Of a stretch of 38,473 bases of DNA, positions 1 through 38,473 are shown in pieces. Source of the DNA: Gammaproteobacteria bacterium (GTDB taxonomy: Bacteria; Pseudomonadota; Gammaproteobacteria; Acidiferrobacterales; Sulfurifustaceae); contig JAOTWF010000018.1 of the NCBI GenBank assembly GCA_029863005.1, positions 1-38,473 on the forward strand. Direction: 5' to 3'. The stretch's first letter is position 1, and each line of letters opens with the position of its first letter. The notes below the pieces were generated by a model. The model was not told the DNA's origin. It did no database searches and saw nothing but the letters and a program-made list of their open reading frames with translations. The position numbers and the translations under genes are program-made.

Positions 1-1
1 T

Positions 2-1078
2 GGCGCCTATCTTGCCGAGTTTCTGTTGAAGAAAGGTTATGACGTTCACGGCATCAAGCGTCGCACTTCGTTGTTCAACACGGATCGCATCGATCATCTT
101 TATCAGGACCCTCATGTCAAGGACCGGAAATTTACCCTGCACTACGGGGACATGACCGATTCCAGCAGCCTGATTCGAATCGTACAGCAGGTTCAACCCA
201 GCGAAATTTACAATCTTGCCGCGCAGAGCCATGTGGCCGTTTCGTTTGAGGAGCCGGAATACACTGCAGATTCTGACGCGCTGGGGGCATTACGGCTGCT
301 GGAAGCCATGCGAATTCTTGGCCTTGAGAAGAAAACGCGTTATTACCAGGCCTCCACTTCGGAACTCTACGGCAAGGTGCAAGAAATACCACAGTGTGAA
401 TCGACGCCGTTTTATCCACGCTCACCTTATGCCGTGGCCAAACTCTATGCCTACTGGATTACCGTGAATTACCGCGAGGCTTACGGCATGTATGCCTGCA
501 ACGGGATACTCTTCAATCATGAGTCGCCCACCCGCGGTGAGACATTTGTGACCAGGAAAATCACTCGCGGTATGGCGCGCATTAAACTGGGTCTCCAGCC
601 TTGCCTGTATCTCGGCAACCTGAATGCCAGGCGCGACTGGGGCCATGCGCGTGACTTCGTCGAGGCGCAGTGGCTGGTGTTGCAGCAGAAGAATCCGGAA
701 GATTTTGTCATTGCCACCGGTGAGCAACACAGCGTGCGTGATTTTGTGAACGCCGTTGCCAGCGAACTCGGCATCGTGATCGAGTGGCGCGGCAAGGGCT
801 TGAAGGAAACTGGTGTGGTCAGCCAGATTGAGGGTAGCGAAAAATCCGGCCCCAAGAAGGGGCAGGTCATTGTCCGCGTCGACCCGCGCTACTTCCGTCC
901 CACCGAAGTTGAGGCACTTCTAGGCGATGCATCTAAGGCACGCAAAAAGCTTGGATGGAAACCAAGAATAAAATTCAAGGAACTGGTAACCGAGATGGTT
1001 CGCACCGATCTCGATTCAGCCGAGCGCGACAGCCTCGTCAAGAAATTCGGTTATTCCGCCTACGATTATCACGAATAG
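2..1078 (+). CDS. gmd: GDP-mannose 4,6-dehydratase (5' end cut off by window)
   Basis: Converts GDP-D-mannose to GDP-4-keto-6-deoxy-D-mannose in the cytoplasm, the first step to GDP-L-fucose, GDP-rhamnose or GDP-perosamine. The frame is open from base 2 (reading [17 protein letters not shown]), so the N-terminal start and most of the glycine-rich NADP loop lie outside the window. Family hallmarks seen are GIKRRTS and IDHLYQDP near the start, the catalytic STSELYGK segment, and [10 protein letters not shown] carrying the YxxxK pair of extended short-chain dehydrogenases. The C-terminal part ([19 protein letters not shown]) is typical of Gmd. The stop lies 3 bases before fcl, so the two are surely co-transcribed. 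Identification is secure; only the start is missing. Confidence 0.96.
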
Positions 1079-1081
1079 AGA

Positions 1082-2083
1082 ATGGAGCTGGCTAGCAAGA
1101 TTTACGTCGCGGGGCATAAGGGGCTTGTGGGTTCCGCGATCGAGCGCCAACTGCGCGCAGGGGGCTATACCAATATCATCCAGCGCTCGCATAACGAACT
1201 AGATTTGGTCGATCAACACGCGGTCGAGAGATTCTTTGAAGTCGAAAAACCGCAATATGTTTTCCTGGCGGCGGCCAAGGTCGGTGGCATTCATGCCAAT
1301 AATACCTATCCGGCTGAATTTATCCGTGACAACCTTGCCATCCAGACCAGCGTGATTCATGAATCATGGCGATCAGGCGTGAAAAGGTTGTTGTTCCTCG
1401 GCTCATCCTGCATCTACCCGCGCGACTGTCCACAACCGATTAAAGAAGAATACCTCCTTACCGGCCCGCTGGAACCGACAAACCGCGCTTACGCCATCGC
1501 TAAAATTGCGGGCATTGAAATGTGCTGGAGTTATAACCGGCAATATGGCACGCAATATCTCGCGATCATGCCCACCAACCTATATGGGTTGTGCGATAAC
1601 TATGACCTCAACGATAGCCATGTCATTCCTGCACTTATCCGGAAGTTTCATGAAGCCAAGCAACAAGGCAGCAAAGACGTGGTTGTCTGGGGTACTGGCA
1701 CCCCGAAACGGGAATTCCTCTACAGCGACGACATGGCCGATGCCTGCGTGTTTTTGATGAACCTGCCGGACGACCAATTCCTGTCCCTGCTTGGTAGCGA
1801 CGAAACCCAGTCGGGAAAATTCAAGCCACCGCTCGTCAATGTCGGCGCAGGAGAGGATGTCACTATCAAGCAGCTAGCTGAGTCAGTCAAGAAGGTTATC
1901 GGTTTTGAAGGAAAGATTACTTATGATGTATCGAAGCCGGATGGCACGCCCCGAAAACTGCTTGATGTAAGCAATCTCGCTCACCTCGGATGGCGTGCCA
2001 AAATGCCTTTGCTCGAAGGTATCCGGCGGGCTTACGAAAATTATCAGAGCACTCTCGAGTTGCCAGTTTGGGACAAGCCATAA
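1082..2083 (+). CDS. fcl: GDP-L-fucose synthase
   Basis: Bifunctional 3,5-epimerase/4-reductase that turns GDP-4-keto-6-deoxy-D-mannose (the Gmd product) into GDP-L-fucose. The 333-residue protein has the usual length. Seen: N-terminal Rossmann loop [12 protein letters not shown], the substrate segment [11 protein letters not shown], the SSCIYP catalytic serine segment, and YAIAK with the YxxxK pair. It starts at ATG directly after gmd, giving a gmd-fcl operon. The end is overlapped by the favoured start of the next gene. Together with gmd it indicates L-fucose, or a derivative, in the polysaccharide. Confidence 0.96.
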
Positions 2084-2844
2084 AGCGCATCATAAAGACT
2101 ATCCTTCACAAGTTTGGCATCATTGTGATGAAGCAGTCATCCCGCATGTACCTGCCGGAGGATGATTCGTACCGGATCGCGGTTGAGCAGTACGGCCAAC
2201 TCGATCCGGTTATCATTGATGGCGGCGCTCACAGAGGGGGTTCGGTGGAGGCTTTTTCCCACTTCGTTCCCCATGCCGAATTCCATTGTTTTGAGCCAGA
2301 CCCGCTACTCGCCGACGAACTTACTGGAATATTCAAGAAGAAGACCAATGTCCACGTAGTGAGAGTGGCGCTCGGGGAATCGAAGGGGAAGGCCATGTTC
2401 AACATCAATGCCTCGCGAGCGACCAGCTCGCTGCTCCCGTCAATAGATACGCTGCAGCCAGATCTGCAGACTCTTTGCCAACTTGTGGAACAAGTCGAAG
2501 TCGATGTCGCTACGATCGACGACTATTGCGCGGCGCAAAATCTGAACCGGGTTGATATCATCAAGCTCGATCTCCAAGGCTCCGACTACAAGGCCTTGCG
2601 AGGCGCGAAATCGACATTGCGGCGCGCGCGCGTCGTGCTGATCGAAGTGTCGTTCGTTCAAATCTATAAGAATAGTGAACTCTTTCCGGCCGTTCTTCGA
2701 CTGATGGAGGAATGTGAGTTTACCCTATTTACATTGTGCGGACTCCACTATGGAGAAAATGATGAACTACTCTGGGCCAACGCCATCTTTGTGAACAGCG
2801 GCTCACACAAGAATGATCTACTGCCTGCCCAGTCGAAGCATTAA
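2068..2844 (+). CDS. FkbM-family methyltransferase
   Basis: Probable SAM-dependent O-methyltransferase acting on a sugar of the polysaccharide; the substrate is unknown. Motif I is [15 protein letters not shown] followed by the acidic FEPDP; the later FkbM segment [18 protein letters not shown] is also present. The start is uncertain. The frame is open back into fcl (a possible start at 1990), but a TTG at 2068 gives a family-like basic N-terminus ([17 protein letters not shown]) with a 16-base overlap on fcl, and an ATG at 2128 is a shorter alternative. I prefer 2068, about 258 residues. It is one of five methyltransferase-like genes in this cluster. Confidence 0.82.
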
Positions 2845-2847
2845 GCG

Positions 2848-4335
2848 ATGAAGGCAACAATATTTCGGAACGCAAGTTGGAGCGGTGCCGCCGCAGCGTT
2901 TCGGGCCATTTCTGGCCTGATCACTGCGTTGCTCGCGATTCGTCTTCTGGGAGTGGGGGACTACGGACACATTGTAACCATACTTTCATTGTTTGTGCTC
3001 TACCTGTCGTTGAACTCGAGTGTTTTTACGGTGTTGGTTACAAAACTGATGGCGCCGCGAACCACCGATGCTGGCGAGGACAGTTCTGTCATGCTTGCGG
3101 CAGCAACGATATTTAGTGCGATATCGGTTGCGTTGCTGGTAATCGTGACCTTGTTACTGAGTGAATACGCGCCGCGACTTATATCGATAGAACCCAGCAA
3201 TGTTCTGGACGCAGAAATCCGCCGGGTCATTTTCCTGATGGGGGCGCTCACGGCTATCCAGATTGTGGTCGCGTTACATTCTGCGCTCATAGAGAGCGCC
3301 GGCAGGCTGGACCTCGCCATGAAATGGCAATTGATTGGCCCCACTGTTGTGCTGATCGTGCTTTCCTTCTCGTTCTTTGCACAGCTGCCGATCACCGCCG
3401 TGGGCTATGTGGGGGCGCTTTGTGTCGGCGCATTGACTGATCTGTTTCTACTTTGGTTCGTCAGACGTAAAGTGATGCCATCTTCGCTTCTATTCTGGCC
3501 ATCGCGCAATCGGCTGATCGGCGTGGCGCATCTGCTCACGTTGGGCGGTGTGCTGCAAGCGTCCTCGCTCATGAGCATGTTTCTTGAACCGCTCAACAAG
3601 CTGTTATTGAACTATATTGTTGGGCCCGCCGCCGTCACTATTTACGATTTGGCGATGAAAGTCATCTGGGGTATCCAGTACCTGTTCAGTTCCGCGATGC
3701 GCGTATTTCTTCACCTGGGGAGCCGGGACAAGGAGGCCGTGGGTCAGACATTCTCCCGAGTGATAGCTTTGATCGGGGTACCCGTAGTGATCCTCCACAC
3801 CATCGGGGCGCTTTTCCTTTTCTGGGCAGCCCAGCATTGGATGGCAATCGATGCGGCTCAACTCATGGTTTTTTTCGCGATTGCCACGGTGTCAAATTTA
3901 GGAATAATCTATATCACGCCGCTTTATATTAGCCTGATTGGCCGCGGGGATCTTCGCTTTATATTCAGATGCCAGACGATTCTGGCAATTACCAATATCG
4001 TCGTTTCTTTCACGCTCATACCTGTCATCGGGCTGATCGGTGCTGCCTTCGGGCTACTATCGGCAACCATTTATAACGTGGTGGCAATCTATGTTCGGTG
4101 TAAAGACAACTCAGGCACGATTGACGGACTTAGCGATACGCTGCGTGGACAGGGAGTACGTTATTCACTGACGATTGCACTATTCGCTGCGGCAATATTA
4201 TTGGGTATAAAAGGCGGCGATAGCTTTATCGGTTCTTTTGCGGTGTTGCTTGGTCTCGCTGCGATTATGGTACGGGAGCCTATGGCTAATCTTGTTCTTG
4301 AACGAATAGGAATTGGGAAACGACTTTTCTTCTAG
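2848..4335 (+). CDS. wzx: Polysaccharide flippase (Wzx-like, MATE/MOP superfamily)
   Basis: Integral inner-membrane protein expected to flip undecaprenyl-diphosphate-linked repeat units to the periplasmic face. It has 495 residues and is almost entirely hydrophobic segments separated by short basic loops, consistent with about 12 membrane helices. The N-terminus (NASWSGAAAAFRAISGLITALLAIRLLGVGDYG) follows the polysaccharide-biosynthesis flippase pattern of an early helix ending in LG..DYG. The start lies 3 bases after the upstream methyltransferase. It sits between sugar-nucleotide genes and glycosyltransferases, as Wzx genes do. Substrate specificity cannot be read from sequence. Confidence 0.87.
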   Translation: MKATIFRNASWSGAAAAFRAISGLITALLAIRLLGVGDYGHIVTILSLFVLYLSLNSSVFTVLVTKLMAPRTTDAGEDSSVMLAAATIFSAISVALLVIVTLLLSEYAPRLISIEPSNVLDAEIRRVIFLMGALTAIQIVVALHSALIESAGRLDLAMKWQLIGPTVVLIVLSFSFFAQLPITAVGYVGALCVGALTDLFLLWFVRRKVMPSSLLFWPSRNRLIGVAHLLTLGGVLQASSLMSMFLEPLNKLLLNYIVGPAAVTIYDLAMKVIWGIQYLFSSAMRVFLHLGSRDKEAVGQTFSRVIALIGVPVVILHTIGALFLFWAAQHWMAIDAAQLMVFFAIATVSNLGIIYITPLYISLIGRGDLRFIFRCQTILAITNIVVSFTLIPVIGLIGAAFGLLSATIYNVVAIYVRCKDNSGTIDGLSDTLRGQGVRYSLTIALFAAAILLGIKGGDSFIGSFAVLLGLAAIMVREPMANLVLERIGIGKRLFF

Positions 4336-4404
4336 TGGTAACAACAGTATTCGTGCCCATAGTAAAGATATAACTTTTTTCAATATGTTGAAGGTGGATG
4401 GCAA

Positions 4405-5304
4405 ATGAACCTGGCAAGCCCAATAGCTTTCTTAGTAAAAGTTTACCGAAGGCTTCCATACAAGCCATTTAAAGCACTGCTTATCAAACTTTATTGGAAA
4501 TATCTTACGGCTTCGAAAAACCATCGTATGGCTATCAAGAAAATAGATGGCATACGCTACGAACTTGATTTGTCTGAATTAATAGATTCCGGGATGTTTT
4601 ATGAGGGTGCTCGTGAGCCAAATACTGCTAATGCACTGACTAGACTTGCCAAACCGGGGAATGTGGTTTTCGATATTGGCGCAAATGTCGGAAGCCATAC
4701 GTTGCCGTTAGCGAAGTTGGTCGGGCCAGAGGGCATGGTGTATGCCTTTGAACCAGTTGTGTGGGCTCATAAAAAACTTGAGCGAAACATGGAGTTAAAT
4801 AGCTTTAAAAACATTCGGCTGGTGCCAGTTGCACTAAGCGACCAAGAGCAGACGCATGGAACAGAGCAATTCCGCGCTAGTTTTAAAATAAGCAAACAGA
4901 CAGATGTTGGTGCGGACGGTAAATTGACGCAGAATTGGTGGGAGGCTTGCGACAAAGTAAATGTGGTATTCGATACGATGGATGCATTCACCCAGAAAAA
5001 TAAACTCAGTAGATTGGATTTAATCAAGTTGGATGTAGATGGTTACGAAGGGAAAGTTATTCGTGGTGCCAAAAACACTCTTGAACGATTTAAACCAATT
5101 ATTCTTATGGAAATTGCGCCATCATGGGCAAAGGCAAGAGGGGAGAATTTGTCCGAAATCACCAAAGATTTGGGCAAGCTGGGGTATCGTTTTTTTGATG
5201 AGGAGGATTTCTCCGAAATCGATGATATAGAGTGCCTGATTGAAAGTATCCTCCCTGGCGCCTCTATCAATGTGATCCTGGCTGCAGGACTGAAGCCTGA
5301 ATGA
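4405..5304 (+). CDS. FkbM-family methyltransferase
   Basis: Second FkbM-type SAM-dependent methyltransferase, 299 residues. The SAM-binding motif is VFDIGANVGSHTLPLAKL, followed by VYAFEPV. The conserved downstream block is LIKLDVDGYEGKVIRGAKNTL, then IILMEIAP. The N-terminal ~45 residues are basic and may tether the protein to membrane or lipid-linked substrate (inference). The gene looks noticeably more AT-rich than fcl, which suggests a different recent origin within a mosaic cluster. An upstream GTGGATGGCAA stretch gives only a weak ribosome-binding site. The substrate is unknown. Confidence 0.86.
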   Translation: MNLASPIAFLVKVYRRLPYKPFKALLIKLYWKYLTASKNHRMAIKKIDGIRYELDLSELIDSGMFYEGAREPNTANALTRLAKPGNVVFDIGANVGSHTLPLAKLVGPEGMVYAFEPVVWAHKKLERNMELNSFKNIRLVPVALSDQEQTHGTEQFRASFKISKQTDVGADGKLTQNWWEACDKVNVVFDTMDAFTQKNKLSRLDLIKLDVDGYEGKVIRGAKNTLERFKPIILMEIAPSWAKARGENLSEITKDLGKLGYRFFDEEDFSEIDDIECLIESILPGASINVILAAGLKPE

Positions 5305-5352
5305 CAGAATTGTGCCTAGAATTGTTGTCAAGATGCCCCGGAAATGTATTGA

Positions 5353-6303
5353 GTGATCGCTGATTACAGCCCTGTATCCAGCGTCACATGTCCCAGTTGC
5401 GAATCGGGCGAAGTGCGGCAAGTGGGCCCAATCTCTCCGAGCAACATCTTTGCAGGCCGGGTTTTGGGTCAGGTGTTGCCGGGAGGTTTCTTATGGAGAT
5501 GCTCAGACTGTTGTCTTGAGTTTCGTTATCCTCGGCTTCCGAGATCCGAAATCGATAAACTCTATCAACTGGGCAACAATGAAAGCTGGGCCACGCCGGT
5601 GGAAGGTCGAACCGACTGGATACTGGTCTCAAAAATGATTTCATCACTTTCTGGGATCAGTCGCATTTTGGATGCCGGTTGTTTTGATGGGAGATTGCTG
5701 GAATATCTGGGGCAAGGTTACGAGCGGTGGGGAGTGGAGATACATAAGGAGGCGGCAGAAAAGGCGCGCCAGCGAGGCGTGCATGTTGTTTCCGCAGATT
5801 ATTCTAAGCTTCCATTGTGCCAAATAGAGGTTGATGCCGCTATTGCAGTGGACGTCATTGAGCATTCTTATGACCCGCTGGAATTCCTTGCATGCCTTGC
5901 CTCTGTTGTCCGTGAGGATGGAATCATCATCATAACTACCGGAAACACCGATGCTCCGACGTGGCGGCTGATGGGTAGCAGCTATTGGTACTGCCACATC
6001 GCGGAACACCTTTCCTTCATAAATCCAAAGTGGGCACGAAATGCCGCGCAACGTCTTGGATTAGAGGTGGTCGCCATCGAACGATTTTCGCACATGGATG
6101 ACAGCACATTTAGCCACAGGCTGTACGAGACATTCGCCAATCTGGTTTATCGTGCGTCGCCCCGACTATTTTCTGGATTGAGGCGGTTAGGGGGCGGAAG
6201 CATTGATTTGAAGCGTTATCCAGAGTTGTTGCATGTGCCCCCATACTGGCTGTCAGCACGAGACCACATGCTGGTTGAGTTTAAGAAACGGATCACGCTG
6301 TGA
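5353..6303 (+). CDS. Class I SAM methyltransferase with N-terminal zinc ribbon
   Basis: The start is GTG at 5353. The N-terminus carries CPSC (residues 13-16) and CSDC (50-53), a four-cysteine zinc-ribbon arrangement. A class I methyltransferase core follows: motif I ILDAGCFDGRLLEYL, acidic end GVEIHKEA, and the post-motif DAAIAVDVIEHSYDPLEFL. This is the pattern of Methyltransf_12/23-type enzymes. An N-terminal Cys4 ribbon is also known in sugar C-methyltransferases, but those are usually about 400 residues, so that assignment is only a possibility for this 316-residue protein. It lies between an FkbM gene and the polymerase and is likely a sugar modifier. Confidence 0.8.
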   Translation: MIADYSPVSSVTCPSCESGEVRQVGPISPSNIFAGRVLGQVLPGGFLWRCSDCCLEFRYPRLPRSEIDKLYQLGNNESWATPVEGRTDWILVSKMISSLSGISRILDAGCFDGRLLEYLGQGYERWGVEIHKEAAEKARQRGVHVVSADYSKLPLCQIEVDAAIAVDVIEHSYDPLEFLACLASVVREDGIIIITTGNTDAPTWRLMGSSYWYCHIAEHLSFINPKWARNAAQRLGLEVVAIERFSHMDDSTFSHRLYETFANLVYRASPRLFSGLRRLGGGSIDLKRYPELLHVPPYWLSARDHMLVEFKKRITL

Positions 6304-6378
6304 ACAAAAGCAGCTTTCCCGGTATCACGCATACCTGAATAATAATAATGTGGTGACAAGCGAACCAATTTAACTCAG

Positions 6379-7791
6379 GTGCGACCAAATCTCTTCAGTC
6401 CCGCGCTGCCCGCCGCAGTGCTCTTGTTTGGTATGGTGTTTGGCCTAGCATTCGCCAGTTTTTTAGGATTACGCTGGCAACCGTTCGCAACAATTACGCT
6501 TTATAGCGCACTTTTCATTTGGGTTGCGTTGCTCGCCTGGCGACAGCGTAAGTTATGGGGCAGGTTTAGTGTAATCGACGTACTATTTGGAGCTTTTATC
6601 TTTTTGGTCTTGGCATCTTTGCTTATCCATGGCGTCACCTGGTCTGGGCCTTGGAAGTATGGGCGTTACCTGCCATTTATGGTAGTTGTGCCATACGTAT
6701 GCGGGCGTCTTATACGGGCGAAAGACATCCAAGTGTTTTTTAGTGTCGTCGCTTCGGCTGCTCTCGTGATGTTGATACTAGTTGCGATCGACTATTGGCA
6801 AAACGCTACGTTATACAACACATATGGACGTTGGCCTTTTTTTGGTCATTTTTACTCACCGCTGTTAATAGGCGCTCTTTTGGCAGGTTCGCTTATCGTG
6901 TTTTCTTTTCGTTTCCTAATCGGTGGTGCCGACATGTCCCAAACTTTGTTGCGACAAGCAGTTGGCCTTATTGTTTTAGGATTTGTCACTGTGGCATTGG
7001 TATGGGTTGCGGCGCGCGGAGCTTTGTTGTCAGGATTATTAGGCATAATTTGTATGGCCCTAATCGTGCGCAATATGTCGATATCGAGAAGGTATGCACT
7101 TCTTCTTTATCTTGCAGTGATTATAGGTCTGGCTACCTTTTTACTTCCCAAGCCGCAAGCACAGCTGTACGTGAACCTGCTGACTATGCCGGACAGTATC
7201 TATGTGAGTGTATCGGAACCAGCCGCACGAGGATCGGAACCAGCCTCATGGATATCGGAACTAGCCTCATGGATATCGGAACTGGCAGCACGAGGATCGG
7301 AACCGCTCGCACAGCAATCGGAACCCATACTGGGGAAAGCCAGCTGCGGACCACTTGAACAAGGTATTAATTCAGTGGCCATCAGGTGGGTACTTTATCA
7401 AGAGGCCGTTGCGATGTTTATGAATAGCCCGTGGTGGGGTGTTGGTGCGGCGTCTTTCGGGCAGCATTCCTGTTCCGGTGAGATGGGGTACCCGCACAGT
7501 TCGATACTACAAGCCTTTTCTGAACTCGGAGTTTTTGGGGGACTTTTGTTCGTTGGCTTAATGTTAACTACTTTCGTAAGAATTTTTCAAAAGGCAGTAA
7601 ATATTAATTCGACACACTTTACTCAAATTGCACAACAGGCCTTGGCTTGGTTCATGATGTATTTGGCGGCATGCCAGATTTCAGGCAATTATTTCACAGA
7701 TGTCGGCACATATCTTTTGGCGGGATTGGCAGCAGGCATGCAATCGAATTCTGCCTGGGATGAGGGAGTTGAGAGAAGCAATGTCGCGTGA
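6379..7791 (+). CDS. wzy: O-antigen polymerase/ligase family membrane protein (Wzy-like) with internal heptapeptide repeat
   Basis: Probable Wzy polymerase that joins repeat units in the periplasm. The 470 residues are mostly hydrophobic, with about ten or more membrane segments. The C-terminal half has the O-antigen ligase/polymerase pattern: a large loop with WWGVGAASFG, then YPHSSILQAFSELGVFGG leading into further helices. WaaL ligase shares the fold, but the position inside the cluster favours Wzy. The GTG start at 6379 is the best available. Unusually, residues 279-316, in the predicted periplasmic loop, consist of five and a half in-frame seven-residue repeats (SEPAARG / SEPASWI / SELASWI type). 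The end overlaps the next glycosyltransferase. Confidence 0.8.
   Translation: MRPNLFSPALPAAVLLFGMVFGLAFASFLGLRWQPFATITLYSALFIWVALLAWRQRKLWGRFSVIDVLFGAFIFLVLASLLIHGVTWSGPWKYGRYLPFMVVVPYVCGRLIRAKDIQVFFSVVASAALVMLILVAIDYWQNATLYNTYGRWPFFGHFYSPLLIGALLAGSLIVFSFRFLIGGADMSQTLLRQAVGLIVLGFVTVALVWVAARGALLSGLLGIICMALIVRNMSISRRYALLLYLAVIIGLATFLLPKPQAQLYVNLLTMPDSIYVSVSEPAARGSEPASWISELASWISELAARGSEPLAQQSEPILGKASCGPLEQGINSVAIRWVLYQEAVAMFMNSPWWGVGAASFGQHSCSGEMGYPHSSILQAFSELGVFGGLLFVGLMLTTFVRIFQKAVNINSTHFTQIAQQALAWFMMYLAACQISGNYFTDVGTYLLAGLAAGMQSNSAWDEGVERSNVA
7213..7326 (+). repeat. 21-bp in-frame tandem repeat inside the polymerase gene
   Basis: Five full 21-bp units (starting at 7213, 7234, 7255, 7276 and 7297) and a partial sixth (7318-7326). 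Each begins TCGGAA and encodes SE(P/L) followed by variable residues. Units two and three are near-identical (SEPASWI, SELASWI); units one and four both end AARG. Because the unit is a multiple of three, gain or loss of units would keep the reading frame. Confidence 0.95.
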
Positions 7792-8602
7792 TTTTCCTAA
7801 AATCTCGGTAGTGACGCCAAGTTTCAACCAATCTGAGTTTCTGGAACGGACCATTAAATCCGTCCTCGATCAGGGGTACCCTAACTTGGAATACATCATA
7901 ATTGATGGTGGTTCGACTGACGGTAGTGTCGATATTATACGGAAGTATCAGTCCCAGTTGGCATATTGGGTAAGTGAATCTGATAATGGACAATCTCATG
8001 CAATAAATAAAGGTTTGCGTCGTGCCACGGGTGACTGGGTAGCTTGGCAAAATTCTGATGATATCTATTACCCAGGTGTTTTTTCCAATTTGGCACATGT
8101 GGCGGGAAAAAATCCCGGCACAAAACTAATTGTGGGTAACATGATGTTGATCGATCCGAATGATCGGATCTTGCGAGACATTCGGTATGTTCGACCTAGC
8201 CATAAAGCGATGCTTGTTGAAGGGATGTTATTGGCTAATCAAGCAACTTTTTGGCATAGAGATGTACATCAAGAGATTGGTTGGATGGATGAAGATTTAC
8301 ATTTTTCTTTTGATTACGAATGGTTCTTGCGTCTGACGAAGTGTTATGAGGGGGTTCATGTAAATAGATTCTGGGGGGCATTACGTCTTCACGGTGAAGC
8401 CAAACTATGTAAGTGGCCTGAGAAATCAGCTTTAGAGCACACCACGGTACGGCTTTGCTATGGACCAGAATTGCCATTATGGGAAGCAGGTCTATACCGT
8501 GCATATCGCTTGGCTCAATTAGTTGCTAATGGTGAAATGAGATATGTCATACGGGGAATTCTACGTCGGTTAAAAGGAAAGCAAGGATACGACAGTTACT
8601 GA
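7781..8602 (+). CDS. Glycosyltransferase family 2
   Basis: Cytoplasmic GT-A fold enzyme adding a sugar to the lipid-linked repeat unit. The N-terminus is ISVVTPSFNQSEFLERTIKSV, followed by YIIIDGGSTDGSVDI and the metal-binding region AWQNSDDIYY; FDYEWFLRL further on carries the likely catalytic acidic residues. An ATG at 7781 starts just before the family core and overlaps the polymerase stop by 11 bases, which suggests translational coupling; an in-frame ATG at 7760 would add seven residues. Donor and acceptor are unknown. The gene is AT-richer than its flanks. Confidence 0.88.
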   Translation: MSRDFPKISVVTPSFNQSEFLERTIKSVLDQGYPNLEYIIIDGGSTDGSVDIIRKYQSQLAYWVSESDNGQSHAINKGLRRATGDWVAWQNSDDIYYPGVFSNLAHVAGKNPGTKLIVGNMMLIDPNDRILRDIRYVRPSHKAMLVEGMLLANQATFWHRDVHQEIGWMDEDLHFSFDYEWFLRLTKCYEGVHVNRFWGALRLHGEAKLCKWPEKSALEHTTVRLCYGPELPLWEAGLYRAYRLAQLVANGEMRYVIRGILRRLKGKQGYDSY

Positions 8603-8606
8603 CGAT

Positions 8607-9515
8607 ATGTATTACGCCCCCATTGCATTATTCGTTTATAACCGTCCCTTGCATACGCGACAGACTGTGGAGGCTTTGCTAGCAAATGCAGAGGCCTCGG
8701 AAACGCCGCTCTATGTGTTTTCCGATGCCCCACGGAATGAAGCTGCAAGTCTGGCAGTAGCCGAGGTTAGGTCTTATATACGAGATATTGTTGGTTTCAA
8801 GGCTGTTACCATCATTGAGCGTGAAACCAATATTGGTTTGGCCCGATCTATTATTGGTGGTGTGACCAGATTATGCGGGGAATATGGCCGCGTGATCGTG
8901 ATGGAAGATGATTTGGTGACTTCGCCTTATTTCCTCCGGTTTATGAATGATGCGCTTGATATGTATGATGGTGATGAACGTGTTGTCAGCATTCATGGCT
9001 ACGTTTATCAAGTCAAGACGGCTTTGCCAGAGACTTTCTTTTTGAGAGGCGCCGATTGCTGCTGGGGTTGGGCGACATGGAAACGTGCTTGGAATCTGTT
9101 TGAGCCTGATGGCCGGTTGTTGTTGCGGGAACTTGTACACCAAAAGCTGATATATCGTTTTGATTATGATGGTACTTACCCTTATACCAGGATGCTCAAG
9201 AATCAAATTAAGGGCAAGAACAATTCATGGGCGATACGTTGGCATGCAAGTGCTTTTTTGGAAAACAGGTTCACGCTTTATCCAGGCCGCAGCCTGGTGC
9301 TTAACATCGGTTTCGATAGTAGTGGGACGCATTGCTCGACGACCAACCAGTATGCATGCGACATTGCGGATTCACCGATTAATGTCGATCCTATTCCTGT
9401 TGAGGAAAATGAGTTTGCAAGGCAGCAAATCGTCAGATTCTTTAAGGCGACACGGCTTATGATGCCGATCAGGGCGCTACACAAATTGGCAAGCATGGTT
9501 CGGTGGGTAAAGTAG
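8607..9515 (+). CDS. GT-A glycosyltransferase of the GNT-I-like / HlpA-annotated type
   Basis: Putative glycosyltransferase of 302 residues. It opens with PIALFVYNRPLHTRQTVEALLAN, then YVFSDAPRN, ETNIGLARSIIGGV and the acidic metal-binding VIVMEDDLVTSPYFLRFMNDAL. This resembles bacterial proteins related to eukaryotic N-acetylglucosaminyltransferase I, often mislabelled 'hemolytic protein HlpA'. CCWGWATWKRAWN in the middle is also characteristic. The ATG is 4 bases after the upstream glycosyltransferase, so they form one transcription unit. The sugar transferred is unknown. I am confident of the fold class, less of the precise subfamily. Confidence 0.78.
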   Translation: MYYAPIALFVYNRPLHTRQTVEALLANAEASETPLYVFSDAPRNEAASLAVAEVRSYIRDIVGFKAVTIIERETNIGLARSIIGGVTRLCGEYGRVIVMEDDLVTSPYFLRFMNDALDMYDGDERVVSIHGYVYQVKTALPETFFLRGADCCWGWATWKRAWNLFEPDGRLLLRELVHQKLIYRFDYDGTYPYTRMLKNQIKGKNNSWAIRWHASAFLENRFTLYPGRSLVLNIGFDSSGTHCSTTNQYACDIADSPINVDPIPVEENEFARQQIVRFFKATRLMMPIRALHKLASMVRWVK

Positions 9516-9518
9516 CCC

Positions 9519-9719
9519 ATGCAAGCAAAGACACTAGCCAGGAAGTGGTTGCCGCTGGCTTTGCTCGAGCATCTTAAGCCATTGCTGGGAAGAGCTGTGC
9601 AATGGACCCTCGGTAAGGCAGCAGGACATCCGTCCCCAACTGCAGTTGGTGCGAGAATTTCCAATGCGATCCACGGTGACATGCTCGATGAGTTCGAGCG
9701 GGTTCACCTCGAAGAGTAG
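9519..9719 (+). CDS. Small hypothetical protein
   Basis: A 66-residue frame starting at ATG 3 bases after the upstream stop. The N-terminal half is basic and amphipathic (ARKWLPLALLEHLKPLLGRA), resembling the membrane-proximal N-terminus of some sugar methyltransferases. The C-terminal part is acidic (DEFERVHLEE). It has no recognisable domain. It fills the otherwise unexplained space before the TIGR04325 gene and has a coding-like composition, but it could be the remnant of a longer, broken gene. It is not in the same frame as its downstream neighbour. Confidence 0.4.
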   Translation: MQAKTLARKWLPLALLEHLKPLLGRAVQWTLGKAAGHPSPTAVGARISNAIHGDMLDEFERVHLEE

Positions 9720-9745
9720 ATTTCATCAAAGTAAGGTGGGGGAAA

Positions 9746-10555
9746 TTGGGAAGATTACGAGACTGGCTGCCGCCGGAGGTGATCCGGCTCGGGCTGAATT
9801 GGTCAGGCCATGGGGTGTACTTCAAGGGGCAGTACGTTTCATGGGAGGAAGCCTCTCGTCATGCGCAAGGGTATGACGCCGATGCCATCGCTAAACGAGT
9901 ATTGCAAGCAACGCTCGCCGTGCGAGAAGGCCGTGCCGCATTCGAGCGAGATGGTGTCCTGTTTGCCGAGCCAGATTATCCCTATCCCCTGCTAGCTGCC
10001 CTGATGCGCGGGGCGGCCCTGGCCACTGGGCGCCTCGACGTGCTGGATTTCGGCGGGGCCCTGGGTAGTACCTATTTCCAGTGTCGCCCTTGGTTGTACG
10101 GCTTACCGTCGCTGCACTGGCGCGTGGTCGAACAGCCCCATTTCGTAACGCTTGGACGGGATCGAGTTGCGGACGGAACGGTAGAGTTTGTGGAACGGAT
10201 TGAGGACTGTGCCGCCGGCGGCGCGCCGAATGTGGCGGTTATATCCGGCGTCCTGCAGTATGTGCCCAACCCTGCGGATATTATTGACCGTATTGCCGCC
10301 TTGAAGCCAAGCCTGATGATCATTGACAGAACACCGGTTATTGCAGGCGGGCAAGATGTTATTTCTGTGCAAGTGGTACCGGAGCGCATCGTGCGGTCAA
10401 GTTACCCGATTAGATTATTTGCGCAGCACAGCCTCACAGGATTGGTGGGGAGGGAATATCGACTCGTTTCAGAATTTCGAGCTGTGGATGGGGTGCTTGG
10501 CGGATTATCGCGCCGGGTAGAGTTCAAAGGTTTCATTTTCGAACGCAGGACATGA
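9746..10555 (+). CDS. TIGR04325-family putative methyltransferase
   Basis: The 269-residue protein matches what I know of the TIGR04325 (LIC12133-type) family found in polysaccharide clusters. It has an N-terminal segment FKGQYVSWEEASRHAQGYDADAI, then a SAM-binding-like LDVLDFGGALGSTYFQCRPWL, and WRVVEQPHFV. The start is TTG at 9746, preceded by a G-rich AAGGTGGGGG; it keeps the expected N-terminus. The function is a predicted sugar or lipid-linked intermediate methylation; no substrate is known. The TGA stop overlaps the next start (ATGA), so the next gene is translationally coupled. Confidence 0.78.
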   Translation: MGRLRDWLPPEVIRLGLNWSGHGVYFKGQYVSWEEASRHAQGYDADAIAKRVLQATLAVREGRAAFERDGVLFAEPDYPYPLLAALMRGAALATGRLDVLDFGGALGSTYFQCRPWLYGLPSLHWRVVEQPHFVTLGRDRVADGTVEFVERIEDCAAGGAPNVAVISGVLQYVPNPADIIDRIAALKPSLMIIDRTPVIAGGQDVISVQVVPERIVRSSYPIRLFAQHSLTGLVGREYRLVSEFRAVDGVLGGLSRRVEFKGFIFERRT

Positions 10556-11493
10556 TGGCGCTATTTCGACAATTGAGACGCTGGGTCAGGCTATATGCTC
10601 GGAGTTTGCTCACTCTGCCCGATGATTTGACCGAGGCGAAGATACTTACCGCCAAGGCGTTGATCAACCAGATCGCTGAGCGGGGCCTGCTGCTGGATAT
10701 CCAGGAGGCAGAGTTCAGGGTTTTTTCCCAGTTTGGAGAGGATGGCATCCTGCAGTATCTGATTCGGCAGGCGCGAATTCACAAGGAACTTCACACCTTC
10801 GTCGAATTCGGTGTGGAGAGTTACACGGAGGCCAACACTCGGTTCCTGCTCGTAAATGACAATTGGCGCGGGCTTATTATGGATGGGGACTCCGATAACA
10901 TCGCTAAGGTCAAGGAAAGTCCAATCTACTGGCGCCATGGGCTGATCGCCGTGGCCGCATTCATCAACGCGGACAACATTAACCAACTGATCGGGGACGC
11001 TGGATTAAGAGGTGAGATTGGCATTCTGTCCATAGACATCGATGGCAATGACTATTGGGTGTGGGATCGCATCACCATTGTCAATCCCAGTATAGTGGTT
11101 GCCGAATATAACAGCGTGTTCGGTCCACGCCATGCGGTGACAGTACCTTACGACCCTACCTTCGTGCGCGGAAAGGCCCACTACTCCAATCTCTATTGGG
11201 GCTGCTCGCTTAAGGCACTAGAAATATTGGGAGACAGGAAGGGATACGCCCTAGTGGGTTCCAACAGCGCCGGAAACAACGCCTTTTTTGTCCGCCGCGA
11301 CTGCATCTATGGATTAAGACCACTCAAAGCCGAAGAAGCATACGTTGAATCACAGTTTCGCGAATCTCGTGAGCGCACGGGTGAGTTGACATTTCTGCGG
11401 GGAGCTGACCGACTAAATGAAATCAAAGATCTAGATGTGTGTGATGTTTTGACGGGAAAGATCGTAAAAATCAGGGACATTCCGAATATCTAG
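10552..11493 (+). CDS. FkbM-like putative methyltransferase
   Basis: A 313-residue protein with a diverged Rossmann-like motif: SQFGEDGILQYLI, then TFVEFGVESYTEANTRFLL and GLIMDGDSDN. Later come GILSIDIDGNDYWVWD and PSIVVAEYNSVFGP, which line up with the FkbM 'KIDIDG' and 'IE' segments. Related proteins occur in polysaccharide clusters and are usually annotated as hypothetical or FkbM-domain. The start overlaps the previous stop by four bases (ATGA); a second ATG follows at once. Methyl transfer is inference from fold signatures; the acceptor is unknown. Confidence 0.65.
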   Translation: MMALFRQLRRWVRLYARSLLTLPDDLTEAKILTAKALINQIAERGLLLDIQEAEFRVFSQFGEDGILQYLIRQARIHKELHTFVEFGVESYTEANTRFLLVNDNWRGLIMDGDSDNIAKVKESPIYWRHGLIAVAAFINADNINQLIGDAGLRGEIGILSIDIDGNDYWVWDRITIVNPSIVVAEYNSVFGPRHAVTVPYDPTFVRGKAHYSNLYWGCSLKALEILGDRKGYALVGSNSAGNNAFFVRRDCIYGLRPLKAEEAYVESQFRESRERTGELTFLRGADRLNEIKDLDVCDVLTGKIVKIRDIPNI

Positions 11494-11507
11494 TCAGGAG
11501 AAACAAG

Positions 11508-11921
11508 ATGGGAATTGAGGTCATAGAGCATAAGGGCGTTCGGTATGCCGAGATTATCTGGGCCGTTACCCGGGTGGAAAATACAAAGTTTTTCTCGCCG
11601 GCGGAGTCGTCGTTTCAATTCGGCTTGTTGGCGCATCGCGCCGGGTACCACGAAGCGCCCCATTATCACAAGGAATTTTCACGCACGGTGACCGATTTGC
11701 AGCAGATGTTTGTGGTGCAACGCGGCGTCGTTGGTGTCAAGCTCTATGACGATGAAGGGCGATTGCTGCGCGAAGTTATATTAAAGACAGGTGACGCCAT
11801 CGTTCTGATTCACGGGGCGCACGCGATACGCGTTATCGAAGATATGCAGTGCATCAGTGTGAAACAGGGACCTTTTCTGGGAGATGCATTCGACAAGATC
11901 GTCGTGGAAGTGAAGGAATGA
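11508..11921 (+). CDS. Cupin-domain protein
   Basis: A single-domain cupin of 137 residues. The cupin metal or active-site histidines are visible as H52 and H54 (APHYHK), with H102 and H105 (IHGAHAI) in the second motif; the barrel glycine pattern is QRGVVGVKLYDDEG. A good Shine-Dalgarno (CAGGAGAAACAAG) precedes the ATG. Its stop overlaps the start of the DegT aminotransferase (ATGA), pointing to a linked function. Small cupins next to DegT enzymes can be 3,4-ketoisomerases (FdtA/QdtA type) or epimerases. This one is not a clear member of either family, so the reaction is left open. Confidence 0.72.
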   Translation: MGIEVIEHKGVRYAEIIWAVTRVENTKFFSPAESSFQFGLLAHRAGYHEAPHYHKEFSRTVTDLQQMFVVQRGVVGVKLYDDEGRLLREVILKTGDAIVLIHGAHAIRVIEDMQCISVKQGPFLGDAFDKIVVEVKE

Positions 11922-13054
11922 TTCCGGTATTCGAGCCTGTGATCGGCGAGGAGGAGATCACCAACGTAGTTACCGCGTTGCGTCGCGGGGAGCTTTCTGG
12001 GACGTTTGGTCATTTCCTTGAAAGTTTCGAGAACGAATTTGCGAAGTACTGTGGTTGCCGATATGGTGTTGCCGTAACCAGCGGCACAACCGCGCTTCAT
12101 TTAGCGGTAGCAGCCGCTGGCATCGGACCGGGTGATGAGGTGCTGATAAGTTCAAGCACGAATATTGCTACTGCACTTGCGGTTGTTCACAACAATGCAA
12201 CCCCAATTCCAGTCGATTCCGAACGCGAGACATGGAATCTCAACATCGATTTGGTCGAGTCACTCATTACGCCGCGCACCAAGGCGATTATCCCAGTACA
12301 TCTTTTCGGACACCCCGTTGACATGGACCGACTAATGGAAATCGCCAGGAAGCACAACCTGTCCGTTATTGAGGATTGTGCCCAGTCGCACGGTGCAACT
12401 TGCCGCGGCCGGATGACCGGAAGTTTCGGTGACCTCGCCTGTTTCAGCTTTTACGCTAACAAGATTATCACCACAGGTGAGGGCGGTATGATCGTCACAA
12501 ATAGCGATACGCTCGCCGAGCGACTTAGGCTTCTACGAAATCTCGCCTTCACCGTGCCGCGCTTCCGCCATGAAGTGGCGGGATATAATTTCAGGATGAC
12601 GGGCTATCAGGCGGCGATGGGTTTGGCGCAATTGGGCAGGATCGATAAGATTCTTGCCGAGAAGCGCCGCGTGTCCAAGATTTACAATAAGTACCTTGAA
12701 GATGTTCCGGGACTGCATCTGCCAGTAGAGTTGGATTGGGCATATAACGTATATTGGATGTATGCACTTGTAATTGAGCCAGAATTCGGTATTACGCGCG
12801 ATCAGCTGGCGGCGTATCTGCATTCGAAGGGTGTCGACACACGAACCTTCTTCTGCCCGATGAACCAGCAGCCATGCCTAACGTCATTACCGGGATTTAA
12901 GGCAGTGCCATGCCCGGTTGCTGATTCACTGTGGCTCTCAGGATTGTATCTTCCTTCAACTTACACTCTGAGCGATGACACGATCAGGGACGTATGTGAA
13001 CTGATCCGGGAAGCCTACGCTACCCAAGGCGGCAAGAGTAGCTCATGCGCGTAG
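11918..13054 (+). CDS. DegT/DnrJ/EryC1/StrS sugar aminotransferase (perosamine-synthase-like)
   Basis: PLP-dependent aminotransferase acting on a nucleotide-linked keto-sugar. The 378 residues include SGTTAL (55-60), the PLP-nitrogen aspartate in IEDCAQSHGA (D153), and the Schiff-base lysine K182 in FYANKIITTGEGG. Segments such as ITPRTKAIIPVHLFG, NFRMTGYQAAMGLAQL and FFCPMNQQP resemble GDP-perosamine synthases. That would fit the GDP-4-keto-6-deoxymannose made by Gmd in this cluster, but a 3-aminotransferase acting after a ketoisomerase is also possible given the overlapping cupin. The start at 11918 is chosen because the homologous N-terminus begins there and it overlaps the cupin stop. Confidence 0.88.
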   Translation: MIPVFEPVIGEEEITNVVTALRRGELSGTFGHFLESFENEFAKYCGCRYGVAVTSGTTALHLAVAAAGIGPGDEVLISSSTNIATALAVVHNNATPIPVDSERETWNLNIDLVESLITPRTKAIIPVHLFGHPVDMDRLMEIARKHNLSVIEDCAQSHGATCRGRMTGSFGDLACFSFYANKIITTGEGGMIVTNSDTLAERLRLLRNLAFTVPRFRHEVAGYNFRMTGYQAAMGLAQLGRIDKILAEKRRVSKIYNKYLEDVPGLHLPVELDWAYNVYWMYALVIEPEFGITRDQLAAYLHSKGVDTRTFFCPMNQQPCLTSLPGFKAVPCPVADSLWLSGLYLPSTYTLSDDTIRDVCELIREAYATQGGKSSSCA

Positions 13055-14238
13055 GTGTGTGTCTGGGGGATTTTGTCCCCGAGGTAGGCGGGGGATACAC
13101 ATTTGTATCTCAGATCTTTGACGCTTTCCTGAAGCTGGCACATGTTAGTTCTCATCAGTTCGTGGTGTTTTGTAATTCAGAACACGTCAAATCGCTTCAA
13201 GCCGGTTGTGAAAATCCGATGCTGGAATTCTGCGGAGTTCCAGAGAAGGGTTTTGTCGAAACTGCGATTAGCGCCCTTAAACATTACTCACCACTGTTTG
13301 CCTATCTGTACAAGCGAGGGAGCCGATTTGAGCGGGCAGCTTCGGAAAGGCATGTCGAGTTCGTCTGGTTCGTCGGAGGAGGTGTTTACGATACGCCAGA
13401 GATCCCATACATCGCCACTGTTTGGGATGTCCAACACCTAACACATCCCTGGTTCCCGGAAGTCTCGTCAGAAGGGCGTTGGGATTACCGGGAACTCATG
13501 CATAAGCGATTTCTGAGAAGAGCAGCCTACGTAATCACAGGTACGCGGACGGGGGCCGAGCAACTCGGCTGGTATTACCAAGTGCCTGAGGACCGGATTA
13601 GGATTCTCCCCCACCCAACACCATTGCTCACTGCTGAAAGAGTTTACTCCAAGCCGGCCTGCGCCAACAGGTTGGGCGGCAAGAAATTCATTTTCTATCC
13701 TGCGCAGTTCTGGCCGCACAAGAATCATGTAAACCTGCTCCATGCATTGAAGCTACTTCACGATCGGTATGATCTCGACGTCAACCTTGTGTTTACTGGC
13801 TCAGATAAAAACAACTCGGACCATGTGAAATCCGTCGTGGGTGAGCTGGGATTGGCATCCCAGATTCATATACTTGGATTTGTAGGTACGGATGAACTGG
13901 TCTGGTTGTACAGGAATGCTGTGGCTCTAGTTTATCCATCGTTCTCGGGCCCGGAGAATTTGCCCCCTTTGGAGGCATTTTCCCTCGGATGCCCTGTCGT
14001 GATTTCCGATTATCCGGGAGCGCGCGAACAGCTGGGGGATGCGGCGGTTTTCTTTGATCCCCATAGTCCGGAGAAGATGGCCGACGCAGTGAAATACTTG
14101 CTTGATAATCCGGACCTGAAGCAGGATCTGATCAAGAAGGGCTACGAACGTGCTGTTCGCTGGACTGCAGAGGACTTTGTCGAAGGCGTGTTTTCCATGT
14201 TTGATGAGTTCGAACCGGTAAGACGCTGTTGGAGTTGA
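13045..14238 (+). CDS. Glycosyltransferase family 1/4 (GT-B fold)
   Basis: GT-B enzyme of 397 residues that likely adds one sugar to the repeat unit. The N-terminus has the glycine-rich VGVCLGDFVPEVGGGYTF. The C-terminal nucleotide-sugar-binding domain has FYPAQFWPHKNHVNLLHAL, IHILGFVGTDELVWLYRNA and the EX7E-type motif PENLPPLEAFSLGCPVV. The start overlaps the aminotransferase stop by 10 bases, extending the coupled run. After its stop the cluster is interrupted by an AT-rich gap. The sugar donor cannot be read from sequence. Confidence 0.9.
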   Translation: MRVGVCLGDFVPEVGGGYTFVSQIFDAFLKLAHVSSHQFVVFCNSEHVKSLQAGCENPMLEFCGVPEKGFVETAISALKHYSPLFAYLYKRGSRFERAASERHVEFVWFVGGGVYDTPEIPYIATVWDVQHLTHPWFPEVSSEGRWDYRELMHKRFLRRAAYVITGTRTGAEQLGWYYQVPEDRIRILPHPTPLLTAERVYSKPACANRLGGKKFIFYPAQFWPHKNHVNLLHALKLLHDRYDLDVNLVFTGSDKNNSDHVKSVVGELGLASQIHILGFVGTDELVWLYRNAVALVYPSFSGPENLPPLEAFSLGCPVVISDYPGAREQLGDAAVFFDPHSPEKMADAVKYLLDNPDLKQDLIKKGYERAVRWTAEDFVEGVFSMFDEFEPVRRCWS

Positions 14239-14725
14239 TTGTCGCGAGGATCGATAACATTACGACTCGATGAGAATATAATTGCGGTATCGAACTTGAA
14301 TAAATACAGTTCAAAACGGCGGTGTGGTTTATCTTTCTATATATCTCTTGAATCTAGGTTATGTAATTTACTATGGGATAATAATTTCGAGGATTTCCCT
14401 GACGCTTGACCCCGTTTATTGTAGTGTGCCTGTTGTACTCATGGTTGTGTTTGTGTTTGCATTCTTTTGTGAGAGCACGCGTTATCCCTGGTTCGGCATC
14501 TTGTTCTGGGTTATGGTTGATGGATTATCGAATTCTTGGGAGCGGAATAATCGATATAATGATTAGCAGCCGGCGATGACTTACAGAAAGCCCAATATAT
14601 TCTTTTGTGTATAGATTTAGGCACATAATTATTATATTCGTGGCGCATGGTTCCTATAATTTGGATCAATACCTAATACAACCTCGCCGAGATTGGAAAA
14701 AGCTAGTTTGCCAGGAATCGAATTG
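14239..14725 (+). other. AT-rich junction without a convincing gene
   Basis: This 487-base stretch separates the coupled cupin/aminotransferase/GT run from the QuiNAc module. It is clearly richer in A and T than either flank. The longest plus-strand frame (GTG at 14324 to 14566, 80 residues) encodes two hydrophobic segments but has no family hallmarks and no good ribosome-binding site, so I do not call it as a gene. A TATAAT box lies near the 3' end. It may be a recombination scar or a remnant of a lost gene. Confidence 0.6.
14632..14660 (+). promoter_or_regulatory. Candidate sigma-70 promoter for the glycosyltransferase-wbpVL module
   Basis: A perfect -10 hexamer TATAAT (14655-14660) is preceded at 17 bases by TTATAT (14632-14637), a weak -35. 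Transcription would start near 14667, about 59 bases before the GTG of the glycosyltransferase. The placement in the only sizeable gap of the cluster supports it, but the surrounding AT-richness raises the chance of a random match. Confidence 0.35.
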
Positions 14726-15487
14726 GTGAAAATATCCATTATTACTGTTTGCTATAACAGTGAAGTAACTATTGAAAACACTCTCCGATCAGTCGCTACT
14801 CAAACCTATCCTTATATAGAGCATATAATCATCGACGCCCAGTCAAGTGATGGGACAATGGATATTGTCAATCACTATAGAGCTCGGCTTACGCATGTTG
14901 TCTCTGAGCCGGATCGTGGAATGTACGACGCCATGAACAAGGGACTTAATCTTGCCACGGGTGATGTAATTGGGTTCTTGAATTCTGACGATGTGTTTGC
15001 AGACAATACCGTTTTGGAACAGGTTGCCGAGGCCTTTAGTAAAAAGGGTGTTGATGCTTGTTATGCAGATCTGGTCTATGTCGACAAAGAGAATATGACC
15101 AAGGTGACCCGGTACTGGAAATCACGTCCCTACGAGGATGGGCTTTTTGAGAAAGGTTGGATGCCTGCGCATCCAACATTCTACGCTCGGCGTTGGGTGT
15201 ATGAAAAATACGGCAAATATGATCTTGCCTACCGTAGACAGTCGGATTTTGAGCTTACGTTGCGTTTTCTAGCGGTGCATAAGATAAACACGATCTACAT
15301 CCCTAAAGTTCTCGTCAGGATGCGCAGCGGAGGCGCCTCGCGGGGAGTGTGGCATATTCTTGAAGGAAACATCGAAGCCTATCGCGCATGCCGGAAGCAC
15401 TCTCTTAATGTTACCCCTCTTTTCATTGCAAAAAAGATTATTTCACGTGTTCCGCAGTTCTTTCGCCGTCAGCACAGCGAAGCTTAA
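14726..15487 (+). CDS. Glycosyltransferase family 2
   Basis: GT-A glycosyltransferase of about 253 residues. The core begins ISIITVCYNSEVTIENTLRSV, then HIIIDAQSSDGTMDIV, the acceptor-facing SEPDRGMYDAMNKGL, and the metal-binding FLNSDDVFAD; RRQSDFELTLRFL supplies later conserved acidic residues. I chose GTG at 14726 because AGGA at 14713-14716 sits 9 bases upstream and the family core starts immediately; a TTG at 14693 would add 11 residues. It is the first gene of the module that continues with wbpV- and wbpL-like genes and may add the second sugar to the lipid-linked first sugar (inference). Confidence 0.88.
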   Translation: MKISIITVCYNSEVTIENTLRSVATQTYPYIEHIIIDAQSSDGTMDIVNHYRARLTHVVSEPDRGMYDAMNKGLNLATGDVIGFLNSDDVFADNTVLEQVAEAFSKKGVDACYADLVYVDKENMTKVTRYWKSRPYEDGLFEKGWMPAHPTFYARRWVYEKYGKYDLAYRRQSDFELTLRFLAVHKINTIYIPKVLVRMRSGGASRGVWHILEGNIEAYRACRKHSLNVTPLFIAKKIISRVPQFFRRQHSEA

Positions 15488-15490
15488 CAA

Positions 15491-16504
15491 TTGATGACCA
15501 ATGTATTTAGAAACAAGTCTGTCCTGATCACAGGAGCGACGGGATTTATTGGAAGGAATCTTATAAAGCGATTGTTGGAACAAGGCGCGGCCGTCTATGC
15601 GCTTGTCCGGAGTGTCGCCAGAGCCAGAAAGATATGGCATGAAGAGGAGGTACGTCTTCTAGAAGGTGATCTGACACGAACTCCGGCGTGGTGCGATAAT
15701 GTAGCCATTGATACTGTTTTTCACCTTGCGGGAATGGCGCATGATCATTCTGGGAGTGAAAGCGCATCGGAAACACTCCACCGATCCATAACAGTCGAAG
15801 GCACGAAAAATCTCCTGAAATTGGTCGGCGGGATAGCAGCTAAGCGGATCGTATTTGCCAGCAGCGTAAAGGCCATGGGGGAGGATACCGGATCTGACTG
15901 CCTCGACGAGTCGAGCCCCAACAGGCCTGGCTCAGCTTACGGGCGCGCCAAGCTGGAAGCTGAAGGGCTAGTGCTGTCTGCGGGCAAGAGATACGGAATG
16001 CACGTGTGCAATTTACGCCTGTCCATGGTGATCGGGCCTGACAGCAAGGGAAATTTGCCACGCATGATAAAAGCCATCGATAAGGGAAGATTTCCTCCTT
16101 TACCAGACATAAAAAACAGGCGTTCACTGGTACACGTGGAAGATGTCGTAGAGGCCTTGCTGCTTGCTGCAGAAAAGTCCGAGGCCAGTGGAGAAACGCT
16201 TATTGTCTCGGATGGAAATACTTATTCTACCAGGGAGATCTACACAAGCATTTGCCAGGCACTTGGTAAACGAATCCCTGGATGGTCGATACCTGTGGGG
16301 GCGCTGACTGCACTGGCAAAACTTGGAGATGTCATTGGTCGTCTGAGAGGGAAGCGTTTTATTCTGAACTCGGATACGCTGGTCAAGCTTACCGGCTCAG
16401 CGTGTTACCGATCTGACAAAATAGTGCATCTCTTGGGCTTTCAGCCCTCGCGTAACCTGCAGAACTCACTTCCAGAAATAATCGCGGAATACAGAGGCGA
16501 CTGA
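15491..16504 (+). CDS. wbpV: NAD-dependent epimerase/reductase, WbpV-like (UDP-QuiNAc-forming 4-reductase)
   Basis: Extended short-chain dehydrogenase of 337 residues. Seen: NAD-binding loop VLITGATGFIGRNLI, FHLAGMAHDH, the catalytic SSVKAMGE serine segment, and AYGRAK with Y150 and K154. In Pseudomonas aeruginosa O6 and in rhizobia, WbpV-type enzymes reduce UDP-2-acetamido-2,6-dideoxy-4-keto-hexose to UDP-N-acetylquinovosamine. The same three-gene set (wbpV, wbpL, wbpM) is present here in the same order, which supports that role over UDP-glucose 4-epimerase, a common automatic label. The start is ATG at 15491, 3 bases after the upstream stop. The substrate is inferred from context. Confidence 0.8.
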   Translation: MMTNVFRNKSVLITGATGFIGRNLIKRLLEQGAAVYALVRSVARARKIWHEEEVRLLEGDLTRTPAWCDNVAIDTVFHLAGMAHDHSGSESASETLHRSITVEGTKNLLKLVGGIAAKRIVFASSVKAMGEDTGSDCLDESSPNRPGSAYGRAKLEAEGLVLSAGKRYGMHVCNLRLSMVIGPDSKGNLPRMIKAIDKGRFPPLPDIKNRRSLVHVEDVVEALLLAAEKSEASGETLIVSDGNTYSTREIYTSICQALGKRIPGWSIPVGALTALAKLGDVIGRLRGKRFILNSDTLVKLTGSACYRSDKIVHLLGFQPSRNLQNSLPEIIAEYRGD

Positions 16505-16512
16505 ACAGGCAG

Positions 16513-17529
16513 ATGAGCATCGTGATCCTGGCAATGTCGTTCATCGTATCTGCGCTTCTTACTTCTTTATTTTGTCGTCCGACCTTCAGGTGGAAGATTC
16601 TTGATCATCCCAATGAACGTTCGCTACATCACATTCCTGTTCCCCGCAGCGGCGGCTTGGCTATTTTAACGGCCGTTCTATTAGCGGCTTTGGTCGTTGG
16701 AATTTCCGGATCGCCGGATGTATCCATGATCTGGATTGGTATTGGCATCATGGCAGTTGCTATTATCTCTTTTCTGGATGATCGCGCGACAGTTCACCCT
16801 TTTTTACGCCTGATTATTCACGTCATTGTGGGGAGCGTGCTAGTTTACGCTGGATTATTGATACCCTCGCTGGAGTTACCCTTCTTCTCATGGAACTGGT
16901 CGGAGCCAATTGCTGTAATCATTTCGATTCTGTTCATCGTCTGGATGATCAATCTGTATAACTTTATGGACGGCATGGATGGGTTCGCGGCGGGTATGGC
17001 AGTAAGCGGTTTTGGATTTATCGCGCTCTTGGGATGGCTATCAGGCGATTCCCGGTTTGCACAGGTCAATCTGATTATTGCCGCCGCGTCTTTAGGTTTC
17101 CTTATTTTCAATTATCCGCCCGCACGAATATTTATGGGTGATGTGGGATCGTCCACCTTGGGATTCATGGCGGCAGCTTTATCTTTGTGGGGCGTTCGAA
17201 CGGGTCTCTACCCTTTCTGGGCAGCTGTGCTGATTTTTTCACCATTTATTGCCGACGCCACAGTGACCTTGATACGACGAATACTGAAGGGGGAAAAGTT
17301 CTGGAAACCGCACAAGACGCATTATTACCAGCGACTGGTACAAGCAGGGTGGGGGCACCACAAAACATTGGTCGCCGAGTACGGCATCATGCTCGCATGC
17401 GGCATTTCGGCGCTCGTGAGTGTTGATGCATCAGCAACTGTACAAGTTGTGGTGCTCTCAGTCTGGGTTATTTTTTATATTCTATTTTTCGCGTGGATCA
17501 CACGCTTCGCCTCCAAGCAGCATTCCTGA
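16513..17529 (+). CDS. wbpL: Undecaprenyl-phosphate sugar-1-phosphate transferase, WbpL-like
   Basis: Polytopic inner-membrane enzyme of the MraY/WecA family (GT family 4) that starts repeat-unit assembly by moving an N-acetylhexosamine-1-phosphate to undecaprenyl phosphate. The 338 residues have about ten hydrophobic segments. Hallmarks seen are SFLDDRATVHPFLRL with the DD pair, NLYNFMDGMDGFAAG, IFMGDVGSSTLGF, and the cytoplasmic HKTHYYQRLVQAGWGHHK. The GRSGG-like segment near the start is PRSGGLAIL. Adjacency to wbpV and wbpM suggests UDP-QuiNAc (or UDP-FucNAc) as donor. Good family certainty; donor by inference. Confidence 0.9.
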   Translation: MSIVILAMSFIVSALLTSLFCRPTFRWKILDHPNERSLHHIPVPRSGGLAILTAVLLAALVVGISGSPDVSMIWIGIGIMAVAIISFLDDRATVHPFLRLIIHVIVGSVLVYAGLLIPSLELPFFSWNWSEPIAVIISILFIVWMINLYNFMDGMDGFAAGMAVSGFGFIALLGWLSGDSRFAQVNLIIAAASLGFLIFNYPPARIFMGDVGSSTLGFMAAALSLWGVRTGLYPFWAAVLIFSPFIADATVTLIRRILKGEKFWKPHKTHYYQRLVQAGWGHHKTLVAEYGIMLACGISALVSVDASATVQVVVLSVWVIFYILFFAWITRFASKQHS

Positions 17530-17662
17530 GATATCATTACCAGGATTACCATATTTTCCAGAAATGCATATTCAAACAACCAGGTAAAGAATTATGTATT
17601 TCGCTATACTATTTATCAACTCTAATGCATGACGAAGGAATATATCGATAAAGAATGGACGA

Positions 17663-19588
17663 ATGAAAAAGATATACTCTTATCTGCAATCACGTATCGC
17701 GGTTTTCGCCCATGATCTGTTGATGGTGCCAGTGGCCTGGTTCGGTTCATACTGGCTACGCTTTAATCTCGACTCGTTTCCTGAAGGCTTTTTATATCAG
17801 GCCTTAGTGCTGCTTCCGATTGTTTTGATCTCACAGGGCAGCATGTTCTGGTATTTCGGACTGTACCGAGGTATCTGGCGGTTCGCATCCATCCCTGATC
17901 TCCTGAGAATAATGAAAGCCGTGGCGGCGGGAGTTCTTATTGCCGCTATCGCAATATTCCTGATTACACGTTTGCAAAACGTTCCACGTTCTGTTTTTGT
18001 CTTGGATGGAATCTTGTTGTTCCTTCTGCTAGGTGGCCCACGTTTCCTATATCGATTGCTCAAGGACCACAATCTGTATCGGTGGATTCAGGACCGAAGA
18101 ATCCTTGTGGAAACGGATTGGAAGAATGCCCTAATCGTTGGTGCCGGAAGAGCCGGGGAGGCCCTGGTGCGAGATCTGTTGAGGGATTCCTCTGGATTAT
18201 ATTTGCCTGTGGCATTTGCCGACGATGACCGAAGAAAAATCGGAAAGGAGATTCACGGGGTTCCAGTGGATGGCTCGTGCAATGAAATTCCGCTGATTGT
18301 TACCAGGCTTGGAATAGATCTGATCATTATCGCCCTGCCTTCCGCCACCTCGCGCCAAACCCGGCGTATTGTTGAAATCTGTGAAACAACAAACCTGCCA
18401 TTCAGGACTCTGCCACAACTCCAGGACCTCGTTAGTGGAAAAGCGAGCCTGAAGGATTTACGCGACGTTCAAATCGAGGATCTTCTCGGGCGTGAGACGG
18501 TGAAACTGAACTGGCAGGCTATAACCGATGCAACACGACAGCAAACCGTGCTGGTCAGTGGTGGGGGCGGCTCTATCGGCTCCGAATTGTGCCGTCAGAT
18601 TAGCCGTCTCAAGCCGGCCCAGCTGATTATCGTCGATCGCAGCGAATTCAACCTCTACAGCATCGATTTGGAGTTGCGCAATAATTTCCCCGAACTTTCA
18701 TTGATCACTCTTCTGACGGACATCAATGACACGGTGCAAATGGATAAGATCATGCGCACATATTTACCTTCCATGGTCTATCATGCCGCCGCCTACAAAC
18801 ATGTACCGATTCTGGAGGATCAGGCACATGCTGCCGTGGTCAACAATGCGCTTGGCACCCGCGTGATGGCCAATCTTGCCGATAAATATGGCTGCAAGTC
18901 TTTCGTCATGGTTTCAACGGACAAAGCAGTCAATCCTGCCAACGTCATGGGGGCAAGCAAACGAGTGGCGGAAATGTATTGTCAGGGCATGAACGCCAAA
19001 TCCAATACCCGCTTCATCACCGTCCGATTCGGTAATGTCCTCGGTTCCTCAGGAAGCGTTATTCCCCTGTTTCAACAGCAGATTTCCCAAGGCGGTCCTG
19101 TTACGGTGACCCATCCGGAGATCATGCGTTACTTCATGACCATATCCGAAGCCTGTCAACTGATCATGCAGGCAGGTGTTATTGGGCAAGGCGGAGAAAT
19201 CTTCGTGTTGGACATGGGAGAACCGGTGAAAATTTCTTATCTCGCAGAACAGTTGATTCGGCTCTCTGGAAAGACTCCTGGAGAGGATATTGAAATCATC
19301 TATACGGGATTACGCCCCGGCGAAAAACTATTCGAGGAACTTTTTCATGACGCGGAAAAACTATCCGAAACCAGCCACCCGAAAATCCTGTTGGCGCAGT
19401 GTCGATTGATGGACAAGACAGCTCTGGATGAATCCTTCAATGCGATGCAGCAGGCCTGCCAGGAAGGTAATGATGATGCATTGAGAAGAATGTTGGCTGA
19501 GCTGGTACCTGAGCACACCGGGTTGGTGCCGATATCGCACGGCACTGAAAGAACCGCCGTTGTTGTACCGTTAAAACAGACGCATTAA
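17663..19588 (+). CDS. wbpM: UDP-GlcNAc 4,6-dehydratase, WbpM/CapD family
   Basis: Large membrane-anchored dehydratase converting UDP-GlcNAc to UDP-4-keto-6-deoxy-GlcNAc, the precursor that WbpV reduces. It has 641 residues: about four N-terminal membrane helices, a CoA-binding-like Rossmann domain (ALIVGAGRAGEALVRDLL), then the catalytic short-chain dehydrogenase domain (VLVSGGGGSIGSELC; YHAAAYKHVP; VSTDKAVNP; NVMGASK). As in the large WbpM-type enzymes, methionine (M429) replaces the usual tyrosine ahead of K433. A 133-base gap precedes it, holding only a weak TATACT box (17605-17610), so it may be read from upstream or have its own promoter. Confidence 0.94.
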   Translation: MKKIYSYLQSRIAVFAHDLLMVPVAWFGSYWLRFNLDSFPEGFLYQALVLLPIVLISQGSMFWYFGLYRGIWRFASIPDLLRIMKAVAAGVLIAAIAIFLITRLQNVPRSVFVLDGILLFLLLGGPRFLYRLLKDHNLYRWIQDRRILVETDWKNALIVGAGRAGEALVRDLLRDSSGLYLPVAFADDDRRKIGKEIHGVPVDGSCNEIPLIVTRLGIDLIIIALPSATSRQTRRIVEICETTNLPFRTLPQLQDLVSGKASLKDLRDVQIEDLLGRETVKLNWQAITDATRQQTVLVSGGGGSIGSELCRQISRLKPAQLIIVDRSEFNLYSIDLELRNNFPELSLITLLTDINDTVQMDKIMRTYLPSMVYHAAAYKHVPILEDQAHAAVVNNALGTRVMANLADKYGCKSFVMVSTDKAVNPANVMGASKRVAEMYCQGMNAKSNTRFITVRFGNVLGSSGSVIPLFQQQISQGGPVTVTHPEIMRYFMTISEACQLIMQAGVIGQGGEIFVLDMGEPVKISYLAEQLIRLSGKTPGEDIEIIYTGLRPGEKLFEELFHDAEKLSETSHPKILLAQCRLMDKTALDESFNAMQQACQEGNDDALRRMLAELVPEHTGLVPISHGTERTAVVVPLKQTH

Positions 19589-19633
19589 TCCAGAGATACT
19601 CAACATACCTCTGAATTTGGGAGTTAGATTTCC

Positions 19634-20965
19634 ATGAAGTTGACAATAATAGGAACAGGCTATGTCGGCCTGGTGACAGGTGCGTGTTTCGCTGAAATGG
19701 GAAACACGGTGACGTGTGTGGACATTGATGAGAAGAAAGTTGAGGGATTAAAAAAGGGCATCCTGCCAATATACGAGCCTGGCCTGGAAACCCTTGTTGC
19801 CAACAATTACAAAAACGGGCGCTTGCAGTTTTCCTTGTCAATCAATGAGCCTGTGGCAAAAGCGGACGTGTATTTTATTGCTGTTGGAACGCCGCCCGGG
19901 GAGGATGGCTCGGCTGATTTGAAACATGTCCTAGCGGTGGCCCGCGATATCGGTCAACATATCAGCGGGTACACCATCGTGGTAAATAAATCGACCGTGC
20001 CTGTAGGCACGGCCGACAAGGTCTATGCCGCCATCCGGCATGAATTGAAAAGGCGCAATATCAGTATCGAATTCGATGTCGTCAGCAATCCGGAGTTCCT
20101 CAAAGAAGGCGCGGCCGTCGATGATTTCATGCGTCCAGACCGGGTAATCGTTGGCACCGATAGCGATCAAGCGCGCAATGTGATGCGTGATCTTTATATT
20201 CCGTTCATGCGTACTCATGAACGACTACTGTTCATGGGTGTGCGCGACGCTGAAATGAGTAAGTATGCCGGCAATGCCATGTTAGCAACGAAAATATCGT
20301 TTATGAATGAAATTGCTAATTTGTGTGAACGCATGGGAGTTGATGTGGAAAATGTCCGGCAGGGTATAGGCTCTGATACGCGCATTGGTTACTCATTTAT
20401 TTATCCAGGCGCCGGCTATGGCGGCTCTTGTTTTCCGAAGGACGTCAAAGCGCTGATTCACATGGCCAAAGTTCATGAGTTTGAACCTAAAGTGCTCAAT
20501 GCCGTTGAGGAACGAAATGAACAGCAGAAACGCGTGCTCTTTGACAAAATTCAGCAGAGATTTGGGGGGAAACTTTCAAGCCTGACTTTCGGTGTCTGGG
20601 GACTGGCTTTCAAGCCTGGTACTGACGACATGCGTGAGGCATCCTCTGTTGTCCTGTTAAGGGAATTAATTGCAGCTGGCGCGAAAATCAAGGCATACGA
20701 TCCCGTCGCCATGCCATCTGCTAGACGAGAACTTCCCGGCGACTGGTTTATTAATGGTCAACTCAAGATGGTTGATGAACAGTACGGCGCGCTTGACGGT
20801 TCTGATGCCATGGTGCTGATGACGGAATGGAAGCCCTTTCGTCATCCCGACTTCGATCGAATTAAAAAATTACTGAAGCATCCGATTATATTTGATGGAC
20901 GTAACTTGTATGATCCAAAACTGCTGCGTGAAGCTGGATTCGAGTACAGCGGAATAGGACGGTAG
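19634..20965 (+). CDS. ugd: UDP-glucose 6-dehydrogenase
   Basis: Oxidises UDP-glucose to UDP-glucuronic acid with two NAD+. It has 443 residues, the typical length. N-terminal NAD loop IIGTGYVGLVTGACFAEMG; YFIAVGTPPGEDGSADL; the NPEFLKEGAAVDDFMRPDR signature; and the catalytic cysteine C266 in YGGSCFPKDVKAL. The C-terminal domain has VWGLAFKPGTDDMREA. GGGAG precedes the ATG at suitable spacing. With galU just downstream it forms a UDP-glucuronate supply pair for the polysaccharide, though both enzymes also serve general metabolism. Confidence 0.96.
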   Translation: MKLTIIGTGYVGLVTGACFAEMGNTVTCVDIDEKKVEGLKKGILPIYEPGLETLVANNYKNGRLQFSLSINEPVAKADVYFIAVGTPPGEDGSADLKHVLAVARDIGQHISGYTIVVNKSTVPVGTADKVYAAIRHELKRRNISIEFDVVSNPEFLKEGAAVDDFMRPDRVIVGTDSDQARNVMRDLYIPFMRTHERLLFMGVRDAEMSKYAGNAMLATKISFMNEIANLCERMGVDVENVRQGIGSDTRIGYSFIYPGAGYGGSCFPKDVKALIHMAKVHEFEPKVLNAVEERNEQQKRVLFDKIQQRFGGKLSSLTFGVWGLAFKPGTDDMREASSVVLLRELIAAGAKIKAYDPVAMPSARRELPGDWFINGQLKMVDEQYGALDGSDAMVLMTEWKPFRHPDFDRIKKLLKHPIIFDGRNLYDPKLLREAGFEYSGIGR

Positions 20966-21005
20966 CGATGTTCCTTCAGGACAAAGTGGGCTACAGTACT
21001 AAAAT

Positions 21006-21875
21006 ATGACACGAGTCACCAAGGCGGTATTTCCGGTTGCCGGATTGGGAACGCGTTTTCTCCCAGTCACCAAGGCAAGTCCGAAAGAAATGCTTCCTAT
21101 CGTTGATAAGCCGCTCATCCAGTATGCCGCAGAAGAAGCTATTGCCGCCGGCATCAATGAGCTGATATTTGTCACGGGACGCAACAAGCGGTCCATCGAA
21201 GATCACTTTGACAAGGCCTATGAGCTTGAAATGGAGCTCAAAGCGGATGGAAAACAAGATCTTCTGGACGTGGTGCAAAATGTGTTGCCCAACTCGACTT
21301 CCTGCGTATATATCCGTCAACCTGAAGCTCTTGGTCTGGGTCATGCTGTCTTGTGTGCCAAGCAGGTGATAGGGAACGATCCATTCGCCGTCATTCTGGC
21401 CGATGACCTGATTCGTAGCGAACTTGGTGTTCTCAGGCAAATGACCGATCTCTACGACCGGCACCAGTGTTCCGTGATTGGCGTGCAGAATGTCGCCAGG
21501 GAGGATACGCACAGCTATGGCATCGTGAAGGGAAAGGCCTCCGGTGATCGCATCTATTCTGTGGAAGCGATCGTTGAAAAGCCGCATCCTGACAAAGCCC
21601 CCTCAACGTTGGCGGTCGTGGGAAGATACCTTCTAACTCCCCGGATATTTGAATTGTTGGAACGTGTCACGCCTGGGGCCGGAGGTGAAATTCAACTGAC
21701 CGATGGCATTGCTGCACTATTGTCCCACGAGCAGGTGCTGGCCTATGAGTTTCTCGGGAAACGCTATGATTGCGGTAACAAGTCAGGGTATCTGCAAGCC
21801 ACCGTTGAATATGCCTTGGAACATCCTGAGCTCAAGGAAAAGTTCCATGCGTACCTTAAAGGGCTCAAATTTTGA
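21006..21875 (+). CDS. galU: UTP-glucose-1-phosphate uridylyltransferase
   Basis: Makes UDP-glucose from UTP and glucose-1-phosphate, feeding Ugd immediately upstream. It has 289 residues. The nucleotide-binding N-terminus is [38 protein letters not shown] follows; VILADDLI holds the metal-binding aspartates; [19 protein letters not shown] and the late [10 protein letters not shown] are GalU hallmarks. A 40-base gap with no terminator separates it from ugd. It marks the 3' boundary of the polysaccharide cluster. Confidence 0.96.
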
Positions 21876-21942
21876 TGCCGATCAAGATTGTGGTGACGTC
21901 CCGGTGTACGGTTTGTGTGTCGCGAGCATTTGATTTCAGTTC

Positions 21943-21972
21943 TGGCCTTAAGAAGCGGAGGGCAGATATAAT
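21943..21972 (+). promoter_or_regulatory. Candidate sigma-70 promoter for the DsrE-family gene
   Basis: A perfect TATAAT (21967-21972) lies about 48 bases before the ATG at 22020. The -35 region is poor (TGGCCT at 18-base spacing). It sits in the 144-base gap after galU and would start an independent transcript of about 40 leader bases with a strong AGGAGA ribosome-binding site. Confidence 0.4.
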
Positions 21973-22019
21973 CCGCTCGTAGCAAAATGCCGGCGTTGTC
22001 CAGTATTCAGGAGAAATCC

Positions 22020-22388
22020 ATGGCTGACAAACTGATGATCGTGATGGTGAATACGGACCCTTCCAACCCGGCCGAGTTGGGAGCACCATTTTTTCAGGCA
22101 ACGGTGGCGGCCGCAATGGAGTACGAAGTGGAGGTCATCCTGACGGCCAGGGCCGGTGAACTGGCGATCAAGGGGGTGGCCGAGAAATTGCGCGTGCAGA
22201 AAGACAGCCCTAAATCCGTTTATGACTACATCAAGGATGCCCATGAAGCCGGTGTGAAATTCAAAGTCTGCACGCCAACCCTGGAATTGTGGGGTAACGA
22301 GCTGATCCCTGAAATCGAGGAGACCGTCGGTGGCGCCTATGTCATAAGCCAGGCGATGGACGAAGACGTTGTAACGTTTACCTACTAA
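22020..22388 (+). CDS. DsrE-family protein
   Basis: Small soluble protein of 122 residues with the DsrE/YchN alpha-beta pattern: LMIVMVNTDPSNPAELGAPFF, then EVILTARAGELAIKGVAEKL, a variable middle and GVKFKVCTPTLELWG carrying its only cysteine. Family members act in sulfur relay (DsrE, TusD) or are uncharacterised peroxiredoxin-like paralogues; no dsr or tus partners are nearby, so the function is open. The ATG at 22020 has AGGAGA six bases upstream and is a much better start than the upstream in-frame alternative at 21987. Confidence 0.82.
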   Translation: MADKLMIVMVNTDPSNPAELGAPFFQATVAAAMEYEVEVILTARAGELAIKGVAEKLRVQKDSPKSVYDYIKDAHEAGVKFKVCTPTLELWGNELIPEIEETVGGAYVISQAMDEDVVTFTY

Positions 22389-22412
22389 CCACTCAAAAAA
22401 CATATATCAACG

Positions 22413-22967
22413 TTGAATCCGATAAGCGCGCAGCAGGCGTGGGAAGTGCTGCAACGGGCAGACTGCCTGTATTCCCCCGAACGTGTCGAGTCCGCGCTTT
22501 CCGCCATGGCGGCGCGAATCAACCAGACTCTCTCCGGCTCAGATCCTCTCGTTATTTGCGTGATGACCGGTGGCGTGGTTCCATTCGGACAATTGCTCCC
22601 CAGATTTCAGTTTCCATTACAGATCGATTATGTCCATGCAACCCGCTACGGAAAGCGTCTACAAGGCGGGCAGTTGCAGTGGATTTCCGGTCCGCATCAG
22701 GATCCGCGCGACCGAGTGGTGTTATTGATCGACGACATCCTGGATGAGGGGACGACCCTTGCTGGGATTGAGGCGCGTTATCGGGACGATGGCGCCCGTG
22801 AAGTGCACAAGGCGGTGCTGGTGGTGAAGGATCGTCCACGGCAGCATGACGTCAAGGTGGAATTTGCCGGCTTGGAAGTGCCCAACCGGTACGTTTTCGG
22901 ATGTGGCATGGATTATAAGGGTTACCTTCGAAATATTGCTGGCATTTATGCCGAGGTGGAATTGTGA
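22413..22967 (+). CDS. hpt: Hypoxanthine-guanine phosphoribosyltransferase family
   Basis: Purine salvage enzyme transferring ribose-5-phosphate from PRPP to a 6-oxopurine. The 184 residues include CVMTGGVVPFGQLLPRF near the N-terminus, the flexible-loop region with ATRYGKRLQGG, and the PRPP-binding signature VVLLIDDILDEGTTLAG; VVKDRPRQHDVKVEFAGLEVPNRYVFGCGMDY is the purine-binding end. The TTG start is 24 bases after the DsrE gene, with no clear ribosome-binding site. The downstream neighbour is a thioinosine phosphorylase-like gene whose product, hypoxanthine, is this enzyme's substrate. Confidence 0.9.
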   Translation: MNPISAQQAWEVLQRADCLYSPERVESALSAMAARINQTLSGSDPLVICVMTGGVVPFGQLLPRFQFPLQIDYVHATRYGKRLQGGQLQWISGPHQDPRDRVVLLIDDILDEGTTLAGIEARYRDDGAREVHKAVLVVKDRPRQHDVKVEFAGLEVPNRYVFGCGMDYKGYLRNIAGIYAEVEL

Positions 22968-23007
22968 GTAGGCAAGACGAACGAGCGGAGCGAGTAGAGC
23001 TACATTT

Positions 23008-23760
23008 ATGACAACAGTAGCCATCATCGGTGGCAGTGGGCTGACCAACCTTAAGAACTTACGTATCACGCGGCGAGAAGTTATTCGCACGCCTTATGGA
23101 GAACCTTCTGCGCCCATGATCTTCGGCCAATTGGGGGGGCAGGAAGCCGTGTTTCTTCCCCGGCACGGGCCAGGGCACACCATCCCTCCACACGAAGTTA
23201 ACTACCGCGCCAATATCTGGGCCATCAAGCAAACTGGCGTCAGCAAGGTCATAGCCGTCAATGCCGTCGGCGGTATTTCACCCGATTTTCAGGTGGCCGG
23301 TACTCTGGTTATTCCTGATCAAATTATTGATTTCACGTATGGTCGCGCCCACACTTATTTCGGAAGTGAACATAAAAAAGTGACCCATGTCGATTTTACC
23401 CATCCCTATTGTGAAGAACTGCGACAAACCATCATTCATGCGTCGGGGAGAGCGGAAATCAGGGTAATGGGACGCGGAACCTATGGGGTGACCCAGGGCC
23501 CTCGTTTCGAAAGCTTAGCGGAAATTCGCCGCATGGAACGGGACGGGGCAGATATTGTCGGGATGACCGGCATGCCCGAGGCAGGTCTCGCGCGTGAGCT
23601 GGAACTTTGTTACGCATCGATTGCGCTGGTGGTGAATCCGGCGGCCGGCAAGACCACAGAAACCATCAGCATGAAGGAAATCGAGACTAATCTCGAGACA
23701 GGCATGGGATCAGTGCGTTCGCTCCTGGAGCAGGTGATCCCCCTGATCGCTCATGGCTGA
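23008..23760 (+). CDS. S-methyl-5'-thioinosine phosphorylase-like purine nucleoside phosphorylase
   Basis: Phosphorolyses a purine nucleoside, most likely S-methyl-5'-thioinosine, to hypoxanthine and methylthioribose-1-phosphate. The 250 residues show the PNP/MTAP pattern: VAIIGGSGL, FLPRHGPGHTIPPHEVNYRAN, NAVGGISPDF, TYGVTQGPRFES and VGMTGMPEAGLAREL. At the base-specificity site the sequence is VVNPAAGK with N210 instead of the paired aspartates of 5'-methylthioadenosine phosphorylase, which points to a 6-oxopurine. That matches the MTIP route known from Pseudomonas. It follows hpt by 40 bases and its end overlaps csiV by 10 bases, tail to tail. Confidence 0.86.
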   Translation: MTTVAIIGGSGLTNLKNLRITRREVIRTPYGEPSAPMIFGQLGGQEAVFLPRHGPGHTIPPHEVNYRANIWAIKQTGVSKVIAVNAVGGISPDFQVAGTLVIPDQIIDFTYGRAHTYFGSEHKKVTHVDFTHPYCEELRQTIIHASGRAEIRVMGRGTYGVTQGPRFESLAEIRRMERDGADIVGMTGMPEAGLARELELCYASIALVVNPAAGKTTETISMKEIETNLETGMGSVRSLLEQVIPLIAHG

Positions 23761-24347
23761 GCAGTGGCTTTAACGGGCGAAACCCGCACCAACGCGCCAA
23801 ATTTCGGATGATCGAAGTAGTGCATTTCAGAAACCTTGATACGTCTAGGCTCGCTCAATTGAAAGACCGTCTCCTCTTTCTCTTGTCCTAGGACGCCAAA
23901 AAATCCGCCGCTTGGCGGAACCCGCAATATCAGGTTCAAATCCACGATCAAGTATCGGCTCAGGTAAAACCGAAGAGAGCCACCCAGCTCACCGCTTTCG
24001 CTGGAGATTTTGACCGGCTTGGATACGGACTTGGCCTCTGCACTTTGCTGCCAGCGTAAATGTGTCAGGACATGATGTTGGCCGGATTTCTCTAAGGCGA
24101 TGGCGGCTTCCCATAAGGGAGAATCCTGCAGGAGTTTTTCCCCCGCCACGAGCGTTTCATCCTTTCCCTTTTCCGAGACGATAGGTCCTGGCGGTGTGCG
24201 AGACCAGGTTTCCCCTCCCTCCAGATCTGTCAGCCGGTTTTCAAATACGACCACTTCAATTTCGTACGTATTGGTTGTGGTGGGCGCTGCCTGCAGCGAT
24301 GTGAATGACAGAAACAACAGAAAAATCGAGATCAATAATCGGTACAC
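23751..24347 (-). CDS. csiV: CsiV-family periplasmic protein
   Basis: About 198 residues with a clear signal peptide (MYRLLISIFLLFLSFTSLQA, cleavage after QA). The mature part begins TYEIEVVVFENR, the recognisable start of the CsiV family, with SRYLIVDLNLILR and a C-terminal RRIKVSEMHYFDHPKFGALVRV. CsiV in Vibrio cholerae binds peptidoglycan and supports the amino-acid response of LdcV/CadC-like signalling or D-amino acid stress tolerance; I am sure of the family but not of its role here. The GTG start has GGGAAAA upstream. CsiV is commonly near mfd in gammaproteobacteria, and here def lies between them. Confidence 0.8.
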   Translation of the reverse strand: MYRLLISIFLLFLSFTSLQAAPTTTNTYEIEVVVFENRLTDLEGGETWSRTPPGPIVSEKGKDETLVAGEKLLQDSPLWEAAIALEKSGQHHVLTHLRWQQSAEAKSVSKPVKISSESGELGGSLRFYLSRYLIVDLNLILRVPPSGGFFGVLGQEKEETVFQLSEPRRIKVSEMHYFDHPKFGALVRVSPVKATAQP

Positions 24348-24413
24348 GGTGTTTTCCCGGGAGTGAATAATTTATAGTATCACGTATTCATTAACTAAAA
24401 TCGAGCATGATTG

Positions 24414-24932
24414 ATGGCTGTCAGGCGCGTACTCAAAATGGGTGATCCGCTGTTGTACGAGAAGGCCGAACCGGTTACGCAGTTCAACACACCGGAGCTC
24501 GACCGTCTCGTGGCTGATATGTTTGACACCATGACCGAGCTCAATGGTGCGGGCTTGGCCGCGCCACAAATCGGCGTTTCACAGCGTGTCGTGATTTTCG
24601 GTGTCGACGCGAATCCTCGCTATCCACAGGTGGAGCCGGTGCCGACCACCGTGCTGGTAAATCCTTTGTTAACGCCGATCGGCAACGAAATGGAAGACGG
24701 TTGGGAAGGGTGTCTCAGCGTACCGGGACTGCGCGGCATGGTGTCACGCCATCAAAACCTGCGTTATACCGGATTCGATCAGCAGGGGAAGCCCATCGAT
24801 CGCACGGTCTCGGGCTTTCACGCACGTGTGGTGCAGCATGAAGTCGATCATCTCGACGGAATCCTTTATCCTTTGCGACTGCGCGACATCCGTCTGCTGG
24901 GCTACGAAGAAGCCCTGTTCCCCGATCTTTGA
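24414..24932 (+). CDS. def: Peptide deformylase
   Basis: Removes the N-formyl group from nascent proteins. The three conserved motifs are present: GAGLAAPQIG (residues 46-55), EGCLSVPG with metal ligand C100, and QHEVDHLDG with metal ligands H142 and H146 and catalytic E143. At 172 residues it is a normal bacterial length. The ATG at 24414 is preferred over the TTG one codon earlier. No fmt partner is nearby, so this may be a second deformylase paralogue. The stop is one base from the convergent mfd stop. Confidence 0.94.
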   Translation: MAVRRVLKMGDPLLYEKAEPVTQFNTPELDRLVADMFDTMTELNGAGLAAPQIGVSQRVVIFGVDANPRYPQVEPVPTTVLVNPLLTPIGNEMEDGWEGCLSVPGLRGMVSRHQNLRYTGFDQQGKPIDRTVSGFHARVVQHEVDHLDGILYPLRLRDIRLLGYEEALFPDL

Positions 24933-24933
24933 T

Positions 24934-27900
24934 TCAGTCGATTACCGCGCTCCGTCCCTCGGGCGCCAGTTCGGCGAGGAAACGCTTCACCGCCGCGAGG
25001 CGCGTAGTGACGTCCGGCATGTCTCCCAGTATCCGAATCCGGTCCGGGCCGTCCAGCCGGTAGCGGCGGGGCATGGATTGCAGCATCCGCAATATCGATC
25101 CAGGGTCAATCTCGGGCTTCGCCACGAAATCGATTCGCACCCCGCGCAGTCCGGCATCGATTTTTCGGACCCCCAGGGGGGTTGCCTGTATCTTGAGTTC
25201 CGTCGCACGGAACAATAAGTCAGCCGGTTCAGGCAATACACCGAACCGGTCGATGATCTCTTCTCTCAGTTCCAGCAAGGCCTCAGGGCTTTTGACCGCG
25301 GACAGACGTTTATACAGCACCAGCCGCATGTGCACATCCGGCAAATAAGTTTCGGGCAACAGTGCCGGCGCATGCAGGTTGATCTCCGAGCCGCTGTGCG
25401 CGGACATGCCCGCAGCCGGCAGGTGCCCGGCCTGCAGTGATTTTACGGCACGATTCAATAGTTCCGAGTAGAGCGCAAACCCCACCTCGTCGATCATTCC
25501 GCTCTGGGTCTCCCCCAGCAGCTCGCCCGCGCCGCGTATCTCCAGATCGTGCGAGGCGAGGGTAAATCCCGCCCCCAATTCCTCCAGCGACTCGATGGCC
25601 TCGAGGCGCTTGCGCGCGTCCTCGGAGAGCGCGCGCCGGTCCGGAACCAGCAGATAGGCATAGGCGCGGTGATGTGAACGCCCCACGCGACCACGCAGCT
25701 GGTGCAGCTGCGACAACCCGAATTTGTCCGCCCGTTCGATGATGATGGTATTGGCGCTCGGGACGTCGATGCCGGATTCAATGATGGTCGAGCACACCAG
25801 CACGTTAAAGCGCTGGTGATAGAAGTCGAGCATGATGCGCTCGAGATCATGTTCCGGCATCTGCCCATGGGCGATGCGGATTTCCGCCTCGGGCAGCAGT
25901 TCCTGGAGTTCCCGCGCGGCCCTGTCGATGGTTCGGACTTCATTGTGCAGGTAATACACTTGCCCCCCGCGGCGGATCTCGCGCACGCAGGCCTCGCGGA
26001 TGACGGAACGGTTCTTCTCACTGATAAAGGTCTTGACCGACAGGCGGCCTTCCGGTGCTGTGGTAATGAGGGAAATGTCGCGCAGCCCCGACAGCGACAG
26101 GTTCAAGGTGCGAGGGATGGGGGTGGCGGTCATGGCCAGGATATCGGCCTCGCTGCGCAATCGTTTCAGGCGCTCTTTCTGGCGCACGCCGAAACGGTGT
26201 TCTTCGTCGATGATGACCAGCTCCAGGCGTTTGAAGCGCACGTCCTCCTGCAACAGGCGGTGGGTGCCGATGACCACATCCACTGAGCCATTGGCAAGGC
26301 CGGCAACCACCTGTCGCTGATCTGCTGGACTTCGAAACCGAGATAGCAGTTCGATACGAAACGGCAATCCCGCAAACCGGTCCTGGAAATTCTGGAAATG
26401 TTGTTGCGCCAGCAGGGTCGTCGGCACCAGCACCACCACCTGGGCCTTGCCCATGACGGCGAGAAAAGTGGCACGCATGGCGACTTCGGTTTTACCGAAA
26501 CCGACGTCACCACAAACCAGCCGGTCCATGGGCTTGGCAGTTTGCATGTCCTGTAACACTTCGTTGATCGCGCGTTCCTGATCCGGTGTTTCTTCGAAAG
26601 GAAAAGCGCTCGCGAACGACTGGTAATGCTCATCCGGCGCCGGGAAGGCATGACCTGTGCGTGTCGCACGCAAGGCATAGATTTCCAATAATTCAGCGGC
26701 CGCGTCATGGGCTTTTTCCAGCGCACGGCGCTTGGCCTTATCCCAGGCATCACCACCGAGTTTGTGCAGCGGCGCTTTATCCGGATCAGTACCGGTGTAA
26801 CGGCTGATCAGGTATAACGCTAGTACCGGGATATACAACTTGTCGCCATCGGCGTATTCCAGGGATAGGAATTCACCGGGGCCGTCGCCGATGTCGAGCG
26901 TCTGCAGCCCGAGATACCGGCCCACGCCATGATCCTCGTGGACTACCGGATCGCCGATTTTTAACTCCGCAAGATTGCGGATGATTGCTTCTGGTTCGCG
27001 TTCTGCACGTCGCCGGCGGCGCCGTTGTGCCGCGCGTTCGCCGTAAAGCTGTGCCTCCGTAATAACGGCTATATCCGGATCGCTCAGCAACAGGCCTTTC
27101 TCGAGATCAGCCACCGTGAGGGTGAGCCGGGTATTTCCTTCAAGAAATTCACGCCATCCGGAAACTTCATCGGGTGGCTGGCCATGTTCCCGCAGAAGGC
27201 CTTTCAGTGTCTCCCGCCGGCCGGCCGATTCCGCGACAATCAATAATCTTCCCCGGTAGCGATTCAGGTAATCGAATAATCCCGCATAGGGTGAACTGGA
27301 CTTATGGTCCACCGGAAGATTGGCGGGCGCGCGCGTGCCAAAACAGACTGTGGCAATGGCGGTTTCATCCTCACTGGGCAGGGCGCTTGGCGTGTCCGGT
27401 TCGAGAATTTCGACATGAGGCAGTGAACGCAGTCTTGAAAAAAAACTTTCCGAATCGAGAAATAACTCCGCCGGCGGCAATAACGGCCGCTCGCGGTCGT
27501 GGGACATTTCATGGTAACGCTCCTCGGTTTCACGCTGGAATCTGGCGGCTGTTTCCACTACGCCGGCTTCCGCCAGGCACAGCGTGGTGGCCGGGAGATA
27601 GTCGAAAATAGTTGCCAGGCCGGAAAAGAAGAGCGGCAAGTAATATTCCGCGCCCGAAGGGGTGATGCCTTTCGTGATGTCCCGGTACAGGGGGACCTTT
27701 TGCGGGTCGCCTTCGAAGCGTGCACGGAAGGCTTGACGAAAATGCTGGATCGAATCCTCCGTTAGCGGATATTCGCGCGCCGGGAGGAGCCGGATGGCGT
27801 TGATCGTATTGCTTGATCGTTGTGTGGCGACATCGAACTCGCGAATGCTTTCCACCTGATCACCGAAGAGATCGAGGCGATACGGCTGATAGCTCCCGGT

Positions 27901-28446
27901 CGGGAACACGTCAACGATTCCGCCACGCACTGCAAATTCTCCGGCTTCCATCACCTGCGATACGCTGTGGTAATTGGTGCGTACCAGTTGTTCACGTAGC
28001 CGCTGGATTTCAAGCTTGTCGCCGACCTGAAGCAGGAAGCTGTGCGCGTGGATATAATCGCGCGGAGGAAGACGGTGCAGCAGCGTCGTGATGGACGCGA
28101 GCACCACCTCGCAGGACATCTCAGGCAGACGGTGCAGCGTTTCGAGGCGTTGCGAAACAATGTCCTGATGCGGGGAAAAGACGTCGTACGGAAGGCATTC
28201 CCAGTCCGGAAAAGGGAAAATGGGGAGTTCGGGGTTGTAAAAGCGGATTTCGTCTTCCAGCCGCTGGGCCGAGAAACTGCTGGACGTGATGATTAGCATC
28301 GGCCCTTTGTGGGTCTTTGCAGCCGAGGCAATGGCTAGCCCGCGCCCGCTTCCGGCCAATCCCCGCCAAGCAATCCTGTCTCCGGTTTTCGCGGGCAGTC
28401 TGGGGTTGAGGGGCGATTCCAGGTGACTTTTCTCTTGGGTGGACAA
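24934..28446 (-). CDS. mfd: Transcription-repair coupling factor
   Basis: Displaces RNA polymerase stalled at DNA lesions and recruits UvrA. Domains in order: a UvrB-like N-terminal region (PDWECLPYDVFSPHQDI), the RNA-polymerase-interacting domain (from about residue 493: IGDPVVHEDHGVGRYLGL), the helicase motor with Walker A VCGDVGFGKTE (about 645) and IIDEEHRFGVRQKE, TATPIPRTL, RGRVGRSHHRAYAY, and the C-terminal TRCF domain. I place the start at TTG 28446 (about 1170 residues); the frame is open to TTG 28527, but E. coli Mfd is 1148 residues and those extra codons do not look conserved. No strong ribosome-binding site marks either. It is transcribed away from the CarD-like gene. Confidence 0.95.
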   Translation of the reverse strand: MSTQEKSHLESPLNPRLPAKTGDRIAWRGLAGSGRGLAIASAAKTHKGPMLIITSSSFSAQRLEDEIRFYNPELPIFPFPDWECLPYDVFSPHQDIVSQRLETLHRLPEMSCEVVLASITTLLHRLPPRDYIHAHSFLLQVGDKLEIQRLREQLVRTNYHSVSQVMEAGEFAVRGGIVDVFPTGSYQPYRLDLFGDQVESIREFDVATQRSSNTINAIRLLPAREYPLTEDSIQHFRQAFRARFEGDPQKVPLYRDITKGITPSGAEYYLPLFFSGLATIFDYLPATTLCLAEAGVVETAARFQRETEERYHEMSHDRERPLLPPAELFLDSESFFSRLRSLPHVEILEPDTPSALPSEDETAIATVCFGTRAPANLPVDHKSSSPYAGLFDYLNRYRGRLLIVAESAGRRETLKGLLREHGQPPDEVSGWREFLEGNTRLTLTVADLEKGLLLSDPDIAVITEAQLYGERAAQRRRRRRAEREPEAIIRNLAELKIGDPVVHEDHGVGRYLGLQTLDIGDGPGEFLSLEYADGDKLYIPVLALYLISRYTGTDPDKAPLHKLGGDAWDKAKRRALEKAHDAAAELLEIYALRATRTGHAFPAPDEHYQSFASAFPFEETPDQERAINEVLQDMQTAKPMDRLVCGDVGFGKTEVAMRATFLAVMGKAQVVVLVPTTLLAQQHFQNFQDRFAGLPFRIELLSRFRSPADQRQVVAGLANGSVDVVIGTHRLLQEDVRFKRLELVIIDEEHRFGVRQKERLKRLRSEADILAMTATPIPRTLNLSLSGLRDISLITTAPEGRLSVKTFISEKNRSVIREACVREIRRGGQVYYLHNEVRTIDRAARELQELLPEAEIRIAHGQMPEHDLERIMLDFYHQRFNVLVCSTIIESGIDVPSANTIIIERADKFGLSQLHQLRGRVGRSHHRAYAYLLVPDRRALSEDARKRLEAIESLEELGAGFTLASHDLEIRGAGELLGETQSGMIDEVGFALYSELLNRAVKSLQAGHLPAAGMSAHSGSEINLHAPALLPETYLPDVHMRLVLYKRLSAVKSPEALLELREEIIDRFGVLPEPADLLFRATELKIQATPLGVRKIDAGLRGVRIDFVAKPEIDPGSILRMLQSMPRRYRLDGPDRIRILGDMPDVTTRLAAVKRFLAELAPEGRSAVID

Positions 28447-28532
28447 TCTGGAAGTCCGCGGGCTAGATCGTAAGGCGGGGTATTCTACCTCAAGAATTTG
28501 CCAGGGTCCCCCCGCTATAACTATCAAAAGTC

Positions 28533-28561
28533 TTGTCAGTCGTGGGAGTTACGGGCATAAT
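28533..28561 (+). promoter_or_regulatory. Candidate sigma-70 promoter for the CarD-like gene
   Basis: TTGTCA (28533-28538) and CATAAT (28556-28561) are separated by exactly 17 bases, each matching the consensus at five of six positions. The predicted start near 28568 gives a leader of about 58 bases. It lies in the divergent mfd/CarD gap. Confidence 0.6.
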
Positions 28562-28611
28562 TTAATCCAGCTTAACAATACATGCCCCTAAGTAACGGCT
28601 TTATCTGAATC

Positions 28612-28618
28612 AAGGAGG
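28612..28618 (+). promoter_or_regulatory. Strong ribosome-binding site of the CarD-like gene
   Basis: AAGGAGG at 28612-28618, 8 bases before the ATG at 28627, the closest match to the anti-Shine-Dalgarno sequence I noticed in the window. It fixes the start and suggests high translation of this regulator. Confidence 0.75.
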
Positions 28619-28626
28619 ATGGCTGA

Positions 28627-29136
28627 ATGGCGACAAAGCGTCCGCGCTTTAAGGTTGGTGAAACGGTTTTTTATCCTTCCGCAGGTGTTGGCGTCATCTT
28701 AGCAATCGAAGACATCTATCTTTCCGGCCAGGTCGAGTCTTGTTTCGTCATCCGCATCCAGGACACCCAGATGACCGTCAAGGTGCCCAAATCCAATCTC
28801 GAGAAAAGCGGCATCCGCCCGTTGCTGGACGGGAAAAAACTCAAGGAACTGTTCAAAATTCTCTCCGCCAAGGGTAAGCGCCGTGTCACCGGCGGGAACT
28901 GGGCTGAACGCTGCAAGGATATCGAGCGGCGCATCAACTCAGGCTCCTGCCTCGAACTGGGCGAGGTGGTGCGCGATCTGACCCGATGGAAAAAGCAATC
29001 CGGCCTGTCGTTCGAGGAAGCCATGCTGCTAGAAACCGCAAACAGCTATCTCTCGCGCGAAGTCGCCGCGGTACAGGGAATCCCCCCGGATGCTGCCAGG
29101 GATCGTATCTTGAGTTATATTGAAGAGCGCGCCTGA
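28627..29136 (+). CDS. CarD/CdnL-family RNA polymerase-binding regulator
   Basis: Predicted to bind the RNA polymerase beta subunit through an N-terminal RID domain and stabilise open complexes. The 169 residues begin with FKVGETVFYPSAGVGVIL (RID, roughly residues 8-62), followed by a helical C-terminal domain in which W92 (GGNWAERCKDIERRI) matches the conserved tryptophan that contacts the upstream -10 edge in CarD/CdnL. The same RID fold occurs in Mfd, encoded divergently next door. Homologues are best known in actinobacteria, myxobacteria and Thermus, less so in gammaproteobacteria. The function is by family; regulon unknown. Confidence 0.85.
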   Translation: MATKRPRFKVGETVFYPSAGVGVILAIEDIYLSGQVESCFVIRIQDTQMTVKVPKSNLEKSGIRPLLDGKKLKELFKILSAKGKRRVTGGNWAERCKDIERRINSGSCLELGEVVRDLTRWKKQSGLSFEEAMLLETANSYLSREVAAVQGIPPDAARDRILSYIEERA

Positions 29137-29192
29137 TTACATACAGGTCGTAATCCGCACTATGTCCAGACGAACGCAGTAGGGCGACATTC

Positions 29193-29912
29193 TTGTCCGG
29201 CGCCGACGGAATCTGGGCCTTTGTTCCCGCGGGCGGTCAGGGCCGGCGGATGCAATCCCAAGTTCCCAAGCAGTATCTCCCGCTTCTCGAACGCCCCATC
29301 ATTCTGCATACGCTGGAGCGTCTGTGCTCGCATAAGCAAATTCAAGGCGTATTCGCAGGTATTGCAGCGAATGACCCGCAGTGGAAAAAATTGGCCTCCG
29401 AACTCGAACATCTGCCGACATTCCTCGGCACCAGCGAAGGTGGCGAATCCCGTGCGCATACGGTGCTGAACGGACTCAGGATGCTGACAAAGAACGCCAG
29501 GGCAGATGATTGGGTGCTGGTTCATGATGCCGTACGGCCGTGCGTACGCCACGAGGACATTGATAAACTGATCTCTGCCGTGACGGGGGGCGAGGAGGGC
29601 GGTCTGCTGGCTTTTCCCATCGCCGACACGGTCAAGCACGTCGATAATGCTGGACGGGTGACGGAAACCATCAGCCGCGAAGGCTTGTGGCGCGCTGCCA
29701 CGCCGCAGATGTTCCAGATAAACAAACTCACGCAGGCGTTGGAACAAGTCATGAAGTCAGGCAAGGAAATAACCGATGAAGCCTCAGCGATCGAAGCCGC
29801 CGGCGGACATCCGTGTGTTATCGCTTGTCACAACGACAATATCAAAATCACACTGGCGGGGGACCTGGTATTGGCGGAACTTTATCTGAAACAACAGCAG
29901 GAAAAAGCTTGA
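29193..29912 (+). CDS. ispD: 2-C-methyl-D-erythritol 4-phosphate cytidylyltransferase
   Basis: Third enzyme of the MEP pathway, forming CDP-methylerythritol. The 239 residues start at TTG with [21 protein letters not shown], the CTP-binding signature. Later hallmarks: [18 protein letters not shown] and [17 protein letters not shown]. In many gammaproteobacteria ispD follows ftsB; here it follows the CarD-like gene. The TTG start has no strong ribosome-binding site but an earlier start is not supported by the family. Its stop overlaps the ispF start by one base (TGATG). Confidence 0.94.
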
Positions 29913-30385
29913 TGCGTATTGGTCACGGTTACGACGTGCATCCACTGGTCGTCGGGCGCGACCTGATTCTCGGTGGCGTTCAAATCCCGCATAGTAAAGG
30001 ATTGCAGGGCCATTCCGACGCCGATGTTTTAATCCACGCGATTTGCGACGCCTGTCTCGGCGCCGCCGGTCTCGGCGACATCGGTCAGCATTTCCCCGAC
30101 TCCGACCCACAATATAAAAACATCGATAGCCGTAAACTGCTGCGCAATGTGAAAGGAGCAATTTCCGAGCGCGGATTAGAGGTAGTCAATATTGACAGTA
30201 CGCTCGTGGCCCAGGCCCCGCGCCTAACCCCGCATCTGCCGCAGATGATTCAGAACATTGCTGCGGATCTCGGCATCGCGCCGGAGCGCGTGAACATCAA
30301 GGCCACCACCACGGAAAAATTAGGTTTTGCCGGACGGGAAGAGGGTATCGCTGCGCATGCCGTGGCGTTGCTGGAGCCCAGCTAG
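29912..30385 (+). CDS. ispF: 2-C-methyl-D-erythritol 2,4-cyclodiphosphate synthase
   Basis: Fifth step of the MEP isoprenoid pathway. The 157 residues show the zinc ligands D8 and H10 ([11 protein letters not shown]) and H42 (LIHAI), the [12 protein letters not shown] signature, [18 protein letters not shown] and the C-terminal [26 protein letters not shown] set the start at the ATG at 29912, which overlaps the ispD stop and so suggests coupled translation; the frame runs further upstream inside ispD but without family support. Confidence 0.96.
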
Positions 30386-30419
30386 CCCTCTATTAATTCA
30401 TCCAATTATGGGGGGAGAT

Positions 30420-30872
30420 TTATTTTCCCGCGGCTTCGTTGGTCACGGCATCCAGCACGCTGGTCATCTTTTTAATGATCTCGGCCGGTTCCTTGACTTT
30501 ATGCCGATGCGTCATCGACTTGGGATTTTCGTAAGTCAGCCAGGTCTGGCCCTTGGCGTCTTCCCAAGCGAGCACCTTGAGCGGCAGGTCGAGGCCAATC
30601 TGCTGGCGGCTGTGCATCAAGGGGGTACCGAGCTTGGGATTGCCAAAAATAAGCACTTGCGTAGGCCGCAGCGTCAAGTCGGCCTTTTGGGCCGCGCCGG
30701 CATGGTCCACCCGAGCCACGATGCCGACGCCACGCTGCTTCAGCGCGTTCTCCAGCCGGTCCATGGAAACCTGCACATTGTTACTGCTCTTTTTGGAAAT
30801 AAAGCTATCCCCCGCGTAGAGTGGTGCGGACAAGAGAAGAGTTGCCAATAGTATCGATCCAGCTTTGATCAT
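30420..30872 (-). CDS. DUF302-domain secreted protein
   Basis: A 150-residue protein with a signal peptide (MIKAGSILLATLLLSAPLYA). The mature part fits DUF302: SMDRLENALKQRGVGIVARVDHAGAAQKA, then LRPTQVLIFGNPKLGTPLM and LDLPLKVLAWED. The family is periplasmic or cytoplasmic and of unknown function. GGAG lies 8 bases before the ATG. The gene is the last of the minus-strand trxB group but is separated from the Smr gene by a likely terminator, so it may be independently transcribed. It is convergent with ispF. Confidence 0.8.
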   Translation of the reverse strand: MIKAGSILLATLLLSAPLYAGDSFISKKSSNNVQVSMDRLENALKQRGVGIVARVDHAGAAQKADLTLRPTQVLIFGNPKLGTPLMHSRQQIGLDLPLKVLAWEDAKGQTWLTYENPKSMTHRHKVKEPAEIIKKMTSVLDAVTNEAAGK

Positions 30873-30913
30873 GTTTTATTCTCCATTAATGATTATTACA
30901 GTAACTGCCAAGT

Positions 30914-30936
30914 TAAAAGACCGTGTTTTACGGCCC
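30914..30936 (-). terminator. Possible intrinsic terminator after the Smr gene
   Basis: Read on the minus strand: a six-base-pair stem (30935-30930 with 30924-30919, one G-U pair), a five-base loop and then TTTT. It lies about 85 bases past the Smr stop. The stem is short, so termination may be partial. Confidence 0.4.
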
Positions 30937-31021
30937 TAGTTCCTTTACCTTTATGCGTATTTAATAAGGGGCGGGTTCGATAATTGTGGGTGAATTAGCG
31001 ATTTCTGCTTGCTACAAATTA

Positions 31022-31564
31022 TCAAATACGTTTCAACAACACATATACTGCCCCCGTACCACCGTCGTTGGGGCGGGCGGAGCAGAAGGCGAGGACTTCG
31101 CCCTTCTGGCGCAGCCACGAATTGACTTTTCCTTTTAGCACCGGCATTTTTCCGATCGATGTGTTCCCCTTGCCGTGAATAATGCGCACCACACGCTTTT
31201 CCTGATCGCGGGCTTTCTTGAGAAAGGCATTCACCGCCTCGCGTGCCTGGATAGAGGTGGCGCCGTGCAAATCCAGTTCGGCCTCGATGGCATATTGCCC
31301 ACGGCGCAGTTTTCGGATGACAGAGTGTTGCAGGCCGGGGCGGGAGTAGAGCAGTTCGTCGCCGGTCTCGACATCCTCGGCCGGTTCGTAATCATCCGAC
31401 AATAAACTTTGCATTACCTCTTGCCGGTCGCGCAGTGTCTGGCCGGGTACCGGTTTGCGGCCTTTGCGGTGGGGATGAATCTTGTCCTGTTTTACCGGGC
31501 GGATTTTGCCTACGCTCTTTCGGAACAGGTCGGGTTCGTCATCATCCTTATGGTTGGCGGACAT
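31022..31564 (-). CDS. Smr-domain protein (MutS2-like endonuclease domain)
   Basis: The 180-residue protein has a charged, probably disordered N-terminus (about residues 1-85) followed by a Smr domain: EAELDLHGATSIQAREAVNAFL with the LDLHG motif, then RVVRIIHGKGNTSIG with the HGKG motif and a GGTGAVYVLL end. Smr domains nick branched DNA or cleave RNA; stand-alone Smr proteins in gammaproteobacteria include SmrA and SmrB. Which paralogue this is cannot be told. The ATG has GGAG 7 bases upstream. It follows trxB by 44 bases on the same strand. Confidence 0.87.
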   Translation of the reverse strand: MSANHKDDDEPDLFRKSVGKIRPVKQDKIHPHRKGRKPVPGQTLRDRQEVMQSLLSDDYEPAEDVETGDELLYSRPGLQHSVIRKLRRGQYAIEAELDLHGATSIQAREAVNAFLKKARDQEKRVVRIIHGKGNTSIGKMPVLKGKVNSWLRQKGEVLAFCSARPNDGGTGAVYVLLKRI

Positions 31565-31608
31565 GGATCAACTCCATTCCAGCTGGGCGAGCGGCAGGCC
31601 CGCGAGGG

Positions 31609-32622
<1,014 letters not shown>

Positions 32623-32701
32623 TTATGGTGCAGCGCTCGAATACGGCTGTAGATTAAGATGTATGTTACGACATTGACGCAAGGATGGTAAAGGAGAAGG
32701 C

Positions 32702-33769
32702 ATGCGAATAGGCATTCCGAAGGAAGTGAAAGTTCGCGAAGGGCGCGTGGCCATGATTCCTCCGGCCGTTGGCGAGCTGGTACGCCATGGCCATGAGGTT
32801 TTGATTCAATCGAACGCGGGAGTTGCCAGCGGATATCCAGATGAAGCGTTCCACCGTGTGGGCGCGCAGATTGTGCCGGATGCCGCGGCGCTCTACGGCA
32901 GCGTTCAGATGGTGGTGAAAGTCAAGGAACCGATTGCTTCCGAATACGCCTTTTTGCGCAAGGACCATATCCTATTCTCCTTTCTGCATCTGGCGTCTAC
33001 CCCGAAACTCGCTCAGGCGCTGAAAGAAAAAGGCTTGACGGGTATTGCGTTTGAAACGGTTGAGGCCCATGGCAAGTTGCCGCTGCTCGCTCCCATGAGT
33101 GACATTGCCGGGCGGCTGGCGGTGCATATCGGTACAACTTTGCTGCACGGGCATGCCGGAGGGCGAGGTGTCATGTTAGGAGGGTTGCCATCCACCGAGC
33201 GCGGGCACGTCGTGATACTCGGCGCTGGGGTGGCGGGGGGCAATGCCGTGGCGGTGGCGGCGGCATTGGGTGCGCAGGTAACGGTGCTGGCGCCGCGGCG
33301 CGAGGAGTTGGAACGCATGCACGCACTCGGCCCAAACGTGACCGCGCTGCCGTCCTATGCGCCCTTGATCCTCAAAGCGGTTCTCAGTGCCGATCTGCTG
33401 ATCGGTGCGGTGCTGATCCCCGGAGCGAAAGCACCGAAGCTGGTGACGGCTGAAATGGTACGCCAGATGAAACCGGGAAGTGTAATTATCGATATCTCCG
33501 TGGACCAGGGCGGCTGCATTGAAACCATCCGGCCGACAGATTACGACCATCCCACCTACGTGCAGGATGGTGTGGTGCACTTCGGTGTGACCAACATGCC
33601 GGGCGCGGTACCTCGTACAGCGTCCCAGGCGTTATCCACGGTGCTCACGCCCTATGTGCTTAAGCTGGCGTCGGATGGCGGACTGAAGGACCCGGCCATT
33701 GCCAAAGGCCTCAATGTCGCCGGCGGTAAAATCGTTCACTCGGCGGTGGCCGCGGCGCTGTCTCCGTGA
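32702..33769 (+). CDS. ald: Alanine dehydrogenase
   Basis: NAD-dependent interconversion of L-alanine and pyruvate plus ammonia. The 355 residues (family about 370) start MRIGIPKEVKVREGRVAM. The catalytic region has K75 (VKVKEP) and H96 (FSFLHLAS), and the NAD loop is VVILGAGVAGGNAVAVAAALGA. The end TSPGAVPRTAS-type segment is seen as NMPGAVPRTASQALS. A strong AAGGAGAAGG precedes the ATG. The gene sits between trxB and ftsK, a place where many gammaproteobacteria have lrp or nothing, but ald is also reported there. Confidence 0.94.
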   Translation: MRIGIPKEVKVREGRVAMIPPAVGELVRHGHEVLIQSNAGVASGYPDEAFHRVGAQIVPDAAALYGSVQMVVKVKEPIASEYAFLRKDHILFSFLHLASTPKLAQALKEKGLTGIAFETVEAHGKLPLLAPMSDIAGRLAVHIGTTLLHGHAGGRGVMLGGLPSTERGHVVILGAGVAGGNAVAVAAALGAQVTVLAPRREELERMHALGPNVTALPSYAPLILKAVLSADLLIGAVLIPGAKAPKLVTAEMVRQMKPGSVIIDISVDQGGCIETIRPTDYDHPTYVQDGVVHFGVTNMPGAVPRTASQALSTVLTPYVLKLASDGGLKDPAIAKGLNVAGGKIVHSAVAAALSP

Positions 33770-33799
33770 ACATCAGGAATTGGCGTGAAACCCTGAAAA

Positions 33800-36145
33800 A
33801 TGGGAAAATTCGCCATTCTCGACGAAACGCTAAGGATGGTTGTGACGCAGGCTACCCGCACTAAGAACAGCCCACCGCTGACACCGCGTATCCTCCGCCT
33901 GTTGCGTGAAGCGGCCCTGTATGTCCTCGGGGCCATCGCCATCTATCTGCTGATCTCACTGTGGACCTATTCCACCTCGGATCTTTCCTGGTCGCACCGC
34001 GGATCGAGCACGATTGTCTTCAATACTGGCGGTCGAGCCGGGGCGTGGATTTCGGACGTGCTGTTTAACCTGTTCGGTTACGTCGCTTATCTGCTACCCC
34101 TGATGATCGGCATCACCGGCTGGCGCCTCTATCGGCATCGAAAAGACCCGGCCCCCGCGAGCTGGAGACATCGCTTCTTGATGACCGGAAGTTTCCTCGC
34201 GGCCGTGATTGGGGCCTGCGGGCTGGCGGGACTCCATTTCGCACAGAACAAAACGGGCATGCCGTTTGCGAGTGGCGGCTGGCTGGGCACTGCCGTGGGA
34301 CAAGGTCTGGCCTCGACCTTCAGCTTTACTGGCGCGACCCTTTTTCTGCTCGCGTTGTTTCTCTCAGGTGTCACGATATTCACTGGCCTTTCCTGGCTCA
34401 AGCTGATGGACAGTGTCGGACGTTGGAGCTTTTCTCTGGCCGATTGGCTTTACGAATTTGCCTCCGCACAAATCGACCGTTTCATCGGCATGCGCGCGCG
34501 CCGCGAACGCCGAGAAACCGTGGAGGAAGAAACGAAAGTATTGGAAAAACACGCTCCACCGCGCATAGAACCGGTGATTTCTAGAGCCATTCCCAGTCGG
34601 CGTGCTGAAAAAGAAAAACAGGTTCCGCTCTTTGACCTGCCTGCGCCCGGTGAGTTGCCGCCCTTGTCGTTGCTCGATCCGCCCGAGAAGGACAAGGCCC
34701 CGCAATTCTCCAAACAATCTCTTGAAAGCATGGCACGCCTGCTTGAGAAAAAGCTGCTTGATTTCGACATCGAGGCGCAAGTCGTGGCGGTGCATCCGGG
34801 CCCGGTGATCACCCTTTTTGAAATCGAGCCGGCTCCCGGCATCAAGGCGGCACAGATTACCAACCTCCAGCGCGACCTCGCGCGCTCGCTTTCTGTGGTC
34901 AGCCTGCGTGTGGTGGAGAACATTCCCGGTAAGACGTCGGTCGGTATTGAAATTCCGAACGAAGTGCGGGAGACCATTCGGCTTTCCGAAGTGCTGGCTT
35001 CGCAAGCTTATGAAGAATCGGTCTCGCCGCTAACACTCGCGTTGGGCAAAGACATTAGCGGCAATCCGGTGGTCGTGGATTTATCCAAGATGCCGCATCT
35101 GATGATTGCCGGAACCACCGGCTCGGGCAAATCGGTATGTATTAACTCGTTGATCCTGAGCCTGGTGTACAAATCCACGCCGGAACACGTGCGCATGATC
35201 ATGATCGATCCGAAGATGCTGGAGCTTGCGGTGTACCAGGGCATCCCGCACCTGTTGGCGCCTGTGGTGACAGACATGAAACAGGCGGCTAATGCTTTTA
35301 AATGGTCGATCGCCGAGATGGAACGTCGCTACCGCCTGATGGCGGCACTCGGCGTGCGCAACCTCGCCGGTTATAACCGGAAGATCAAGGACGCAGAGGA
35401 AGCTGGCAAGCCGATCCTCGATCCACTGGCGTTGCCAGGTGAAGAGGCGTCGAATCTCAAACCCCTGCCGCTGATCGTCATCCTCGTGGACGAGCTCGCG
35501 GACCTGATGATGGTCGTTGGCAAGAAGGTGGAAGAGCTGATCACACGGCTGGCACAAAAGGCACGTGCGGCCGGGCTGCATTTGGTGCTGGCCACGCAAC
35601 GTCCATCGGTGGACGTGATCACCGGCCTGATCAAAGCCAACATTCCTAGTCGCATCGCGTTTCAGATGTCGGCACGTGTTGATTCACGTACCGTGCTCGA
35701 CATGATGGGGGCTGAACAGTTGCTTGGCAGCGGCGACATGCTGTACCTGAGCTTGGGTCAGTCGCTCGCCCGTGTGCACGGGGCGTTCGTGGCTGACCAC
35801 GAAGTGCACAAGGTCACCACGTTCCTCAAAAAGAGCGGTGGACCGGTATACGACGAGCAGATTCTCATCGGCGACACCGGGGTCAATGATCAGGGTTTTC
35901 TGCAAGAAGGCGGCAATGGTAATGGCGGGGCGACTGCCGAATCCGATCCGCTCTATGACGAGGCCTTGAAGATCGTGACTGAAACACGCCGTGCCTCTAT
36001 TTCAGGCGTTCAGCGCCGGCTGCGCATCGGGTACAACCGCGCCGCGCGGTTAATCGAGGACATGGAGCGCGCCGGAGTTGTGGGCCCGTTGCAGCCCAAC
36101 GGCAGTCGCGAAGTACTGGCGCCTCCACCACCCCGTATTGGTTGA
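33800..36145 (+). CDS. ftsK: DNA translocase FtsK
   Basis: Divisome-linked ATPase that pumps chromosomal DNA toward the dif site. The 781 residues contain an N-terminal domain with about four membrane helices (residues 30-200), a short, charged linker (about 220-310), the motor with Walker A GTTGSGKS (438-445) and Walker B LIVILVDE (558-565), and a C-terminal gamma winged helix (SISGVQRRLRIGYNRAARLIEDME) that reads KOPS DNA. The linker is far shorter than in E. coli FtsK (1329 residues) but similar to many SpoIIIE-sized homologues. The start is the ATG at 33800; another ATG at 33836 is possible. Confidence 0.95.
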   Translation: MGKFAILDETLRMVVTQATRTKNSPPLTPRILRLLREAALYVLGAIAIYLLISLWTYSTSDLSWSHRGSSTIVFNTGGRAGAWISDVLFNLFGYVAYLLPLMIGITGWRLYRHRKDPAPASWRHRFLMTGSFLAAVIGACGLAGLHFAQNKTGMPFASGGWLGTAVGQGLASTFSFTGATLFLLALFLSGVTIFTGLSWLKLMDSVGRWSFSLADWLYEFASAQIDRFIGMRARRERRETVEEETKVLEKHAPPRIEPVISRAIPSRRAEKEKQVPLFDLPAPGELPPLSLLDPPEKDKAPQFSKQSLESMARLLEKKLLDFDIEAQVVAVHPGPVITLFEIEPAPGIKAAQITNLQRDLARSLSVVSLRVVENIPGKTSVGIEIPNEVRETIRLSEVLASQAYEESVSPLTLALGKDISGNPVVVDLSKMPHLMIAGTTGSGKSVCINSLILSLVYKSTPEHVRMIMIDPKMLELAVYQGIPHLLAPVVTDMKQAANAFKWSIAEMERRYRLMAALGVRNLAGYNRKIKDAEEAGKPILDPLALPGEEASNLKPLPLIVILVDELADLMMVVGKKVEELITRLAQKARAAGLHLVLATQRPSVDVITGLIKANIPSRIAFQMSARVDSRTVLDMMGAEQLLGSGDMLYLSLGQSLARVHGAFVADHEVHKVTTFLKKSGGPVYDEQILIGDTGVNDQGFLQEGGNGNGGATAESDPLYDEALKIVTETRRASISGVQRRLRIGYNRAARLIEDMERAGVVGPLQPNGSREVLAPPPPRIG

Positions 36146-36153
36146 TTCAATCC

Positions 36154-36795
36154 ATGTTCGCCGCGATGAAGCGTCTTTGGTTTGTCATCGTGTTGCTCCT
36201 GATCGCCGCTTCCCCGGCCCATGCGTCCAAGGTGCCCAAGTCTGGCGCTGACAGCTTGCACTGGTTCTTCACTGAGGTGAACAGCTTCAACGCCCGTTTC
36301 AAACAAGTGGTGCTCGATGAACGCCACAACCCTATCCAGGAATCCTCCGGGATGTTATGGATCGAGCGCCCGAACAAGTTCCGCTGGGACTATGAGAAGC
36401 CATACCAACAGCAGATTGTGGCCGATGGCAAACGCCTCTGGGTTTACGATGTTGGTTTGCAACAAGTGACCGTGCGGACCTTGACCGGCGGACTGGGCGA
36501 TACACCCGCTATGTTGCTTGCCGGCCGGGGTCGCCTGGATGAAAATTTCACCATCAAATCTTTGGATGCACAGAATGATCTCGAGTGGGTGCAGTTGACC
36601 CCGAAGCGCAAGAATAGCGGCTATGAGGACATCCGCATCGGTTTTGCTTTGGGAAAACTGCGCGCACTCGAAATGGTAGATGGCTTCGGGCATGTGACGC
36701 GTGTGATGCTTGAATCGTCCCGGGAAAATCTGCAGATTGAGCCCGCCCGCTTCAGTTTCACGCCACCCGAAGGCGTGGATGTGGTGGGTGAATAG
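36154..36795 (+). CDS. lolA: Outer-membrane lipoprotein carrier protein LolA
   Basis: Periplasmic chaperone carrying lipoproteins from LolCDE to LolB. About 213 residues, with a signal peptide ([15 protein letters not shown], cut after HA). The mature part has [56 protein letters not shown], the recognisable LolA core. I chose ATG 36154; ATG 36166 or an upstream TTG at 36142, overlapping the ftsK stop, are alternatives, none with a strong ribosome-binding site. The ftsK-lolA-rarA order is the common gammaproteobacterial one. Confidence 0.93.
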
Positions 36796-36851
36796 GCCAA
36801 AGAGCCGCCGCCATTCAGTTCGTCATCAACCACCACGGGGAGAGACCGATC

Positions 36852-38228
36852 ATGGCGATGCAGGACCTGTTTCCGGAAACCCAGTCGATGCCATGGCAGC
36901 CGCTAGCGGATCGCATGCGGCCACTGCGCCTGGAGGATTTTTTCGGCCAGTCGCATTTGCTCGCGCCGGGCAAGCCTCTGCGCCAGGCTATCGAAGCCGG
37001 AATCCTGCTGTCGATGATTTTCTGGGGACCTCCCGGCACCGGCAAGACCACGCTGGCGCGCCTGATCGCGCGCCGTACCCAGGCGCATTTCATCGCCATC
37101 TCCGCCGTCTACGCCGGTGTCAAGGAAATCCGCGCGGCGGTGGAAGAAGCCAAACAGGCACGGGCAGGAGGACACCCGACCGTCCTTTTCGTTGACGAAG
37201 TGCATCGCTTTAACAAGGCACAGCAGGATGGTTTTTTGCCTTACGTGGAAGATGGCACGCTGACTTTCATTGGTGCTACCACCGAGAATCCTTCGTTCGA
37301 ATTGAATAACGCGTTGCTCTCGCGCACACGGGTCTATGTGCTCAAGGCCCTAACGGTGGACGAGATCCTGTTGACCATCGACCGGGCACTGACGGATGAA
37401 AGTGCGGGTTTGGGAAAAGAGCCGTTGCAGATGTCGCCCGAGGCACGTGCACTGCTGGCCCGGGCGGCCGACGGCGATGCCCGCCGTGCCTTGAATTTAC
37501 TGGAGATGGCGGCGGATCTTGCTGTGAAACAAGATGGTAAACAGGCCATCACGCTTGACCTGATTCGGGAGGTGGTCGCGGGGGGTGTGAGACGTTTCGA
37601 CAAACAGGGTGAGGCGTTTTACGATCAGATTTCCGCCCTGCATAAGTCGGTGCGCGGATCCGACCCGGATGCCTCTTTATATTGGTTGGTGCGCATGCTC
37701 GATGGCGGCTGCGATCCGCTCTACATTGCCCGTCGCGTGGTACGCATGGCCTCGGAGGACATCGGCAACGCTGACCCCCGCGCGCTCCAACTGACATTGA
37801 ATGCCTGGGACGTGCAGGAACGCTTGGGCAGCCCGGAGGGGGAACTCGCCATCGCCCAAGCGGTGGTTTACTTGGCCTGCGCACCGAAAAGCAACGCCGT
37901 CTATACTGCCGTGAATGCGGCAATGAATGACGCCCGCGAACAGGGTTCGCTCGAGGTTCCGATGCACTTGCGCAATGCCCCCACACGGCTCATGAAAGAG
38001 CTGGGCTATGCGAAAGATTACCGCTATGCCCACGATGAGGCCGAAGCCTATGCCGCTGGCGAGAATTATTTGCCTGAAGAGCTCGGCAGACGCCGCTATT
38101 ATTTCCCCACCGAGCAGGGATTAGAGGTTAAAATTGCCGAACGTTTGGCGCATTTGCGCAAACTCGATAACCAGGCCAATAAATCAACCGCCGACGTCAA
38201 AAAAAAACCGGGAAATAAGACCAAGTGA
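36852..38228 (+). CDS. rarA: Replication-associated recombination protein A (MgsA/WRNIP1 family)
   Basis: AAA+ ATPase acting at stalled replication forks. The 458 residues begin with [15 protein letters not shown] and have Walker [11 protein letters not shown] (58-67), Walker [11 protein letters not shown] (D115, E116), sensor 1 [12 protein letters not shown] and arginine-finger region ALLSRTRVY. The C-terminal tetramerisation part has [28 protein letters not shown] and [13 protein letters not shown]. The C-terminus is lysine-rich. GGGGAGAG precedes the ATG. It is the usual neighbour of lolA. Confidence 0.95.
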
Positions 38229-38244
38229 ACTTGTAAACAAGCTT

Positions 38245-38473
38245 ATGTCGACTAAACCAAATCTAATCACACTAGGTCTTGTCTGTTGCCTTTATTCGTT
38301 TCCGGTCATGGCAGACAAACCCGCTCCCGCCACCAGTGATAATCCCGCACCGGTCGCCGTCGATAAATTTAAACTTGGAAAGAAGGCCTATGAGGCTGAC
38401 CAATATGATCGTGCGCGCGATCTGTGGCTGCCCCTGGCCGAAAACGGCGATATCCGGGCCCAATATGCGATTG
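38245..38473 (+). CDS. Secreted Sel1/TPR-like repeat protein (3' end cut off by window)
   Basis: The first 76 codons of an open frame starting at ATG 38245, 16 bases after rarA. It begins with a signal-peptide-like stretch (LITLGLVCCLYSFPVMA) with cleavage expected after MA. A proline-rich linker (KPAPATSDNPAPVAVD) follows, then the first repeat FKLGKKAYEADQYDRARDLWLPLAENGDIRAQYAI, which has the Sel1/TPR helical spacing (W.PLAE.G...AQY). The rest lies beyond the window. Such proteins usually mediate protein-protein contacts in the periplasm; the partner is unknown. Confidence 0.7.
   Translation, partial: MSTKPNLITLGLVCCLYSFPVMADKPAPATSDNPAPVAVDKFKLGKKAYEADQYDRARDLWLPLAENGDIRAQYAI

Follow-up and report, generated by a model that had tools for sequence, protein, structure and literature searches.

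An in-frame 21-bp tandem array in the predicted periplasmic loop of a gammaproteobacterial Wzy-type polymerase

A 21-bp tandem array was found inside a polymerase gene in the window, by which we mean the whole stretch of DNA analyzed (38,473 nucleotides). On balance we consider it probable that the array is an in-frame minisatellite which lengthens a length-tolerant catalytic periplasmic loop of a gammaproteobacterial Wzy-type polymerase. What the array may do beyond spacing we infer from the sequence.

The gene and its array

The 470-aa product of the gene matched the Pfam family PF04932 (Wzy_C) over residues 200-392 with an E of 1.9e-14 and 54.1 bits (cut-off 31.7), in support of the Wzy/WaaL-type identity proposed for it in the first-pass annotation. 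No NCBIfam model matched the protein and a sequence search of the PDB returned nothing at E up to 1. As judged by its sequence, the protein is probably a membrane enzyme that strings sugar units into surface chains. The gene lies in a polysaccharide gene cluster. Neighboring genes matched sugar-nucleotide enzymes, glycosyltransferases, methyltransferases, an aminotransferase and PF00953, which we take to be the family of WecA, and farther along the window are mfd, FtsK, LolA and an MgsA-type ATPase. A 495-aa protein encoded at 2848-4335 is flippase-like by eye alone; it matched nothing in Pfam (E up to 1) and no NCBIfam model. Two further PF04932 proteins, of 412 and 679 aa, are encoded elsewhere in the genome, and one of these may be the ligase.

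The coordinates of the gene, the array and the surrounding features are presented in Table 1. The run of units from SEPAARG to the final SEP, first annotated at residues 279-316 (7213-7326), was recovered at exactly these positions. Tandem Repeats Finder reported the array at 7212-7325 with a period of 21, 5.4 copies, 78% matches and a score of 91, the highest of its nine rows in the window. When the whole window was shuffled 60 times with dinucleotides preserved, the top score had a mean of 41 and a maximum of 62. The array is 114 bp in length, its G+C is 0.59 compared with 0.47 in the remainder of the gene, and the reading frame stays open throughout. It has the layout expected of an in-frame VNTR, with more than three units standing head to tail within a coding frame and a unit length that is a multiple of three. 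As had been argued from the start, adding or removing entire 21-bp units would leave the frame intact. An on/off phase-variable contingency locus was rejected on the grounds that the unit preserves the frame and that the array is without a promoter-like site. Two side observations concern the same DNA: a different frame contains an open stretch of 187 aa (6795-7358), which crosses the array and is probably due to chance, and a weaker second tandem repeat of the window lies at 30045-30086 (15-bp unit, 2.3-2.8 copies, score 56).

Table 1. Positions in the window of the polymerase gene, the units of the array and the features of the predicted loop.
Feature	Position	Strand	Remarks
Wzy-type (PF04932 Wzy_C) polymerase gene	6379-7791	+	470 aa, GTG start; translation and Pfam
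Codon of conserved R213	7015-7017	+	R in 272 of the 290 Wzy_C proteins aligned to the profile
Predicted large periplasmic loop, codons 256-375	7144-7503	+	Model, hydropathy, fold match
21-bp tandem array, in frame, five complete units plus part of a sixth (residues 279-316)	7212-7326	+	
Unit 1, SEPAARG	7213-7233	+	
Unit 2, SEPASWI	7234-7254	+	
Predicted helix with amphipathic pattern, codons 288-304	7240-7290	+	Model; hydrophobic moment
Unit 3, SELASWI	7255-7275	+	1 of 21 bases differs from unit 2
Unit 4, SELAARG	7276-7296	+	
Unit 5, SEPLAQQ	7297-7317	+	
Partial unit 6, SEP	7318-7326	+	Has only the word in common with the other units
Codon of conserved R336	7384-7386	+	R in 287 of 290
Codon of conserved H373	7495-7497	+	H in 270 of 290

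The units are alike in one part and diverged in the rest. The 8-bp word ATCGGAAC, which starts at the A before each TCG, was identical in six of six copies, and the 13-base spacer between words had no column common to the six copies and two common to the first five. With six units all eight conserved columns were adjacent (chance P 9.5e-5), and with five units a run of eight was observed among ten conserved columns (chance P 0.0038). Exact matches inside the array extended over 21 bp at an offset of 21 (from 7242) and over 17 bp at an offset of 63 (from 7225), with one spacer end common to units 1 and 4 and another to units 2 and 3; the exact matches point to stepwise duplication and exchange. 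When units 1-5 were compared, 32 of the 38 differing codon pairs were nonsynonymous (15.2 of 21 sites are nonsynonymous), and the spacers therefore carry no sign of protein-level constraint.

The combination of a conserved word, a diverged spacer and 21 exact bases in an adjacent pair accords with an array that grew through slippage or unequal recombination. The array has probably grown from a single ancestral copy of the sequence around ATCGGAAC; at each step one unit, or seven residues, would have been added when replication slipped, or recombination was unequal, between identical words. Frequent turnover of the whole array is disfavored, since most of the units have already diverged, the exception being units 2 and 3. 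An origin from neighboring sequence was also considered, as part of unit 5 matched 7153-7165 at 11 of 13 bases, but this was equalled by 9 of 200 shuffles (13 bases) and 37 of 200 (21 bases) and was not counted as evidence.

The predicted periplasmic loop and its length in the Wzy_C family

Hydropathy and the structure model put residues 256-375 between two membrane spans, each with basic residues at its far end (RNMSISRR, VRIFQK). The AlphaFold2 model of the 470-aa protein had a mean pLDDT of 68.2 and a pTM of 0.70, the array part being of low-to-moderate confidence (ten-residue pLDDT means of 49-72). The best PDB match of the model was the WaaL ligase 7TPG (Foldseek E 4.2e-6, TM 0.50/0.56), followed by FtsW and RodA chains, and structural alignment with 7TPG gave a Z of 17.6 and an rmsd of 4.7 over 352 residues at 14% identity. 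R213, R336 and H373 were among the nearly invariant columns when the protein was aligned with 36 homologues of 13-19% identity (37 sequences). The array lies between R213 and R336, just upstream of R336 and the WWGVG segment, and H373 is farther downstream. The WaaL-like fold and the positive-inside charge provide good support for a predicted periplasmic location of the array and of the conserved Arg, Arg and His. The first-pass annotation had placed the array in a large periplasmic loop before WWGVG, a proposal with which the model, the fold match, the charge and the positions of the conserved residues all agree; residues 279-316 are predicted to be periplasmic and not cytoplasmic. Two cysteines of the predicted loop, C323 and C365, flank R336, and a disulphide between them is possible.

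The span from R213 to R336 is 123 residues. Among the 36 homologues of the alignment it ranges over 56-103 residues with a median of 67, and in 270 other proteins, among which the array protein ranked third of 271, the median is 70. The array supplies 38 of the approximately 55 extra residues. Because the stretch before R336 varies in length across the family, the growth of the loop by the array is probably tolerated. The units also add negative charge (net -4 over the array), and the amphipathic helix predicted for the mid-array may sit on the periplasmic membrane face near the active site.

The family survey drew on PF04932 genes from 57 order, 75 class and 80 phylum genomes (for class and phylum, among the matches listed) and on homologue searches, part of the rows so obtained being taken in. 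It comprised 305 reading frames including the array gene, which gave 298 unique frames after the N-rich L234 was dropped; 290 of these matched the A1 profile and eight were left out of the region counts. The sample was non-random, as L208, L209 and 20 more genes were chosen for a long span; two poor ORF picks, L155 and L166, were retained, and one clipped locus with a negative span length was ignored in a span list. Among the 290, a span of at least 110 residues between the two arginines (R1-R2) was found in 13 other proteins, ten of them selected for their span (L208 and nine others), and L208 alone of the 13 was among the proteins with an array in which a unit of 9 bp or longer occurs three times or more. 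Arrays are thus an uncommon route to a long loop.

A Tandem Repeats Finder score of at least 80 was obtained for three of the 290, namely the array protein, L208 (86) and L138 (81), and the R1-R2 stretch, which accounts for 15% of the residues, held a strong array in two of the 290. Weaker arrays in this stretch were found in L083 (score 61, 2.3 copies), L204 (53), L136 (52) and L059 (35, 3.1 copies); weak chance-level arrays occurred in other parts of the genes as well as in the R1-R2 stretch of other proteins. With selected sampling, these counts are a hint and not proof that the R1-R2 stretch tolerates arrays. The repeat of L138, a Wzy_C-type gene of Cupriavidus cauae (1532-3406), is an Ala/Gly-rich 12-bp repeat of 7.8 copies with 72% matches at residues about 52-83, N-terminal to the conserved part.

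L208 is encoded at 1303-2643 on the minus strand in a genome of another gammaproteobacterial family (G129) and was found to carry a 9-bp in-frame unit in 4.8 copies, 100% identical, encoding ASNASNASNASNAS, that is (ASN)n, at residues 303-316 just before R321. The two proteins are alike in that the array stands in frame just upstream of the equivalent arginine and in their R1-R2 spans (120 and 123), and differ in the unit itself and in the H373 column, where the profile alignment gives L208 an N. Since its repeat sequence is unrelated to the 21-bp array, the array of L208 is an independent event, although it was found partly because the gene had been chosen for its long span. With its perfect copies it is a better candidate for live copy-number variation than the 21-bp array. 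A search for relatives of L208 gave one weak match among 55 other genomes related to G129 and none among plasmids.

Relatives of the array gene were sought in draws which overlap and which each include its own genome; besides itself, it had matches in 7 of 60 (relatives), 2 of 20 (family), 7 of 57 (order) and 5 of 369 (class) genomes, which took in 69-116 residues of the conserved region with identities of 26-38%. One scan of the GTDB species collection gave no relative and another gave five weak core relatives (29-37%), one of which was the genome of L019. No close homologue was found across these draws and the GTDB species collection. When viral contigs were scanned with the conserved core, 0 of 12 stretches were confirmed, and a plasmid scan gave no match.

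Alternative readings of the array

The idea first attached to this array was that of an adaptive length tuner, in which strains would differ in unit number and loop length would in turn change polymer length or linkage or, in a wider form of the idea, phage sensitivity. A frame-keeping unit, the near identity of units 2 and 3, a position beside conserved loop residues and the independent perfect 9-bp array in the corresponding stretch of L208 are all consistent with such a role, as is the precedent of TolA of Escherichia coli, where, according to PMC3477136, the number of repeats affects both tolerance to stress and infection by phage. However, no variation was observed, as the genomes searched contained no close homologue for comparison, most of the units are diverged, and most long loops in the survey are without arrays, so that we regard a length tuner as a possible but unlikely account.

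It is also unlikely that the units form a structured insert of fixed copy number, kept for their shape as an amphipathic helix which would rest against the membrane or bind another protein, for example the chain-length regulator Wzz. The model does contain a helix within the array (Table 1), and hydrophobic residues in units 2-4, two Trp among them, follow a 3-4 pattern; the hydrophobic moment of residues 286-306 was equalled by 170 of 20000 shuffles, with other parts of the protein scoring higher. Against this, the mostly nonsynonymous differences among units 1-5 leave no sign of protein conservation beyond Ser-Glu, and the confidence of the model is low to moderate here.

A broader proposal, that the stretch just upstream of the conserved Wzy loop arginine is a recurrent in-frame array site at which lineages change loop length stepwise, tuning polymer length, linkage or phage sensitivity while the enzyme is kept, we consider decidedly doubtful. 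Control of chain length and linkage by Wzy is poorly understood and fast-changing sequences mask which parts of the protein matter. Natural arrays which add seven (or three) residues beside conserved loop residues would offer a ready-made series on loop length versus polymerization. Should populations vary in copy number, surface sugars could be diversified reversibly with the enzyme kept in frame.

An error of the draft assembly, affecting the array or its unit number, is very improbable. The genome is a draft of 134 contigs and assemblers can collapse or expand tandem repeats, but the units differ mutually, the array is 114 bp long and the frame stays open across it.

The array was found once in the genome. 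DNA comparison with its own genome (2.45-Mb draft) returned the array itself and five chance-level matches (14-19 bases, E 1.0-3.5), and the two-word pattern had four matches there, all within the array. Four phage records (E 6) and, among plasmids, approximately 30-base matches in repB (best 20 of 74 records, E 2-5) were taken as chance, and viral contigs gave no match. A mobile or genome-wide repeat was rejected on these results. The word ATCGGAAC was found 69 times in the 2.45 Mb, six of these being in the array, compared with 22 times for a reversed control and approximately 75 expected when an 8-mer is counted on both strands and all bases are equally frequent; it is no genome-wide signal. 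An RNA element was rejected as well, as the array folded no better than shuffles (z 1.27; 180 of 200 folded at least as well) and an Rfam scan of the window gave no match; promoter- or terminator-like sites were sought in the array and none was found. Hardly any weight can thus be given to a DNA or RNA element in which the periodic ATCGGAAC, two helical turns apart, would be a protein-binding or regulatory site lying by chance inside the gene: the word is kept in every copy without synonymous change and is commoner than its reversed control, but its count is close to expectation, its own genome has no second such array, and the searches of phages, plasmids, viral contigs, RNA folds and signal sites gave nothing convincing.

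Comparison with known systems

In the open PubMed Central literature, which was the scope of the search, no title or abstract opening among those listed dealt with a tandem repeat inside the coding sequence of a Wzy or WaaL protein. Open papers joining 'wzy', 'tandem repeat' and 'O-antigen polymerase' yielded passages on typing methods, other genes and engineered tags, and the word 'tandem' is absent from the main text of a 2025 review of Wzy (PMC12004945). The statement in the first-pass annotation that no described repeat of this type was known in Wzy proteins agrees with the open papers so covered. L208 weakens the notion that Wzy proteins are free of such repeats. We know of no repeat in the loop of WaaL 7TPG.

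The array protein resembles WaaL (7TPG), its best fold match, whose long periplasmic loop contains, according to passages of PMC10920833, two Args and one His. It is also like Wzy of Pseudomonas aeruginosa and Shigella flexneri, for which the text of PMC12004945 describes large periplasmic loops with functional arginines. Those proteins differ in having a pair of large loops; their loops carry RX10G or RX15G motifs. The nearest known concept is the in-frame repeat of TolA from E. coli, as portrayed in PMC3477136. Both are in-frame tandem repeats in an envelope protein in which copy number can change without loss of frame. They differ in that strain variation and phenotype have been demonstrated by experiment for TolA, which is no polysaccharide enzyme, whereas the present array is known from its sequence.
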